Shown: one piece after another, positions 1 to 64,000 of the stretch
Layout: the number at the start of each line of letters is the position of its first letter
Position numbering within the stretch: position 1 is the first letter of the stretch
IMG/VR virus record: IMGVR_UViG_3300023180_007965
Coordinates: 20,455-84,454 of that record
DNA from: a virus
Reading direction: 5' to 3' (one strand)
Length of the DNA stretch: 64,000 nucleotides
The notes under the pieces: model-generated
Database searches by the model: none
What the model was told of the DNA's origin: nothing
The model's input: the letters and a program-made list of their open reading frames with translations, nothing else
Translations under genes and position numbers: made by a program

Positions 1-366
1 TTTTCTGTAACCGATTTATTAAGTGGGATATTTTACAGGATTGGGATCCCTATAGTTTTTAGATTTTTACCACATCAGTTTAATGCTGGTAGCCTTTCTA
101 CTAGGGAGGCTTACTTTCTAGCGGTTTCAACTTGGGTTAAAGGAAAGGTACCTATTTTTATGCATTCTGAATCCTCCGAGGTTGATGAGAATGGTATTTC
201 CCTTTCCCCAGCACCCTCTGATTATCTAAGACATCGAATACCAACTTTTGGTTTAGAAATAGATGTCATCATAGATCTCCCAACAGGATTGAATGGGTGT
301 ATGCATTACTTGGCTAATTCGATTTCTTTCAAGCCAATGGTAATCAACAAAATTGGAAAGAAATAA
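1..366 (+). CDS. C-terminal part of an unrecognised protein (cut by window start)
   Basis: The reading frame is open from the first base to a TAA at 364-366, so this is the last 121 residues of a gene that begins outside the window. An internal ATG at 160 is not needed, because the frame continues upstream without a stop. The visible part is a mixed hydrophobic/polar sequence with no motif I recognise, and no transmembrane helix or coiled coil is obvious. It is on the same strand as the glycosylase gene, 46 bases upstream of it, with no terminator hairpin between them, so the two may share a transcript. Function unknown. Confidence 0.6.
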   Translation, partial: FSVTDLLSGIFYRIGIPIVFRFLPHQFNAGSLSTREAYFLAVSTWVKGKVPIFMHSESSEVDENGISLSPAPSDYLRHRIPTFGLEIDVIIDLPTGLNGCMHYLANSISFKPMVINKIGKK

Positions 367-412
367 TTTTTATTGTACGCTTCCTTTGCTTAGTTTTGTC
401 TAAATTCTAAAT

Positions 413-1207
413 ATGCCGGAATTAGCTGAATTGAAATTAACCTCGGATTTTGTAAATCTAGCATCTGAGAATAAAGCCTTTACTCACATTAGTAAGAACC
501 CGGACCACAAGTGGAATGAAATTGACTTTGGTGAGGATTTTACAATAGAATCCCAAAGTAGAGGAAAGGAAATTAAACTGGTGTTAAGATCTACACAAAC
601 AGATAGAACAAGTAATCTAATGATGACTATGGGTATGGGAGGGCATTTTCAATGGGCAAATCCAAGGGAAAGCATTAAGCACACACATCTTTTTTTCCAT
701 GCTAAAAATGGAGGACACCTAGCCTTTGTTGACGTTCGTAGATTTGGTAAATGGAAATGGGGAGATTGGAATAAAGATAGAGGCCCAGATCCTACCACCG
801 AGTATTTTTTGTTCTGTAACAATATATTGAAGAATTTACATAAACTTGCTTTTGATCATCCTATCTACGAGGTTTTAATGAATCAGAGATATTTCAATGG
901 GATTGGGAATTACCTTAGAGCTGAAATATTGTTTCGAATACCCGATGAGGATCCGTTTGTTCCTGCACGAGATTACATAAAGAGGAATACATGGGAGCTT
1001 TTTGAACTCTGTCGGGACATCCCAATTAAAGTTTATGAAATTGGTGGTGGTACTATAAAGGACTGGAAAAACCCTTTTGGGGAGGTTTCATCAGTTTCAG
1101 ATCTTATGTTATGCTATGGAAATCCACATATGCTCAAAATTAAAGACAGAGGTGGGAGGATGTTCTGGTATGACCCAAAATGGAAAAGAATAGAATATGA
1201 TAGATAA
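413..1207 (+). CDS. NEIL1-like Fpg/Nei family DNA glycosylase/AP lyase
   Basis: Fpg/Nei enzymes excise oxidised bases and nick the abasic site through the N-terminal proline. This 264-residue protein starts MPELAEL, giving the catalytic Pro2 and Glu3. It has a lysine in RGKEIKL (residues 50-56), where the family places the hairpin lysine. The RRFGKW segment (109-114) and a helix-two-turn-helix stretch FNGIGNYLRAEILF (161-174) follow. The C-terminal part has CYGNPHM (234-240) then DRGGRMFW (245-252) and lacks the four zinc-binding cysteines of bacterial Fpg, so it resembles the zincless finger of animal NEIL1. Wording across the protein is closer to NEIL1 than to bacterial Fpg. It overlaps the downstream exonuclease gene by 11 bases, which suggests co-translation and a joint role in DNA repair. 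No Shine-Dalgarno sequence is seen. Confidence 0.88.
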   Translation: MPELAELKLTSDFVNLASENKAFTHISKNPDHKWNEIDFGEDFTIESQSRGKEIKLVLRSTQTDRTSNLMMTMGMGGHFQWANPRESIKHTHLFFHAKNGGHLAFVDVRRFGKWKWGDWNKDRGPDPTTEYFLFCNNILKNLHKLAFDHPIYEVLMNQRYFNGIGNYLRAEILFRIPDEDPFVPARDYIKRNTWELFELCRDIPIKVYEIGGGTIKDWKNPFGEVSSVSDLMLCYGNPHMLKIKDRGGRMFWYDPKWKRIEYDR

Positions 1208-1904
1208 AAGAATTTTAGAGAATTGTCTCTTCTTAGATGTTGAGACTGCAACAGGCTGTCCTGATTTTGAAACCCTGTCTGAGGTGGATCCTAGACTAGC
1301 GGAACTTTGGAAAAAGAGAGCAAAATACTACAGAACTGTATACGAGGATATGAACGGACTTGCTACTTCTGAGATTTATAAAGAAAAAGCAACTCTGGAG
1401 CCGGAATTTTCAAAAGTAGTTTGTGTGTCCTTTGGTGTACATCAAGAGAATGGGCAGTTTCGTATGACTTCCTTCTACGGAGAGGACGAGGAAGATATTC
1501 TCATGAAGACTGCTAAGGTTTTTAATAATGCTCTTGCTAAGAACATGAAGCTCGCAGGACATAATATAAAGGGCTTTGATATTCCCTGCCTTGGTAAGAG
1601 GATGATTTATAAACTAAGTTCTCCTGTGCTTCCACAAAACCTTGTTATTTGGGACAAAAAGCCATGGGAGATTCCATATTTGGATACGTCGGAGGTTTTC
1701 TCATTTGGTAGTTGGTCGCACCAAAAGTACCTTTCACTAGACCTTCTTGCTTGTTCGTTAGGAGTTGACTCCCCTAAGGGTGATATGGACGGATCTAAGG
1801 TTAGTGAAGCCTACTGGAATGATAGAGATTTTGAAAAGATTAAAGAATATTGTGAAAGGGATGTCCAAACCGTAATAGACGTCCTAAACAAAGTAGCAAC
1901 ATAG
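1197..1904 (+). CDS. DEDDy 3'-5' exonuclease, PolB-exonuclease-like
   Basis: This 235-residue protein has the motifs of a DnaQ-fold 3'-5' exonuclease. Motif I is FLDVETA, with D14 and E16. Motif II is GHNIKGFDIP, with D128. Motif III is YCERDVQT, with Y218 and D222, which makes it the DEDDy type. The arrangement, without a polymerase domain, fits the family of stand-alone exonucleases related to the exonuclease domain of family-B DNA polymerases. The likely role is trimming 3' ends during repair or recombination. The gene overlaps the end of the glycosylase gene, supporting a coupled repair pair. It is followed by a strong terminator-like hairpin at 1929-1969. The PolB-like assignment is inference from motif spacing. 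Confidence 0.85.
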   Translation: MIDKRILENCLFLDVETATGCPDFETLSEVDPRLAELWKKRAKYYRTVYEDMNGLATSEIYKEKATLEPEFSKVVCVSFGVHQENGQFRMTSFYGEDEEDILMKTAKVFNNALAKNMKLAGHNIKGFDIPCLGKRMIYKLSSPVLPQNLVIWDKKPWEIPYLDTSEVFSFGSWSHQKYLSLDLLACSLGVDSPKGDMDGSKVSEAYWNDRDFEKIKEYCERDVQTVIDVLNKVAT

Positions 1905-1928
1905 AATTTCCTTTTTCTATTTCCTTCG

Positions 1929-1969
1929 GGGATTGTTTGGATATATAAAGTCCAAATAATCCCTTTTTT
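1929..1969 (+). terminator. 13-bp hairpin plus T-tract with a late-promoter motif in its loop
   Basis: Left arm GGGATTGTTTGGA (1929-1941) pairs with right arm TCCAAATAATCCC (1951-1963) over 13 positions, 12 Watson-Crick and one G-T. Six T residues follow. This is a good intrinsic terminator for the glycosylase-exonuclease unit. The 9-base loop is TATATAAAG, the core of the recurring late-promoter-like motif, and the next gene starts with GTG directly after the T-tract. Confidence 0.75.
1940..1950 (+). promoter_or_regulatory. Late-promoter-like motif GATATATAAAG
   Basis: Exact GATATATAAAG, identical to copies at 5514, 6180 and 16950. It ends 19 bases before the GTG at 1970. In T4, transcription begins a few bases after the late TATAAATA box, so the leader here would be very short. 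The motif sits in the loop of the terminator hairpin. Confidence 0.55.
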
Positions 1970-2761
1970 GTGGGCGCAGTTTTAGATTTTAACAGATTTG
2001 TTTTAAATGAGGATAAGATTGGTTCTTTTTATAACGATGAACTAAATCCAAAGTTCTGGGACAAATACAAAAACAAGAATGGTGAAACCCAATGGGTCTT
2101 TGATAGGCTAGTAAGAAAAAAGCTGCTTAAGATAGCCGAAGACTTCTATGAAAAATATAGTGATCTATTGGGAGACCTACCTATCGAGGATATACAACTC
2201 ACTGGATCACTAGCTAATTTTAACTATACAGATAAGTCAGATCTTGATGTTCACGTGCTGGTTGACTTTAATAAGGTAAAGTCAAAACCAGAGATGGTAA
2301 AAGCAGCAGTTGATGGTATTAGGTTTGTTTGGAATCTAAGACATGATGTTGTTATTAGAAACCATGACGTTGAGCTTTATCTCCAGAATATACACGAGCC
2401 ACATACAGCTTCTGGCCTTTATTCCCTGCTTAATGATAAGTGGATTAGAAAACCAAAGTTTGATCCCCCGGAGGTAGACGAGCAAGATGTAAGAAAGAAG
2501 TTTGATGGATTAGCATCCGAGATTAATCAAATGGAATCAAAGCTTGTTATTTCTGCATCACTTCCCAAAGATGCAAAGGAGATGTATAAAAGACTTCTTA
2601 GGCTGAAGGAGAAGATACAGAAAATGAGAAAAGACGGACTTTCAAAGGACGGAGAATTCTCGATAGGTAACCTCGCCTTTAAAATGCTAAGAAACGAGGG
2701 ATATATAAGTAAGCTCATAGATTTAATTTCAAAAGCTTACGCTAGAATTTATTCAGAGTAA
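1970..2761 (+). CDS. Nucleotidyltransferase-fold protein with capsid-targeting-like N-terminus
   Basis: This 263-residue protein carries the nucleotidyltransferase signature: GSLANF starting at G79-S80, then SDLDVHV with D91 and D93 as the metal-binding pair. VELYLQ (E135) is a candidate third acidic residue. The family moves NMP groups onto RNA, proteins or small molecules; the substrate here is unknown. The start is GTG at 1970: there is an in-frame stop at 1946 and no in-frame ATG until codon 109. The first 15 residues contain DFNRFVLNED, like the tags on other head proteins in this window, with a possible prohead-protease site after VLNE. I infer that the enzyme may be packaged in the head and delivered with the DNA, as T4 Alt is. 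It lies just upstream of the head genes. The C-terminal part is helical and lysine-rich. Confidence 0.72.
   Translation: MGAVLDFNRFVLNEDKIGSFYNDELNPKFWDKYKNKNGETQWVFDRLVRKKLLKIAEDFYEKYSDLLGDLPIEDIQLTGSLANFNYTDKSDLDVHVLVDFNKVKSKPEMVKAAVDGIRFVWNLRHDVVIRNHDVELYLQNIHEPHTASGLYSLLNDKWIRKPKFDPPEVDEQDVRKKFDGLASEINQMESKLVISASLPKDAKEMYKRLLRLKEKIQKMRKDGLSKDGEFSIGNLAFKMLRNEGYISKLIDLISKAYARIYSE
2700..2709 (+). promoter_or_regulatory. Possible late promoter (GATATATAAG) inside the end of the nucleotidyltransferase gene
   Basis: GATATATAAG differs from the consensus only at its end and lies 70 bases before the ATG at 2780. It could drive the 899-residue protein gene. It is weaker than the other copies because it is inside a coding region and farther from the start. 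Confidence 0.3.
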
Positions 2762-2779
2762 AAACTTTATTAGAATAGC

Positions 2780-5479
2780 ATGATACTAGTATTTAGAAAG
2801 GGCCTTGAATATAATGGGAGCATGAACGGCCTCCCAGAAAACCAAGACGAGAACATTTTCCCAATCATGTCGGTTCCTCTTGATTTAGAGGGCGAAGAAA
2901 CTGACCTTAATGATTTTCAATGGTGGGCATATTCTGACAAGTGGAATGAGTGGCTAAAAGATAACCCAAGAGAATGGAAAGCTGAATCTCATGACGTGAG
3001 GTTTGATAAGGCTGAGCAAATTTTAGAAGGTATAGTAACTGCTAAAAATCCTGTTACCGAATACGTTTCCCACCAGGCTAAGAGTTTATGGAAAAACGGT
3101 GAGGTTTCTTCCTTTTCTGATTATGTAAAAATGTTAGAAGCAGAAAGCACATCTGGATCTAGAGATGCTGCTAAGAAGTTTATTAAACTCGGGTATGCTT
3201 TAGAAAAACTTTCAAAAGAAGGAAAGCTTAAAGACGTCTTAAAGATGGAAGATCTCGAAGATGATAAGGAATATGCGGTTGTTGTCGATCCAATGACCGA
3301 GAGCGGTGACCCAGTTCAAGAGGCAAGACAGGCTTTGAGAATAAAGAAAATTGGGGATTCTGCCGGTATCATTATAGCTGAGGTTGATTACAGCATCCCA
3401 TTGGGTGAAGTAGAGGACACTAAGGATTTCATGGACAAGGTCGCAGAATTTGCTAAAGATGTAGCAATTGGAGGTGCAGGTCTTGCGGCACTTTATGGTG
3501 TAGCTCAAGTAGCTGGGTCTCTGTTCTTAGGATGGCAACTTTTAAAAGGAGCACGTGGTATTTACCGTACGCTCGGAAGGGCTAGAAGAATTCATAGCGC
3601 TGTTGCCGGTGCAAGAACTGCAGGAGCACCTGCTTGGAACACGGTTAGATCTTTTGCTACAAGAGCTTTTACAAGAAGAGCAGGGGCACAAGCAGTTGCA
3701 AATGCTGCTAGAATTACCTTACCTTCCGGTGCATTTGTTGAGGGCGGATTAGCTTACTCTACAAGAGCAACTGGAAATGTTCTTTTAAAAGGTGCAGCAG
3801 AAAAATCCGTTAAGTCAGCAGCACAAAGACTGGTAGCTCAAGGCGGAGCAAGAGCGGCAACAGCAGTAGCTGGTAGAGGAGCTGTAGCTGCTGGTGCAAG
3901 CTCAGCTGTAGCTGCTGAAGCTTCTAATCCAGTCGGATGGATTTTGCTAGCAGCTCAGGCAGTCGGTTCTGGAATTAATCAACTATGGAATTGGTATAGT
4001 GATAAACAAGCACCTAGGTACGGTGAAGTTGAGGACTTTGCATATGGAAGTTTTAATCCTAAAAATATTCCTGTAGGAAAGGCAATAACCGTTTGCTGGA
4101 CTAGCGACGGTGGTGCAGGATGGGGTGAATATATCCTGGATATCTTAACTATGTCTAAGGATGATACTAGAACAACTATGGAATTGGTCAAACTTGGTGA
4201 GTTTGATGATAGGTCAGTTTTTGTAATGCTTCAAGTAAACTCAGAAATGTTTGAAAAGGCTATGAAGGATAACGACCTTATACTACTGTCTTTTGCTAAC
4301 AATGATAAATTTGAAAGAGGAACATTTGATAATGATGATCTGGAATTCCAAACTATAGTTATTCCTGATATTACTGAACTTACAATTGGTACATCCTTTG
4401 TTGGATACTCAACATGGACCGAAATGAAAGAGGCTTATAAAGAGAGCCCTGATAGCCCAATTTACGTACCAAGCGGAGCAAGAAAGGATTATCAATTCCA
4501 TTACACAGACAAGGACGGAAACGATGTAAATGTAACTGGAACCCTTGTAAATGAAAATGAGATAAGTGACACAGTCCTACAGGATTTAGTTCCTGGTGCA
4601 GCTGGTGCTGTTGAGGAATCTGCTAGTCCCGGTCTAGATTATTCGCACCTGGTAAATGAAAGCAAGGTATTATCATTCAACGACTTCTCAAATAGAGCTA
4701 ATCCTATAATGGAAGAAGACGAAAACTCTCCAGAAGAAGATGGGAATACAGAAAATGCTGAGAGTACAGAATCCACTGAATCCACAGAAGGGAATACTTA
4801 CGAGGAAGATTTGCTAACCTCTCTTTCTGCTGCATCTCCACTCGAGACAGAATATAGTCAAATACCAGTATTAGCATATAGAGTTAATAGAATAAGTTTT
4901 GTCGACCCAACTGTTAATGAAGATGTTGATCAGTTTAACTACTTTATAATCGGCGAGCAAAGTATGGATCCTAAACCAAATCAGCCAATCCTGGTTGAAT
5001 CCGCTTCGGAGGATGCTATTGAAGAACCTAGATTTGGATTGAAAACATACGTACCTCCAGTAGAGGATGATGAAAAAAAGGATGATAAGGAAGATGAGAT
5101 TGATGACCCTGAAGTAATTGATATCGAAGACGTCGATGAACCATCATCTAAAATGGTAAGAACACAAAGAGGCGATGTTCAAATAAAAAGCAAATCAGGA
5201 TCCCTAACTATTAAAGATAGAGAAATGGAAGGTGGCATTAACATCTTTGATGAATTTGCAAACTCTAGCTTGAAGAAAAAACTTAATATCGATGATTGGA
5301 AAAACATAACTAGCGTAAAGGTTAGGTATGATAATGAGGGAGAACCTAAAAAGGTAATTTTGAAAAACAGGTTTGCAAAAGTTGGTGATAGGAGAAGGGT
5401 TTTACAGAAAGGGGAGCAAGGATTTGAATCTGCTTTAAAATTTGCAGAGTCTGTAGAAGATGGTATATCTTTCTCCTGA
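2780..5479 (+). CDS. Large inner-virion protein candidate with hydrophobic Ala/Gly-rich centre
   Basis: This 899-residue protein has no enzyme motif I recognise. Residues about 215-255 and 365-405 contain long Ala/Gly-rich hydrophobic stretches able to span a membrane. They are separated by a strongly basic, alanine-rich segment about residues 260-370. The C-terminal third is acidic, with Glu/Asp/Ser/Thr runs near 640-680 and 760-795. Near residue 627 it has LVNES followed by VLSFNDF, the same site-plus-tag combination seen at the ends of other head proteins here. It lies between the tagged nucleotidyltransferase and the prohead protease, so a capsid-internal or DNA-ejection role is plausible. 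The membrane-like helices would suit a protein that inserts in the host envelope. The internal VNES may be a protease cut site. Function is inferred from context only. Confidence 0.6.
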   Translation: MILVFRKGLEYNGSMNGLPENQDENIFPIMSVPLDLEGEETDLNDFQWWAYSDKWNEWLKDNPREWKAESHDVRFDKAEQILEGIVTAKNPVTEYVSHQAKSLWKNGEVSSFSDYVKMLEAESTSGSRDAAKKFIKLGYALEKLSKEGKLKDVLKMEDLEDDKEYAVVVDPMTESGDPVQEARQALRIKKIGDSAGIIIAEVDYSIPLGEVEDTKDFMDKVAEFAKDVAIGGAGLAALYGVAQVAGSLFLGWQLLKGARGIYRTLGRARRIHSAVAGARTAGAPAWNTVRSFATRAFTRRAGAQAVANAARITLPSGAFVEGGLAYSTRATGNVLLKGAAEKSVKSAAQRLVAQGGARAATAVAGRGAVAAGASSAVAAEASNPVGWILLAAQAVGSGINQLWNWYSDKQAPRYGEVEDFAYGSFNPKNIPVGKAITVCWTSDGGAGWGEYILDILTMSKDDTRTTMELVKLGEFDDRSVFVMLQVNSEMFEKAMKDNDLILLSFANNDKFERGTFDNDDLEFQTIVIPDITELTIGTSFVGYSTWTEMKEAYKESPDSPIYVPSGARKDYQFHYTDKDGNDVNVTGTLVNENEISDTVLQDLVPGAAGAVEESASPGLDYSHLVNESKVLSFNDFSNRANPIMEEDENSPEEDGNTENAESTESTESTEGNTYEEDLLTSLSAASPLETEYSQIPVLAYRVNRISFVDPTVNEDVDQFNYFIIGEQSMDPKPNQPILVESASEDAIEEPRFGLKTYVPPVEDDEKKDDKEDEIDDPEVIDIEDVDEPSSKMVRTQRGDVQIKSKSGSLTIKDREMEGGINIFDEFANSSLKKKLNIDDWKNITSVKVRYDNEGEPKKVILKNRFAKVGDRRRVLQKGEQGFESALKFAESVEDGISFS

Positions 5480-5513
5480 TAAAAAAACGTCAAATTTTCT
5501 GAAAAAGAAAATG

Positions 5514-5524
5514 GATATATAAAG
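5514..5524 (+). promoter_or_regulatory. Late-promoter-like motif GATATATAAAG before the protease-scaffold gene
   Basis: Exact consensus copy ending 23 bases before the ATG at 5548, in the 68-base gap after the 899-residue protein gene. It is the best candidate to drive the protease-scaffold and major capsid genes, because no such motif precedes the capsid gene itself. Confidence 0.6.
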
Positions 5525-5547
5525 TTAAATAATAGCAAAGTCAAGAA

Positions 5548-7563
5548 ATGAACGAGTCTTTATTGAATGGGAACCTTCTCTTCATCCTTGAAAAGCAAGA
5601 AAATAATCTTGCAGTTTCAAAGGACGGTAACTCGGATGGTGGTGGTTATATACTCAAAGGTATTGCTGCTCAGTTTGGGAAAGAGAATAATAACAATAGA
5701 ATATACGAGGAAGGTGAATACCTACCTCACCTTGAGTACCTAAAGGATAAGATAGGACAAAAGAGATTAGTTGGTGAATTAGATCACCCTGAAAAATTCG
5801 ACGTATCTCTTAAAAACATTTCTCACGTTGTAGAAGATCTTGTTTATGACAAGGACGGAAGAGTATTAAACATTAAGGTTCGTTTGCTTGACACACCAGC
5901 TGGACAAATTGCTAAGAAATTAGTTGATGCTGGTATACCTCTTTCTATTTCTTCTAGAGCAGCTGGAAATGTAGGTCCAGATAAGAAGGTACAGATCAAA
6001 AAGATCTTTACTTATGATTTGGTTGCAGATCCAGGTTTCCAAGACGCTCAACTCGAGAGAGTTTATGAAAGCGCTGGATTTGATGCTTTTGAATTTGAAG
6101 AAAGATCAAAAAAATCCGTTGTTAACAACTTAGAGTGTGTAAATGAGTCACTAGGTATAGAAAATGAATCTGGGGTAAAGATATATAAAGTTGAAAATAG
6201 CGAAGAATTCGAAAAAATCCTTAATCAAGAAAAAAATAAATCCAACATTATGGAGGCCAACAAAGAATATGTTACTGCTGACGAGCTTAATAAGTATTCT
6301 ATCTTTTTGAAAAATAAGATGGATGAGCTGGAAACGCAGATTTCTGAAATGAAACAACAAGAAGCTCAAGTTTCCGAGAGCGAAAGTGAATCTGTAGATT
6401 GCAAAGCTTTGGAGGAAAGAGTTGCTAAGCTAGAAAAGTACTCCGAGTATCTTGCTGAAAATCTAGAAAGTGCTATTAAGTACGGTGAGTATTTGTCAGA
6501 AAACCTAGATAGCAGCATTACGTATTCTAAGTACCTTGCTGAGAATCTAGACAAGACTATCTCTTATTCTAAGTATTTGGCCGAAAATGTTGATAAGGGT
6601 ATTTCTTACACTGAATATGTAGCTGAGAATGTTGATAAGACTATCGACTATTCTAAGTATTTGGCAGAAAAACTAGATGATGGTATTCAATATACAGAAT
6701 ACGTGGCTGAAAATCTTGATAAGAATATCGCTTACTCTGAATACTTAGCAGAAAATGTTGATAAGAACATTGCTTACTCTGAGTATTTGGCAGAGAATCT
6801 AGATAAGGGTATTTCTTACTCTGAATATCTAGCAGAAAACTTAGATAAGGGAATAGCTTACTCTGAGTACATTGCAGAAAAACTAGATCAAGGAATAAAC
6901 TACACTGAGTACCTAGCAGAAAACCTAAATAAAGGTATTGCTTACTCAGATTATTTAGCTGAAAAGCTAAATGGAAATATAGCTAACACTGAAGCTATAC
7001 ACGAAAGCGTTAAAGCAGAAAACTCGCCAACACTTAACGAAAGTGCTAGGGAAAATGCTGAAAGCGCATCTAAAACTGAATTGGTTGAATCAGGATTTGC
7101 TGGAGATTATGAAAATCTCGGAAGCAAGATTGATTCTCTAATTGAATCAGTCAAAACACAAAAGACTGAGGAAAATATAAATGAGGCACAAACGAAAGTT
7201 GAGCCGACTGCTCAAACACAAAAAGCAGATGAGGCAATCAACGAAGCCGAAGAAGAAACATTGGCAGGATCATCAGGTCACAAATTTATTGATGAAATGC
7301 CAGAAGATTACTCTCCGATTTGGGAGTCACTAAATGAAAGTCAAAAGCAATCAGTAATTGCACAATCAGCTTTCTATAACTTAGAGACTGCTTATCAGAT
7401 CAAGAACTTCTGGTCAACTCGTCAGCTTGGTGCTAAACCAGTAGGACTTCAGAAACTTCAAGAGAGCCAAGAAACACCAGAGCCTAAGACGGCTACTAAC
7501 CCTCAGGGGTATTCAAACGATTACCTTAATTGGGTCGCTAAGTCGCTCGAAGGTAAGTTTTAA
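5548..7563 (+). CDS. Prohead core protease (gp21-like) fused to repeat-built scaffold (gp22-like)
   Basis: Residues 1-190 match the T4 gp21-type serine protease family (peptidase family S77). VGELDHP gives the catalytic histidine at 80, and SISSRAAG (133-140) gives the serine at about 135. The His-Ser spacing of about 55 residues is that of the family. After a linker with a predicted coiled coil (about 235-297), residues 298-479 are thirteen tandem 14-residue repeats of the type YSEYLAENLDKGIA. The tail (about 480-671) is acidic, rich in NES/NEA sites, and ends in an aromatic segment. T4 makes protease gp21 and scaffold gp22 as separate proteins; at 671 residues this one joins both roles. The gene is directly upstream of the major capsid gene, as expected. 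Cleavage of its own repeats during maturation is inferred. Confidence 0.88.
   Translation: MNESLLNGNLLFILEKQENNLAVSKDGNSDGGGYILKGIAAQFGKENNNNRIYEEGEYLPHLEYLKDKIGQKRLVGELDHPEKFDVSLKNISHVVEDLVYDKDGRVLNIKVRLLDTPAGQIAKKLVDAGIPLSISSRAAGNVGPDKKVQIKKIFTYDLVADPGFQDAQLERVYESAGFDAFEFEERSKKSVVNNLECVNESLGIENESGVKIYKVENSEEFEKILNQEKNKSNIMEANKEYVTADELNKYSIFLKNKMDELETQISEMKQQEAQVSESESESVDCKALEERVAKLEKYSEYLAENLESAIKYGEYLSENLDSSITYSKYLAENLDKTISYSKYLAENVDKGISYTEYVAENVDKTIDYSKYLAEKLDDGIQYTEYVAENLDKNIAYSEYLAENVDKNIAYSEYLAENLDKGISYSEYLAENLDKGIAYSEYIAEKLDQGINYTEYLAENLNKGIAYSDYLAEKLNGNIANTEAIHESVKAENSPTLNESARENAESASKTELVESGFAGDYENLGSKIDSLIESVKTQKTEENINEAQTKVEPTAQTQKADEAINEAEEETLAGSSGHKFIDEMPEDYSPIWESLNESQKQSVIAQSAFYNLETAYQIKNFWSTRQLGAKPVGLQKLQESQETPEPKTATNPQGYSNDYLNWVAKSLEGKF
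6180..6190 (+). promoter_or_regulatory. Internal late-promoter-like motif inside the protease-scaffold gene
   Basis: A perfect GATATATAAAG, identical to the upstream promoter motif at 5514, falls at the junction between protease and scaffold parts. It encodes part of KIYKVEN in the fusion frame. An A-rich stretch and an in-frame ATG (6250) follow 60 bases later. It may drive separate scaffold expression. Confidence 0.4.
6250..7563 (+). other. Possible internally initiated scaffold-only product (437 residues)
   Basis: ATG at 6250 is in frame with the fusion (codon 235) and begins MEANKEYVTADELNKYS, right before the coiled-coil and repeat region. It is preceded by an A-rich leader like those of many starts in this window, and by the perfect promoter motif at 6180-6190. 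If used, it would give scaffold without the protease domain. Nested scaffold genes are known in other phages, for example lambda Nu3 within C. No direct proof is visible here. Confidence 0.35.
6439..6984 (+). repeat. Thirteen tandem 42-base (14-residue) scaffold repeats
   Basis: Thirteen in-frame units of 42 bases encode the consensus Y-S-E-Y-L-A-E-N-L-D-K-G-I-A, followed by one degenerate unit. Two heptads per unit fit a coiled coil. Most units contain L-A-E or V/I-A-E, resembling the [L/I]-x-E cleavage rule of gp21-type proteases. Synonymous differences between units show that this is old or selected repetition and not a fresh duplication. Confidence 0.9.
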
Positions 7564-7589
7564 AAACTAAAAAAATAAAAGATAGTAAA

Positions 7590-9311
7590 ATGAAACTAAT
7601 CAACGAAGCAGAAATCTTCGAAACCTGGTCTCCTATCATCGAGCAGAAGGCCGGTATTCAAGATGCTGAAAAAAAAGGATGGTTGAGCAAGTACTGCCAC
7701 TACCATTCATTAAACGAGTCTGCTGGTGCATATCAGTCACTAGCAACTGTAAACGGTATGGGTGCCGTACAACCACCCGCATACCCAGGTGGGTATAACT
7801 CCACTGGTTCTGCAGTAGGTACGCAAGCAAATTCTGCTTTCTATAACTCTGCTAACCAAGGTTCAGGTGATAAGTTTCCTTCACTTCTTCCATTGGCAAT
7901 TCAGGTTGCTGCGAAGACTGTTGGATTCGATATCGTTCCTGTAATTCCTATGTCAGGTCCTACTGGCGTACTTTCTTACCTAGATTACGTATACTCAGGT
8001 GGTAAAATCAGTCCTGCATCTGCTGGCGCAACATCTGCTGAAGCTCTTGCAACTGCACCTTCTATGATCAAGGTAGAATTGACAACCCCTGCAGCAGGTT
8101 ATCCTGCTAACTTTGCAGTAGGTACTACTTACTACATCACTAACGCTTCTTCAGCTGGTGCATATATCACTACTGAGTTTGTTGGTCTATCTAGAATCGA
8201 TGCATTCCCAATCTTTAGAGTTATGGGATTAACTGCTGGTGAGACTATCTCTGCAGTTCTTGATGGTAACGCAGCTAAAATTGGTACTGCAGTAGATGGA
8301 AACCAAGCTGGTACTACAACTGCGAGAGCAGAATTGGTTAAAGCTCTTGAGGATCACATCCAAGGATTCTCTGGTGCTGGTTTCAACAACGACCAAGACT
8401 GGCAAGGACCATTCGTAGATGGTACTAAGACTTACAACCCAATGCTAAGAGGTGTTGGTGAGAGCACTTACTACCAATCAATGGGTCTATCAACGTTCAC
8501 TAAGTTCGTCGAAGCTGATACTTTCCAAGTAGCTGCTTCAGTAACTACTGAGCAGATCCAAGACCTTAACAAGCAATTCGGTATCGACGTAATTTCTATG
8601 ATCGAGAACGCATTGGTTAATGAGGTATCTCAAGCTATTAACAAGCACATCCTATCTAGAGCATTCGCTCTTGGTTGGTCTAACCACGACGAATTCTTGA
8701 CTACAGAAGGTCAGAACTTGAACCTAAACCTCGTTATCGGTGGTACTGCTGGTTCTTACACTATTCCTTCTTACATAGGTAAGTCTGACTCTGGTATCTC
8801 TATCGCTTCTGTTGCAGGTCCTGCTTCAGGAACTTACGAGAACTTGTCAACTCTACAGAGAAGACTATTCTCTAGAATTCTAGCATCTGCTAACGTGGTT
8901 GCTAACAGAGGAAGAAGAGGTCCTGCTAACTTCATCGTTACTAACGCTAACGTTGCAAGTGCATTGCAAGACATCTCTCAGTTCACTTTCGCACCTTTCT
9001 CTAACACTCTAACTCAGAACAACGGTACACTTTACCCAGTAGGTTCTCTTGCTGGTATGACCGTATATGTTGATCAGAACATGAAGTTCGGTGATAACAG
9101 AGTATTAGTAGGTAGAAAAGGTGGTGACGACGAACCAGGACTTAAGTTCATGCCTTACATGATGGCTGAGTCTATCCAAACAATCTCTGAAGGTACTATG
9201 TCACCTAAGATTGCGGTTAAGTCTCGTTACGCACTAGTAGAAGCTGGTTTCCACCCAGAAACTATGTACTTCTGTTTCCACGTGAACGTTCCTGCTGGAG
9301 GTCTATCCTAA
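7590..9311 (+). CDS. Major capsid protein, T4 gp23-like
   Basis: This 573-residue protein follows the protease-scaffold gene and fits gp23. The N-terminus (MKLINEAEIFETWSPIIEQ) resembles the start of gp23, with its LLNKWKPLLE wording. A segment reading FDIVPVIPMSGPTGVLSYL (about 113-131) matches the conserved FDICGVQPMNSPTG region. SLNES at 40-44 is a likely prohead-protease site, which would remove a 43-residue propeptide. The mature shell protein would be about 530 residues. The gene has clearly more C-ending codons (AAC, TAC, TTC, ATC) than its neighbours, as expected for the most abundant virion protein. It has no promoter motif of its own, so it probably depends on the motif at 5514. A strong terminator follows at 9340. 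Confidence 0.92.
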   Translation: MKLINEAEIFETWSPIIEQKAGIQDAEKKGWLSKYCHYHSLNESAGAYQSLATVNGMGAVQPPAYPGGYNSTGSAVGTQANSAFYNSANQGSGDKFPSLLPLAIQVAAKTVGFDIVPVIPMSGPTGVLSYLDYVYSGGKISPASAGATSAEALATAPSMIKVELTTPAAGYPANFAVGTTYYITNASSAGAYITTEFVGLSRIDAFPIFRVMGLTAGETISAVLDGNAAKIGTAVDGNQAGTTTARAELVKALEDHIQGFSGAGFNNDQDWQGPFVDGTKTYNPMLRGVGESTYYQSMGLSTFTKFVEADTFQVAASVTTEQIQDLNKQFGIDVISMIENALVNEVSQAINKHILSRAFALGWSNHDEFLTTEGQNLNLNLVIGGTAGSYTIPSYIGKSDSGISIASVAGPASGTYENLSTLQRRLFSRILASANVVANRGRRGPANFIVTNANVASALQDISQFTFAPFSNTLTQNNGTLYPVGSLAGMTVYVDQNMKFGDNRVLVGRKGGDDEPGLKFMPYMMAESIQTISEGTMSPKIAVKSRYALVEAGFHPETMYFCFHVNVPAGGLS

Positions 9312-9339
9312 TCAGTAGTTAGTACACACTAATATTAAA

Positions 9340-9366
9340 CCCCAGGTTTTTGCCTGGGGTTTTTTT
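9340..9366 (+). terminator. Strong intrinsic terminator after the major capsid gene
   Basis: CCCCAGG (9340-9346) pairs with CCTGGGG (9353-9359) around a 6-base loop, flanked by AAA upstream and seven T residues downstream. It lies 29 bases after the stop codon, in a position to end the highly expressed capsid transcript. Confidence 0.9.
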
Positions 9367-9376
9367 ATTGTCCATG

Positions 9377-9387
9377 GATATATAGAA
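9377..9387 (+). promoter_or_regulatory. Late-promoter-like motif GATATATAGAA
   Basis: It lies just after the capsid terminator and 19 bases before the ATG at 9407. It would restart transcription for the coiled-coil head protein genes. The first eight bases match the recurring motif. Confidence 0.5.
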
Positions 9388-9406
9388 TAAATGTGATGGT
9401 TGCATA

Positions 9407-10507
9407 ATGAGGAAAATAAGCTCACATAAACAGTTCCTTATTGAAAGGGATCTTTCGGTAGAAGTAGATCAGGTGGTGTTAGCTGAAATGCTTCTGGACT
9501 ATTATGGATTAAACGAGGGAAAGGCATTGGATACTCTTAAAAATTCGATTTCTAAAGCTTTATTTGGTCCTTTCTCCAGATTGTCTGTTATAGACACAAT
9601 CAGGAAAGGAAATCTCGATATACAAAAGGAGATCATTAGAAAACAGTATGATGTGGAAGATGAAATCCTAGATCTGGAGGATAGGATAGAGGAGCTGAGA
9701 AAGAGCGGATCCTCTAGGAGCGATATTTCACGAATTCAAACACAGATTGAAAGAAAGAGAAAGGAATATAGATCTTTTGTTAAAATGAAGAAGGAGCAGA
9801 CCAATAAAGGGATGAAACTTCTTGAGAAAACAATAGGTAAAAATCCAAGAAGGAGAGAATATTACGAGGCTGGATTCTTAGACGATAAATACGAACTTGC
9901 AAAGTTTGAATTTGAACTTGCACAACAGAAATCTGCTGAAGCTGGAAATCTAAAAGATCTAAAGAAGGATCTTGAAGACGCTGCTAAAAAAGCAGAATCC
10001 TTTGTAGTAAAGACAAAAAGCTCTGCACAAACTAAGGGGAAAATAAAAGACTCCGAACTTGAGGATGTATCTGCTTTGAGAAAGAGAATCTCAGCAAATG
10101 ATATGGGCGTTATAATATCTCTAAGAGAAAAGTCTAGGGATAGAATAAAGGAGCTTAAATCACAAATGTCCAAGATTCTTAGCGATATGAAGGGATTTAT
10201 TTCAAAATCTCCTACATACGAGGAGGTTAAAGCTTCTGGAAAAATAACAAAGGGTATAAACGATCTCGAATCCAAAGCTAATGAGATGGATTCATTAGAT
10301 AACCTTTCTAAGGTTTACTCTGATGTTATTTCTTCAAAGGGTAAATCTATTTCCAATGAATCATCATTGACTAGCTTATTTGGTAAGATTAACTCTGCTA
10401 TTTCCGATGGAAATGATGCAGGATCTGGTGTTACTAAAGATGTTGTGGATATGAAATCGGACATCACATTGAAAAAGATTGGAAATCTAATAAAAAAATT
10501 GTCCTAA
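9407..10507 (+). CDS. Tagged coiled-coil head protein, function unknown
   Basis: This 366-residue protein is highly charged and almost entirely helical. Heptad-like coiled-coil stretches span about residues 70-145 and 155-205, and more lie near 235-300. The N-terminus has the tag-like HKQFLIERD (7-15), LAE at 25-27 and GLNEG at 34-38, the last two of which fit the presumed prohead-protease site. The length, charge and tag suggest an internal head or core protein cut during maturation, by analogy with T4 internal proteins. It is followed 2 bases later by a second helical tagged protein of similar design (10510-11403), so the two may be distant paralogues. I do not recognise a specific family. 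Confidence 0.6.
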   Translation: MRKISSHKQFLIERDLSVEVDQVVLAEMLLDYYGLNEGKALDTLKNSISKALFGPFSRLSVIDTIRKGNLDIQKEIIRKQYDVEDEILDLEDRIEELRKSGSSRSDISRIQTQIERKRKEYRSFVKMKKEQTNKGMKLLEKTIGKNPRRREYYEAGFLDDKYELAKFEFELAQQKSAEAGNLKDLKKDLEDAAKKAESFVVKTKSSAQTKGKIKDSELEDVSALRKRISANDMGVIISLREKSRDRIKELKSQMSKILSDMKGFISKSPTYEEVKASGKITKGINDLESKANEMDSLDNLSKVYSDVISSKGKSISNESSLTSLFGKINSAISDGNDAGSGVTKDVVDMKSDITLKKIGNLIKKLS

Positions 10508-10509
10508 AG

Positions 10510-11403
10510 ATGCTTTTAAAATTTAAAGAGTGGGAATCACAAAACATAAATGAAGGGGATGTTAGCCTTGATAAGATTATGAATTGGCTTAGCTCTAATT
10601 TTGGTGGTACAATATCTAAAATAGATTCTTTGCTTTCCAAAATAAGTTCCATAGAAACCCAATATTCTAAAGACTGGAATGATATCCAGACTGATATAGA
10701 TGCACTGGAGGTAAAGAAAGCTCAAACAAAGAGCGATCCTGCTGAAGCTAAGAAGCTGGAAAGAATGATTGATAGGAATCAGAAATTGCTTACAGCTTTA
10801 AACAAGAAAAGAAAAGCGGACATAGCTAAGGTTGATGATAAAGTAGAAAAATTAACTAAAGGTAAAACAAGACTTGTTTCTTATTGGAATTTAAAGAAGG
10901 CTGAATTGGAAGCAGATCTCGCCGAGAGTATGTACAAGATGGCTAAAGATCTTACTGACGAATCTGTTGCTGATGAATTGTACGACAAATACAAAGAGGC
11001 AGCACTTCAAGCGAAATCTAAAGATGAGAAGTTTAGGGAAAGGTTTGGTAAGTTGGAATTAGCTAAGCCCTCCACTCTTAAATCAGATACTGAGTCTAAG
11101 GCTATATCAGGTGCTAACTTTTCAATGGATCCTATCTTTTCAATGAACGCTCCCCAATTTACTAAATTCGTTCAGGATTTGGAAAAGAGTCAGGTAAGCG
11201 CATTAATCAAAGCCATGCAATCCGAAAGAAATGAAAGATATGCTACTTTAGATACCGAAAGAGATAGACTTGAAGCTCAAGCTGAAAAGAAAGGTTTGTC
11301 TCGGGATAGTGTGAAGAGGGATCTTTCAGATCTACGTGAAACTCTAATGAGACAAATTAGGGATTTGAGAACTAAAATAACTATTGCTAGAAGATATGCT
11401 TAA
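10510..11403 (+). CDS. Second tagged coiled-coil head protein, function unknown
   Basis: This 297-residue, lysine- and glutamate-rich helical protein has its start codon directly after the previous gene's stop. The first residues, MLLKFKEWESQNINEG, have the F-x-x-W/F tag pattern and an INE|G site (13-15). Coiled coil is likely about residues 35-100 and 240-290. The C-terminus is basic (DLRTKITIARRYA). Its organisation is like that of the 366-residue neighbour, and I infer that both are packaged or core proteins. No catalytic motif is seen. Its last codons overlap the start of the next small gene. Confidence 0.58.
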   Translation: MLLKFKEWESQNINEGDVSLDKIMNWLSSNFGGTISKIDSLLSKISSIETQYSKDWNDIQTDIDALEVKKAQTKSDPAEAKKLERMIDRNQKLLTALNKKRKADIAKVDDKVEKLTKGKTRLVSYWNLKKAELEADLAESMYKMAKDLTDESVADELYDKYKEAALQAKSKDEKFRERFGKLELAKPSTLKSDTESKAISGANFSMDPIFSMNAPQFTKFVQDLEKSQVSALIKAMQSERNERYATLDTERDRLEAQAEKKGLSRDSVKRDLSDLRETLMRQIRDLRTKITIARRYA

Positions 11404-11665
11404 TCGTATTAAAAAACTAAATGAGTTTCCCTTATTGGAAGGTGTAAACGAGGATTTGGTAAAAGCAAAGGCTGATGTGAATGAAAAGCAAGCAGAAATT
11501 GCCGAAGAAATAGCAAAGCAGAAAGAAACCACAGATCTTAAGGAAAAAGCTGCTAGTATAAGAAACCAGGCTAGACTTGCTGGTCAGATGCCTTCTTTAT
11601 TGAATGCGCTGGCAAATGCAATGGATGCAAAGGCTGATTCTGGTGACACAACAAATATTTATTAA
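11396..11665 (+). CDS. Small tagged helical head protein, function unknown
   Basis: This protein has 89 residues from the ATG at 11396. A TTG four codons upstream is possible, but the ATG overlaps the previous stop by 8 bases, in keeping with coupled genes here. The N-terminus MLNRIKKLNEFPLLEGVNED contains LNEF and GVNE, resembling the tag and cleavage-site pattern of its neighbours. The rest is one long charged helix (KADVNEKQAEIAEEIAKQKE) and an alanine-rich tail. It is probably a small internal or core protein; no family is recognised. Confidence 0.55.
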   Translation: MLNRIKKLNEFPLLEGVNEDLVKAKADVNEKQAEIAEEIAKQKETTDLKEKAASIRNQARLAGQMPSLLNALANAMDAKADSGDTTNIY

Positions 11666-11668
11666 AAG

Positions 11669-14062
11669 ATGGCAAACAATTATCTTAGGAATAACCCAGT
11701 AGCGAATCAATTGTCGATTGACACATTTAGATTGTTTGAAAATCAGGATGTTGACAAAGCTCTTGAAATAGCAGTCGATACTCTTTTAGGGGTCTTCAAA
11801 AAAATCACTTTTGATCTAGCTTCGGATAGGAATAGATCTTTTGAATCTTTTTCTAAAAAGCTTATGGGAGTGGGCGAGGCATCTTCTTTTAAATCACTGA
11901 TTGCTAACATAAAAGACGTTTGTGGGGATATTGAGCTTGCTGATCCTATTTTGGCACCACTTAAAAAGATGTATCTTGATTCTATCGATACGTTGGGTGA
12001 TGCTATCAAAAGAATGATAGAGTTAGATCCATCACTAGAAGCAAAAGCTATTGAATATTTCAAAAAAGCTAGCAAAAGATTGTTGGAAACAATTAAAAGA
12101 GTTGCTGACCAATACCAGGAAAGGATAAACGAATCCCAAGCTATTGGTGTTCCTGGCAGAATGGAGAGGCTTAAGAGAATCTTGGTAAATCACATTATGG
12201 ATTCAAAGGGAAAGGATGCAAAAGCTGGTTATGGTAGGGATTGGCACAGATTGTTTACTACTTTGGAACAGAAACTTTCTTCCATAAATGCCGATAAAGC
12301 AACATTCTCAGATGGTGATAGAAAAAATCTCGCAGAACTTGAAAAGAAGACTGATAGCTTAACACAAGAGTACAATCAGTACAAAGTTAGAGCGGCTGAA
12401 ACCGTGATGAGCAAGATTATCAAGGATCCTGACCTAGAGTCAAAATTTGCTGATTATATTGAGATCATGACTAATGCCTTAGATGGTGTTACGAAAGCAA
12501 ATACCGAGGAGGGCCTTATCGAGGTAAAAGTACGTGAGATCCTTGATGATAAGGAAACTAAAATGCAGGATAGGGTATTCCCACTGAAAGTTGGTGATAA
12601 GGACAATGACGGTAAGCTTAAGGGTTCTGGCTTGATTCAGACAGTCCAGAAGGCACTTATTGATGCCTTTATACCGATTAAAAATCTTTTGGATCCTAGA
12701 GGTGGTGCTAATGGTAAATTTGAAACCCCAACTAGTGTTGCTGTAAAGTCTATACAAGCTTCACTTGGAAATAAAGATGTGAATGGTACTTTGGATAAGC
12801 CTTTATTGGATGTTATTTTAAAGCTGGATCAGGTGTCTGGAGAAAATAAAGATGCAATAAAAGAAGCTATTTCAAAGCTTAGGGTTTCTTATTCATCAAT
12901 GAGTGAGTCTACAAGCGCATTAAGTGTTACCGAATTTATGAGGCTGATGGAAGCTATGACTTATATAGATCCTAATGAAATAGAGGATAAAATCAAAATG
13001 TACAGTGAGGAAATAACTGAAGATGATGATTCTGTTGCACAACCAACTACCTCTGACTACACCATGGCTGAAAGACTGGCTAAGATGTTAAGGACTAAGA
13101 ATTACAACAAAAACGCGGAGACAGAAGATTTTCTTAAGGAGGATGGTACTTTAAAGGGATCTTGTCCCCAAGATTTTATTGACGGCTGGACAAAAGCAAT
13201 ATCTGGTGATAAGTCTGTTTCCTTCTTTTTTATAGAGGATGAGAATGGAGGTTCACTTTATCCTACTAAGAGATTATCTTGTAATGTGAATAAGCCATGT
13301 AACTGGAAAAGGTATAAATCTATTGCTGGAGATGAAACAGACGACGTTCACAATTTTGGAAAATGGTACACGACATACTGGAAAAATTTTGGTGGCGTTG
13401 GTTCTGAAATCAAGTCAAAAGTTTTGGATGATGTAATGAAGTCCAATTGTTCATTGGCTAAAGAGGAAAAACTTTCCGATGTTATAACGATCTACGAAGA
13501 TCTTGAGAACTCTTTCATGCCTCATAAGGATGAAATATCACATGGCTATCTTAGACCAAATTCAATAAAGGAGATTTCTTCTGGAATAAAGGGTATGTTA
13601 GGTAATGATGGTGTTTCTAATCTTAGTCCTGCTGAACTAAGAGCTTTATATAACTCAGTTGTCCTAATTTCTCCCCTAATCACATTTGATAGAGAAAGAG
13701 ATGAATGGGTACCAGCACTATCCTTCCTATGTAAGACACTGGATTTAACTGAAGATGAGCTATTATCTGGGATTAAGAAAAGTAGTTCCTTAGGAAAGAA
13801 AGGCAAAATGAGTTCTGAAAAAGTAGCTTATCTTGATACTAAATCCTTACAGGATGGAGGTGATAGTGAAATTTTGAAATCAACTGTTATCGGTAGCACA
13901 GAGGATCCAGAGAAGATAAACAACATGAAATCAACACTAGATAAGGTTAAGTCTGTACTAAAGAGTCTTTCCAAACACACTAAGAGAATTAGTATAAGCG
14001 ATGTTGGTGATATTACTCCTGATATTTCTGATTCTGTTGTTGTTATCTCTATGGCCAAGTAA
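11669..14062 (+). CDS. Large helical head-module protein, function unknown
   Basis: This 797-residue protein starts 3 bases after the small gene. The N-terminal region has IDTFRLFENQD (17-27), a weaker form of the tag, and a QERINESQ site near residue 150. The body is mostly helical and charged, with no recognised enzyme motif. A short cysteine-containing stretch lies near residues 495-545 (SCPQDF, SCNVNKPCNW). Its position at the end of the run of tagged proteins suggests another inner-head or core component. It could be cut at RINES into two pieces during maturation. Confidence is high that it is a real gene and low on role. Confidence 0.6.
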   Translation: MANNYLRNNPVANQLSIDTFRLFENQDVDKALEIAVDTLLGVFKKITFDLASDRNRSFESFSKKLMGVGEASSFKSLIANIKDVCGDIELADPILAPLKKMYLDSIDTLGDAIKRMIELDPSLEAKAIEYFKKASKRLLETIKRVADQYQERINESQAIGVPGRMERLKRILVNHIMDSKGKDAKAGYGRDWHRLFTTLEQKLSSINADKATFSDGDRKNLAELEKKTDSLTQEYNQYKVRAAETVMSKIIKDPDLESKFADYIEIMTNALDGVTKANTEEGLIEVKVREILDDKETKMQDRVFPLKVGDKDNDGKLKGSGLIQTVQKALIDAFIPIKNLLDPRGGANGKFETPTSVAVKSIQASLGNKDVNGTLDKPLLDVILKLDQVSGENKDAIKEAISKLRVSYSSMSESTSALSVTEFMRLMEAMTYIDPNEIEDKIKMYSEEITEDDDSVAQPTTSDYTMAERLAKMLRTKNYNKNAETEDFLKEDGTLKGSCPQDFIDGWTKAISGDKSVSFFFIEDENGGSLYPTKRLSCNVNKPCNWKRYKSIAGDETDDVHNFGKWYTTYWKNFGGVGSEIKSKVLDDVMKSNCSLAKEEKLSDVITIYEDLENSFMPHKDEISHGYLRPNSIKEISSGIKGMLGNDGVSNLSPAELRALYNSVVLISPLITFDRERDEWVPALSFLCKTLDLTEDELLSGIKKSSSLGKKGKMSSEKVAYLDTKSLQDGGDSEILKSTVIGSTEDPEKINNMKSTLDKVKSVLKSLSKHTKRISISDVGDITPDISDSVVVISMAK

Positions 14063-14113
14063 CCTAGAAACTTATCAAACACATAACTCTATAACTCCTA
14101 AAGGTGTTTTTTA

Positions 14114-15046
14114 ATGTGTAAGGCAGTTAAGTTATATTTCTTGAGTTTTTGTAGACAAGGTCCACCCTACGATTCGGGTAAAGACCTCACTAGTAACGTG
14201 GATAATATAAAAGCTCTACTTGGTGGTTTCTTTGACGATGTAATTATTTACTCCCCAGCTTCTCTTAAAGAGTGTGAGGGTAGCGATGGATTTTGTGAGT
14301 TCCACGATGGTGATTTTCCACTTAACGCCGGTTTGAATGCAAATGGATGCGGGGATTTTAAATCTTTCATTATAGATAAAACTCTCGGTGAGATTGATGA
14401 TGGTGATATTCTGGTTTACCATGATTGCAATTTTGCTAAATATCCACAATACTGGCAAACAGATTGGGAAAACCTACACGATATTGTAAATTTCTTACTT
14501 TCTGAAAATGGTTCGGATTTTTTTATACCCTTTGAGCATGAGGCATTTGGCAAAAAACCTACAGTTTCTCTTCACGGAAAAAGATATACTACAAATAAAA
14601 TCATAACAAATTCTACTGAGGCTGAGATTGTTTCCAGATGCTATGAGATCGCTTCCAGTAGGATGATAATAAGGAATTCTGAATCCTCTCGTGCTTTCTT
14701 TGGTGATTATAAAAGGCTGTGTAGCCAAAAGGATCTACTAACAAAATATCCAAATCCAAATCCATATCCGGAATTTACCCATAGCTGCCCAGAGCAACAT
14801 GTGTTAAATTGTTTAATTTACAAGTACATTTTAGACGGTAAGCTTGATAAGCATTTTCCTAGGTATTCATTTCCCAACGGGAGACTTTCAATCCATTCTG
14901 GAGTTGAATATAGAATAAACGAGGAACTGTCGAAATATATGAAGGTTAAGACCATAAAAGAATTTGAAAAAAGGAACAACAATGTCGGGGAAAATAAAGA
15001 TATTCGAGGGACCAAGGAATTCGGGGAAGACATTTTTAGCACGTAG
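14114..15046 (+). CDS. Putative glycosyltransferase-like protein
   Basis: This 310-residue protein begins a three-gene non-structural cassette. It has GDILVYHDCN (near residue 97), reading like the acidic metal-binding strand of a GT-A nucleotide-sugar transferase. Further on are FFGDYKRLC and HSCPEQHVLNCL (about 194-236), similar to the CPEQ segment of some galactosyltransferase-like families. It is cysteine-rich for this genome. The assignment is tentative; another sugar-related enzyme is possible. Its last 65 bases overlap the next gene, so its final 21 residues (from about NNNVGEN) are encoded by the other gene's N-terminal region. The gap before it (14063-14113) holds no clear promoter. 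Confidence 0.45.
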   Translation: MCKAVKLYFLSFCRQGPPYDSGKDLTSNVDNIKALLGGFFDDVIIYSPASLKECEGSDGFCEFHDGDFPLNAGLNANGCGDFKSFIIDKTLGEIDDGDILVYHDCNFAKYPQYWQTDWENLHDIVNFLLSENGSDFFIPFEHEAFGKKPTVSLHGKRYTTNKIITNSTEAEIVSRCYEIASSRMIIRNSESSRAFFGDYKRLCSQKDLLTKYPNPNPYPEFTHSCPEQHVLNCLIYKYILDGKLDKHFPRYSFPNGRLSIHSGVEYRINEELSKYMKVKTIKEFEKRNNNVGENKDIRGTKEFGEDIFST

Positions 15047-15530
15047 GTATTCTGAGATCCACAGTCTTCCTATTTATCAGTTTGACTTCGTTGGGTGGTT
15101 CAATAAGTTAGAATTTGATAATGGCTCCCGAGAGACCCACTCATTTGCGCTTGGTAAGGAACTGATGCTGCTCCAGCTTTCGAGGGATAAACTACTTCCT
15201 ACCTTTATACTCGATCGGGGTATAATTACTGTGCTTTCCTGGGGAATATTATCAGGAAGGATAACGGAAGAATTTGCTCTAAATCAGCTTAAAATGATTG
15301 CTGGAGAGGGTTTGCTTAAAAACTGTGAAATCTATTTCGTAACTGGAGATAATCCAGACAAGTCCCCTAGAAATAAGGACAATTGGGATTTTACTGAGGA
15401 AGACAACAAGGAACTAGAGATAGTTGAAAATTTGATAGGTTATATTCAAAATCAACCTTACAATGTTTATACCCAACGTATTTTTAATAGCTTCAGTGAT
15501 AAAACGATAAACGATTTAAAACATATTTAG
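14982..15530 (+). CDS. P-loop nucleotide kinase-like protein
   Basis: This 182-residue protein starts at the ATG at 14982; a TTG six codons earlier is less likely. KIKIFEGPRNSGKTFLARRY contains a Walker A loop, GPRNSGKT (10-17). The size, the LDRG segment (about 92-95) and the loop type resemble deoxynucleoside or thymidylate kinases, but I do not see enough to name the substrate. It overlaps the glycosyltransferase-like gene by 65 bases and its stop is directly followed by the ATG of the asparagine synthetase gene, so the three are probably co-expressed. It is one of the few starts with a purine-rich AAGGA nearby. Confidence 0.65.
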   Translation: MSGKIKIFEGPRNSGKTFLARRYSEIHSLPIYQFDFVGWFNKLEFDNGSRETHSFALGKELMLLQLSRDKLLPTFILDRGIITVLSWGILSGRITEEFALNQLKMIAGEGLLKNCEIYFVTGDNPDKSPRNKDNWDFTEEDNKELEIVENLIGYIQNQPYNVYTQRIFNSFSDKTINDLKHI

Positions 15531-16934
15531 ATGTGTGGAATAATAATTACGAAAACTCCAGGTGAGGATGTTTTAGACTCTATTAAACATAGGGGGATTG
15601 AGAAAACTGTGGTTGTGAAAAACGGACTCAGTATTTGTCACCACAGGCTCCCAATTCAAACATCTGATGGTGATAATTGGAATCAGCCTATAGAGGTAGC
15701 AGACGGCATTTATTTGCTGTTTAATGGTGAGATATTTAACTATGACACAGTAAGGTTTGATTCTGATATAGAATATCTAACCAACTTATTTAGAAGATAC
15801 CGAGGCGGGAGTTTTGAGATGTTCTGCTCTCTTTTTATTCCTATTATACAAACTTGGGATGGATTTTGGGCAATTACAATCTATGATTCTTCAACCAACG
15901 ATATAATTGCATTTACGGATCCTTTGGGTAGAAAATGTCTTTATTACAATTCACTTGGTGAAATTGCATCCGAGATTAAGCCTTTGGTTTATGAGAATTC
16001 CCAGATCGATGAATCTTTTATTAGTACTGTGAGAAAGTGGGGGTACAACACCGATGAAAGAACACCATACAGCGACATTAAAAGGATCCTACCGAACAAC
16101 ATTTATCACTTTAATTTAGATAAAACTCCTGAGTTTAAAAATGTTTATCAAACTTACTATAAGGGTTTTGACTACCCAATTCAAGAATTGGTTGGTAAAG
16201 ATTATGATGCCCATATGGAATGGCTTTGGTCTAAAATGTTCGAGTCTGTTAGGAATAGATTGATCTCTAAAGATTATCCGATTTCACTTCTAATCTCAGG
16301 GGGGCTTGATTCTTCAATTATTGCATCAATTCTCAATGAGCTTGGTGCTGATGTTAGGTGGTTTAGTATTGAGAATGGCGAGAAGGAGTTTGTTGACATT
16401 CTCGCTTCAAAGCTCGGTAAAGAGGTTTCCTTTTTGGACTATTCAATGGATGAATCTATGAATGAAAAAATCTACAAGAAGTGGAACGAATCACCGATAG
16501 ATCTGGGTTCTGTAATACCGCAATACCACTTATTTGATGCGGTAAAAAGATTTGGTGGATATCGTATAGTTCTTTCTGGTGATGGTGCTGATGAGCTATT
16601 TGGAGGGTATAAAAGAATACACGAATATGATTCTCAAAAGTCAGATGTTTTTGATGAGCTTTCATACTACCACTTGCCTAGGCTTGATAAAATGTCTATG
16701 GCGCATACACTTGAGTTAAGAAGCCCATTTTTAAATCTTGATCTAGTAAGGTTTGCTTTACATCTTCCCCTTGAATGGAGAAAGGACAAAAAAATTCTTA
16801 AGGACACTTTTGCACCGTTACTCCCCGATGAGATTATTAATCGTAAGAAGGCACCACTAAAAAATCCGAAGATAAAGGAGGATAAAATTGCATATAGATA
16901 TAAAGCAGTTGATCTTTTTCTAGGTAATAGATAA
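15531..16934 (+). CDS. asnB: Asparagine synthetase (glutamine-hydrolysing), AsnB-type
   Basis: The protein begins MCG, giving the Cys2 nucleophile of the class-II glutaminase domain; HHRLPI and FNGEIFN are further glutaminase motifs. The synthetase domain has the ATP pyrophosphatase loop SGGLDSS (256-262) and SGDGADELFGGYKR (349-362). The enzyme makes asparagine from aspartate, glutamine and ATP, but related proteins amidate other carboxylates. It is 467 residues long, shorter than E. coli AsnB (about 554), with loss mostly between and after the motifs; all key residues appear intact. Its start codon directly abuts the kinase stop. With a glycosyltransferase-like gene and a kinase alongside, it could support nucleotide/amino-acid supply or amidation of a surface glycan; the choice cannot be made from sequence. 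Confidence 0.9.
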   Translation: MCGIIITKTPGEDVLDSIKHRGIEKTVVVKNGLSICHHRLPIQTSDGDNWNQPIEVADGIYLLFNGEIFNYDTVRFDSDIEYLTNLFRRYRGGSFEMFCSLFIPIIQTWDGFWAITIYDSSTNDIIAFTDPLGRKCLYYNSLGEIASEIKPLVYENSQIDESFISTVRKWGYNTDERTPYSDIKRILPNNIYHFNLDKTPEFKNVYQTYYKGFDYPIQELVGKDYDAHMEWLWSKMFESVRNRLISKDYPISLLISGGLDSSIIASILNELGADVRWFSIENGEKEFVDILASKLGKEVSFLDYSMDESMNEKIYKKWNESPIDLGSVIPQYHLFDAVKRFGGYRIVLSGDGADELFGGYKRIHEYDSQKSDVFDELSYYHLPRLDKMSMAHTLELRSPFLNLDLVRFALHLPLEWRKDKKILKDTFAPLLPDEIINRKKAPLKNPKIKEDKIAYRYKAVDLFLGNR

Positions 16935-16949
16935 ATTACTTCTTGGAGC

Positions 16950-16960
16950 GATATATAAAG
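16950..16960 (+). promoter_or_regulatory. Late-promoter-like motif GATATATAAAG, flanked by a 6-bp inverted repeat
   Basis: Exact consensus copy, 14 bases before the ATG at 16975. It lies between TTGGAG (16943-16948) and CTCCAA (16968-16973), a perfect 6-bp inverted repeat. It would drive the two tagged head-protein genes downstream. Confidence 0.6.
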
Positions 16961-16974
16961 AAAAAATCTCCAAA

Positions 16975-17655
16975 ATGGCTAATAATATTAAATCCTTTGA
17001 GGATTTTAAATCTGATATAGCTCAGGAAGTAAACGAGAGCTGGTTCTCTGATATACTTGGGTATGCTGGAGGTGCATTTAGCGATGTTCTAAAAGGTAAA
17101 GCATCTGCTTACCTTATGAGTTTCTTTGGTATTGGTGAGCAATCTATATTTAGTAAACTTGTACAGAACTTTGTAGAACAAATTCCAATTGCAGATTTAA
17201 CCAAAATTATATTTGCTGGTAAGGCAAATTCTGCTTACCTTGCTCCAAAAATGGCTGACGCAACTATAGAATTCCTTTCTGAGAAAGGTCTAGACGGGAT
17301 AGCAGAGGATCTCCATATAGAGCCTTCTGGATGGATTTACAGGACATTATCAGAGATAATAAGCAACCAAGCAAGAAGGGAAAATTTCAGGGAATCCTTG
17401 GTTAAATTTTACTTGCAAGCATTTAATGGATTTGAAAGTCCTGATGTCGAGGAATTTAAAAGTTCTTTATCTTCCATGGATAAAAGAAGTCTGGAAAGGG
17501 GTCTAGAGGATGCTTCCAGAAGATCTGGTGCTGATTTAGATGTGGCATCTAGCGAAGCTGGAAGGGATATGGTTACTGACTTTTTATCTGGATTAGCTGG
17601 TGATGGTCAATCAATGCAATCTCTCGGATTAAGTACTGGGGGAACAATACAATAA
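16975..17655 (+). CDS. Tagged head protein, function unknown
   Basis: This 226-residue protein begins MANNIKSFEDFKSDIAQEVNES. It has F8-E-D-F11 and a VNE|S site at 19-22, the clearest example of the tag-plus-site arrangement in the window. After the presumed cut, residues 23-110 contain glycine-rich and hydrophobic segments (GYAGGAFSDVL, YLMSFFGIG) that could be membrane-active. The C-terminal part is charged, then Gly/Ser-rich. It has its own late-promoter motif. I infer a packaged internal protein, perhaps one that meets the host membrane during DNA delivery; no family is recognised. Confidence 0.58.
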   Translation: MANNIKSFEDFKSDIAQEVNESWFSDILGYAGGAFSDVLKGKASAYLMSFFGIGEQSIFSKLVQNFVEQIPIADLTKIIFAGKANSAYLAPKMADATIEFLSEKGLDGIAEDLHIEPSGWIYRTLSEIISNQARRENFRESLVKFYLQAFNGFESPDVEEFKSSLSSMDKRSLERGLEDASRRSGADLDVASSEAGRDMVTDFLSGLAGDGQSMQSLGLSTGGTIQ

Positions 17656-17668
17656 AAATACTAATATC

Positions 17669-18034
17669 ATGAATATAAATGACGTAGCAAAGAGAGAGGT
17701 TTTAGACTTTGATCAATTTAAGAAAAAGGTACACGACGAAACATACAAACCATTCGCTGCTGAAAATCAAGAAGGTGGTGAAGGAAAGACTGGACTACAT
17801 AGGATAAAAAGAGAGCCTGCTTACGATTGGGTTGGCTATGCTGATGCAGTATTTAGCCCAGAAAAAGCGGGAATCGAGGTTCCTGGATATAATGCTGATG
17901 GTGACAGAGAGTACAACATTGCAAATGCTGGTCCTTCTATAGTAAATGCCCCAAATTCTTCTATCTCTGGATTGGGAGAATCTGAAACACCAGTTAATGA
18001 ATCGTTTTCAATTAAGAGGTTAGAAGATTTCTAA
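17669..18034 (+). CDS. Small tagged head protein, function unknown
   Basis: This 121-residue protein has an N-terminal VLDFDQFKKKVHDET (11-25), again F-x-x-F followed by an x-D-E site, and ends with PVNESFSIKRLEDF. Site- and tag-like elements are therefore present at both ends. The middle is polar, with a Pro/Gly/Asn-rich low-complexity stretch. It is co-transcribed with the upstream tagged gene (gap 13 bases) and followed by a strong terminator. A small internal head protein is the simplest reading. Confidence 0.55.
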   Translation: MNINDVAKREVLDFDQFKKKVHDETYKPFAAENQEGGEGKTGLHRIKREPAYDWVGYADAVFSPEKAGIEVPGYNADGDREYNIANAGPSIVNAPNSSISGLGESETPVNESFSIKRLEDF

Positions 18035-18060
18035 CATAACCGGTTTTGATAAATCTTATA

Positions 18061-18092
18061 AGACAAGTTTCACCCGAAACTTGTCTTTTTTT
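18061..18092 (+). terminator. Strong intrinsic terminator after the tagged head-protein pair
   Basis: AGACAAGTTTC (18061-18071) pairs perfectly with GAAACTTGTCT (18076-18086) around the loop ACCC, and a run of seven T residues ends at 18092. Confidence 0.92.
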
Positions 18093-18111
18093 ATGTAATA
18101 TAAAAAAACAA

Positions 18112-18123
18112 AGATCCGGATCT
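18112..18123 (+). repeat. 12-base perfect palindrome just before a start codon
   Basis: AGATCCGGATCT is self-complementary over 12 bases and ends 4 bases before the ATG at 18128. It could be a protein-binding site or occlude the start in the mRNA. No late-promoter consensus lies in this gap, though ATGTAATATAAAA upstream is AT-rich. Confidence 0.5.
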
Positions 18124-18127
18124 CACA

Positions 18128-18796
18128 ATGAATATTAAATTAGTTCACATACTGACAGAGCCCGAAACAAGAAGAGAGCAAGCTTCAATAAACTCCTTAT
18201 CTCCACTTGGAGAAATGTGCTTAACTTATCAACAACAGGTTAATGAGAGATACAAGGGTGAAGCATGGAAGGAAGTTCCTGCTCTTTCCCAATCCCCTGC
18301 TACAAACCATGGACCTGGACACTATGGTGCTTTCCAATCCTTCAAGAAAGCAATGTTAGAGAATTTCTCGGATGATTTGGATGCTTTGGTTTTATGCGAG
18401 TGCGATTGTGTTCTTGAATGCTCCCACGAAGACTTTATGAATAAGCTGAAGAGGGGTATTGATTTCTGTAATAGGAATGACCTTAAATACCTTTCTCTGG
18501 GTTCCAGATTTGTTAACGGTGTTTTACAGTCCCCAGAGATCGATTCTGATGATGAATACAAAGACTTTTATGTTACCAATAAGGTGATCTTGGCTCACTG
18601 TATTGTTCTCCCCGCATCTTCTAGGGATCTTATCCTAGGTGCCCTTGATAAATTCAGTTGGGATAGTCCGGACATCTGGTTTAATGAAGCTTTGTGGAAG
18701 TCTGGTATAAATAGATTTGGTATTGTAAAAGAAAGGCTTGCTAGACAGCACGAGGGCATCTCGCTTATAGATAATGTCTGGAAGGAGTCTCAGTAA
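18128..18796 (+). CDS. Glycosyltransferase-like protein (GT-A type, tentative)
   Basis: This 222-residue protein has HYGAFQSFKKAML (about 65-77), then LDALVLCECDCVLE (about 84-97). In GT-A families this order (a Gly-Ala-helix, then a hydrophobic strand ending in acidic residues) forms the sugar-nucleotide and metal site. Near the C-terminus, SWDSPDIWFNEAL and RLARQHEGIS resemble the acceptor-side region of lipopolysaccharide-type glycosyltransferases. It stands alone after a terminator and converges with a reverse-strand gene whose stop codon abuts its own. Substrate unknown; modification of host surface sugars, phage DNA or virion proteins are all possible. Confidence 0.5.
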   Translation: MNIKLVHILTEPETRREQASINSLSPLGEMCLTYQQQVNERYKGEAWKEVPALSQSPATNHGPGHYGAFQSFKKAMLENFSDDLDALVLCECDCVLECSHEDFMNKLKRGIDFCNRNDLKYLSLGSRFVNGVLQSPEIDSDDEYKDFYVTNKVILAHCIVLPASSRDLILGALDKFSWDSPDIWFNEALWKSGINRFGIVKERLARQHEGISLIDNVWKESQ

Positions 18797-19525
18797 TTAC
18801 CTTCTTTCCCTCTCTTCCTTACTTACCTCTCTTATGAATAGCTCCTTTGCTATCTTTAATGTTACTGAATCCTCAGTAAAATCTTCGTATATCTCCATCA
18901 CATTAACTGCAGGATCAATGTGTCTATCTAGATCCATTGCTTCTAATATTTCGTTAACTATGAATTCATAGGACATTGAAAAATAACTGTTCCTTAGGAA
19001 AACCCTTTTCATTAATGTTCCTTGTGGTCCACTGTTATTCTTTCCGTTTTGCCACCAGTAAGCGATTATATTGTCTGTTGCCATGTTTCTAAAGATCAGT
19101 ATACCACTATCTTTGTTTTTTACATCCCCAAATTTCCCTAGAGAAAATGCTTTGATCCTGCTTTCGATGTTCTTCCAGAGTTCCATACCGAGGTCTGCAT
19201 ATTTATAGAGGATGTTAAGTGACATCTCTATGATTTTGAAAATTTCTTCGTTCTCAAAATCCTCTATTTCAGAATTTTCGTAATACTCAACCAGTTTTTT
19301 AATATTTAATGGTAGATCTTCTGGTATCTGATTAAATTCGTTTTCAATCCAGACTTTAATTGAAGTGATTTCCTTGATCATTGAGAATATTCTCTTTATG
19401 GGATAATAAATATCCTCCTCTGCAATGTCCTTGTTTACAGTGGATAGAAAATCTAATAAAACGTATTGTTTGTATTCTTGATCGATTGGATGTTCGATGA
19501 ACCATGTGGGTTTAATATCTTTCAT
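18797..19525 (-). CDS. Reverse-strand protein of unknown function
   Basis: This 242-residue protein starts MKDIKPTWFIEHPIDQEYKQ from an ATG at 19525-19523 on the reverse strand. It is largely helical and acidic in its first half and has WWQNGKNNSGPQG near residue 168. No catalytic or binding motif is recognised. It ends directly against the convergent glycosyltransferase-like gene (stop codons adjacent) and is preceded by a reverse-strand copy of the late-promoter-like motif 25 bases before its start. It is one of only three reverse-strand genes in the window, so it may have a different expression time or be a recent insertion. Confidence 0.6.
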   Translation of the reverse strand: MKDIKPTWFIEHPIDQEYKQYVLLDFLSTVNKDIAEEDIYYPIKRIFSMIKEITSIKVWIENEFNQIPEDLPLNIKKLVEYYENSEIEDFENEEIFKIIEMSLNILYKYADLGMELWKNIESRIKAFSLGKFGDVKNKDSGILIFRNMATDNIIAYWWQNGKNNSGPQGTLMKRVFLRNSYFSMSYEFIVNEILEAMDLDRHIDPAVNVMEIYEDFTEDSVTLKIAKELFIREVSKEERERR

Positions 19526-19549
19526 GGTAAAGAAGAATTATGTTTGATA

Positions 19550-19559
19550 TTCTATATAT
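19550..19559 (-). promoter_or_regulatory. Reverse-strand late-promoter-like motif (ATATATAGAA)
   Basis: Read on the reverse strand, ATATATAGAA matches the end of the copy at 9377 and ends 25 bases before the reverse gene's ATG. It stands back to back with the forward motif at 19609. Confidence 0.42.
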
Positions 19560-19608
19560 TATCCCCGGGGTATACTTCTGGACTTTTAAAGAACCCATTT
19601 TAGGTTGT

Positions 19609-19619
19609 GATATATAATA
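19609..19619 (+). promoter_or_regulatory. Late-promoter-like motif GATATATAATA
   Basis: It ends 21 bases before the ATG at 19641 in a 115-base divergent gap. The gap also contains CCCCGGGG (19563-19570), a GC palindrome that stands out in this AT-rich sequence. Confidence 0.5.
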
Positions 19620-19640
19620 CATAAAAATAGTGGTCCCATC

Positions 19641-20078
19641 ATGCCAAGAATAGACGATTATATTTCATTCAGCTCCAATAAGAAAAACAACGTTTCTAGC
19701 GAGTTTATCTTTTCAAAAGAACTGGGCTTGTTAGACGTTGAGGTTGTTAATAGGCCTCCTGAGATTTCTGATGTTGATTCGTTAGAATGTGAAATTGAAT
19801 ACAAGGTTGGCATAGAAAGAAGAAAAGATGGGATACAGGACCTGAACTTTTCTATAGAGGAAATAGAACTTGAAATTAAAGTCGACGATTATCCAAACGA
19901 ACAGAAGGAATTTGAATTTGATATAGTACCAGATGTAAACATCGCTATTCCTTCCATTGTAATCCAGAAGGGGTCGAGATTAGTCCCAACAGATCCTTCT
20001 TTTGCAAGAATTGATATGAGAAAGTCGATGAATCCCAAAGACTTCAGAATCCAAATACTCTTTGGAACCAATGAATAA
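19641..20078 (+). CDS. Hypothetical protein
   Basis: This 145-residue acidic protein begins MPRIDDYISFSSNKKN. Alternating hydrophobic and acidic residues in its middle (EIELEIKVDD) suggest beta-strands. No motif is recognised. It follows a late-promoter motif and overlaps the next gene by 8 bases, starting a run of tightly coupled genes that lead to the tail module. A structural or assembly role is possible. Confidence 0.55.
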   Translation: MPRIDDYISFSSNKKNNVSSEFIFSKELGLLDVEVVNRPPEISDVDSLECEIEYKVGIERRKDGIQDLNFSIEEIELEIKVDDYPNEQKEFEFDIVPDVNIAIPSIVIQKGSRLVPTDPSFARIDMRKSMNPKDFRIQILFGTNE

Positions 20079-20988
20079 AGCACTTAAATTTGGCCAGTTT
20101 GGGAGAATTTTTGAATCTCTGGGGATATCTAAAAAGGATGTTGGACTAATTGGTCCAAATATGTCTGGCGAAATAAAGCTTAGAATACCTAATCCTGGTA
20201 TCACATTAAAGAGAATAGACGATGGTGATAACTTTACTTTTCAAATGGGTGAGAAGTCTTGTTCGGTGCCTAAAAAATATGTAGGTCTCACCACTCAACC
20301 TGGGTATGACATTATTTCCTTTGATACTAATATGAACTGGTTCAGGGAAGACGATAATGGTGAAAAAATTTCGGATATCATAGAGGAATATGTTTCTTCT
20401 CAGTATAAAGAACTTTCAAAGGTTGCTAATCAACTTGAGGATGATGCTAATATGATTTTAGATATTTTGGGTATTAAGGAGGATGTAAAAACATTTAATT
20501 CTAATTCACCCTTACAAATGGACGGGCAAATTTCAAATGGGATGGAATTTGAAATTGAAAAGGAGAAACCGGAAGACTTATTTAAGAAGATCTTTATTTA
20601 TAAAACTACTGATGAGATACATCCTTTGATTTCTATAAAAAGAAAAGGCGGCAGATTTAATTGTGTTTATAGAACTCCAAAGGGAAATTTTGAATGTAAA
20701 CATGATTCTATTAAGGGAATGCTTGATAACCCAGTTGATAAGTATTTGCTCTCTGTGTGTAACGGAGGAGACAATAATAAAAATCAAAGGGATCTCGTGG
20801 ACCACCTCATGAAGCTTTTTAAGTATCATTCCTGGGATAAATCCTCTTCACCAAAGAAGGATGATAAGCATCTTGATGAAAGGAGGGAGATTAAAAAGGT
20901 AATGAACATTCTTAAAAATACTATTCCTGAACAGCACATTGAGGAAATGTATTCTGATGCTAGATCCAAATTTCTGGGTAATTCATAG
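20071..20988 (+). CDS. Hypothetical protein with possible capsid-targeting-like N-terminus
   Basis: This protein has 305 residues from the ATG at 20071, which overlaps the previous stop; a TTG three codons earlier is less likely. The start MNKALKFGQFGRIFESLG has F7-G-Q-F10 and an IFE|S site, similar to the tags of the head proteins, so it may be packaged. The rest combines a beta-rich N-terminal region (about 35-95) with helices, including a C-terminal lysine-rich region. No known domain is recognised. It is followed by a 119-base gap with no clear feature. Confidence 0.52.
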   Translation: MNKALKFGQFGRIFESLGISKKDVGLIGPNMSGEIKLRIPNPGITLKRIDDGDNFTFQMGEKSCSVPKKYVGLTTQPGYDIISFDTNMNWFREDDNGEKISDIIEEYVSSQYKELSKVANQLEDDANMILDILGIKEDVKTFNSNSPLQMDGQISNGMEFEIEKEKPEDLFKKIFIYKTTDEIHPLISIKRKGGRFNCVYRTPKGNFECKHDSIKGMLDNPVDKYLLSVCNGGDNNKNQRDLVDHLMKLFKYHSWDKSSSPKKDDKHLDERREIKKVMNILKNTIPEQHIEEMYSDARSKFLGNS

Positions 20989-21107
20989 AACCCGGAACAC
21001 TTTTGTACATTTTCCATATAATTTTTAAATCTAGCAATGCTGCCCAGTGAATTGTTTTTACACATACCTTTTCGATTTTCGATTAACCTCTTAATGATTG
21101 AAAGTAA

Positions 21108-21773
21108 ATGGGATGGCTGAGCCGAATATTTAAGAAGAAAAAAAAGATGGATCTAAAGGAAAAAACTTTACCTGAGATTAAAGAAGAACTCTCCAAGGTC
21201 GATTTTCAATGGATTAAGGGAGACAAGATGGGCAACATCGAAAAATTTGATGGTGTCACAACGGACGAATCCACTGGGATGACCTTTATTGATTTTAAAG
21301 GAGGAGGAAGAATTAACCTGGAGCTTTTGGAAGAATATCTTGAATCCTTTCCTGCTTCAAAGGTCGACTTTGGTGATACACAAATTTCTCCTGACGTTCC
21401 GGTAAATCCGTTGCCAAAAGATGTTCAGACACAGCCTGCTGCTTCTAAGAGAAATACAGTTTCTTCGGTAGCACTTGAAGAATCTCCGATATATAAGCTA
21501 CTTAAGCAGCAAAAGGAGAATTGGGTAAATGTGAATATTTCCCTAAAATTAAATCTCCCGCCAAAGAGTCTTTATAATGTTCTTATAAGTTCTTTTGATG
21601 GTGCAAACGAGGAAATAATAAATTATGTTACCGAGGGTATTGATATTGAGGATATTAGGTCTGCTTTAGCAGAATCTATTACCAGCTATTATGATGCTTC
21701 TCAAAAGTCAACAAGTCAAAGAGTTAAGAACAAGAAAGAAGAAAACAAACCGGTAGAGGATGGAAACGAATAA
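21108..21773 (+). CDS. Hypothetical protein with basic N-terminus
   Basis: This 221-residue protein begins MGWLSRIFKKKKKMDL, a short amphipathic/basic head that could touch membrane or nucleic acid. Residues 20-90 look like a small alpha/beta domain, 95-125 is a Pro/Gln/Ser-rich linker, and the C-terminal part is helical with a highly charged tail. No family is recognised. It overlaps the Nudix gene by 14 bases, so the two are probably co-translated. Confidence 0.55.
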   Translation: MGWLSRIFKKKKKMDLKEKTLPEIKEELSKVDFQWIKGDKMGNIEKFDGVTTDESTGMTFIDFKGGGRINLELLEEYLESFPASKVDFGDTQISPDVPVNPLPKDVQTQPAASKRNTVSSVALEESPIYKLLKQQKENWVNVNISLKLNLPPKSLYNVLISSFDGANEEIINYVTEGIDIEDIRSALAESITSYYDASQKSTSQRVKNKKEENKPVEDGNE

Positions 21774-22338
21774 AGTCTTATACGAAACACCTGGCCTAAA
21801 TTTAGTCGAAAGGGATGGTAGAATTGGTGTAGTCCCAACATTTATGAATGTTGTTGTAATGCCATTTATATCTGATGAGCAAGGACTCCCTTTGGCAATT
21901 GGTGTTTTAAAGGAGCCAAATCCTTTTAGAGAAGGTGGTATGACAGTGTCTCTTATCACAGGAACAAGTGACGACGAGGATCCTGATCTATTAACTACAG
22001 CAAAAAGAGAACTTATGGAAGAAAGTGGATTCCAAGCGGATGAAAATGAAAGGTGGTACTATCTTGGTTCCGTTACGTCATCTAAGTTTGTCGACCATGA
22101 ACAACCTTGCTTTGCAGTAGATGTCACTGGTTTACAAAAGGGTGAAGCAACAACAGACGGTAGTCCAGAAGAGCAGGAGATGGAATTTAAGTTTATTCCC
22201 GCTAATGATGTGGTAAAAGCTAAAGACATTTTCATCCCCGGTCTTTTTCTAAAGTTGTTTAAATATGTTCTTGGTATTGATATACAAGGATCTACCGAGG
22301 AATCTAAAGAGGATGCGTTTAAATTTTCAGCAGAATGA
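21760..22338 (+). CDS. Nudix hydrolase
   Basis: This 192-residue protein contains AKRELMEESGF (about 80-90), the REUxEExGU core of the Nudix box, preceded by the GTSDDEDPD loop. The upstream Glu of the box is shifted or replaced, while the metal-binding REL-EE part is intact. Nudix enzymes cleave nucleoside diphosphates linked to another group, such as ADP-ribose, NAD, capped RNA or oxidised dNTPs. The substrate cannot be told here. It overlaps genes on both sides, including an ATGA overlap with the next. Several T-even phages also carry Nudix enzymes, such as T4 NudE. Confidence 0.8.
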   Translation: METNKVLYETPGLNLVERDGRIGVVPTFMNVVVMPFISDEQGLPLAIGVLKEPNPFREGGMTVSLITGTSDDEDPDLLTTAKRELMEESGFQADENERWYYLGSVTSSKFVDHEQPCFAVDVTGLQKGEATTDGSPEEQEMEFKFIPANDVVKAKDIFIPGLFLKLFKYVLGIDIQGSTEESKEDAFKFSAE

Positions 22339-22676
22339 GTCAATCTAGAAGACAAAGAAGACAAATGGCCAAACAGTTTGGTCTACTAGGGAAAAATGAA
22401 TCCTTCGATGAAATGAGGGAAAGAATACGAAGAGCCCAGCAGATGGGACAGCAGATTCACCTAAAAAATCTTGAGAATAACAAGAACAGTCAAATAGAGG
22501 CTCAGAGAGCTAGAGAGGTTGCCATCCAGGAAGAAATAGCAAAAAATTTATCCACTGAGAAAGAGGATAATCCAGACGATACCGTTAAATTAAATACTAG
22601 TTCCTTTAATTTCTTAAAGGATGTAAATGAGGGTCCTCAGGCTTCTGGTGAAAAAGAAACCAAAGATAATGCCTAA
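22335..22676 (+). CDS. Small basic hypothetical protein
   Basis: This 113-residue protein, MSQSRRQRRQMAKQ..., has a strongly basic first 40 residues, then a long charged helix (NNKNSQIEAQRAREVAIQ) and an acidic C-terminus. It overlaps the Nudix stop by 4 bases (ATGA) and the next gene by 8. It could be a nucleic-acid-binding or assembly-chaperone type protein; no family is recognised. Confidence 0.52.
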   Translation: MSQSRRQRRQMAKQFGLLGKNESFDEMRERIRRAQQMGQQIHLKNLENNKNSQIEAQRAREVAIQEEIAKNLSTEKEDNPDDTVKLNTSSFNFLKDVNEGPQASGEKETKDNA

Positions 22677-23001
22677 GGAAATACCAGATACTAGATTTCT
22701 TCTTACATCAAGTTCTTTAAAAGAGGCCAAAAGAAAGTATTGCTCTGATAAAACCTATTATATTGTGGATATAGGAAAAATCATAAGGGAGCTCGGCTAT
22801 GATGTTAACGAGCTTTCCCCAGAATCAGAGTTTGTCATCAATTACGCAGTTCAGAAGAAAATAACCCAAGGAATATATAGTACAAGATGTAATGACATCT
22901 TGGTGGTGTATAGAAACATCTCACAAAGGTTTGCAGAAAACCTAAATCATTTCTTAGAAGAAATGGAAGAGGAGTTTGAATTCACCATCGAGGTAGAATG
23001 A
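22669..23001 (+). CDS. Small hypothetical protein
   Basis: This protein has 110 residues from the ATG at 22669, chosen because it overlaps the previous stop in the same style as its neighbours; an ATG at 22627 would add 14 basic residues. It reads as a compact alpha/beta protein (YYIVDIGKIIRELG, then ILVVYRNIS) with an acidic C-terminal helix. No motif is recognised. It directly precedes the tube/hub structural genes. Confidence 0.52.
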   Translation: MPKEIPDTRFLLTSSSLKEAKRKYCSDKTYYIVDIGKIIRELGYDVNELSPESEFVINYAVQKKITQGIYSTRCNDILVVYRNISQRFAENLNHFLEEMEEEFEFTIEVE

Positions 23002-23022
23002 AAAAAAATCTTGTCTATATAA

Positions 23023-24993
23023 ATGTCAACAGGGACAAACTCAAGAACAGGATCCCAATCCTCTACTGAATCTTATGCAGAAAGGGAATTAAGGTATTCC
23101 GTTGGTAATTCCTCAGGTAGCCCAACCACAGCTGCGAACAGTTCTATTCACGGATCGAGAGAAGAACAATTAGATAGTGCATCCGCGCAATTAACTTCGA
23201 GGATGTCCAACCTTGGATCTGTTAATCCTAACAAAGGACCAACACCAAGAACTCTATTTTATAATGGTGGTTTTTATTCCTCTGACGATGCTAAATATGG
23301 TCAGTTCCTTTTCTATTCTTTTGGAAGCAATCAGAACACATTTATACAGGAATATTATAAATCCGAGAATAGGGAATTTAACTCTTCTATTTCTTCGGTA
23401 TCCAGTGTTACTGGAAGAGGCGCTAGTAAGAACCCCTCTGCGGGTCAACTTGTTAGAATAACACAAGAAACTCTTAATGAGATCGATGCTTCCATGGGAG
23501 AGGACGGACAAGATTCTTCCGGAAGTCTTGGTACAAGAGGAAATAAATCACTTGTTATAGGGGGAGCTTCTGCTCCATATTACTGGAAAGACTTTTTGTA
23601 CTGTAAGTATTATGGTGCTATCCCAAATAATTATATGGTAACTCTCAGAAGGTTCCCTGCTCCAATGAGAGATAACCTTTCTATACCAGATCAGCTTTTA
23701 GCTTCTGATTTATATAAAAAACAAGGTGCTGGTAGACCCGTTGCCCAGGCAGTAACCTGGTGGGGAGGAAACACAGATAACTCTTTGGATGAGATAATTG
23801 GATTTAGTGCTGGTCTAACATGGCAAGACAAATATCAAAACGACGTTGGCTACCAAAAAGGATTTGACCAAGGATTTTTCAAAAGTGTGCTCGGAAGAGC
23901 TTTTGCTGGTGCTGCTAGTGGTGCAGGGGCAGGTGAACTTTTAGCTACTTTGGGTGACGTTGCAAATATAGCAGTTGCAGCAACCGAAGGTGGTAGGGAT
24001 GAAGTTACCGTTCCTAAAATAAACTATGCATTGAGGGACAAAATGATCTCTGAAGGCGGGCCTCTTTCTGACTTTATATTCGTTTCTGTAGATACTGTGG
24101 ATAAAACATGGGTAAGAGGGAGAGGACTGACTTTTACCGAAAACCCAATAAGACTTAAGTTCCATTATGAGCTAACATCCGTTGGTGAAGTAAACACTAA
24201 AGCTGCAATGCTTGATATCATAGGAAACTTACTTGCTATTGGTACTAATTATGGTAATTTTCTAACCCCAGATATTAGATACGATAACACTTTCCCAGCT
24301 ATTGGATTTCCTGGTGGAGATGAGGGGTTAAGGGCTTTTTATTCAGATCCTATTAAATGGACTAAAACTGCTATTAAATATCTTTCAGATCCTGACGGAT
24401 TAACAATGAATGATCCACAAGCACAGCAATTTAAAGAGTCTGCAGATTCTGTTGAAAAAGCAGTTACTGAGCTTCAAAGTGCAATAAAACAATTAAAGGA
24501 AACCGATATTGGTGGGTTAAACGAACTTATAGAATCTGACGCTGCAATTGGTAACATTATTGCTTTCGCTCTTGCTGACGATTTCGTTGAGAATATACAG
24601 CTTCCGATAGCTATTCAAACCGGTGCACCAACAGGTGAATGGCATTTAGTGGTTGGTAATCCAATGAATCCGATAGCGATGATAGGCAATCTTGTTTGCG
24701 ATGGTGTAAATATAGAATTTAATGAAGTTCTTGGTCCGGATGATTTTCCAACAGAGGTTATGGCAACTTTCACGTTAAAACATGGAAGAGATAGAGAAAG
24801 AGGTGAGATTGAAAGTATGTTTAATAGAGGTGATGGAAGGCTTTACCAAAGTACAATACCAACTTATGCAAACAATCAATCTATCTATAACCAAGGACTT
24901 TCCGATGGAACTGTTGTTCAGACAACCAAGGATGGAACTACACTCACTGATCCTTCGAATGTGGTGGCTCAGAACGGTGGACAAACAAACTAA
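23023..24993 (+). CDS. Tail/baseplate structural protein, possibly tube-cap type
   Basis: This 656-residue protein has a Ser/Thr/Asn-rich first 60 residues, typical of flexible virion proteins. It has NNYMVTLRRFPAPM (about 204-217) and a C-terminal region with EWHLVVGNPMNPIAMIGN and a LGPDDFPTEVMATFTLKHG segment (about 540-590). These read like the beta-barrel of tube-family proteins (gp19/gp48/gp54 type). A Gly/Ala hydrophobic stretch lies near 295-325. It stands at the head of the hub genes, where T4-like phages put the tube cap and initiator. The gp48/gp54 assignment is inference; a different inner-tail protein is possible. Confidence 0.5.
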   Translation: MSTGTNSRTGSQSSTESYAERELRYSVGNSSGSPTTAANSSIHGSREEQLDSASAQLTSRMSNLGSVNPNKGPTPRTLFYNGGFYSSDDAKYGQFLFYSFGSNQNTFIQEYYKSENREFNSSISSVSSVTGRGASKNPSAGQLVRITQETLNEIDASMGEDGQDSSGSLGTRGNKSLVIGGASAPYYWKDFLYCKYYGAIPNNYMVTLRRFPAPMRDNLSIPDQLLASDLYKKQGAGRPVAQAVTWWGGNTDNSLDEIIGFSAGLTWQDKYQNDVGYQKGFDQGFFKSVLGRAFAGAASGAGAGELLATLGDVANIAVAATEGGRDEVTVPKINYALRDKMISEGGPLSDFIFVSVDTVDKTWVRGRGLTFTENPIRLKFHYELTSVGEVNTKAAMLDIIGNLLAIGTNYGNFLTPDIRYDNTFPAIGFPGGDEGLRAFYSDPIKWTKTAIKYLSDPDGLTMNDPQAQQFKESADSVEKAVTELQSAIKQLKETDIGGLNELIESDAAIGNIIAFALADDFVENIQLPIAIQTGAPTGEWHLVVGNPMNPIAMIGNLVCDGVNIEFNEVLGPDDFPTEVMATFTLKHGRDRERGEIESMFNRGDGRLYQSTIPTYANNQSIYNQGLSDGTVVQTTKDGTTLTDPSNVVAQNGGQTN

Positions 24994-25004
24994 TATTTTA
25001 TGTT

Positions 25005-25589
25005 ATGCTTGAAATAGACATATTAGCAAGAAACAAAAACATATTTAATCCCGATAGCAAGGAACAGCAGAGAAACTATGGTATCTGGGACCTGGCAAGA
25101 TCTAGCATATCATATAAAAATGTGGATGTAAGATTTAAAAAGTATTTTGTTGTAAAAGAAGACGAGCAAATGAGACCAGACCTAATGGCATATAAAATGT
25201 ATGGTTCTATGTCTTATACTGGTAGTCTTTTAAAAGTAAATGGCGTGTGTAATCCCTTTGCCATAAGTGTTGGTGAAGTTTTTGCAGCTCCAACTACCAA
25301 GTCTATTGACAGCATGTTATCAACAAAAGCTTCACTACTACGGAAAGACGAAGCAAATAATAATCCAAATTCTGAGTTTAGAAAGTCACAGGAGCAAAGG
25401 AAATTTAAGGTAAGTGATTCTAGAAAAGATTTCTTAGACCGAAGGTCAAAGGCAAAAAATCCTACCCCACAGATTTTGCCACCTAACATATTACAAGACG
25501 GAGAAAGGCAGACAGTTAGGACTAATTCGGTTATTGGATTGGCACCGGATGTAAGTAACGCGGCTCCTAATCCAAACGCTAATATTTAA
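25005..25589 (+). CDS. Baseplate protein with LysM/gp53-like segment
   Basis: This 194-residue protein contains RPDLMAYKMYG (about 58-68), then a hydrophobic stretch and NGVCNPFAISVGEVFAAP (about 79-96). Order and wording resemble the LysM-like fold of phage baseplate proteins such as T4 gp53 and P2 gpX, in which the chain asks for an 'iA..lYg' turn, an 'N.i.nPf' loop and a final 'l.iP'. The C-terminal half is polar and proline-rich. It sits between a tube-like gene and the hub gene, consistent with a small baseplate part. Confidence 0.5.
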   Translation: MLEIDILARNKNIFNPDSKEQQRNYGIWDLARSSISYKNVDVRFKKYFVVKEDEQMRPDLMAYKMYGSMSYTGSLLKVNGVCNPFAISVGEVFAAPTTKSIDSMLSTKASLLRKDEANNNPNSEFRKSQEQRKFKVSDSRKDFLDRRSKAKNPTPQILPPNILQDGERQTVRTNSVIGLAPDVSNAAPNPNANI

Positions 25590-25594
25590 AACAT

Positions 25595-27088
25595 ATGGCA
25601 TCTGACCAGATTATTATAAATAACTTTTCCAAAACTAGTATTAGGTTAGATGAATTGGTTGTTCCTAATAGAACTGGCGAACAAACACCCAATTCCTCGT
25701 TAGCAAGTGATGCTGATGATAAATCATGGGGTGCTTATAGGCCCGTGGTTTTTATAAATGGGTATTATGTTGATCAGCAAATGGATTATTTTGAGTTTTT
25801 ACAAATTGATTTTCTACCCACTGTAAGGCTAAGTTTTACGATGAACGATCCAATGTTTGTTAGTGTAAATTATCCTAAGGATGGTGATATAATATCGATG
25901 TACATTAGGTCTAAAGAGGAAATTTACAAACCTATTAGGATGGACTTTAATATCTTGAATGTTCGCTCCTCACAATCACAGGACCCTGAGGGTAATAAAA
26001 TAAGATATACGATTCTTGGGGAAACTAGAATCCCTGGTTTATACTCGGAGGTTTCTAAAGCTTTCCGTACTATGACATCATATGATGCTCTTTTTGAGGT
26101 TTCACAAGATCTAAATTTAGGTTTTTCTTCGAACGATAGCGCTCTCGACGATACCATGACATGGATATGCCCAAACTTTTCATATTATAACTTTATACAT
26201 GAAATTTGCGAGAGATCTTATAAGAATGACGAGAGCTTTTACCGTGTTTGGATTGATCCGTATTACAATTTAACTTTTGTAAACATGCATAACCAGCTAA
26301 CTGCTGATGATTATGTACAACAGGTAAAGGTTATTAGAGGTGGTGATACTGCTAATGATACATTCTTGGCCGAAACTGAACTTGATATGCAAGAAATGCC
26401 TTTGGCCTTAACCAACCAAAGGGGATCTGGTGATCTTCCCTTCTTTATTAATAACTTTACATTACTTTCCAAATCTGGTAACACCTCAAATAAGTACGGC
26501 TACATCCAGGAGGTCCAGTTTTATGACGAGGCGATAGTTCCTGAAAAATCCTTTGCTGAGAAGTATGTCAAATATACTATTGAAACAAGTACCTCCGATT
26601 TTGTTGGAGAGAACCAGGTATTGCAAAAAGGTAGACCTAAGGAGGATTTATACAAGGTTGAGGTTAGAAAAGCATGGTATGGTTCACTCAACAACTCCAC
26701 TAGTGGAGTGCATGATAACTTCATCCAAGCTCTTATACAGAACGAATTTAATTTGGGGGACCTTGAGAAATTTACACTTAAGGTTGAACTCAGCGGTTAC
26801 TATGCTGGAATTTATAGAGGGCAAGCAGTGCCGGTCATCCTTTATGCAAACGAGCAGGGGAAAAGAAAAGAAAATACTGGTGTATCAAATGACCAAAAAC
26901 CCGAAAGTGAAACAAATCCAGTACTTGATAGATTCCTATCCGGAATTTATGTGGTGAGCGCTATGGAAGTTAGGTATGATATCCTCAGAGGTGTGTACCA
27001 AGTGCTTCATTTGAATAAGAGGGAATGGACATTGAATAGCGCTGGAGCTTTCCCTAAATCTTTCCCCATTAATCTCCTAACTGGATAA
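25595..27088 (+). CDS. Baseplate hub protein, gp27/gpD-like
   Basis: This 497-residue protein has no enzyme motif. It reads as the two-barrel hub fold: an N-terminal barrel with LPTVRLSFTMNDPMF (about 73-87) and a middle domain with SYDALFEVSQDLNLGF (about 163-178). The next helix carries FSYYNFIHEICERSY, followed by FYRVWIDPYYNLTFVNM, the order found in gp27 and late-control-D proteins. A spike gene follows two genes later, as hub and spike genes often do. It probably forms the trimeric baseplate centre that holds the spike. Identification is by segment order, not by a single diagnostic motif. Confidence 0.55.
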   Translation: MASDQIIINNFSKTSIRLDELVVPNRTGEQTPNSSLASDADDKSWGAYRPVVFINGYYVDQQMDYFEFLQIDFLPTVRLSFTMNDPMFVSVNYPKDGDIISMYIRSKEEIYKPIRMDFNILNVRSSQSQDPEGNKIRYTILGETRIPGLYSEVSKAFRTMTSYDALFEVSQDLNLGFSSNDSALDDTMTWICPNFSYYNFIHEICERSYKNDESFYRVWIDPYYNLTFVNMHNQLTADDYVQQVKVIRGGDTANDTFLAETELDMQEMPLALTNQRGSGDLPFFINNFTLLSKSGNTSNKYGYIQEVQFYDEAIVPEKSFAEKYVKYTIETSTSDFVGENQVLQKGRPKEDLYKVEVRKAWYGSLNNSTSGVHDNFIQALIQNEFNLGDLEKFTLKVELSGYYAGIYRGQAVPVILYANEQGKRKENTGVSNDQKPESETNPVLDRFLSGIYVVSAMEVRYDILRGVYQVLHLNKREWTLNSAGAFPKSFPINLLTG

Positions 27089-27112
27089 ATATAGTAAAAT
27101 AATAGAACCCCT

Positions 27113-29368
27113 ATGGGAATCAGAGCAACAGATAAGAATAGAAATTTATTTTTAAAGGGTTTTAAGTTATCCAATTCAGGAAAGAACGAAGACCCTACCT
27201 ATTTGGGTTTTAAGATCGTGTTTGATCCTGGTATACTTCCAATCAATCCTGATTATGGATGGGCTCCAAGTCCATTGTTAAGAGCCCAGAATTATACGCT
27301 TGATTCCGGTGCTGGAGCTGCTACTAATTTGCAAAACCCCTTCGGACAACCGCAGTATTTGAGAAGACAGAGCGACGTAACTTATTACTCTGCTTATAAT
27401 TACCTTCTAGAAAGGGAAGCAAATTTCCCTGGAGGCGACACACAAAGAAGAGCACAAGCATTAAGGCAATTTCAAAAACTTTTGCAGGAAATAAATACAA
27501 ATTCTCCTTGGTTTTTCCAATCCATAGAAGGACTTAATACACTTGATAAAATATCTAAAAGCGGATTTCAAGACCAAGAAGATGTAGACACATTCGATCC
27601 ACAAAGAACTAGAGACAAGGCTTTGGTAATAAATTGTCTGGAATCTTTAAACCTTAGAATAAGTGCCCTAGCAGATCTTTATAACCAAGCAACTTTTGAT
27701 GCTGATAATATGAGGTATTTGGTTCCTAGAAATCTAAGAAAATTCACCATGTGGATTTTTGTTACTGAGATTAGAAATTTTTTCAAGACAAGTAGGTTAA
27801 CAGCATCTAGTACAGCTTTATCTGCTATTGACAACTTAAGCTCTTTGCTTTCTACAAATAACAATCCAGGGTCATCTATTGTTTCACAAGAAAGTGGTCA
27901 ATATAGTGTAGATGGATTTAATCTTGGTTCTGAAACATCTCAAGGTGGTGGAGGTGGAGGTGCTTTTTCATCTTTTGTAAATAATGTTTTTAGCGGATCC
28001 GGTCTTCAAAACGACGTACAGGCTTTAACGAATCAGCAAGATCAAACCGGTATAAAGCCAGTTTTAATTTATGAGTGTAGCCAATGTGAGTTTGATTTTA
28101 GTGACAGTACTCCTCTAAAAAGCACTATAGATATGGGATCAAGTAATGCCGATCCAGAGGATCAGTCTTTTAGGATACATGTAGGAAAGGTTAGAACGAA
28201 AAACCAATACCCAAATATTAGGGCTGACAAAAAGCCTTTGGTTCTTGCGGATGGTTGGGATCAAAACAGATCGAGTTACCAATTCCTTGGGGACGATACA
28301 CTTTCTTTAGAGAGTTTTCTTGGACTTGGTCAGCAAGCTTTAACTAATGTGGTTTCGAATGCAGTATCTGATTTGGTAAACGAGGGCATTAATCAATTTA
28401 TAGATCCTGCTTTAAGTGGAATCGACCAGTCTTTATTAGGAAACATATATTCGTTTAACCCATCACAACTTGGTAGATTGACTAGTCAAAACGGATCTTT
28501 CGGTTTTAACAATTTGGAGAATTTTTTAAACGGGGCAGCTGAAACCGGAATTGATAATATATTCAAAGGAAACTTGCCGAACCCACAAACTATGGGTGAA
28601 GGTGGTCCGAAGGAAAGAGTGTATCCTCCAGTTCCTCCAACTGACGTATATGAAGGAGTACCTGGCGAAGATCTAGGAGTTCCTGATAGAGTGTATCCTC
28701 AGGTAAATGATGACGTTTACGAAAATGTTCCTGGTGAGGATCTAGGAGTTCCTGATAGAGTGTATCCTCAGGTAAATGATGACGTTTACGAAAATGTTCC
28801 TGGTGAAGATCTCGGAGTTCCTGATAGGGTGTATCCACCTAGTAGTGGTGATGCATATGATGACGTTCCTGGAACTGATTTAGGTGTTCCTGATAGAGCA
28901 TATCCACCTAGTAGTGGTGATGCATATGATGAAGTTCCTGGAACTGACCTTGGAGTTCCCGATAGGCAATATAAATTCGAAAGATCTGGGGATGTTTATG
29001 ACAATGTCCCTGGCGCTGATCTTGGCGTACCAGATCGAAATTATACTTCTAACCTAAACGATGACGTTTACACGGATAGGAATTTCACTACCGATTCTCT
29101 CGAAACCTCAAAAGTGTATGGTGAAAGTTCACAAGTATCCTCCAGAGGTGAATTAAGATCCCCAGAAAATAACTTTACACAACCTCCGGGAACAGTTTAT
29201 TCTTCTTCAAGAAAAAACCCGACCTCTGGCGAAATTGGAAACGTTTATCCAGTTACTAATGGTGATTTTATAATTGAGAATCCACTTAATTTGGGGAACT
29301 CAAAACCTGCTGATAAATATAATGTTAGCCTTGGTGATTATAACCCAGATGATTACGAGGAGCAATAA
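27113..29368 (+). CDS. Tail-tube/baseplate-associated protein with proline-rich repeats
   Basis: This 751-residue protein has an N-terminal part (about 1-400) containing YLGFKIVFDP, then LRKFTMWIFVTEIRNFF (about 206-222) and LIYECSQCEFDFS (about 319-331). This reads like the barrel of tube-family proteins, perhaps a tube initiator. A glycine run sits near 280-285. Residues 503-642 are six tandem repeats of about 23 residues (VYPQVNDDVYENVP then GEDLGVPDR). The tail (643-751) is Ser/Asn/Pro-rich. It lies between hub and spike genes. The repeat arm could be a flexible linker or act as a measuring or docking element; its role is not known. Confidence 0.5.
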   Translation: MGIRATDKNRNLFLKGFKLSNSGKNEDPTYLGFKIVFDPGILPINPDYGWAPSPLLRAQNYTLDSGAGAATNLQNPFGQPQYLRRQSDVTYYSAYNYLLEREANFPGGDTQRRAQALRQFQKLLQEINTNSPWFFQSIEGLNTLDKISKSGFQDQEDVDTFDPQRTRDKALVINCLESLNLRISALADLYNQATFDADNMRYLVPRNLRKFTMWIFVTEIRNFFKTSRLTASSTALSAIDNLSSLLSTNNNPGSSIVSQESGQYSVDGFNLGSETSQGGGGGGAFSSFVNNVFSGSGLQNDVQALTNQQDQTGIKPVLIYECSQCEFDFSDSTPLKSTIDMGSSNADPEDQSFRIHVGKVRTKNQYPNIRADKKPLVLADGWDQNRSSYQFLGDDTLSLESFLGLGQQALTNVVSNAVSDLVNEGINQFIDPALSGIDQSLLGNIYSFNPSQLGRLTSQNGSFGFNNLENFLNGAAETGIDNIFKGNLPNPQTMGEGGPKERVYPPVPPTDVYEGVPGEDLGVPDRVYPQVNDDVYENVPGEDLGVPDRVYPQVNDDVYENVPGEDLGVPDRVYPPSSGDAYDDVPGTDLGVPDRAYPPSSGDAYDEVPGTDLGVPDRQYKFERSGDVYDNVPGADLGVPDRNYTSNLNDDVYTDRNFTTDSLETSKVYGESSQVSSRGELRSPENNFTQPPGTVYSSSRKNPTSGEIGNVYPVTNGDFIIENPLNLGNSKPADKYNVSLGDYNPDDYEEQ
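28619..29038 (+). repeat. Six tandem ~69-base repeats encoding VYP...DLGVPDR units
   Basis: Six in-frame units of 23-24 residues share Y-P, D-V/A-Y, V-P-G-x-D-L-G-V-P-D-R. Units 2 and 3 are almost identical in DNA, while the others differ. This suggests ongoing expansion and contraction of the array. Confidence 0.88.
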
Positions 29369-29380
29369 AATATTGAGTGA

Positions 29381-30055
29381 ATGCCTTATAATCCGCCTAA
29401 AATATATCTTGGTGAAATAGTAGATATTGATGACCCACTAAAAGATGGAAGGGCAAAGATAAAGGTATTTGGACTTTTCGATGAGCTGGAAACTGAGGAT
29501 ATACCATGGGCAAGCCAAGTGAATGGTATTTCGTTTGGTGGGAGTGGTAACGGAAGGCTTTCTGTTCCTAGAGTAGGTTCTGTTGTAGCATGTGAATTTG
29601 ATGGGCAGAACTATTACAGAATGGTTTACTATGGTGAGTGGGAAAGCTCACCAGAGATGCTAGCTGAGATTAGTGATTCGTATGAAGGGGCACACTCATT
29701 TGTTTATGACGTTGGTGCGGAACCAGGTCCTTTAAAAATATTTTATACCAAGAAAAAGGGATTGAATCTAGCCCTTGGCGATGCTAAGGTTCAATTGGAC
29801 ACTCAAGACGGAGGTCAACTTAGGGTAGTAATTGAGATGGGAAGTGACCAGATTAGGATGGAAAATAATAAGGTCATTATCAATTCTAATAATATAGAAT
29901 TAGGAGAGGCAGCGATAGAATCCGTTATTAAGGGGAACACGTTCCAAACATATTTTAATAACCATACACATATTGGTAACCTTGGTGGTCCAACCTCACC
30001 CCCTGTAATACCTTCGGATCCAACACATTTGTCCAACATATCTAAAACAAAGTAA
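29381..30055 (+). CDS. Baseplate central spike (gp5/gpV-like, no lysozyme domain)
   Basis: This 224-residue protein has an N-terminal OB-fold (about 5-92): LGEIVDIDDPLKDGRAKIKV, then LSVPRVGSVVACEFDG, typical of gp5 N-terminal and gpV domains. Residues about 115-178 are short alternating strands, fitting an intertwined beta-helix. The tip has NNHTHIG (193-199) with an HxH pair, the metal-binding signature of phage spike tips. Unlike T4 gp5 there is no lysozyme domain in the middle. It would pierce the outer membrane on contraction. It follows the repeat protein by 12 bases and precedes a very large protein by 3. Confidence 0.82.
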   Translation: MPYNPPKIYLGEIVDIDDPLKDGRAKIKVFGLFDELETEDIPWASQVNGISFGGSGNGRLSVPRVGSVVACEFDGQNYYRMVYYGEWESSPEMLAEISDSYEGAHSFVYDVGAEPGPLKIFYTKKKGLNLALGDAKVQLDTQDGGQLRVVIEMGSDQIRMENNKVIINSNNIELGEAAIESVIKGNTFQTYFNNHTHIGNLGGPTSPPVIPSDPTHLSNISKTK

Positions 30056-30058
30056 TAT

Positions 30059-33025
30059 ATGCCTGTTTTACCGGACAAAATATTAGAGGATTTTGAAATA
30101 GATGCATTTTTTGATAGAGTAAACGTTTCAGCGGAAAAGATAATTAGTGACCCTAAGTTTAAGTTAACAACTCCGAATTTACCTGGACTTTCTTTACTTC
30201 TTAAACTTCAAATAAGGGTATTTGAGAAAAGTTTAGCCTCTTCTTTTGCTCCTATATTTTTAGGCAAAAAAGCTTTAACCGGTGGATTCAAAGAAATTAA
30301 AGATACTTTCGAAGCCCTAAAGAGTCTTTTCCAAAACCCATTGCAGTTTTTACTAGATGAAGGAGTAAATAGCGTGCTTAATGAATTCCCATTTCCTATA
30401 AAATTGGAGATAGGAGGTGGACCTGACATTAATTATAATCCACCAGAGGGCGATGGTAGGGCTTTTAATTCTTTTGAGGATTATTCCTATGTGGGTGTTT
30501 TTAATTCTAGCGGGTTACCTTCATCTGGGCAATATACAACACAACAATCATCTATACCTAATATTTCTGAGGTTACAATTAGTAAAATCACAAACAGCGG
30601 ATTTGATAACACATTCCTAGAAAGGATAGTTTCAGGTGATGAGATTCAAATATCTGATGATAATTTTTTAGGTACCTTTATAGTAAACTCTTCAATTTTT
30701 CTTAGCGAAGACCAAAGTGTAAGATTGAATCTTTCGGTTAAGTCCATTAAAAATCTAAAAAATGGAAAGGGTGAAAACACTATACCTGGTTTTAACCTAT
30801 CAAGTTTAAAGCTTAATGGGTGTCAGTTAGCTACTCGGTCTTTTTTGCAAGCTGATGGAACACTAAGAATGCCTTTAAGTTCATTGGGATTAAACATTCC
30901 TTTATTATCCTCAGTTTCTTTTGTACTTGGTGATTTTGAAAATGTTCAGGACTCTTCACCTACAAAGCAGTATATTAAAAAGCTGTCCGATGAAACTGGT
31001 GTGGAATTTCAAGAATTATTGGGTGGTGTTTTGGAGGGTAAATTTCCATCTTTGGATTTTGCAAAGATTCAGGAGGAAACCCAAGCTGGTATTGAAAATT
31101 CTAATGAGCAAAGTAAGAAGGACTTAATAGTACTTGCTAGGTTATTGGAAATTGCTGTAACCAATCCTTGCTTTTTAATAGCAATAATTATAAATTATTT
31201 AAAATTACTTCTTTTGCCAATTAGGGTTGTCGTTGGGGTTCTAAAGGGTCTTGGCGAATTGATTTCAGGTCCAATTAAACTCATCAAGACGGTAATTAAA
31301 GGAATTACAGACCCAATAGGATTGATTTGCGATCTTGTATCGAAATCATTTTTGGAGGTATTACGACCCTATATTCAAAGTCCATTACAAGCTTCTAATA
31401 TTACATGGGAAGAAGCACTCAACGATCCCGATGATCCAAGTAGGGGTTTACAACCTTTGGTTTCTGATATGGTTTGTGGAGATTTTTCTAAGAAGTTAAA
31501 AAATTATGTTCCTAATCCAAGTTTCTTTGAAAATTTAAATAACAGTTTAAATATTGAAAGTGAAAAAGAAAATGGCCCCCAAATTACATTTGATCTAATA
31601 ACAGAAGGTGATTTTCCAAAGGAAGGACAAGTTTTAGTTAATTCAGATAAAATATCTAAGATAACTAACTTCAAGGTTTCTTCTTTTTCAAATGCTGTTG
31701 AAAATGCATTACCATATCTAGCATATCTTACACCGGGGGACGAGTTTAGTTTTCAGTTTGATGATCAAAGTGGAAAATATAGAATTAGTACGAAGAATTT
31801 CGTTAGAAATGAGGGATCATCTTATTTTGATATAAATGTTGTACTAGTTAAAAGTATATTGGATTTAGCAAAGGAAAAGTCTATAGGGGATTTATTACTT
31901 GCTGGTATTAATATCGATTCTTTAAAAGCTAGTTTAAGTATTACAAATCCTGATAGGGAATTCTTATTTATAATAGAAAGGTATCTGCCAATTAAAGTAG
32001 TGGTAGCTTGGGAAGCTATAAAAGGAATAATAGCTGTTTTTGGTGGATTAGCCCAACAGGTTCCTTCCCTAATACCAGCTGTACTTAGAAGTATATTAGG
32101 ATTGAATGAAGGCAAAAGCAGGGCTGAAATTGAAAGTCAACTGGATGGTGGTTTTAACTCTCCTGAAACATTGATTGATTCTACATCGGAAGTTCTTCAA
32201 CTTTTATTTAATGTCCCAATTGATTCTTTTTTGCAGACTTATTCTACCGAGTCAGATAGAGTTATGAGCTTGGATAAGCCTGGTTTAATATTGGAGGGCA
32301 ATAACAAAAGGGGAAGAAGAATAAGATTAGTAAATAGGGGAGTGTTTCCAATTAGGAGAAATGAGAATCAAAAAAATGCATTAGATGCTGCTTATGATGT
32401 TGTACAAAATGAAAAAAAAGATTTGGAGCCTGGTGTGGAGGACATTTTTTATGACCTATATGATCTTTTAGATTCCAACGGCTTGGATACTGCTATTTAT
32501 AGAAACAAGATTTCTCCTCTTCCGGGTGTAGCTACTTACCGCTCTTATAGCTTCGGTCAGCAATTTTTGAATTTTAGTAAGGATGGAGTTGGTGGTGGAT
32601 TATTTGAGGGAAAAGAACCATTTTATCCCTTCAGACTTCGAGGAAGGCAGGATTTTTATTGGGGAGCTTTAAATGTAAAGGAGCTTGGGGATAGCGTTAA
32701 GATAAGAGCTTGGATTTTATTAATCATAAATAATGTTCCTTGGTTTAACGATAAAAGAAAAAATTTCACTTTTGATAGCTCCCTTTCCGCAAAAAAATTT
32801 AACCTGGAAGACACGAATATAGTTGTTTATGGAAATGATTATAACCAGGATGAAGTGAAAAGGAAAATAATATTTAGTGGATCTGTTTACGATGCATTAA
32901 ATAAATACAAGATTACCAAATTATCGTATGATAAAAAGGAGTCCTATTACAAACTTAGGGTTAAAATTTTGCGTGAGATAGTTTTCGTTACTGATTTTGC
33001 TCTTCCTTCCCTTCTTGAAAGCTAA
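30059..33025 (+). CDS. Very large baseplate/tail protein with hydrophobic helices, role unknown
   Basis: This 988-residue protein begins MPVLPDKILEDFEIDAFF. Two parts are strongly hydrophobic and helical: about 365-430 (CFLIAIIINYLKLLLLPIR, then glycine-flanked helices) and about 640-680 (LPIKVVVAWEAIKGIIAVF). They could enter a membrane or pack inside a tube. The first 350 residues look beta-rich; the C-terminus (about 820-988) is basic and aromatic. No motif settles its role. Position right after the spike suggests a hub-associated or tape-measure-like protein, but it lacks the long uninterrupted coiled coil usual for tape measures. It is followed by a late-promoter motif for the next unit. 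Confidence 0.45.
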   Translation: MPVLPDKILEDFEIDAFFDRVNVSAEKIISDPKFKLTTPNLPGLSLLLKLQIRVFEKSLASSFAPIFLGKKALTGGFKEIKDTFEALKSLFQNPLQFLLDEGVNSVLNEFPFPIKLEIGGGPDINYNPPEGDGRAFNSFEDYSYVGVFNSSGLPSSGQYTTQQSSIPNISEVTISKITNSGFDNTFLERIVSGDEIQISDDNFLGTFIVNSSIFLSEDQSVRLNLSVKSIKNLKNGKGENTIPGFNLSSLKLNGCQLATRSFLQADGTLRMPLSSLGLNIPLLSSVSFVLGDFENVQDSSPTKQYIKKLSDETGVEFQELLGGVLEGKFPSLDFAKIQEETQAGIENSNEQSKKDLIVLARLLEIAVTNPCFLIAIIINYLKLLLLPIRVVVGVLKGLGELISGPIKLIKTVIKGITDPIGLICDLVSKSFLEVLRPYIQSPLQASNITWEEALNDPDDPSRGLQPLVSDMVCGDFSKKLKNYVPNPSFFENLNNSLNIESEKENGPQITFDLITEGDFPKEGQVLVNSDKISKITNFKVSSFSNAVENALPYLAYLTPGDEFSFQFDDQSGKYRISTKNFVRNEGSSYFDINVVLVKSILDLAKEKSIGDLLLAGINIDSLKASLSITNPDREFLFIIERYLPIKVVVAWEAIKGIIAVFGGLAQQVPSLIPAVLRSILGLNEGKSRAEIESQLDGGFNSPETLIDSTSEVLQLLFNVPIDSFLQTYSTESDRVMSLDKPGLILEGNNKRGRRIRLVNRGVFPIRRNENQKNALDAAYDVVQNEKKDLEPGVEDIFYDLYDLLDSNGLDTAIYRNKISPLPGVATYRSYSFGQQFLNFSKDGVGGGLFEGKEPFYPFRLRGRQDFYWGALNVKELGDSVKIRAWILLIINNVPWFNDKRKNFTFDSSLSAKKFNLEDTNIVVYGNDYNQDEVKRKIIFSGSVYDALNKYKITKLSYDKKESYYKLRVKILREIVFVTDFALPSLLES

Positions 33026-33036
33026 TTTTGTTATTA

Positions 33037-33047
33037 GATATATAGTT
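33037..33047 (+). promoter_or_regulatory. Late-promoter-like motif GATATATAGTT with flanking inverted repeat
   Basis: It ends 26 bases before the ATG at 33074. TATTAG (33032-33037) and CTAATA (33059-33064) form a perfect 6-bp inverted repeat around it, similar to the arrangement at 16943-16973. Confidence 0.5.
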
Positions 33048-33073
33048 TAGTTAACTTTCTAATACAAAAATAA

Positions 33074-34240
33074 ATGAACACATCCGAAAACAAAGATAAC
33101 ATCCAGGAAGAGTTTAACTGGAACATCCCTAACAGAAGAACAATCAACAGAGACATAGAAGTTTTTGACGATTCCAAAGTTTACTGTAGGGAAGACTATG
33201 CACAATCTTTGTACTATCAAATGGCTGAAAGCCTGAAGGGAATAAATTCTTCCAAAGATCTAAGAACTGGGAATTCTTACGAAAGCACAATTACCACTCT
33301 AACTGAAAAATACGCTATTGCACAGACATACGAGGGGCAGTCAATTTATATTGACCTTGTAAAGGAAACAAAGGATGCAGGCAAACTTGGAATCACTGGG
33401 GTTGAGTTTGAGATAGGATCAGAAATACAGACGATTGTCAGAAACGTAAACGGCACTTATTATGGGTCTGTAATCGATTGCTTCATAGAGAATACCAAAC
33501 AGGAATTCTTTGAACAAATTAAGAAAGAATCTCTTGCATATGAAGCTAGAATTGAATCCATTAATAATGGTGGCTATATCGTTGACGTTCAGGGCATTAA
33601 ATGTTTCCTTCCTGGATCTTTAGCAGCTGCTAACAAGATTACAGATTTTGAATCCTATTTAGGCAAGGAAATCTATGTGATGATCGACGGGTACGTACAG
33701 AAGAAAGACATTTTCGTAGTTTCTTATAAGAAGTATCTTAATAAGATTATGGACGAGAAGATACAAGAACTCGATCTTACCAAGAAATATAAAGGACACG
33801 TTACAGGAACCTCGAGCTTTGGTATCTTTGTTGAATGGGAAGACATTTACACTGGACTTATACACAAGACAGAATTTGACAACCAGAAGGTCCAAGGATT
33901 TACCGCTGGCGATGAGATTGAATTCTACGTGAAGGAAGTAAAAGATGACAACAGACTTACATTGACCTTTGGCGAACCAGTAGATAAAACACTTAAGATT
34001 TACGATCTTAAGAAAGACATCGATGAAGGATCAAATCCAATTTCGAATGCAAGGGTAAAGCACAAAAGAAAAAATGGTGCTTTAGTTGAACTTCCTGAAA
34101 TGGGTTTAATGGCTATGATTCCACAAGGAAGACTTAGTAGGGACCATAAAAATCTCAAAAGTGGAGATCAAATACTCGTTTCCGTTTATGAGGTAGATCC
34201 AGTGATGGGTAAAATATTTGTAGAACCACTTAATGAGTAA
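33074..34240 (+). CDS. Ribosomal-protein-S1-like RNA-binding protein (up to four S1 domains)
   Basis: This 388-residue protein is made of repeated S1/OB-fold units. A clear one spans about 238-300: YKGHVTGTSSFGIFVEW, GLIHKTEF, then a GDEIEFYVKEV ending. Others span 155-218 (YEARIESINNGGYIVDVQG, FLPGSLAA), 323-386 (ARVKHKRKNGALVEL, IPQGRLS) and probably 68-135. Their order and the N-terminal polar arm resemble a shortened ribosomal protein S1. S1 binds mRNA at the ribosome, and phages are known to carry some ribosomal-protein genes. It stands among baseplate genes behind its own late-promoter motif. It may steer late mRNA to ribosomes in a host that does not rely on Shine-Dalgarno sequences; that role is inference. 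Confidence 0.8.
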   Translation: MNTSENKDNIQEEFNWNIPNRRTINRDIEVFDDSKVYCREDYAQSLYYQMAESLKGINSSKDLRTGNSYESTITTLTEKYAIAQTYEGQSIYIDLVKETKDAGKLGITGVEFEIGSEIQTIVRNVNGTYYGSVIDCFIENTKQEFFEQIKKESLAYEARIESINNGGYIVDVQGIKCFLPGSLAAANKITDFESYLGKEIYVMIDGYVQKKDIFVVSYKKYLNKIMDEKIQELDLTKKYKGHVTGTSSFGIFVEWEDIYTGLIHKTEFDNQKVQGFTAGDEIEFYVKEVKDDNRLTLTFGEPVDKTLKIYDLKKDIDEGSNPISNARVKHKRKNGALVELPEMGLMAMIPQGRLSRDHKNLKSGDQILVSVYEVDPVMGKIFVEPLNE

Positions 34241-35630
34241 TTACACCCACTTTGATAAAAGACAGGTACTTTCCTCTGCTGTATTAGGATTTGAGTTTGA
34301 ATTCTTTTCTGAAATGGTTAGGGGAAGGATTACCGAGTCTTTGTCAAAATTGTTGGGTAAAAAAGTGATGCTTTCCAATAAGTATCACTCGAAGGATCCA
34401 GTTAGCTCAGAGGTATTTAAGCTAGAGCCAGATTACTCTGGTGGTAGTAAAATGAATGAGTTGGTAACGGGTCCTTTACCATATGCTGAAGCAATTCCCG
34501 TACTTATAAAAGTTCTAAAATGGATTGGCGAGAATGGGTGGACTACAGATAAATGTGCATTCCAATTTTCACTAAGTTTTGACAAGTTTGATAGATCTTT
34601 GAAAAGGATGGAGGAACTTGATAAGCTTAAATTTATACTAGGCATAGACGAGGGACTAATTTACTCAAAGTTTGGTAATAGAAAAAATAACGTTTACGCT
34701 AAGTCTATTAAAAGGGTAATTCCTAGAAATAGATTTTCGATACTAGAAAATGTTTCTTATATAGATCCAAAGCTTTTCAAGATACCTGAGGAGAAGTATT
34801 ACGGTGCTAATTTTAGTAAAATTCCAAAGGGATACGTTGAGATAAGATATCTTGGTGGCAGGGATTACCAGAAGAAAATAGGTGCAATTAGAGAAGTGAT
34901 TGATTATGTCATTCTTTATACTCATGATATTCTTTCCGGTAGGTCTGTTTATGACAAAAATGATCTTGAGAATCTCAAGAAGATGATGAAAGAATATTCT
35001 AAGGTTGTTAGAAGTTTCTCAAATCCCGAAAGCTTCTTTAGCAACTTCCCAGATTTCCATCTTCTTGTAGATCTTAAGGGCTATGAAGAAAATATCAAAA
35101 CCTATTTCCCTTACATAAGGGAAAAGATATTTGATTTGATAGTGGAGGGAAATGTGAGGAGCGGATTCTTCAATTATGATACCACCAATGGTAGATTCCA
35201 ATTGAAGGATGCTAAGGTAAAAAACGCTTCTTATATAGACGATATGGATTTGGTTAATTGTAAAATCAGATCTTCAAAGTTGGATAATTGTAGATTATTC
35301 GGATCCGATATAAGGAATAGTGAAATATACAATTCAGAGATAACTAATTCGAATAGCATCCAAAAGTCTAAAATCAAAGATTGTAGCGCAGACTATGGAA
35401 ATAAACTTATTGAATGCTACGTTGATTGTCCCGAAAAGATGATCGATTGTGAAATTACTGGTGGTGTCCTTAGAAAGGCAGATATCGGTAGAAATGCACA
35501 AGTAAGTAAGGAGACTGAAAAAGCAAAAGACTTTAATGAAATAAGGAAAAGTCGATTTATAACTGATTCCAGACTAAAGAATCTGAACGATCCTATATCT
35601 AGAATAAAGTTTAAAAATCAGAATTACTAA
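34233..35630 (+). CDS. Amidoligase-like protein with C-terminal beta-helix-type repeats
   Basis: This 465-residue protein has GFEFEF (19-24), NELVTGPLPYAEA (75-87), a following helix VLIKVLKWIGENGW, and VEIRYLGGRDY (202-212). These match the pattern of the amidoligase (glutamine-synthetase-like) family, which joins carboxylates to amines. The family's usual His-x-His strand is AFQFSLSF here, so a metal ligand may be missing and activity is uncertain. Residues about 320-420 are short imperfect repeats such as LVNCKIRSSKLDNCRLFGSD and IYNSEITNSN, reading like a right-handed beta-helix of the pentapeptide kind. The start overlaps the S1-like gene by 8 bases. Such a fusion in a baseplate cluster is unusual; modification of a virion protein is one guess. 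Confidence 0.55.
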   Translation: MSNYTHFDKRQVLSSAVLGFEFEFFSEMVRGRITESLSKLLGKKVMLSNKYHSKDPVSSEVFKLEPDYSGGSKMNELVTGPLPYAEAIPVLIKVLKWIGENGWTTDKCAFQFSLSFDKFDRSLKRMEELDKLKFILGIDEGLIYSKFGNRKNNVYAKSIKRVIPRNRFSILENVSYIDPKLFKIPEEKYYGANFSKIPKGYVEIRYLGGRDYQKKIGAIREVIDYVILYTHDILSGRSVYDKNDLENLKKMMKEYSKVVRSFSNPESFFSNFPDFHLLVDLKGYEENIKTYFPYIREKIFDLIVEGNVRSGFFNYDTTNGRFQLKDAKVKNASYIDDMDLVNCKIRSSKLDNCRLFGSDIRNSEIYNSEITNSNSIQKSKIKDCSADYGNKLIECYVDCPEKMIDCEITGGVLRKADIGRNAQVSKETEKAKDFNEIRKSRFITDSRLKNLNDPISRIKFKNQNY

Positions 35631-35631
35631 C

Positions 35632-36408
35632 ATGACCTTAGAAGAACTAGTACAGGAAATTAAGGACGATCTTTCAGCAAGTTGCTCTTTACCCTATAAT
35701 CTTAATGATGATGAAATACACAGAATCATAAGAAGGGCAAAGTTGTATATGTATGACAACTATCAATATGCTGCTGAGGAAAGGGTTTTTATCCTTGCCA
35801 ACAACCTATTCGGTCATGAGGAGTTTAGAAGAACCCGCCAGATAAAACTGCCAGAGAAGATTGTCAGTGTTTATGATGTAAGAGAAGTTAATGGAATGGG
35901 TATTGCAGGAACTCCAGATAGGGATTTTGGTGACTCTAAACTTCTTGGGTCTGAACTTCTGTTATCTCCTTTTACTGGGGATAACCTAGTTTATAGGACA
36001 GTTATGTATTCTTACTTTGATCTTGCACAAGCATATCTACTACCGACATTTGCATTTAAGTTTAATAAAAACAATAAGAAACTTACCATTCTAGGTAGAG
36101 ATCCAAATAGATCTGGATCTGGTGGCGTAGGCACAGGCTATAACCAAAACGGTATGGATGTGGCTGTAAGATGTTTTATTGCTATTGATGATTATGAACT
36201 ATACGACGACGAGTTGTTTGTTAGATACTGCTTAGCTAAGGCAAAGATTTCTCTCTCCAGGGTGTTAAGCGCTTTTGATTATAACCTTCCTGGTGGTGTA
36301 AGAGTAAATACGTCGGAACTTAGATCTGATGGAGAAAGAGAACTTCAAGAGGTCATGGATATGATCAACGGGGAGAACACTCCTTCTTATTTCTTACAGT
36401 GGAACTAA
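35632..36408 (+). CDS. Neck protein, T4 gp13-like
   Basis: This 258-residue protein has an N-terminal helical segment (TLEELVQEIKDDL, then LNDDEIHRIIRRAKLYMYDN) that matches gp13's start, in which a 'D-x-I-x-x-x-I-x-x-A' helix follows a polar turn. The C-terminal end has VRYCLAKAKISLSRVL, then YNLPGGVRVN, a GERELQEVMDMI helix and PSYFLQW. The LPGGV-x-x-N followed by an acidic helix is the hallmark I associate with gp13 of T4-like phages. gp13 helps close the head and joins it to the tail. The gene lies 1 base after the amidoligase-like gene and before gp25. Confidence 0.65.
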   Translation: MTLEELVQEIKDDLSASCSLPYNLNDDEIHRIIRRAKLYMYDNYQYAAEERVFILANNLFGHEEFRRTRQIKLPEKIVSVYDVREVNGMGIAGTPDRDFGDSKLLGSELLLSPFTGDNLVYRTVMYSYFDLAQAYLLPTFAFKFNKNNKKLTILGRDPNRSGSGGVGTGYNQNGMDVAVRCFIAIDDYELYDDELFVRYCLAKAKISLSRVLSAFDYNLPGGVRVNTSELRSDGERELQEVMDMINGENTPSYFLQWN

Positions 36409-36412
36409 TCTT

Positions 36413-36423
36413 GATATATATGG
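36413..36423 (+). promoter_or_regulatory. Late-promoter-like motif GATATATATGG before gp25
   Basis: It ends 16 bases before the ATG at 36440. Between motif and start, GGGGAATT (36422-36429) and AATTTCCC (36432-36439) form a near-perfect hairpin directly against the start codon, which may affect initiation. Confidence 0.48.
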
Positions 36424-36439
36424 GGAATTAAAATTTCCC

Positions 36440-36811
36440 ATGGTAGAGATTTATAACAGAGACCCTTCTGATCCAAATTACAAGGAAAATATTGTTGAGA
36501 TAACTCAACCGGTTGAAATTTGTATAGGTCAACTGAAAATGCTTCTCCTTACTAATAAGGGAGAAGTCCTTGGTGACCCTAAATTCGGACTTAATCTTGA
36601 GGATTTGGTTTTTAGTTTAGAACTATCCGAAAAAACGTTAAGAGATGAAATAGAGAAGGGACTTAGATTCTATGTACCCCTGTTTGCTCAATTGGGTGGA
36701 TATTTTGATTTGAAATTTTACCAGGGTACCGAAAGGGACATCTGTTTGCTTGATTTTTATATACCAAGTTCGGGTGACCAAAGCCCAACAATATCATTGA
36801 AAGTAAGTTAA
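36440..36811 (+). CDS. Baseplate wedge protein gp25-like
   Basis: This 123-residue protein is of the usual size for the gp25/gpW family (lysozyme-like-named, structural role). LTNKGEVLGDPKFGLNLEDL (about 36-55) carries the family's turn in which a GxxxxxPxFG stretch follows a beta-hairpin. The rest alternates helix (SEKTLRDEIEKGLRF) and strands, as in the family. gp25 nucleates sheath contraction at the wedge ring. The gp6-like gene follows 4 bases later, a conserved neighbour pair in contractile tails. Confidence 0.85.
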   Translation: MVEIYNRDPSDPNYKENIVEITQPVEICIGQLKMLLLTNKGEVLGDPKFGLNLEDLVFSLELSEKTLRDEIEKGLRFYVPLFAQLGGYFDLKFYQGTERDICLLDFYIPSSGDQSPTISLKVS

Positions 36812-36815
36812 GAAG

Positions 36816-38585
36816 ATGGCTAACAATATTTTTAGAAAAAATAACATCCTTATCAAAGGGCTTCTTGGGGATTCCTTTGAATTTCTACAAAGGACCTATA
36901 ATCAGACAAGGAACGTCTTTACCGTATCCTCTGCCTGGGGACAGATACTTTTTGTTCTTGAAAACCTTTCCCAACTTATTCTTTACTTCATAGAGGATTC
37001 TATCACTGAACTTAACATGCAAGAGGCAACTAGAAGTTATTCTATAAAAAGTTTGGCCAGAATTGCAGGATATGATCCAGTAAGGGGTATGTCTGCACAA
37101 GGGGAAGCATCTGTAGCCTGGAACTTGAGAGAAGATGATGCAGGCGGCGGCGCTGTCATACTAAGTAACAACCCAAAGATACAAAGTATCCAAAATGGTC
37201 TTCCATATACAATTGTATTGAATTCACCTTCTGTAAAGATACCTTTAACAAGAGGAAAAAAGTACAATTTTAAGATAGTCCAAGGTTCCTTTTCTACCTC
37301 CACGTTTACTGGAACTGGACTTTCATTGCAGAGCTTCAATCTTCCATCTAAAGCTGGTGCATACATTGATCAGTTTTATGTGGATGTATATGTTAACGGT
37401 AACAAATGGGAAAGATATGAATCCTTATATGACATACCATTAAATGGAGAGGGCTACTTAGTAAAGAGTGGAATTGGTGAAGGTATAGACATATATTTTG
37501 GAAATAATAATTTTGGTAAAATACCACAATCTGGGAGTATCATAACTGTAGAGTATTTGCAAACCTCGGGGTTCAGTGGTAATCTACAATCAAGATCTGA
37601 TACAAACCTTACTTATAGATTCCTTGATAGTGGCACGGATCTTTTTGGTAATGACGTAAATCTTAATAACTACCTTACAGTAACGGGATTGCTTGATCCA
37701 AGCTTTGGTGCAGATCCAGAACCCATAGAACTGACAAGATTAGTTGCTCCTAAAACAAGTAGGTCTTATGTTTTTGCTAATTCTGAGAATTATGAGATTT
37801 ATTTGCAAAAGCTAAATATATTCTCACAAATACAGGCTTTCTCAACTTTTGATGATGAATACCTGGATGACGACAATGTTGTTTACATTTTCTTAGTCCC
37901 AGATGTAACTATTTCTCTTACCTCAAACCAAGACTACTTTGATATACCTCAGAGTCAGTTTTTGCTTACACAGTCTCAAAAGCTTTCTTTACTTAATTTG
38001 ATAGAAGATTCTGGTAGAATGATAGCAACTACTGTTGTTAAAATATTAGATTCTGAGATAAAAAGGTTTGTTGGAAATGTGTCTATGTCTATTTTCGAAG
38101 GATATGATCCTGAGATTCTTAAGGATATTATCAGGGAAAGAATATCAGAATACATGCTTAATCTTAAAAGGAGGGATAGGATACCAAAGTCTGATATAAT
38201 TGCTATTATAGAAGGCGTCGAAGGTGTAGATTCAGTTTCTTTCTTCTTTGTAGGTGAGGACAATGAAAGATATCATGAAACTGTGGATAATCTATCGAAC
38301 GCATCTAATGCACAGCTTGAAAGACAAATTGGGATGGATGAGTATGGTGATATAATTATAGGAAGGGGTGAACTTGTTCTTCTTCGAGGTGGATGGTCTG
38401 ATAGATATGGAACTACTTATGAAGAGGGAATTGTTACTGGTAAGCCCTCCGCATTAAATATTTCAATTTCGAGCATTAACCCAAGAAACTTCTTGAATGA
38501 ATTAAATGCTAAAGCCAAAGCAAATCTCGTAAATGCTGATAGAAATTCGCTTAGTAATACGAGATCAATGAGATCAACGCTATGA
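36816..38585 (+). CDS. Baseplate wedge protein gp6/gpJ-like
   Basis: This 589-residue protein follows gp25 directly, as gpJ/gp6 proteins do. The N-terminal helical part (VFTVSSAWGQILFVLENLSQ, then a helix with ELNMQEATRSYSIKSLARIAGYDP) fits the gp6 ring-forming core. Residues about 75-270 are beta-rich. The C-terminal part has DIIRERISEYMLNLKRRDRI, then SDIIAIIEGVEGVDSVSFFF, the typical gpJ ending in which helices precede a V-x-G-V-x-x-V strand. Tail residues after 500 are polar. It probably forms the iris-like ring of the baseplate. It overlaps the next gene by 4 bases (ATGA). Confidence 0.75.
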   Translation: MANNIFRKNNILIKGLLGDSFEFLQRTYNQTRNVFTVSSAWGQILFVLENLSQLILYFIEDSITELNMQEATRSYSIKSLARIAGYDPVRGMSAQGEASVAWNLREDDAGGGAVILSNNPKIQSIQNGLPYTIVLNSPSVKIPLTRGKKYNFKIVQGSFSTSTFTGTGLSLQSFNLPSKAGAYIDQFYVDVYVNGNKWERYESLYDIPLNGEGYLVKSGIGEGIDIYFGNNNFGKIPQSGSIITVEYLQTSGFSGNLQSRSDTNLTYRFLDSGTDLFGNDVNLNNYLTVTGLLDPSFGADPEPIELTRLVAPKTSRSYVFANSENYEIYLQKLNIFSQIQAFSTFDDEYLDDDNVVYIFLVPDVTISLTSNQDYFDIPQSQFLLTQSQKLSLLNLIEDSGRMIATTVVKILDSEIKRFVGNVSMSIFEGYDPEILKDIIRERISEYMLNLKRRDRIPKSDIIAIIEGVEGVDSVSFFFVGEDNERYHETVDNLSNASNAQLERQIGMDEYGDIIIGRGELVLLRGGWSDRYGTTYEEGIVTGKPSALNISISSINPRNFLNELNAKAKANLVNADRNSLSNTRSMRSTL

Positions 38586-39112
38586 GAAACCGTAACTATA
38601 CACCGTACCTACCCCCAGTAGAGACTAGTTATACAGTAAGAGGATTTAAGTTTAGAACTTATACTACTGACTTTGAAACCTCTGATGATCTCTATAAAAG
38701 CATTTCAGATGCTGAAGAAAGAGCATATAATATAGGATGCTCTGGCTATAGAAAAGTTACAACGGATGCTTTAGGTACACAGCTTTATGGACCTTGTTCG
38801 GACCTTAATACATATGTAAATATTACAAAAGATATTAAACCGAAAGCAATGGAAAGGAGATATTATGAATTTGATCCAACCGAAAATATCTATGATGTAA
38901 GGGCTTCGATAAATGATGATGTGAAAGAGGGATTTGATTATAAAAACCAAATTTTTGAAAAAACACTATCTAACGTGCTGTTTAGAGACCCACAAAAGAT
39001 AGCAATCCTGAATAATATGCAAAGGGTAGTTTTTGCACTTATTGAGTCTGTTAAGCAGATAAGGAATTTTTTCAACTACACAGTACCTTTCAATAATAAA
39101 AGAGTATTCTAA
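38582..39112 (+). CDS. Small baseplate-wedge-region protein, function unknown
   Basis: This 176-residue protein starts in the 4-base overlap with the gp6-like gene. It contains YTVRGFKFRTYTTDF and a C-terminal helix (NMQRVVFALIESVKQIRNFF). Four cysteines are absent or scattered, so no metal site is suggested. Genes between gp6-like and gp7/gpI-like proteins are usually wedge components; I infer the same here but recognise no family. Confidence 0.5.
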   Translation: MRNRNYTPYLPPVETSYTVRGFKFRTYTTDFETSDDLYKSISDAEERAYNIGCSGYRKVTTDALGTQLYGPCSDLNTYVNITKDIKPKAMERRYYEFDPTENIYDVRASINDDVKEGFDYKNQIFEKTLSNVLFRDPQKIAILNNMQRVVFALIESVKQIRNFFNYTVPFNNKRVF

Positions 39113-39114
39113 AA

Positions 39115-42100
39115 ATGGCTGATAGGCATTTAAGATTTTATAATAAACAGGGAAATCCTTTAAATTTTGAGTATGTTGGAGCTACAGCTTCAACTCCCTT
39201 AACTTACACTTTCAATTACGAGACCTCTTCTGGAAATACAACACCCGCTGCTGGTAAGGTTTCTTTGATATCTTTATCTAGTAATGTGATCTATTTGAAC
39301 AGTGTTGATCTTAACGGTTTTAACATTAGCCAATGGGCAGAAACAGTAAATACCAAAACCCAGCAGGGCGGAAAAATAAGTTTAAAGCTTAATATACAAC
39401 CTGCTAATGTAATTGTTGCTGCTATATCTTCAGCTTCGGTTGCTTCTGGGATTGTTACACTAAACCTAAGTTCGTTTACTGGACCCTCCGCAATATCGAA
39501 TGGGAATATTGCTTATTGTGAAACCTTGTCGCAGGACCTTCCTGGCGGTTATTTTAAGGGAAGTATATTCTTTGAACCCGTTTCTGCTGGTCTGTACGAG
39601 AATGAGCAGATTTTTGTTTTGCAAGAGTTTAAGGATTCTTCGAGTGGATTAAACTTTATAGGGTTTCCACATACTGGTGCTACGGGAGCTACCGGATCAC
39701 CCTTATGGAGATCGAGATGGGAAAATGATTCCTATGGTGATGTAGATGTTTCTAATGTTATCTTCACGTATAAGATAACTGAGAATGATCCCGAACTTGG
39801 GGGTGATCCTACTATAACAAACTACCAAAATATAGTTTTTCCGGTAGTTCAAAATGCTTCTGATCTCTATTCAAACGGTTATGTTTCTACTCCAGAAGCA
39901 GCAACACCTTCAAGGTCTCTTCAGATAAACATCGCAATTAATGCCCCTGAGCAGGGAGCAGAGGTATACGAGAGAAAGCTTATAGTAGAAGATATTACTT
40001 CAGGATCCCCCTCTAAGGTTGCTGAAATAGAATTCTATGGACAGGTGGTTGGTTCTGACGAAAGACTTGACGTACTTACAAGAAATCTTGGTAGAGCATT
40101 TTTGGCTGAAGATTCAACTATTCTTAGAAATCACGATCCAGATGAACCACTTCCTGATTACATTGAGATAAATGAGAAAAGAAAGGAATTGATGGTAGCT
40201 GGGGAAGAGATCTTCCCCTACATAGGAAGTTATAAGGGATTAATAGGTGCTCTTAAATTCTTTGGTTACCAAGACCTGAGGATAAAGGAATATTGGCTTA
40301 ATTTAAATTACCAAAGAGTAAATCTTACACCTCTCCAGGAAAATAAAATATTCTTAGACAATTACAACAATACCAAGACGCCAAACCAAACGGTTTTGAT
40401 TGCTGACGTCCTTGATAATGAAAATAGTGGTAAGTACAGGCTAGAGCAAACATATGGACCTAACTCGGATGGTGAATATGTACTTGATGTCTCGTCTGAA
40501 AATACACTTGTTCCTTCAAGGACTTATAAGAAGACCTCTTTATTTGGTCTCTATTATGACATCAATACTACTTCCTCCCAAGAGGATCCTTATGGATATC
40601 CTGTCACCCCAGAATCCTTTACCTTTACTCAAGAGGAAGTCCTTGTTAAACTTTTTGCACTTAAGGAAAGACTTAAGCAAAGTTATCTTCCACTCAATGC
40701 CAGGATAATTGATATAACTGGTGAGGGTGTTTATTATAATGTTTATAACACAAAAGCTTGGTCCGATACTTTAGAAAGAGATGAGATTGACTCCGGTAAC
40801 AATATTAATTTTATAACTAATCCAGATTTTGGGTTTATAGAAGATCTTAGAGCATTTGGTATAAGAACTGACGCTAAGTCTATCCAATCCCCTATGAACT
40901 ATAATAATGTGGTTGATATAGATGTGCAAGTTATAGGGCCTTCTGGAGATGCTTTTAGGTTCTCCACAACAAATACATTAAACCCGACACTCTCAATACA
41001 AAGGGGAAGGGAATATAATTTCAATCTTGTTACAAGCGGATTTGATCTTTACTTTACTACTGATGCTTCTTTAGCTCAGGTAGATCCTGTTGGAATTTCA
41101 AATAATGGTTCAACCGGCGGTGTTGTTAGAATAGGTGTTAATCCTAGTGCAACTGGCCCATATTATTACTACTCCTCCGTTAATCCTTCTAAGATGAATG
41201 GAATCGTAACAATTACGGATTCTCCGGTTTCCGATTTTGGTAATGTAGTTAAACCGCTTCATAATAACCAAAGATATACCGCAAGTCAAAATGCAAGCCT
41301 TTTAACTGCTATTTCTAATTTTTACACCAAGAAAATGAATGGTGAGATTAGAAACCTTGGCGATAACATTTCGACATCATTCCCTATTGAAGATTGCGGG
41401 GTTGATATAGGAATGCCTGTGGTGCTTGAATTTATTCCTGACACCTGGGATTGGGATGAAATGGGCATGTCTTGGGACTCTTTAGAACTTCCTTCTTTTA
41501 CTTTGAGTGATAGTAGGTCACTTACTTGGAGAACAATAGATTTCTCAGCTTACAACGAGATAGAATGGGTTATAAACAAGTCCCAAAACCAGGTTGGTTC
41601 TGGTTATAATTTTTCATATAGGGGCTATGCAGTTGATTTTTATAAGTTAGCTCACTTTTTACCATATACCGGCGAGTATGACGTTACCTGTTATCTGTAT
41701 GATGCTTTTAACTTTAAAAATAGGAAAATTGTTAAATCCTCCATCACAGTATCCCCCAGGACAACATTATTGGATGGGTGGACAAGATATAGGGAGAATG
41801 AGAAATATTCTTGGGATTTAACCATTAGAGATTGGGATAGCTATGACTCCATGTGGGAATATCCAGCAGAGGGTAAAACCTATGATGAAACTAAAAAAGA
41901 AATTCCAGAGGCAATATTAGATTTCGCTGTTTATGGTAATAATGCAATAGACGGACAGATATTTAAGGTTGGAAAAAATGTACCTGCTATAGGTGCTTCG
42001 GGGAATATCCGACTAAATCAGAACATACTAAGTGTTTCGAGGATTTATTCTACTTTGATATCTGGTAGTCAATATGGCTTTGCTAATGTGTTTACTACAC

Positions 42101-43146
42101 AACCTCATAATTTTGTAGAAGGATCTGAGGTGTTTATAACTGGTAGTATTGACGACTTGAATAAATCTTGGAAAGTGTCTATCCCATCTGGGGCCACTGG
42201 ATATTCTTTCCAAATTCCCTATATCTTGAGTAATCAAGCGGGTGTAGGTGCTACGTCTGGTCCTTCCTCGATTGCTGGGGGTACTGGATATTATGTACTT
42301 CCCGATTCATATCCAGCACAAAAGGTAACTGGTGGTGGATCTATTAGTGTTTCCATAAATGGTAGAGTAATAGGTGCAACATCTTCGGGTTCTAATTTGC
42401 AATCTACAGCTAACTCGATTATTAAGGAGATAAACTCAGTTGTTACACAACCCGACTATTTTGCCCAGACTTTTGATCCTACAGAGAATCCAGTAAATGT
42501 GAATCTAGTTGCTGATACTGAAAGTGGCAATATTGGAAATGGTGATAAAATAACTGTTGCCCTAACTGGATCTTTAATTCTGGCTTCTGCAGATAGTGAA
42601 CTTTCTGGTGGTGCTACTGGAGGATTTAGATATGTCGATTGGGATGCTTCTTCCGGAACAAATCCGGTTGAGAATTTAAAATACTTCGGTACTAAAAACC
42701 TTAAGTGGCAAACTTTTACCAATGCTTCTTGGGATAATGCTTATGCACATTCTTGGGATGATTTTGAATATGAAAACGGATGGCTTGGTGGATATGAAAT
42801 CCACAGTTCAAAGCCTGGAGATAACGTAAAGGCAAGTGTTGGCAATGAGACATTACCTTTCCCAATTGGTGTAACCTTTACTGCTAGCTCTGGTACTGGT
42901 GCTTCTGCAAGTTTAACTCTTGGATCAGCGGCAAGTCAATTAAATGCTTCTAATGATCCTAACATTACTAATTTTTACTATAGAGTAATTCCAGAGACAT
43001 CAACTGCTACATTAACTACTGCAGGACCGACTTCGGTGTCTATTTATCCATTTGCTGCTACTGGAGGAACGGGGGCTGTTCCAGCATCAGTTCCTGGTGC
43101 ACCACCGCCTTTGTTAGTATCCTTCACGGTAGCAACAGGACCATAA
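39115..43146 (+). CDS. Large baseplate wedge protein, gp7/gpI-like in part
   Basis: This is a 1343-residue multi-domain protein. Residues about 321-395 (LTRNLGRAFL, EKRKELMVAGEEIFPYIGS, YKGLIGALKFFGYQDLRI) resemble the helical core of P2 gpI/T4 gp7-type wedge proteins, where an 'R.li..a...hr..GT...i..al...G' pattern recurs. Elsewhere it is beta-rich. A PKD/Ig-like segment lies near 850-885 (GEYDVTCYLYDAFNFKNRK). Trp-rich stretches such as WDWDEMGMSWDS and SYDSMWEYP follow. A Gly-x-Thr run, HTGATGATGSP, lies near 187. It is longer than T4 gp7 (about 1030). It probably links the gp6 ring to outer fibres. The gp7 call rests on one segment and gene order. Confidence 0.5.
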   Translation: MADRHLRFYNKQGNPLNFEYVGATASTPLTYTFNYETSSGNTTPAAGKVSLISLSSNVIYLNSVDLNGFNISQWAETVNTKTQQGGKISLKLNIQPANVIVAAISSASVASGIVTLNLSSFTGPSAISNGNIAYCETLSQDLPGGYFKGSIFFEPVSAGLYENEQIFVLQEFKDSSSGLNFIGFPHTGATGATGSPLWRSRWENDSYGDVDVSNVIFTYKITENDPELGGDPTITNYQNIVFPVVQNASDLYSNGYVSTPEAATPSRSLQINIAINAPEQGAEVYERKLIVEDITSGSPSKVAEIEFYGQVVGSDERLDVLTRNLGRAFLAEDSTILRNHDPDEPLPDYIEINEKRKELMVAGEEIFPYIGSYKGLIGALKFFGYQDLRIKEYWLNLNYQRVNLTPLQENKIFLDNYNNTKTPNQTVLIADVLDNENSGKYRLEQTYGPNSDGEYVLDVSSENTLVPSRTYKKTSLFGLYYDINTTSSQEDPYGYPVTPESFTFTQEEVLVKLFALKERLKQSYLPLNARIIDITGEGVYYNVYNTKAWSDTLERDEIDSGNNINFITNPDFGFIEDLRAFGIRTDAKSIQSPMNYNNVVDIDVQVIGPSGDAFRFSTTNTLNPTLSIQRGREYNFNLVTSGFDLYFTTDASLAQVDPVGISNNGSTGGVVRIGVNPSATGPYYYYSSVNPSKMNGIVTITDSPVSDFGNVVKPLHNNQRYTASQNASLLTAISNFYTKKMNGEIRNLGDNISTSFPIEDCGVDIGMPVVLEFIPDTWDWDEMGMSWDSLELPSFTLSDSRSLTWRTIDFSAYNEIEWVINKSQNQVGSGYNFSYRGYAVDFYKLAHFLPYTGEYDVTCYLYDAFNFKNRKIVKSSITVSPRTTLLDGWTRYRENEKYSWDLTIRDWDSYDSMWEYPAEGKTYDETKKEIPEAILDFAVYGNNAIDGQIFKVGKNVPAIGASGNIRLNQNILSVSRIYSTLISGSQYGFANVFTTQPHNFVEGSEVFITGSIDDLNKSWKVSIPSGATGYSFQIPYILSNQAGVGATSGPSSIAGGTGYYVLPDSYPAQKVTGGGSISVSINGRVIGATSSGSNLQSTANSIIKEINSVVTQPDYFAQTFDPTENPVNVNLVADTESGNIGNGDKITVALTGSLILASADSELSGGATGGFRYVDWDASSGTNPVENLKYFGTKNLKWQTFTNASWDNAYAHSWDDFEYENGWLGGYEIHSSKPGDNVKASVGNETLPFPIGVTFTASSGTGASASLTLGSAASQLNASNDPNITNFYYRVIPETSTATLTTAGPTSVSIYPFAATGGTGAVPASVPGAPPPLLVSFTVATGP

Positions 43147-43159
43147 AATACAGAAAAGA

Positions 43160-44782
43160 ATGGCTTCAAATATTCAAATATACGAGACACAATCAGTTAT
43201 CTATACGGATACAACCTCTGGTGGATTTCCTCCGTATTCTAGAAGATGGAACTTCACAGGTGGAAATATTTCAAGTGCTACTGGTGCCACTGCTTTGGTT
43301 AGATATAACAACCCCGGTACATATACCGCAACATTAACTGTAACTGATTTTAATAACATAACAGCATCTTTTTCTTCAACTAATGGTATAGAGGTATTAG
43401 CATCTTCTGTTTCTGCATCGTTTACAGTTAATCCGACTTTGATCCTGATGGATCAGTCTACACAGTTTACCGACACTTCAACAGGTGCACCTGAGGATCC
43501 AACTTCTTTTCAATGGGACGTTGGTGGATCATCATATTCTACATCACAAAATCCAACACTTAGCTATGATAATTGGCAGAACGTACCGGGAGCAGCTCTT
43601 AGTGCACTTCCTGGTGCCACTGTAAGTGTTACTGTTGAATTAACTGCTACTAGCTCTTTTGGTAGTGATTCAGCATCTTCTTCCGTAAGTGTAAAAAAGC
43701 TGGGGCAAACAACAGTCAACACTATAAACAAGAGTTCTGGAGGACTTTCTTATTACCCGGAGGTTTCTATTATATCAACTGGAGTTAGAGCTTCTGCTTT
43801 TGGATATCCAACTAGCTCTGAAATTTTTGAGCTAGATTATTCGTCCGCTAAAGTCCAGGTTGTAGATGGATTCCATTCTACCCAAGAAGAAGCTTACATA
43901 TTGATGACTGGTCTTGGTGGAATTCCATCTTTTGTAACAGAGGGGGTTGCTCGAGTTAATGGATATCTAGTAATTGAGGATGCGCTTTATGGTTTGGGTG
44001 TTCCTGAAATTTCAGTTGGAAAATACATATGGGACCGTGTTAACTCTGGAGGCCCAGTTACGTCACTTTACTTTGCAGACGATGGATCAACAGGAAATTT
44101 AACAGATCTTATTACCACTACTGGTTATAGCACAACATTGGTTGCTTCGATAATGGATAATCTATATCCTCAACTCAACTCTACCCAAAGTGATTATTGG
44201 AGTCCTGCTTTCCCGCTCACCACTGTGAGCATAACAGGAAAAAATCCGGTTATTTATGCTACCCAATATTTCACTAATAGGTCCATTACCGGAGTCAACT
44301 ACGAGGTCTATATTGATATAAATGGTGGAAGTACAAGGATTACATGTGCGTTCAACGCTAATTCGGGTCAGGGTAACGAAAGTGGTGGTAATTTTGAATA
44401 CTATGTAATGCAGGATGTTGCTGGTAATAGTGGTGCTGCAACTCAGCTTAATGCCGCCATTACTGCAACTCTTGGGAGCACGAGTGATATCGAGTTTACT
44501 GCTGTTCAGGACTTTAATATTAATTCCAGTGGAACCCCAGCTAGTTATTATGGGTTAAAAATGGAGGTAAAGAATACTTCAATTGAATCGGTGGTGTTAG
44601 GGGATAACTCTACAACATTAAATGCCACATATAGTCTTAACTTAGCCCCATTCACATACCAATATAGTAGCGGGTCAGCAGGAATTATTTCTTGTTCTGG
44701 AATGCCACCACAATTAAACCTAGGATTTGACGACTATTTTACAACAGGAAAATCCATAAATTATGGTGGTTCTATATTCTAA
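43160..44782 (+). CDS. PKD/Ig-like adhesin-type tail protein
   Basis: This 540-residue protein has two tandem PKD-type (Ig-like) domains. About residues 10-80 include YSRRWNFTGG and a YNNPGTYTATLTVTD strand pair; about 85-178 include FTVNPTLILM, QFTDTSTG and SFQWDVGG. These folds are common in surface-binding and adhesion proteins. The C-terminal 350 residues are beta-rich and Ser/Thr/Asn/Gly-rich with no catalytic motif. It lies between wedge and beta-propeller proteins and is probably exposed on the baseplate, contacting host polysaccharide or protein. Confidence 0.6.
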   Translation: MASNIQIYETQSVIYTDTTSGGFPPYSRRWNFTGGNISSATGATALVRYNNPGTYTATLTVTDFNNITASFSSTNGIEVLASSVSASFTVNPTLILMDQSTQFTDTSTGAPEDPTSFQWDVGGSSYSTSQNPTLSYDNWQNVPGAALSALPGATVSVTVELTATSSFGSDSASSSVSVKKLGQTTVNTINKSSGGLSYYPEVSIISTGVRASAFGYPTSSEIFELDYSSAKVQVVDGFHSTQEEAYILMTGLGGIPSFVTEGVARVNGYLVIEDALYGLGVPEISVGKYIWDRVNSGGPVTSLYFADDGSTGNLTDLITTTGYSTTLVASIMDNLYPQLNSTQSDYWSPAFPLTTVSITGKNPVIYATQYFTNRSITGVNYEVYIDINGGSTRITCAFNANSGQGNESGGNFEYYVMQDVAGNSGAATQLNAAITATLGSTSDIEFTAVQDFNINSSGTPASYYGLKMEVKNTSIESVVLGDNSTTLNATYSLNLAPFTYQYSSGSAGIISCSGMPPQLNLGFDDYFTTGKSINYGGSIF

Positions 44783-44803
44783 AATTTTGATAAATACTAA
44801 ATA

Positions 44804-47800
44804 ATGCCAACAACCTTTTTCTATATCAATACAGCAGCACTTGACTCCTTTGGGGATGTTTGGTGTGTGGGTCGTGACCTAACCAAGTATGACGGCGAAA
44901 GCTGGGACTATTACAATTATCAGAATTCTGTGGTTCCTAGCAACTCACCATATTTTCTAGACACAAGGTCAATTTCAATTGATAATGAGAACAGCAAGTG
45001 GGTTGGATGTGCAGTAACTGCTTCACTTTCACAGGACCTTGTTTTTGTTGCGAAAGGTAGCCAAGCAGCAACTGGTACAAGCTGGAATCTAAGCCAGTTT
45101 GGTGATTATTCTTTGCAATCACCTAACTGGGAAGTACCAACAATTTACGCAAGTCCTTATTCTGAGGAGGTCATTGCATTTATATCTCCTCTCAATGGTG
45201 GTGCAGGGACAGGGGGAACCGGAAATACAGGTGTTACTGGAGGTTACCTTTGGAGATATGATAAAGTGGCAGAAGAATGGAGTGAGGTTTCTCCTGGATA
45301 TACTTGGCCCCACATTTATGAAATCACTGCAAAAGGTGATAACGGAGATTACTTTGAATATTATTTGAGTACTAATGATGGATTACAAACTATACCACAG
45401 GGTAATTTGGATCCTATTACTTTGGATAATGGTGAGCTTGCAATAAAGCAGATGAACAAATTTAATTCGCTTACATCTGGAATAGGTGGTGACACGGTTT
45501 ATAGTGTTTCCTTTGATGAAGATGGTAATTATTGGGCAGGTACCGAAAATGGTATTACCTACTGGGATGGCAAGAAATTCTATAACTGGAATGTTGCTGG
45601 AGCAGATGGTGTAACTAAGGTGGTAGCCAGGAAAAATGGACATGTATTCTTTAGGATAGGAAATCCATTTGATCAGCCCTCAACTTCTAATGGATTCTAT
45701 CATTTTAATGGTAGCACATTTACTCATCTAACATCTTCAAACACAAATCTTCCGGATAATAGAGTTATCCAGCTGATGAAAGTTGAAGAGAAATCAAATG
45801 CTGGCTCGCTTAAAATTTACGAGGACGATCTTTGGATCGTGGCTGGAAATAATATTTGTTTGTTTGATTACACGATGCCACATATTTACGGTACATCTAA
45901 ATACACAGGTACAACAGGTTGGAATTTCGTTTATTATACCCATACAACGGAAGGCGGGACTACAGATACTGCTAGATTACCAAAAGCAGACAAATATACA
46001 TGGAAGTATCCAACGTGGAGAGGATATGATAACGAATACCTCAAGAACCAACATCCCGGTTTGGACCCAAGGAATTTATTTCTAGAAACAGATTTCAAGG
46101 ATATTGCAAGTGGAGTTGCTGGAAGACAACCGTATTGGAACGATGGAGTTATTCCAGAATACGATCAAGTCGAATTAGCCAAACTTATTCCTGATGCTGA
46201 GTGGTTAATAGATACCACGTCATTTACTGTCACCTCAACTTCAAGGTACAAGCATTACAATATTGTAACGGGTTATTCCTCAGAGTCATCAATTAACTTT
46301 GGGGGGAAAAATAACCTTGAGCCCAATTATACTGTAAGTAATCCAAATCCTACAAACTTTGCTGGCGGAACTGGTGATTTAGGATTTGTTGCTCTCTATA
46401 CGGATGGTGGACAAGTGAAGAGTGTAATTCCGTTCAGAGGATTTGGTACAAGAGTTTATAGTGCTGTCCCAGCGGTAGACAATTCTTCGATCTTTGTTCT
46501 TGGTACGTTCAAGAAATTTATTGAGGCAAGGGAACTGGTTTACTCTAGTAAATATCCAGGTGCATCTGCTATGACTGTAACTGGCATAACCGGACCAACT
46601 GGTGGTCCTGTTGGATTCTCAAACATTGCTACTCCTGGTTTAACTGCATCTGCGTCTTCAGAATACGGATGGATCTTAAATGGAGCAACTGGGGCAACTT
46701 CTGGGATATTTTTGCCAGAAACCTCTATATTAAGCGATACTGAAGCAATATTCATTGCTGAGGTCGAGGCTGATCTTGGGAACAAGGTTAGTTACGGTGA
46801 CATGGATTTTTCCTCTGATACCTCTCCTTTAAATCAATTCTCGTTGAAGAACTTTAGATATTTCCCTGGTGCAAGTGGTAGTTTTGATCCATCAGGTGTA
46901 ATAGATGCTAATTTTTCTCCGCCTTCGGAAATAGTCAATTTAGCCCTTTCAATATCTAACAATTCAGTAAGAGTAACATCTAATTATATCGGTGGAATAT
47001 CAACTCTAAAAGATGGATGGTTAGATCTAAGTGATTTACCGAATTCATCCCCCTTTGTTTTTTCAAGTAAGGACGGCGGAACCTACGATAGGAGTGGTAG
47101 TGTGATAGACCTAGATTCAGGTCTTTCTCTTAGAAATGCTTATGGTGTAGGATTGACTGGTAATTCAACTTCCAGTCTGGATGGAATTTCATCTCTTGAA
47201 AACTCTTTGACTTATTTGCTCTTTGGTACTTCGACAAGGGATGTTATTTCTAGAGGGATAACTTTCACACACCCAAACCCCGGGTATTCTTATCCATTTT
47301 TTATTCTGAATGATTTTAATCACTCACCTTTAACTGGAGCTTTTGTTAAAAATTCAGGGGGTACTGGATCTGGATATACTTCTTGGTATAATACAATATC
47401 TGGGTATAAGTCTGGTAATCAGTATTATTTGAATTCCCTTTATACTGATTCACCAACACTTTCTCCAGCTTCTCCTTCTGGAGTACTTTCTGACATAGGA
47501 ACGTCAGGCGGAGCTAATATGCTTACAATATCTCTTAAGCCTGGTGGTACTTACATGATGTTATCTTCTTCTGAAGTTCTCCCTGAAAGTTATGGAAGTC
47601 CTTATCTATCATCAATTAGTGACCAAAGCGATGCATTGCCTGACGGTGATCAGTACACGGCAATATATTATCCACAGACTGCTGGAGTGACTGGCGGAGG
47701 TCATAATATAATAAAGAGAAATGTTACTGGGACAAGTATAGATTCGTTCTCAACTTTTGGACAAGGAAATACTGGGGACCAGAGCAGATTAAGGATGTAT

Positions 47801-48472
47801 GTTGGCCATCGTATGGATTTATTTGTAGCTGGGTCTAGTGCTGGAGTAACAGGGCCTCCTGGATTACCATACAGTTCTGCTACTGGATCCTTCGTTTCGT
47901 TCTTAGAAAGCTATAAACCAGGTATTGGAAAGGATATGGGTAACATTATTTCTAGAGCTGGTTCTGGGGCTTGGACTTGGGTAGATGTTCACAATTCAAA
48001 TTCAGACCTTTTTGTACCTATGTTATCAACTGTTTTCTTAAGTAATTATGATTCTAAGATTTTTGGTAAGAATAGTAATAGATGGAAATTAACCAATGCA
48101 CTTACCAACGAAGTACTGCTTGACATAAAAGACATACCTTATTTCATATACACATTTGCACAATCTGGATATTTTTCGATACAAAATATTGTTGAGGATT
48201 GTGAAGGTAACGTTTATGAAATATCAAAGCCAGCTTTTGTAAAAGTTGTCGACCAAACGGTTCCTGTACCTTCGGATCCAAATCCAGATTATGTAAATTC
48301 TGCTGATTATGGTTACAGAAAACAAACTAACTATAACAACACACAGGAATACGAGGATCTAAGCAAAGATCTAAGTGAGGAACAAAAAAAGATCATGCTA
48401 GAAAACATGATCCAGTTTGGATCTTCCCTAATTATCAGGGATAATCCTGATGCAACTTTTGATCAATTCTAA
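44804..48472 (+). CDS. Beta-propeller-bearing tail/baseplate protein, probable receptor binder
   Basis: This 1222-residue protein has blade-like repeats in its first 370 residues: YINTAALDSFGDVWCVGRDL, SIDNENSKWVG, then SVSFDEDGNYWAGTENGITY with WDG (about 233-259). The 'f.DedGn.WaGT.nGi..w.G' wording is that of the propeller repeats in Bacteroidota two-component regulators, which bind glycans. Gly-x-Thr collagen-like stretches such as GTGGTGNTGVTGG (about 134-146) and later VTGITGPTGGP are present. The rest is beta-rich and Ser/Gly-rich. The last residues overlap the convergent PhoH-like gene by 4 bases. Glycan recognition is inference from the repeat type. Confidence 0.55.
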   Translation: MPTTFFYINTAALDSFGDVWCVGRDLTKYDGESWDYYNYQNSVVPSNSPYFLDTRSISIDNENSKWVGCAVTASLSQDLVFVAKGSQAATGTSWNLSQFGDYSLQSPNWEVPTIYASPYSEEVIAFISPLNGGAGTGGTGNTGVTGGYLWRYDKVAEEWSEVSPGYTWPHIYEITAKGDNGDYFEYYLSTNDGLQTIPQGNLDPITLDNGELAIKQMNKFNSLTSGIGGDTVYSVSFDEDGNYWAGTENGITYWDGKKFYNWNVAGADGVTKVVARKNGHVFFRIGNPFDQPSTSNGFYHFNGSTFTHLTSSNTNLPDNRVIQLMKVEEKSNAGSLKIYEDDLWIVAGNNICLFDYTMPHIYGTSKYTGTTGWNFVYYTHTTEGGTTDTARLPKADKYTWKYPTWRGYDNEYLKNQHPGLDPRNLFLETDFKDIASGVAGRQPYWNDGVIPEYDQVELAKLIPDAEWLIDTTSFTVTSTSRYKHYNIVTGYSSESSINFGGKNNLEPNYTVSNPNPTNFAGGTGDLGFVALYTDGGQVKSVIPFRGFGTRVYSAVPAVDNSSIFVLGTFKKFIEARELVYSSKYPGASAMTVTGITGPTGGPVGFSNIATPGLTASASSEYGWILNGATGATSGIFLPETSILSDTEAIFIAEVEADLGNKVSYGDMDFSSDTSPLNQFSLKNFRYFPGASGSFDPSGVIDANFSPPSEIVNLALSISNNSVRVTSNYIGGISTLKDGWLDLSDLPNSSPFVFSSKDGGTYDRSGSVIDLDSGLSLRNAYGVGLTGNSTSSLDGISSLENSLTYLLFGTSTRDVISRGITFTHPNPGYSYPFFILNDFNHSPLTGAFVKNSGGTGSGYTSWYNTISGYKSGNQYYLNSLYTDSPTLSPASPSGVLSDIGTSGGANMLTISLKPGGTYMMLSSSEVLPESYGSPYLSSISDQSDALPDGDQYTAIYYPQTAGVTGGGHNIIKRNVTGTSIDSFSTFGQGNTGDQSRLRMYVGHRMDLFVAGSSAGVTGPPGLPYSSATGSFVSFLESYKPGIGKDMGNIISRAGSGAWTWVDVHNSNSDLFVPMLSTVFLSNYDSKIFGKNSNRWKLTNALTNEVLLDIKDIPYFIYTFAQSGYFSIQNIVEDCEGNVYEISKPAFVKVVDQTVPVPSDPNPDYVNSADYGYRKQTNYNNTQEYEDLSKDLSEEQKKIMLENMIQFGSSLIIRDNPDATFDQF

Positions 48473-49101
48473 TTGTAAGAATATAGAAGCCTAAGTACCT
48501 CGTCAATTGACTCGTGCCTATGGTTGTCCTTTAGGGCAATATTATACACGTACATGGAGTCTTTTAGTTTGGGTACTTCGTGAATTGCTGAGTCATTTGC
48601 AAATTTCAAATCTATCTGCTGGCCATCACCACACAAAATCATTGTGGAATATTTACCAAGCCTACCAAGAACCATTCCTAGTTGCTGTTTGGTCAGGTTT
48701 TGGAATTCATCTACAATAACAACTGCGTTATCAAAAGTTCTTCCTCTAAAGTGGCTTAGAGAAACAAGCTCAATCACTTCATCTTTTTCTAGCTTTTCTA
48801 AATGATCCGCTTTATTGTAAACTTTTCTCATATTCGACCTAATTGGAACTAGCCATGGTTCCATCTTTTCTTCTAGCGATCCAGGTAGGAATCCATTATC
48901 CTCATTAGAAACTGTTGGTCTTGTGATAACTATCTTTTCACATTGTTTTTTGAAAAGTCTATCCAAGGCTATTTGAACCGCTAAAAGTGTTTTACCACTA
49001 CCAGCTTTACCTGTTATGAAATTAAATGGGTGTGTAAGTATCTGTGATTTTGCAGATTTTTGCTCCTCTGAAAGTGTGATTGAGAATTTGTTTTTGTCCA
49101 C
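48469..49101 (-). CDS. phoH: PhoH-like P-loop ATPase
   Basis: This 210-residue reverse-strand protein has Walker A GKAGSGKT (31-38). Next come IVITRPTVSNEDNGFLPG and EEKMEPWLVPI, both diagnostic of PhoH-like proteins. Walker B is VVIVDEFQN (about 127-135), followed by a typical GDGQQIDL motif. The start is GTG at 49101-49099; there is no in-frame ATG near. PhoH-like ATPases are frequent in phages, and a role in RNA metabolism or phosphate stress is discussed but not settled. The gene follows the glycosyltransferase gene by 11 bases on the same strand and converges with the propeller gene. Confidence 0.9.
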   Translation of the reverse strand: MDKNKFSITLSEEQKSAKSQILTHPFNFITGKAGSGKTLLAVQIALDRLFKKQCEKIVITRPTVSNEDNGFLPGSLEEKMEPWLVPIRSNMRKVYNKADHLEKLEKDEVIELVSLSHFRGRTFDNAVVIVDEFQNLTKQQLGMVLGRLGKYSTMILCGDGQQIDLKFANDSAIHEVPKLKDSMYVYNIALKDNHRHESIDEVLRLLYSYN

Positions 49102-49112
49102 TGAGTTTGTTT

Positions 49113-49874
49113 TTATTTGTTATAGGTGATTTTCCACCCGTAGTTATCGACAAGATCCCTTAGCATAGGACTTTTAAGATGCTTGACCTGGTCAAAGAGA
49201 TTGTGTTGATCGCTTCCATTTTTAAATTTAGCTGAGCTTTTTCTGAGAATGTATCCGTGATAGTGGCTTGCAAAGAAAGATAACCATAAATCCTCTATAA
49301 ACCAATATTTCTCTGGACATTCAAAGAGTTTTTTGTGCGAGAATATTTCCAGGTCACAAACCATGCCACCAGTACCACAATAATCTACGGGTTCTCCCCC
49401 AGCAACGTTTACTCTATTGGCTGCACCATAATAGTTTAGTGTTTTAATCCTCCAAGCCCATTGGGATGATATTTCACCTTCCCTGGATTCTTTTATAAAT
49501 ATGTCTAGAGAATCTTTTCCAAATGTTTGGTCGTCGTCTACGAATACACAAAAATTCATAAATCCCGAATTTTTAAGAATGTGTCTTGCAAAATAGAATC
49601 TTCCGAATCCCCCTAGATTTTCACTGCTGTGGTATATGGTACATGGGAATTTTGAATTTTCTTCTAATATTTTTTGGAACAGACCTGACTTTTCTTTGTT
49701 GTTATTCCATACATGAAGATGGAAGTTTTTAAAGTCTTGGTTGTTTAGCTGTTGTACTACATGGAGAAACCCTTCTTCCCTTTGCCAAGTACACATGATT
49801 ACTGGAAGTATATGTGAGTCTGTGTTTTTGAGATCAGTATTTATATGTACAAGGTTTCCCTCTTCTAAGAGCAT
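49113..49874 (-). CDS. Family-2-like glycosyltransferase
   Basis: This protein has 253 residues from the ATG at 49874. A TTG start at 49925 would add 17 residues but would overlap the presumed promoter, so I prefer the ATG. PVIMCTWQREEGFLHVVQQL near the start and FCVFVDDDQTFGKDS in the middle are the nucleotide-binding strand and the DDD metal site of GT-A family-2 enzymes. HYHGYILRKSS and a C-terminal aromatic region follow. It probably adds a sugar to a phage or host target; substrate unknown. It is co-oriented with phoH and divergent from the fibre gene at 49940. Confidence 0.72.
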   Translation of the reverse strand: MLLEEGNLVHINTDLKNTDSHILPVIMCTWQREEGFLHVVQQLNNQDFKNFHLHVWNNNKEKSGLFQKILEENSKFPCTIYHSSENLGGFGRFYFARHILKNSGFMNFCVFVDDDQTFGKDSLDIFIKESREGEISSQWAWRIKTLNYYGAANRVNVAGGEPVDYCGTGGMVCDLEIFSHKKLFECPEKYWFIEDLWLSFFASHYHGYILRKSSAKFKNGSDQHNLFDQVKHLKSPMLRDLVDNYGWKITYNK

Positions 49875-49897
49875 GTTTATGTGTTTGAAAATAGTTT

Positions 49898-49908
49898 GAT
49901 ATATATTC
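49898..49908 (+). promoter_or_regulatory. Late-promoter-like motif GATATATATTC, readable on both strands
   Basis: On the forward strand it ends 31 bases before the ATG at 49940. The reverse complement GAATATATATC lies 24 bases before the glycosyltransferase ATG. AGTTT and AAACT flank it as a 5-bp inverted repeat, so one near-symmetrical element may serve both directions. Confidence 0.45.
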
Positions 49909-49939
49909 GAAACTAAAGAAATCAAAATAATTACAACAA

Positions 49940-50830
49940 ATGGCTACAGTAAATACTACTTCCATTCTTGGCTCTGATTCGATTTCTGCATCGAGAACAA
50001 CGATTAACTCCAATTTTTTGACACTTCAAAATTGGATTAACAATTACAACACTGTTTTCGGTCTAGATACGGTTAACGGAATTATTAACTTAACTGGTGC
50101 TTCAACCGGTCGGGTTTCGGCTAAAACTGGAAAGTTCGATTCAATCATTGTTCCGAGTGGAGGTACAGCATTAGCACAAATTAATTCTTCCGGTGCAGGT
50201 TCTTTCTCTTCGGTTTCTACAACAAACCTAACAGGGAGTGGGACTATCACGTTTGGTGCTGGTAGCACTTTAACACAAGCGGGAACTTCTACATTCTCTG
50301 GATCAACAACATTGAGTGGATCTACTACCCTTAATAATACTATGACCCTAGGTCCAGTAGGTAACTTTGCTTCTCAGAACTCTGTTGGAGCAAGCGGAGC
50401 TACTGCAGGTACTGCATTTCCGTCTTCTGCAACAGGAGGCGGTGGCGGTAGGGGAACCTCATCTGCAAATCCTTATGTAATTACAGCCCAAGAGGATGTG
50501 ATCTACGCACAATGTTCTTCTGGATTCTATATGAGTGTTGGTACTAATGGAGCAACTGCAGCAAACTTACCAGCAGGACTTAGAATTACGATCGTGAATA
50601 CCGAATCTTCGGCTGGTTCGATTAAGACCGGTGTTCAAGGATCAAATTACACGGGTTTTAATACTGCAAGTGGTTATGGTGAATTCCCATCAACTGGAAT
50701 TACAGTAGATGCAAATAGACCTTATCAATCCTCTGTACAACTACAATGGGAACCTAGAATAGGAAAGGGTGTGGGAAGCCAAGAAGGATCTTGGATAGTT
50801 CTCGGATCTTCAAATATGTCTTGGTCGTAA
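49940..50830 (+). CDS. Tail-fibre-like protein
   Basis: This 296-residue protein has an N-terminal ASRTTINSNFLTLQNWIN (18-35) containing the I-N-x-N-F attachment-type motif also seen in the fibres at 62253 and 63761. The middle is low-complexity Ser/Thr/Gly (GTSTFSGSTTLSGSTTL), typical of trimeric fibre shafts. The C-terminal 120 residues form a beta-rich head with NPYVITAQEDVIYAQ and SSVQLQWEPRIGKGV. No chaperone or enzymatic domain is seen. It is first in a forward run of fibre and structural genes. Confidence 0.6.
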   Translation: MATVNTTSILGSDSISASRTTINSNFLTLQNWINNYNTVFGLDTVNGIINLTGASTGRVSAKTGKFDSIIVPSGGTALAQINSSGAGSFSSVSTTNLTGSGTITFGAGSTLTQAGTSTFSGSTTLSGSTTLNNTMTLGPVGNFASQNSVGASGATAGTAFPSSATGGGGGRGTSSANPYVITAQEDVIYAQCSSGFYMSVGTNGATAANLPAGLRITIVNTESSAGSIKTGVQGSNYTGFNTASGYGEFPSTGITVDANRPYQSSVQLQWEPRIGKGVGSQEGSWIVLGSSNMSWS

Positions 50831-50847
50831 TAAAAAAATTAGAGTAA

Positions 50848-53058
50848 ATGGCAAAAACTCCATTTATAAGACCTCTTCAACTACAGGGCGGAACTTTTTA
50901 CGCATTTTCTTCTGCTGCTGAAGATCTGTCTTTTACGTTTAATAATTCGGTAAATAAGTTTAAGTTTTCCAAGTTTGCCTTGCTAAATATCCCAGATATC
51001 AATTCTGGGGATCCTTTAGGAAATAGTATAAAGCTTAATGCTCCTGATAGTGCTTTCCTTGATTATGCAACTAGCGCTGGGAATATTATTACTGGAAATG
51101 CAAATACCGATTTTTCTCAGAGCTTCCAAAGCTATTGTCTAAACTTTGAAACAACGGTATTAAGTTCGGATGTTTATAATTCAGACCTAAAGCAAAACAT
51201 CTCCGAAAGGGTGTTTTTCAAATGGCTGAAGGAGGTAGGAGCCATAAGATATCAGCCTGCTGCATCAAGTCAGGTGGTTTCAACACTTGACCAGAATGTA
51301 GTAACTACTGTTAACGGCCTTCCATCTACTCAAAAAAGATATGTTGAAGGAGATCCCTCCGGAGGTACTGGATCCTATGGCCTTTCTGGATCCACTTATA
51401 ATAGGGTAGTCCAATATATTGGTAATCTGGATATAGTAAACTCTGTAAAAAACAATAACAACACATATTCTGAAGTCTATGTACATGTTCCTACCAAGGA
51501 TGGGAATACTCCTACTGTACTTTTTAAAAATGTTGTGGATGAAAATTATTATCCTGACTATCAGTGGACTAATAACCCTTCAGACCCTCTAGATAAGGAA
51601 TATTTGACTGGAAGGTCTTACGATGAGCTCAATCCAAGCGGCCTTACAAACCTTGCAATATTCGACGATGACGTTTTAGGATCTCCGTCAGTAACTTTTA
51701 GCGATACTACAGATGGAACCACTGGGAGTGGTAACTGGTATTCGCCAAGGGATACAGCAAACACATATTTCACAGACTCTTCATTCACTGACCCAACTGC
51801 CCTGATTCTTGAAAAATCAGTTTCTGGTGCAACTGCTGGAGTAGGATACCAAAAATATGTAAGAACTAAACTCGATTCTGTTGGGATAGACTTTGATCCT
51901 GATTCATATAAACAGATTGTTGATGACGCATCAATTTCAACTTTGGAAGAATTTAATTCAACCTCAATCTCTGAGGATTTCGAATTTAATGCGGTTCTTA
52001 TTTATTATGATGTTTATGACCCAGCGGATCCAAATAATTCTTCTACAAACCTTTACGGTGTACTTTTCCTAGATGATGTACAAACTTCAGGAACGGATGT
52101 TTATAGCATTCCAAGATTCCAAAAGTACAAGCCAAATATTGTTACTAAACTAAACGGTAATTCCTACGGCTTGAAGCTGAATATTAAGTTTGATGTTGAC
52201 ATAGATCAGACTGGTGTGGAACAAGCAATAAACGATTACTCTCCATTCTCTTTAACAATGTTTATGGATGCTGTAAATGTTTTACAAGATGCCTCAAGCA
52301 CCATGAACAACAACGCTGCTTCTTATATTGATTTGGAAAGAAGACTTTCGGCGGTTGAGAATCTGTTATTGACACAGGATAGCTCAGCGACATTGGACAG
52401 AAGAATAACAAGCCTTGAAGCTTCATATTCAGCTAATCAAGCTCTATTTAATAACACCCAATCTGTGATGGGTCTAATAACTCAAAATTATGAGTTAATA
52501 CGTGCGATTGTTAACAACGAGACTTCTGTAGAAATATCTTACAACTTAGATACGATAAAACAAGGTCCGGGTGTTATTGTGAATAGGTCAATACCAAACC
52601 AGGTTATTATCGAAAATAAAAACCAAGAGTTTGACCTTGGTGAAGGTAATGGTACAATCACACTACAAAACAATGCACTGAATAGTATAGGGCTAGCGTC
52701 ATTTGGAAATTATGTTAAGCACATTAACGATGGTACACCGATTAATCTTTCGTCGGATCTTTCAATAAGGATAGACGATTCTGTGGTAAATTGGAAAAAG
52801 GGACAGTCATACAGATTTAGTTTTGGTGACCAGGTAATTCCTGGAGACTTTACAATCAACTTCCTTACTAATGCGGTTGGTAAATATCCAATTAGTAACC
52901 CTAGTGGAGTTGCTTATTCAAACCTGATAATATCCCTAGTTGATTCAGATATTTCAGCATATGACTATATGCCAGTAATTGAGATAGTTTGTATCGACAA
53001 TGAAAACTTAGTATTCCAAGCTGATATAGTCGGCAAAAGCTTAACAAATAATGGGTAA
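50848..53058 (+). CDS. Virion structural protein, tail-fibre/baseplate region
   Basis: This 736-residue beta-rich protein begins MAKTPFIRPLQLQGGTFYAFSS. It has a long polar middle and, at about 490-560, a coiled-coil stretch (YIDLERRLSAVENLLL, then LDRRITSLEASYSANQA) that would trimerise a fibre. A further beta-rich domain follows the coil. No enzymatic motif is seen. Its position between two fibre-like genes suggests a long fibre segment or adaptor. Confidence 0.52.
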   Translation: MAKTPFIRPLQLQGGTFYAFSSAAEDLSFTFNNSVNKFKFSKFALLNIPDINSGDPLGNSIKLNAPDSAFLDYATSAGNIITGNANTDFSQSFQSYCLNFETTVLSSDVYNSDLKQNISERVFFKWLKEVGAIRYQPAASSQVVSTLDQNVVTTVNGLPSTQKRYVEGDPSGGTGSYGLSGSTYNRVVQYIGNLDIVNSVKNNNNTYSEVYVHVPTKDGNTPTVLFKNVVDENYYPDYQWTNNPSDPLDKEYLTGRSYDELNPSGLTNLAIFDDDVLGSPSVTFSDTTDGTTGSGNWYSPRDTANTYFTDSSFTDPTALILEKSVSGATAGVGYQKYVRTKLDSVGIDFDPDSYKQIVDDASISTLEEFNSTSISEDFEFNAVLIYYDVYDPADPNNSSTNLYGVLFLDDVQTSGTDVYSIPRFQKYKPNIVTKLNGNSYGLKLNIKFDVDIDQTGVEQAINDYSPFSLTMFMDAVNVLQDASSTMNNNAASYIDLERRLSAVENLLLTQDSSATLDRRITSLEASYSANQALFNNTQSVMGLITQNYELIRAIVNNETSVEISYNLDTIKQGPGVIVNRSIPNQVIIENKNQEFDLGEGNGTITLQNNALNSIGLASFGNYVKHINDGTPINLSSDLSIRIDDSVVNWKKGQSYRFSFGDQVIPGDFTINFLTNAVGKYPISNPSGVAYSNLIISLVDSDISAYDYMPVIEIVCIDNENLVFQADIVGKSLTNNG

Positions 53059-53074
53059 AATTTTATAAAATAAA

Positions 53075-56000
53075 ATGGCATCAACACAAAATTCAATAAG
53101 TTCTCTAGTAGCTCAGTTTCTAAGACTGCAAAAAAATTCATTGGAGATAATTAATGGACTAAACGAGGTAGCAACTTCGACTAACGAAAATGTGCAAATC
53201 GAGTTGCTTGACGAAAACGGTTTGCCATCTTTCACCAGTATTCCAGCATATGGTTATCTAAGAAGTGAGATAGAAAGGCTTGATTCTAATATACAATCAT
53301 TAGCTGGTCTTGGTGACAACTTTGCCACTGTGAGAAACCCGGACGGTACATACAGTCAGGTTTATAGATCAGAGCCGCTAAAAGATCCCACCCCCTTATC
53401 CAATTTGCAAGTTCCTAGCACCTTTGCTACCAGAGACAATTGGTTCTTTGAAAGTTTTTTAAGTCCTCTTCTTTATATCTCAATTGATGTTACCGGGCAA
53501 GTTTCTGATACTGCTGATCGTGTTAGAGTAAAAAGGATCATTGCTAACACTAACACTGACGATAAGAAAGCTTATTTTGATTCCAACCTAAATGGAAGAA
53601 ACGACCTTTCTGAACAAGATTTTATTAATGACCTTGAGGATGCTGGCATAGATTACTTTGTAGATGAGGATAACATTGACCTTCCTCTAAGGACAATTAG
53701 AAATAAAGGAACGTTTGGAGTACTCTCTTTTTATGATGATGTTGTGACCATAACTGATACAAACGGCAATCAAGTCCAGGAAACTAGAAGGAATTACAAG
53801 TTGAATACCGTCAATTACACAGATACAACATCAAATGTAACTAACGGAAGAACATTATCGAATGGGGATACTCTTTTAACCCCTGACGGAACAAGATATC
53901 TAATAACTATGGTGGATGTGGAGGAAACTTCAGTCCAGCTAAAAAGAACCTCTGGATATCAGCCTGTACAAATTGGTGATAATCAGCTTACTTTAGAATC
54001 TACTCAACTTAGCTCAAGGTCTATAGATGTCAACGTTGGATTTGATGAAAGACAGGGTATTTTCTTTAAGCAGATTGATGACAATTATAATGTTGTTGGA
54101 TCTACCTGGTCTACTGGTGTTGTCATATTCAGTAATGAATTAACCATCAATACAGATTCTGGTGTTCAAACACTGGAACAATTCTATCTTACCTCTGTAG
54201 CTGATCTTGGGCAAATTTTCCTTGGAATGGCTAAGGAGAAGAAAGTAAATGCAATAAATGGTTTAGTTCCTGATGTGCCTTCGGTTTCTGCTACTAATTT
54301 TAGGGTTGTTCAGGTAAACACTCAGCTTACCCAAGGAACTGACGTCCAGACATTAAATGATAAAGTCTCTTTGAAATCGACTCTTCAGTCTGAAATTCAG
54401 CAATTGGACAATTCGATATCTAAAGCAAGAACTGATTTAAATTCGGTTTCTTCCACAAACGTTTTAGCAAACGACGGACCAGCAACATTCTCTGGTTCAT
54501 CCTCGTTATCAGTTTCCTCAACATCTTCGAATGCACAAGCTTCTAGCTCTATACTTGCTTCCCTAAATTCATTAACTCAACAAAGGGTTCAAAAGCAGCA
54601 GCTTTTGACCTCAGTAGTTGGTGATATTACTACGCTATCAGAAACCAATACCCAATTTAAGGTTGAGCCTAAATACAGAGTTAGAGGCTTCTGGCCAATA
54701 CCACCTCCTAAAAATAGCTCAATTACTGGTGACCAAAGCGTCATTCAGTTCATTGTCCAGTATAGGTATCTTTCAGAAGCTGGTGCTTCTCCTGCAGTGC
54801 AACAGATAAGTTATCTGGATGATAATGGACAAGAAAAAAGCGGGGCCTTTTCAAACTGGACTGAAATAAAGTCTGAACTTAGGAAAAAAATATACGATGT
54901 TAATACAGGTACTTATGTTTGGGCACCAGAGGATACTGAAAATGCAGATGCAACTAATATAAATCAACTCGATATACCGATCACAAAAGGTGAAAGAGTT
55001 GAAGTAAGAATTAAATCTGTTTCTGAGGCTGGTTGGCCAGATAACCCCGTTACTTCAGATTTCTCTGATCCTGTCGTAGTTACTTTCCCTGATGATCTTT
55101 CTACGCAAAGCACAGCTGAAAGTGTAAGTACTAACTTAAAGGATGAGGCAGTTCTTGCTATTCAGCAAGATTTGTCTGCGAAAGGAATTGATGGTCTATT
55201 AAGCCAGCAAGTAGTCACAGGAGAAAAGACATATTATCTTGGTTCGTCGTCTATATTGAGTGGATATTACGATTCTGCTGGTAATCCTTTGGACCTTTTA
55301 CAAAAGCTTAATGAATTACAAGACCAGTTAAATTCTCTAAAAGCTACAGTTGAAAATGCCACTGGTATTCTTGAAGTTTATATAGTAGATGGGACTAACA
55401 CACAATTGGTTTCGAACGGGTCCACTATTAATCTAAATGCTGGGTATTTCAATCAGATCTATCAAAACGCTTCAACTTCGGATGCAGGTAAAATTGCATC
55501 AACTGTATATGAGATAAAAATAAGCAATACCTCTTCAGGTCTTCTTGAATTGTCCTCTATTCTGCCAGGTGGATTAACTACACTTGCCGGAACAAGTTCA
55601 ACTTATGCTTTACCAGACGGATACTCGACTAATCTTAGATATGGTGATGTGCCTATCTCAATAACATCACTTACTACTGCTGATATAATACCAGTTGGAT
55701 CTACCGGCGGCGCAAATAGTGACGCCTTTAAGGAGTACCGTCAGGCACCACCTTATGCTTCAGGAAATTCTAATAGCCAGTTCATTTATCCTAGATGGAA
55801 ATCTGTTGGCTTTGATGCTGACCTATACATTACTCCATCTGCATTTGCAGGTTCTTACTTATACACTGGCGACTCAAGTGGCCTTCCAAGAAATGGTAGT
55901 CAGCTTTTGCCATACGATCCAACAGATAGTTCGGTACCAACCGCTTCTGGAACCGACGCTAGCGTTTGGAGTGGTGTAATAACAGGGGCTACTGGTAGTT

Positions 56001-56647
56001 ATAGTGGTGTAGGAAACGGAACCCTTAGTGAATTCTGTATTCATAAAGATCACCCAGATCTATCTACTGGCCTATCTTTCACTAACCTAGTTAAGCCAGA
56101 TTTCTCTGGTGGTTTGGTTGTTTACCCATACTTCAGACAATCTGATTACTTCTATACTGACACAACACTCCAGGACAATTACAAGCAGCTCGGATATCAG
56201 CAGGTATCTGCTGATTTTGTACAGGGACCAACAGCTTCTAGAGGTGATGATATGTACCCAAATAAATTGGGCTTCACTGTTAATGATGAATATCTAATTG
56301 GTAGGTATACTTGTGGTGCTTACCTATTCTTAGGTCCTCCTACTGCTTCAACAATTCAGGTGGAAGGATCTACACAATTAGCATCCAAGTATGTTAAAAA
56401 TGGAGATTCCAATTCTATAAATGTGCCTTTAATATTCCAATTTAGAGCAAACGATAAGCTAGGATATATTGGTGGATTTAGGGCTGATGGAAACCCAACT
56501 AATATTACCTACAGTAAAAAGGCCGGAATAGATATACAGGTTAGAAACCAAAGTCCATTCTCTTTCGATGTTCAGGTTACTGGAAAATATAAAAATGATA
56601 CTCTTTCAGCTCCAAATTTCTCATCAACAACTAGAAACGTAGGCTAA
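53075..56647 (+). CDS. Large virion structural protein, tail-fibre/baseplate region
   Basis: This 1190-residue protein begins with a helical attachment-like region (SLVAQFLRLQKNSLEIINGL). It then has beta-rich domains, Ser-rich linkers (SGSSSLSVSSTSSNAQASSS near 471-490) and a helical segment near 445-465 and 490-515. An FN3-like stretch lies near 540-650 (KYRVRGFWPIPPP, VQYRYLSEAG, RVEVRIKSVSEAG). The rest is beta-rich and Tyr/Gly/Ser-rich. No catalytic site is seen. An exposed adhesion component is likely by composition and context. Confidence 0.5.
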   Translation: MASTQNSISSLVAQFLRLQKNSLEIINGLNEVATSTNENVQIELLDENGLPSFTSIPAYGYLRSEIERLDSNIQSLAGLGDNFATVRNPDGTYSQVYRSEPLKDPTPLSNLQVPSTFATRDNWFFESFLSPLLYISIDVTGQVSDTADRVRVKRIIANTNTDDKKAYFDSNLNGRNDLSEQDFINDLEDAGIDYFVDEDNIDLPLRTIRNKGTFGVLSFYDDVVTITDTNGNQVQETRRNYKLNTVNYTDTTSNVTNGRTLSNGDTLLTPDGTRYLITMVDVEETSVQLKRTSGYQPVQIGDNQLTLESTQLSSRSIDVNVGFDERQGIFFKQIDDNYNVVGSTWSTGVVIFSNELTINTDSGVQTLEQFYLTSVADLGQIFLGMAKEKKVNAINGLVPDVPSVSATNFRVVQVNTQLTQGTDVQTLNDKVSLKSTLQSEIQQLDNSISKARTDLNSVSSTNVLANDGPATFSGSSSLSVSSTSSNAQASSSILASLNSLTQQRVQKQQLLTSVVGDITTLSETNTQFKVEPKYRVRGFWPIPPPKNSSITGDQSVIQFIVQYRYLSEAGASPAVQQISYLDDNGQEKSGAFSNWTEIKSELRKKIYDVNTGTYVWAPEDTENADATNINQLDIPITKGERVEVRIKSVSEAGWPDNPVTSDFSDPVVVTFPDDLSTQSTAESVSTNLKDEAVLAIQQDLSAKGIDGLLSQQVVTGEKTYYLGSSSILSGYYDSAGNPLDLLQKLNELQDQLNSLKATVENATGILEVYIVDGTNTQLVSNGSTINLNAGYFNQIYQNASTSDAGKIASTVYEIKISNTSSGLLELSSILPGGLTTLAGTSSTYALPDGYSTNLRYGDVPISITSLTTADIIPVGSTGGANSDAFKEYRQAPPYASGNSNSQFIYPRWKSVGFDADLYITPSAFAGSYLYTGDSSGLPRNGSQLLPYDPTDSSVPTASGTDASVWSGVITGATGSYSGVGNGTLSEFCIHKDHPDLSTGLSFTNLVKPDFSGGLVVYPYFRQSDYFYTDTTLQDNYKQLGYQQVSADFVQGPTASRGDDMYPNKLGFTVNDEYLIGRYTCGAYLFLGPPTASTIQVEGSTQLASKYVKNGDSNSINVPLIFQFRANDKLGYIGGFRADGNPTNITYSKKAGIDIQVRNQSPFSFDVQVTGKYKNDTLSAPNFSSTTRNVG

Positions 56648-56675
56648 AGAATTAATTAAAGGAATAACATTTTAA

Positions 56676-59600
56676 ATGGCTGCACCAAAATTATTTGACT
56701 ATAATTCATCCTTTGGACTATTAAGAACTAACCCGAAAATTACTGGGAATGTAAAGGTTTCATTAGACTCATCTGGTGGGGTTTGGCTCAATTCGTTTAA
56801 TGCTAATCCGACATTAAGTTCTGACAAGTTTAAGAAATTTGAGGTTACTGGAGAAGATTCTTATGCAACAGATCTCTATAACTTTTTCGACAAGGGAAGC
56901 ATAGCCAACGATCTTATATTCCAGGTGGGAGAACTTACTGATGGCAGTTCTAAAGCTCAGGAAGATTTTGAATTCCAGTATGATTTCTTTTATGGTAGTG
57001 GGGCATCCACCTTAATTGATAAGAACTATACAGAGAATTTTTCATTCTTACAGCCACTTTGGCTAAGGGATGAATTACCCGAATTTTTTGTAATCTTCAA
57101 AATACCAGAGCCATTAAGTTATCCTTACACAACTAATGTTACTCGAATTCAGAAAACAATTAGTTATAAGCTTATCCAAGATCCAGATTCTAGCGAAACT
57201 TTCCAAATTGCATACGGGAAAGATAATTCTGGACAAGAAGTAATCTATTCTTCCAATGAGATCTTTGAGGGACTAGACCTTTACACAAATTATAGTGTGG
57301 TTTCTGGATCCGGTAAGGTAGTTGAAATGGATGAATTAAAGTTCCAAAATCAGGTAAATGATGTAGAGTCTTTCTTTAATTCGCAAATATTGCCTAATGC
57401 TACCGTGGTTTCTACCTTTGATTTAAGGTCCGAGACAAAAATAGGAAAGTATATCAGAAGCATTGTAAATAACAAAAATTACAAACAGTCACCGATAGAT
57501 TTCTCATTCCAACCAAACACCTATACGTACTACAATGGTGCGAGCATAAAAGATGGTGTTTTTACAGAAAGTGGTGAACTTCTTTATGATTATCTTGTTA
57601 GCCCACAATCTTCTGTCCAATCTGATTTTGAAAATTATGTAACCGATGGATTCCAAAGGAATGGGATTATATGTCCTAATGTCCTGAATATGGAATTTCT
57701 ATTTAATGATACTGATTCAGATTTATACACTATAAATAGATATTTTGGATTTTACGTCTCTAAGAATGACCTTGGGAATTTCTTTCTGAACGGTGATTAT
57801 TTCTATGAATTTAGAAATGATGAAAACAATTTAAATTTACCAAAGCCTTCTAGGAATAATGTTGGGCACTACGAGGACAATAAACCTAATTTCCAAAGTA
57901 GTACTGGGGGCGTAAGATTATATTACGAAGGTGCTTCCGGATGGATACCAGGCTCTTATGACACAAACATAAATGATGCTCAGAAGTTATACTACATAAC
58001 AGATAAATCTGATAATTTCTATTCGCTTAAAAGGTACCCGAATTACAATACAACAACTAAAACCTGGGAAAACAATACTCCTGATTATGCAAAATACGGC
58101 CCTTATGATGGAAGTTCTTTTGGCGTAACTGGCAACACTAGCCTTCCAACTGGATCGATTGTAGTTGGAAACACATCGGTGAATCTGCAAGACTTTACCG
58201 GATATGGTGATAAGATTGGATCCATTAAAGGATCCTTACCAAATTCTAATGGTAGAGCAAACATTGGCATTGAATTCTTAAGTACTGAGGAATTGGATCA
58301 GGAGATTGTATTCAAGATTTTCTGGCCAAATGGAACAAGATCGGAAGCTGCTGGTAGGTATGACTTGATCAAAAGTGGTGAATTCGGCGGAACTTTGGTT
58401 GGTTGGAAGGAAGGATCCTCATATAACATAGGTAACGAACATTTCTACAATGCAATTGACGGTACTACAGATAACGTAGCATCCGCCTTTTGTGATTGTG
58501 TAAAATCGATTAGCGATGTTGTTTGGGATTCTGCACCTAGTTCCTCAACTTCGGTAATTAGGGCCAAAGCAGCAGGTAAAAAAGTAAACAGCACATTTAA
58601 GGTTGTAGCATACGAGGACTATGCATCCTTTGAGAGTGCTTATGTTGGTCTTTGGAATAATACATCTGCTTATTCTTCCGGTGATGTTGTAATATCCTCT
58701 GACGTTTACTACCAAGCAAAAAATAATATACCAGCTGCTACCCCAGGATCCGAAAATTTATTACCTCCCTCCGATTCTACCAATTGGGAGTTATACTACA
58801 CATTTTCTACAAGTGGAATAGTAAAGATCTCTGGGATTGACGCTTCAGTCTTAAGTGGAATTACGTCGTTCGTGGGTGGAACTGATTATCCTTTGTCTAG
58901 GGTTGCATTTGACATAAAGGAAATTAACAAAGTGGTAGAGGGAAGCTATATACAAGTTACTTCTGGCACTGGAGTAACTGGTGGTGCTTCTATGATAGAA
59001 AGCGTAACTAGATATGTTGATGACCCAGCTTTCGATGCAAACGGAAAGGTAACTGGATTCCGTGGCTATAAAGAACTTCTCGTTGCTAATCTAAGGGATC
59101 AAAAATCCGTAATAGATCTTGGAACTAGTGGGTCTTTCAATCTATTTGAGATGCCAAAAATAAACACTGGAGTATTTTCGTTCTTTGACGTTAAAGACTT
59201 CGACTTTGATTTTTGGGCCTCTGATTATGGTGAAACCCCGACCCCTGAATTTCATAGATATTTTCAGCTCATACCTGAAGTTAGAGGTCAGATTAAGGAA
59301 AATGTAAAATATTTGGTTAAGTCCGGTGAAATCGTTGTTGATGTTGGAACTGGTACTGAAAGAAAAATTCCTGCAGGAAAAGCTTTTATCGGAACCTCTG
59401 TAAACTATTTCCAGGATATAGGATTTACGACAACCGGGGTTGAATCAATTGTTGTCCCCGCTATTTTTACTCAAATTCTGTGGAAGGATGTTGATTCATT
59501 TTATAACGTAAAGGGAATTAACTTTGAATCGAATTTGGATTCTTTTGATGGGTTCTATGGAATACAATCTATTAGCGAGACCCAATCAGTTACCCAATCT

Positions 59601-62207
59601 AACACAAAGGAATTTATTTTTAATTATGGAAAACTGGATACCGAGTATGAGTATTTGGAGGAAAATTATACAACATCTAGGGCCAATAGGTCCAAAATAG
59701 TACCATTTATTAACAAATGGGGTTACTTAGGAGGTACTGATGCTAGAGGTCACAAATATAGACTTAATGCTTCCCCAGCTTTTAGTCCAACCAACTTCTC
59801 GCCAAGTTTTGAGAAGGAAACCCCAGATCCAATGTACCTTACTCACGAATGGTTGCTTCTAGAGGGAGTTCCTGATGGTTATCCTGTTGATAAAATGGAA
59901 AGTCAGAATAGCTATTTGCCCTCTAAGATTGACTTGTCTAAAATAAGAAGTGCAGATCCTGCGGATAGCTTGTATTTCTCCTCCTTTTTTACTGTTGATC
60001 CATTGGATTACAGTAGTCCATACAACGTAACTGTTAATACCACAAAGGAGCTTTTCACTCCATTTGTTTATAACAAGTCTACTGGATTTTATGATTCCGT
60101 ATTTAGAGGTGCAAAAATATCTCTGAGAAGAAGAAGTACAGTTGTAAATCCACAGAGCGATCTTGAGAAATATGTGCCTAACTTTAGGGGATTCCAAGAT
60201 TATAAATTTGCATCGGTGCTAAGAATAATACCTGAAACAAGCAATAGTATACAAGCTCCAGTAAGCTATGAAATAATTGAAAACACTCAGCAGAAGTGTG
60301 TTCTATTTGTTTGTACAGCTGTAATTAAAGATTATAGAGCATTGCCACTTGGATATACTGGAGGAACCGGTGGTAACCCATCTGTAGACTATACATTACT
60401 TTACAGCTTAAGCGATAAAAATAAGGACGCTGGCGTAGGAGCAACCGGAACTACCGGTGCAACTGGCATTCCACTTTATGAGATAGATGACATTAAGCTT
60501 AGTTCAGCTTTGGATCTATCTATGATCTCAGATAGTTCTGTCACACAGTTTACTAATCCTGGGTTTATATACACTATACCTAACAGTGAATATGACACTG
60601 ACCTAAGGGAGGAAATAAACACGATATACCCAGTCGGTGCAAGCACTACTATTCCATCTACAGGAAAGGGAAGTTTCAGCGTACCTGCAATTTCATCTAC
60701 CTATCCATGGCCTGTAGGAAGATCTAAAAATTTGGCTTCGTTCGGTCCAGTTAGCTCTAGTTATTATTTTGATATACCGTTTGCCTTTAGCTCTCCAGTT
60801 ACTATCCCAGTGGGACCAAGGAGTGCATACGAGGGTAATCCGGTATTCCAGTTAGAGGGGGGTGAGAAATACTTCGACTTCATAATGAGGAGGATTTCAC
60901 TATCTCAAATTTCGGATCGTGTAAATAACGAAAGCCCCTATATTAAGTACAGAACATATTCTTGGAACGAGGATACACAAACAACGGAGGAAAGAAGCGA
61001 TTATTTCCAAATTTATATGCAACAACCTACTGCTCTTTACCGTGCAGCTGGTACATATCCAGTAGCTGATTATTCAGGACCACAAACACTTGGACAAAAT
61101 GAACCTACTGGATATCAAATACAAGTGGGTGGCTCTTCTTATGCATCGGACATTTTAAGATATGCTGGTAAATATGAACCTTTGTTTAGGAAAATTATTA
61201 GATACAAAAACGATAAAACCGATACTATAACTGGATATAGTACGGCTGATTTGAGTTACAGGAATTGTACCTTAGCGCCAGAGAAAATATCATTCGGGGA
61301 GGTACAGAATCTTAACTATAGTAAGGTGTCTCTAGGTAAAAACATATTGGAAAAGTCAGACAACCTTCCATTAGGGCCTGTTTATCCTTTGGTTGGTGAA
61401 ACACCAATTGCTAAAAAAGACTTCCCTATTTTCCTTTCAACCTGGGATCCTGGATATTTTAACCTTTATACTTCTGCAACGCAAAATTCACCTGTTGCTG
61501 GTACCCGGTCTATGAGGGAAAATAAGTCATTCTTTGGTTCTAAAATGATGCAAACCCCATACACCATAACGGCGTACACTTTTATCACTCTTGAGGTAAA
61601 CAGAACAACAGGGGAAACTGATATTCAGAAGATTAACACTGCTGCTCAAAATGCTTTAAGTGAAATCCAGAGCATTACACCAAAAACTTCAAACACAGGT
61701 ATTGGACAGCTTGGAACCGTATTATCTAATGTGGATCTTCAGGTGTTTGACGAAGGTATTTTCCCTGACGTAGAGGTTTTCTGGCAGAAGAATGAAAGAA
61801 CTAATACCCTTTATGGATCCATCAGATTGGATAGGATCCTTAGAAGATACCTTTTGAATGCTGGTATAAGCAAGGTATTCGTTGAAAATATAATAAGTGA
61901 ATTTGGTGTAGGAGATCCAGAGAATATCAATGATGATATTAAGACTTATATCGACAAAAACGTGGTTCCAATCTACCAAGGAATTACTTTCGATCTTTTT
62001 GTTAAAAAGACTGGAACAAATCTAACATCCACTGAACTACTACTAAGGGGTGATTTGATAGGTCCTGATAGGATAAGATATTCGTATTATTCAGAGCCCA
62101 ATTATAAGCTGACCAAAAGGAATGCTCTTTCATACACCTTTGAGCTTCCACTAGAAAGTGGGAAAAACTACTCAACAACGTTTGGATTCCAGATTGAAAA
62201 AATATAA
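56676..62207 (+). CDS. Giant virion structural protein (1843 residues)
   Basis: This is the largest gene in the window. It encodes a beta-rich, Tyr/Asn/Ser-rich protein without a recognised enzyme motif. The N-terminal region holds FSFLQPLWLRDELPEFFVIF (about 122-141). A Gly-x-Thr run, VGATGTTGATGIP, lies about 1255-1267, with others near 760. The C-terminal part includes helices (ILRRYLLNAGISKVFVENII). Its size and place among fibre genes suggest a long fibre or a fibre-to-baseplate connector. It is followed by a late-promoter motif, so it probably ends a transcript. Confidence 0.5.
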   Translation: MAAPKLFDYNSSFGLLRTNPKITGNVKVSLDSSGGVWLNSFNANPTLSSDKFKKFEVTGEDSYATDLYNFFDKGSIANDLIFQVGELTDGSSKAQEDFEFQYDFFYGSGASTLIDKNYTENFSFLQPLWLRDELPEFFVIFKIPEPLSYPYTTNVTRIQKTISYKLIQDPDSSETFQIAYGKDNSGQEVIYSSNEIFEGLDLYTNYSVVSGSGKVVEMDELKFQNQVNDVESFFNSQILPNATVVSTFDLRSETKIGKYIRSIVNNKNYKQSPIDFSFQPNTYTYYNGASIKDGVFTESGELLYDYLVSPQSSVQSDFENYVTDGFQRNGIICPNVLNMEFLFNDTDSDLYTINRYFGFYVSKNDLGNFFLNGDYFYEFRNDENNLNLPKPSRNNVGHYEDNKPNFQSSTGGVRLYYEGASGWIPGSYDTNINDAQKLYYITDKSDNFYSLKRYPNYNTTTKTWENNTPDYAKYGPYDGSSFGVTGNTSLPTGSIVVGNTSVNLQDFTGYGDKIGSIKGSLPNSNGRANIGIEFLSTEELDQEIVFKIFWPNGTRSEAAGRYDLIKSGEFGGTLVGWKEGSSYNIGNEHFYNAIDGTTDNVASAFCDCVKSISDVVWDSAPSSSTSVIRAKAAGKKVNSTFKVVAYEDYASFESAYVGLWNNTSAYSSGDVVISSDVYYQAKNNIPAATPGSENLLPPSDSTNWELYYTFSTSGIVKISGIDASVLSGITSFVGGTDYPLSRVAFDIKEINKVVEGSYIQVTSGTGVTGGASMIESVTRYVDDPAFDANGKVTGFRGYKELLVANLRDQKSVIDLGTSGSFNLFEMPKINTGVFSFFDVKDFDFDFWASDYGETPTPEFHRYFQLIPEVRGQIKENVKYLVKSGEIVVDVGTGTERKIPAGKAFIGTSVNYFQDIGFTTTGVESIVVPAIFTQILWKDVDSFYNVKGINFESNLDSFDGFYGIQSISETQSVTQSNTKEFIFNYGKLDTEYEYLEENYTTSRANRSKIVPFINKWGYLGGTDARGHKYRLNASPAFSPTNFSPSFEKETPDPMYLTHEWLLLEGVPDGYPVDKMESQNSYLPSKIDLSKIRSADPADSLYFSSFFTVDPLDYSSPYNVTVNTTKELFTPFVYNKSTGFYDSVFRGAKISLRRRSTVVNPQSDLEKYVPNFRGFQDYKFASVLRIIPETSNSIQAPVSYEIIENTQQKCVLFVCTAVIKDYRALPLGYTGGTGGNPSVDYTLLYSLSDKNKDAGVGATGTTGATGIPLYEIDDIKLSSALDLSMISDSSVTQFTNPGFIYTIPNSEYDTDLREEINTIYPVGASTTIPSTGKGSFSVPAISSTYPWPVGRSKNLASFGPVSSSYYFDIPFAFSSPVTIPVGPRSAYEGNPVFQLEGGEKYFDFIMRRISLSQISDRVNNESPYIKYRTYSWNEDTQTTEERSDYFQIYMQQPTALYRAAGTYPVADYSGPQTLGQNEPTGYQIQVGGSSYASDILRYAGKYEPLFRKIIRYKNDKTDTITGYSTADLSYRNCTLAPEKISFGEVQNLNYSKVSLGKNILEKSDNLPLGPVYPLVGETPIAKKDFPIFLSTWDPGYFNLYTSATQNSPVAGTRSMRENKSFFGSKMMQTPYTITAYTFITLEVNRTTGETDIQKINTAAQNALSEIQSITPKTSNTGIGQLGTVLSNVDLQVFDEGIFPDVEVFWQKNERTNTLYGSIRLDRILRRYLLNAGISKVFVENIISEFGVGDPENINDDIKTYIDKNVVPIYQGITFDLFVKKTGTNLTSTELLLRGDLIGPDRIRYSYYSEPNYKLTKRNALSYTFELPLESGKNYSTTFGFQIEKI

Positions 62208-62223
62208 GGGGATTAAGAGCAAA

Positions 62224-62235
62224 GAATATATAAAC
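62224..62235 (+). promoter_or_regulatory. Late-promoter-like motif GAATATATAAAC before the collagen-like fibre gene
   Basis: It ends 17 bases before the ATG at 62253, in a 45-base gap. It matches the core ATATATAAA but has an extra A after G. Confidence 0.42.
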
Positions 62236-62252
62236 AAAGATAAGATAAGAAA

Positions 62253-63752
62253 ATGCCGAATCTGAACATAAAAGCTTTGAATGCTGGTGATACTCAGGAG
62301 TCAATAAGAGAGAAGGTTAACTCAAATTTTGATTCAATTGTAGCAGCTGGCGGCGGTCCTCAAGGTCAACAGGGACAGCAAGGTGATCAGGGACCTATCG
62401 GTCCTGCTGGTCCTAAGGGGGATCCTGGGCAGGAGGGATTGAGGGGTACGAAATGGTTTGTTCAGGGAGCGGAACCAACAGGGGGAGCAAGCGACCCTAT
62501 AAGGGTTGGCGATTATTGGGTACAAACCTTGGTTAATAATTCTATCTTTGAATACACCAGTTCTGGCTGGGTTGATACAGGACAAAACCTGAAGGCCTCT
62601 GAGGTTTTTGAGGTTGTTGCTGGAATATCTGGACCTACAGGGAGCAAAGATGCCATTGTTATTAGTAGTCCATTTCCTGAATTAAACACTTTAGTCATAA
62701 GCGACTCTGCTCCTGCGACATCAACGGTTAACCCAACTTACGCTAAATTTTTGATTTCTTCCAATGGTAACAACGATTATCCAATCATGGAGTTTTCAAA
62801 AACAAACGTAAGTGGTATAGGGACACCTTCCGATTATAATAGGCACCCGCAATTCAGATGGATAGATCCATCTGGCACTAATTACGACCTTTTATTCTCT
62901 GTTCCTCAGGATGATTTCCGAGTTACTTCTGGTGGAAGTATGTTGCTCCAGTCAACTTCCTCTACCCTTAATATTTCCGGTAATGGTGGGCTTAATATAA
63001 CTTCTGGGTCTCAAATGACATTTACCTCAACTGGTGCTATGTCGTTTAATTCCGGAACATCTTTAATGACCTTCTCCTCTCAGAAATTTAATTTGAGCTC
63101 GAGTCTATTTGCACTTTCAGTGCCTATGACTATTTCTGGCGTTACAACCCAATCTCCTCTTTTAAGTCTTCTTAGTAGTGGTTCTGGGGACACTCTAAAG
63201 GTCCAATCTACATCTTCGTCTTCTTCTTACTATCTTCTGAGGCTATTAAGTGCAAGCACAGAAAGATTTAGTGTTAGAAATGATGGTAAAGTAACATTCC
63301 AAAGACAAGTTAATGCTACTAATAATAATGCAAGTTCAACTGCATCATATACCCCCACTTCCGGAAGTATAGCCGCATGGGAATTCTGGTGTCATGGACC
63401 CGAATCCGGTACTCAAAGTGGCATTGTTAATGTTTATGATTTTGGGTCTGGAAATAACATATATGCAAATTGGACGACCTCTAAAAATAGAGCAATACTT
63501 ATAAATAATGTTGGCTCTTCAAGTTTGGCTTGGAGGGAATGGCTTTCTAATAATGAATCTATTACATTAAACTACTACGCAGCAAGCGGTAAGGAAATTG
63601 AAGGGATAGCATCCATGAGCGGTGGACCACCTTCATCGGTAAGTGTTTTCTCAACAGCTGCTTCTTATGTACAGGTTACTATAATGAAAGTTGGATCAAC
63701 ACCAAAATGTTACTGGTCTACTTGTGCTGGAGAATGTGGAGTTTTATTCTAA
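62253..63752 (+). CDS. Collagen-like tail-fibre protein
   Basis: This 499-residue protein has the N-terminal motif IREKVNSNFDSI (18-29), then eleven Gly-X-Y triplets from residue 35 to about 67 (GPQGQQGQQG, then GPAGPKGDPG). After these comes KWFVQGAEPTGG. The middle and end are Ser/Thr/Gly-rich strands (LNISGNGGLNITSGSQ) and a head domain near 380-499 with a cysteine-containing C-terminus (CYWSTCAGECG). Collagen-like stretches form trimeric rods in phage fibres. It shares N-terminal layout with the next gene, indicating duplication. Confidence 0.7.
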   Translation: MPNLNIKALNAGDTQESIREKVNSNFDSIVAAGGGPQGQQGQQGDQGPIGPAGPKGDPGQEGLRGTKWFVQGAEPTGGASDPIRVGDYWVQTLVNNSIFEYTSSGWVDTGQNLKASEVFEVVAGISGPTGSKDAIVISSPFPELNTLVISDSAPATSTVNPTYAKFLISSNGNNDYPIMEFSKTNVSGIGTPSDYNRHPQFRWIDPSGTNYDLLFSVPQDDFRVTSGGSMLLQSTSSTLNISGNGGLNITSGSQMTFTSTGAMSFNSGTSLMTFSSQKFNLSSSLFALSVPMTISGVTTQSPLLSLLSSGSGDTLKVQSTSSSSSYYLLRLLSASTERFSVRNDGKVTFQRQVNATNNNASSTASYTPTSGSIAAWEFWCHGPESGTQSGIVNVYDFGSGNNIYANWTTSKNRAILINNVGSSSLAWREWLSNNESITLNYYAASGKEIEGIASMSGGPPSSVSVFSTAASYVQVTIMKVGSTPKCYWSTCAGECGVLF

Positions 63753-63760
63753 TATAGGAA

Positions 63761-64000
63761 ATGGCTGACTTTAATACAAAATACATATTACCGGGAGATG
63801 ACAAGGATGCCATCATCAATAAGATAAATCACAATTTTTATCAGGTATTTTTCAATGGCGTTGGTGAAAGGGGTCCTGATGGCTATGTTGGTGCTACGGG
63901 TATTAGAGGTCAAGCTGGGAGAGATGGTGAAGCAGGTGCAACTGGCGAAAGAGCTGCTGATTGGTTTTTCTCCTCTACCGAACCAAGTGATTCTGAATCT
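63761..64000 (+). CDS. Second collagen-like tail-fibre protein (cut by window end)
   Basis: ATG at 63761 opens a frame that runs off the window (80 residues visible). It begins MADFNTKYILPGDDKDAI, then INKINHNFYQVF, and has Gly-X-Y triplets from residue 35 to about 64 (GERGPDGYVG, GIRGQAGRDG). DWFFSSTEPSDS follows, parallel to KWFVQGAEPTGG in the upstream gene. It is thus a paralogue of that fibre. It starts 8 bases after the upstream stop. The full length is not visible. Confidence 0.72.
   Translation, partial: MADFNTKYILPGDDKDAIINKINHNFYQVFFNGVGERGPDGYVGATGIRGQAGRDGEAGATGERAADWFFSSTEPSDSES

Follow-up and report, generated by a model that had tools for sequence, protein, structure and literature searches.

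Background

In phage T4 the prohead protease gp21 and the core scaffold gp22 are encoded by two genes, the scaffold gene lying between those for the protease and the major capsid protein (MCP), and gp22, gp67 and gp68 are degraded to small peptides by gp21, as described in the available excerpts of PMC9958956 and PMC9026906. The gp22 sequence is dense in [LIV]xE motifs, with 20 sites in 269 aa at a mean spacing of 12.8, irregularly spaced and with no 14-residue repeat, and candidate sites are also found in the N-terminal part of the T4 capsid precursor. In herpes simplex virus UL26/UL26.5, according to the available text of PMC12474303, an N-terminal protease is fused to the scaffold with a release site, and a nested scaffold-only gene starts inside; two cut sites (R and M) are named in that text, which mentions no repeat ladder. 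The "prohead core scaffolding protein and protease" of Tenacibaculum phage PTm1 (locus L005 in our set, open frame at 5905) is a fused gene adjoining the MCP gene and by eye carries ~16-residue, Trp-anchored repeats with L-S-E, L-C-E, I-T-E and I-Q-E, unlike the repeat described below in both sequence and length. Phage lambda also nests its scaffold, Nu3, inside the protease gene C, with a protease of a different family, and we know of no such repeat there.

The window analyzed here, a 64,000-nt stretch of an 84,454-base virus record, resembles T4 in having a homologous protease (5jbl), a scaffold between protease and MCP and dense [LIV]xE sites, and differs from it in that protease and scaffold form one fused gene with exact periodicity. 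Its plan, a fused gene with a release site and probably a nested product, matches that of UL26/UL26.5 as far as the latter is described in the excerpted source.

A prohead protease fused to a scaffold

The open frame at 5548..7563 (+ strand) encodes a 671-aa fused prohead protease-scaffold protein that matches PHROG_207 (E 8.8e-33) and Pfam S77 (E 4.5e-7), and is followed at 7590..9311 (+) by a gp23-type MCP gene (Pfam Gp23, E 6.4e-41). The protease domain, 5548..6147 (+), ends at N199-E200; its Pfam S77 match scores 30 bits against a cut-off of 27, and profile comparison with 5jbl_A gave E 0.00068. Foldseek matched the predicted domain to T4 gp21 (5jbl_B; E 2.5e-8, TM(target) 0.74), with herpes proteases ranking next. 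H80, S135, S136 and D157 are invariant in 57 sequences, and H80 and S135/S136 are by their pattern the putative catalytic His and Ser. Sequence and fold similarity, together with the conserved His and Ser, place the domain in the Peptidase S77/T4 gp21 family. The remainder of the protein sits between the protease and the MCP and has more protease sites than expected, as befits a gp22-type core scaffold. The best explanation of 5548-7563 is that T4-type genes 21 and 22 have been joined.

In an annotated phage collection, the nearest relatives were two records of 735 kb together with four genomes of uncultured phages, 462-642 kb in size; identity was 35-38%, and the alignments covered 69-94% of the protein. 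The source virus is a relative of the huge phages. According to the available part of PMC7162821, the Mahaphage clade takes in the five genomes above 634 kb, whose replication is predicted to occur in Bacteroidetes. Further loci were collected from IMG/VR, 46 from one scan and the best 80 of 570 relatives from a second, so the family is larger than the set used here. With six loci from annotated records and that of the window itself, the set came to 122, each with a match; 106 held a complete gene, and removal of near-identical sequences (90% identity over 70% length) left 63 representatives. By eye, two of these, L005 (PTm1) and L006 (Lak), do not have the repeat and were put aside, which leaves 61 repeat-bearing representatives.

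Candidate release and capsid sites

The scaffold is probably released from the protease at the junction N199-E200/S201, 6142..6150 (+). N199 and E200 do not vary among 14 sequences, and all three residues are conserved at 90% or more in 57. Comparison of MCP N-termini pointed to HSLNE/SAGAY as the probable propeptide site in the window clade, the L001 clade having mostly SINE/NAY. At P3 these conserved candidate sites have L, I, M or V, at P2 they have N, Y, S or others, and at P1' S, N or others; in the window clade they are of the NE/S type. The repeat sites described below carry A, G or S at P2 and N or K at P1' (AE/N, AE/K); they are compatible with the conserved release and MCP sites of the family and not identical to them, differing at P2 and P1' from the NE/S of the window clade. 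The related protease of phage SPN3US prefers Ser at P1' according to the available text of PMC10052503. LAE/N and IAE/K are also present, as candidate sites, in T4 gp22. In L086, the candidate MCP site reads MFD/N and several repeat units have no Glu, which may reflect a drift of protease specificity.

The 14-residue array and its conserved glutamate

Thirteen contiguous 14-aa units of the form Y-x-x-Y-[LVI]-A-E-N-L-D-K-x-I-x occupy 6439..6984 (+), an exact fit to aa 298-479. An earlier note on this DNA had placed thirteen units there, each with [L/V/I]-[A/S]-E, and was exact in place, length and count; its appeal to the [L/I]-x-E rule of gp21-type proteases holds strictly for 11 of the 13, the two V-A-E units falling outside the strict T4 rule. 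Across the units P3 is L in ten, V in two and I in one, P2 is A in twelve and S in one, and P1 is E in all thirteen. TRF picks up the array with a period of 42 (12.6 copies, 68% matches), and 339 of 705 same-amino-acid codon pairs between the window's units use different codons. Among the 707 gaps between units in the family, 655 are zero, 20 are of 14 and 13 are of 15 residues, and 25 of the 52 non-zero gaps are multiples of 7. An AlphaFold model from 57 sequences shows a single helix over aa 285-488 at low to moderate confidence (block pLDDT ~34-71), with ~62-84 for the protease domain and a whole-model mean of 59.8; it replaced a first model (17 sequences, mean pLDDT 47.7) that was too weak. 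A helical array is plausible on this model, and neither model supports claims on contacts. Elsewhere in the window, a tandem 69-base repeat of PGEDLGVPDRVYPQVNDDVYENV type lies at 28661-28965 within ORF 27113-29368.

Conservation was scored in the 61 repeat-bearing representatives, each of the 14 positions being read with a detection profile blind to that position; poorly matching units are under-counted, since the profile was built from the window's units. E7 is the best conserved position (711/751, 0.44 bits), followed by Y1 (680/752) and Y4 (673/777), while position 14, the heptad twin of E7 on the same side of the helix, is the most variable (3.10 bits). When positions 5-7 were masked in the detection profile, 703 of 746 units had [LIV]xE and 600 had [LI]xE. 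Among 585 orthologous pairs from ten sequences with 13 units, the Glu codon differed silently in 252 and by amino acid in none. Degenerate units standing in register (18 cases, 17 distinct sequences) keep E7 in 13 of the 17, with a Glu background of 13%, although three of the 13 share one related type, so that the independent cases are fewer than 13. Tyr remains in 4 of the 17 at position 1 and in 3 at position 4 (8 and 6 when His and Phe are counted with it), whereas 15 have L, I or V at position 5 and 12 have L or V at position 9. Counting against this, E7 is missing from 4 of 7 units in L003, 4 of 11 in both L049 and L086, 3 of 11 in L084 and 4 of 12 in L112. The repeat Glu is itself under constraint, and a role as a protease site is the simplest explanation.

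Because Y1 and Y4 are conserved almost like E7, the three positions may instead make up a contact patch that recurs in every unit and touches neighboring rods or the shell, in a purely architectural rod that is cut only at the flanking [LIV]NE/S sites and released as one piece of ~300 residues, from VNE200 to LNE498. Such a rod would agree with units that mostly abut and with the many other gaps in multiples of 7, as a helix would favor, and also with the NE/S-type sites being those common to the MCP and recurring just past the array in several relatives. It fits poorly with the degenerate units, in which E7 persists where the tyrosines are mostly gone, with L003, where the tyrosines persist and E7 is lost, and with the clearing of the T4 scaffold as small peptides described in the excerpts of PMC9958956. 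We consider it unlikely, though the most serious of the alternatives. A ruler in which unit number sets core or head size, with cleavage at the units incidental, is less probable still. Unit number does vary from 9 to 17 among the 61 representatives, and rises with genome size across the four repeat-bearing genomes of known size, with 7 units at 462 kb, 12 at 634 kb, 12 at 642 kb and 14 at 735 kb; however, this trend rests on those four genomes only, the low count at 462 kb is due to units that are degenerate rather than absent, and a 541-kb Lak phage has, by eye, no such repeat. That the motif arose by chance or simply came along with recent copying of units, as a tandem repeat might suggest, is scarcely credible given the silent Glu codon differences above and orthologous units more alike than paralogous ones in 8 of 8 comparisons (0.68-0.93 against 0.60-0.65 amino-acid identity), and recent duplication was rejected on this likeness and on the synonymous codon divergence between units.

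Density of candidate sites across the scaffold

Support for cleavage of the scaffold by its own protease also comes from the number of sites outside the array. The window's scaffold (aa 201-671, array included) holds 27 [LIV]xE sites, compared to 13.1 in shuffled sequences, and an excess over shuffles was present in all 63 representatives, with z-scores of 2.8-6.8 that overstate independence because the sequences are related. The C-terminal scaffold region, 6985..7563 (+), contributes further sites at IHE486, LNE498, LVE514, LIE533, INE546, INE566, IDE583, IWE593, LNE597 and LQE639. If the window's protein were cut after every [LIV]xE from E200 onward, no piece would be longer than 42 residues, and the cuts in the array would fall 14 apart. 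The largest such fragment was significantly small in 55 of the 63 representatives and not so (p > 0.05) in eight (L004, L006, L092, L093, L099, L115, L116 and L119). In the five lineages with decayed E7 (L003, L049, L084, L086 and L112), other sites still keep the fragments at 48 residues or fewer.

The mirror motif E-x-[LIV] served as a control for the helix pattern. In the C-terminal region, outside the array, [LIV]xE is 2.24x as frequent as expected and the mirror 1.51x (60 of 61 repeat-bearing representatives; L076, whose release site was not recognized, was left out). In the linker the values are 1.58x and 1.29x, and [LIV]xK, at 1.69x, is as enriched there as [LIV]xE. Inside the array the mirror (3.83x) exceeds [LIV]xE (2.51x), so the test is silent for the array itself; any in-phase motif can be enriched there, and [LIV]xE enrichment inside the array was discarded as uninformative. 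The scaffolds of PTm1, with its unrelated repeats (2.55x, mirror 1.38x), and Lak (1.87x, mirror 0.97x) are enriched as well. As controls, three window ORFs that look coiled-coil-like by eye gave 1.01x, ten tail ORFs 1.24x (mirror 1.26x) and the MCP bodies of the window family 1.29x (mirror 1.29x).

Eight T4-type gp22 scaffolds, T4 and seven others, gave 1.98x (mirror 1.38x), and five mature gp23 proteins, four of them incomplete at the fetched end and with 70 residues removed by assumption, were without enrichment (0.75x, mirror 0.81x). The protease domain of the fused protein is itself enriched (1.85x, mirror 1.14x), as are four gp21 proteases (2.16x, mirror 1.13x), which may be explained by the degradation of gp21 pentamers by each other, as described in the available text of PMC9958956. 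Since gp22 and gp21 are enriched and mature gp23 is not, dense sites look like a general mark of proteins removed by gp21. At the level of sequence, [LIV]xE enrichment separates these scaffolds from capsid and tail proteins, and the site-density test with its mirror control offers a checkable way to recognize scaffolds removed by gp21-type proteases.

An internal promoter-like element and a conserved methionine

A promoter-like element, GATATATAAAGTT, stands at 5514..5526 (+), 34 nt before the ATG of the gene, and an exact internal copy lies at 6180..6192 (+); these two exact matches in the window compare to 0.01 expected. The internal copy falls within the gene's lowest synonymous-difference window, codons 210-218 (0.116 compared to a median of 0.50; 9-codon window, 23 window-clade sequences), which was again the lowest of 628 windows when L076 was left out. 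In the window clade, all 22 of 22 sequences have GATATATA at the internal position, and all 22 of 22 also have it 19-35 nt upstream of the open frame's first ATG; in L080 GATATATA is further downstream. The L082 clade has a different A-rich sequence, and its lowest synonymous window is again just before the Met (0.022 compared to 0.362), a drop to which A/T codon bias may contribute. The L001 clade shows a weaker drop ahead of the Met (0.243 compared to a median of 0.459), constrained as well but not the lowest of that gene. The Met itself was matched by pattern in 57 of 61 representatives, and M235 is nearly invariant in 57 sequences. A probable scaffold-only product of 437 aa would start at this conserved Met235 (6250..7563, +).

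Only exact longer motifs exceed chance in the window. GATATATAA occurs seven times exactly, compared to 1.28 expected, whereas TATATAAAG at one mismatch (39 compared to 39.0 by chance) and GATATATAAAGTT at two mismatches (8 compared to 5.1) do not stand out. GATATATAA is a candidate for the phage's late-promoter motif. Its copies at 1940, 16950 and 19609 lie in intergenic gaps, 25-32 nt before the likely starts of ORF 1970 (GTG), ORF 16975 and an ORF starting at 19641, and two of the seven (2700 and 21488) lie inside genes. In 7 of 8 T4-type phages TATAAATA is found 25-88 nt before gene 22, and in one record it carries a promoter annotation; the internal element may therefore descend from a promoter of gene 22 that was retained when the genes fused. 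From the motif, the synonymous constraint and the conserved Met, the internal element and Met235 probably make scaffold without protease. In the open-licence literature, as far as it was accessible in part, we found no matching description of scaffold expressed from a nested or internal start. Metatranscriptome data are available for bS21 phages of Bacteroidetes (PMC9723584). In the C-terminal scaffold, synonymous difference is also very low at codons ~567-572 of L001 and ~551-554 of L055, perhaps marking another overlapping element.

Discussion

Given the fused gp21-type protease, the fit of the motif, the constraint on the repeat Glu and the enrichment of [LIV]xE, the proposal of the earlier note that the scaffold repeats serve as cleavage sites is partly supported; a cut at every repeat is not supported, Glu having been lost from many units in L003, L049, L084, L086 and L112. 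We consider it moderately probable that the gene is a fusion with two products, a full-length protease-scaffold and a protease-free scaffold from the internal promoter and Met235, and that the scaffold assembles into long helical rods whose units of 14 residues span two heptads. Upon prohead closure, the protease would free itself at VNE200/S, trim the capsid protein at LNE/S and cut at the closely spaced [LIV]-x-E sites of the scaffold, among them many, or all, of the repeat sites. Cleavage in the array would yield 14-mers of NLDKGIAYSEYLAE type, and the scaffold would leave the head as short peptides, of 14 residues from the array and at most 42 from elsewhere.

The principle of a scaffold dismantled by its protease, which the earlier note had thought undescribed, is T4's: gp22 is already cut to peptides at L/I-x-E, and the repeat scaffold is therefore a regular variant of a known mechanism. 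What is new is the regular 14-residue form in a fused and probably nested gene. No description of a regular 14-residue cut-site scaffold was found among the matches listed from the partly accessible open-licence literature, and the titles and abstract beginnings of the open-licence papers among the matches listed held nothing on point about repeats in prohead scaffolds.

More tentatively, the structural repeat may at the same time be the repeat that the fused protease recognizes, giving uniform 14-mers on maturation, with further scaffold made from a hidden promoter and start, a herpesvirus-like nesting kept when genes 21 and 22 fused; we hold this combined reading to be possible rather than probable. 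If true, it would explain how a very large shell is assembled and emptied in the largest known phages, would provide a simple periodic substrate for reading the specificity of gp21-type proteases, and would link the two-gene core of T4 to the nested protease-scaffold gene of herpesviruses.
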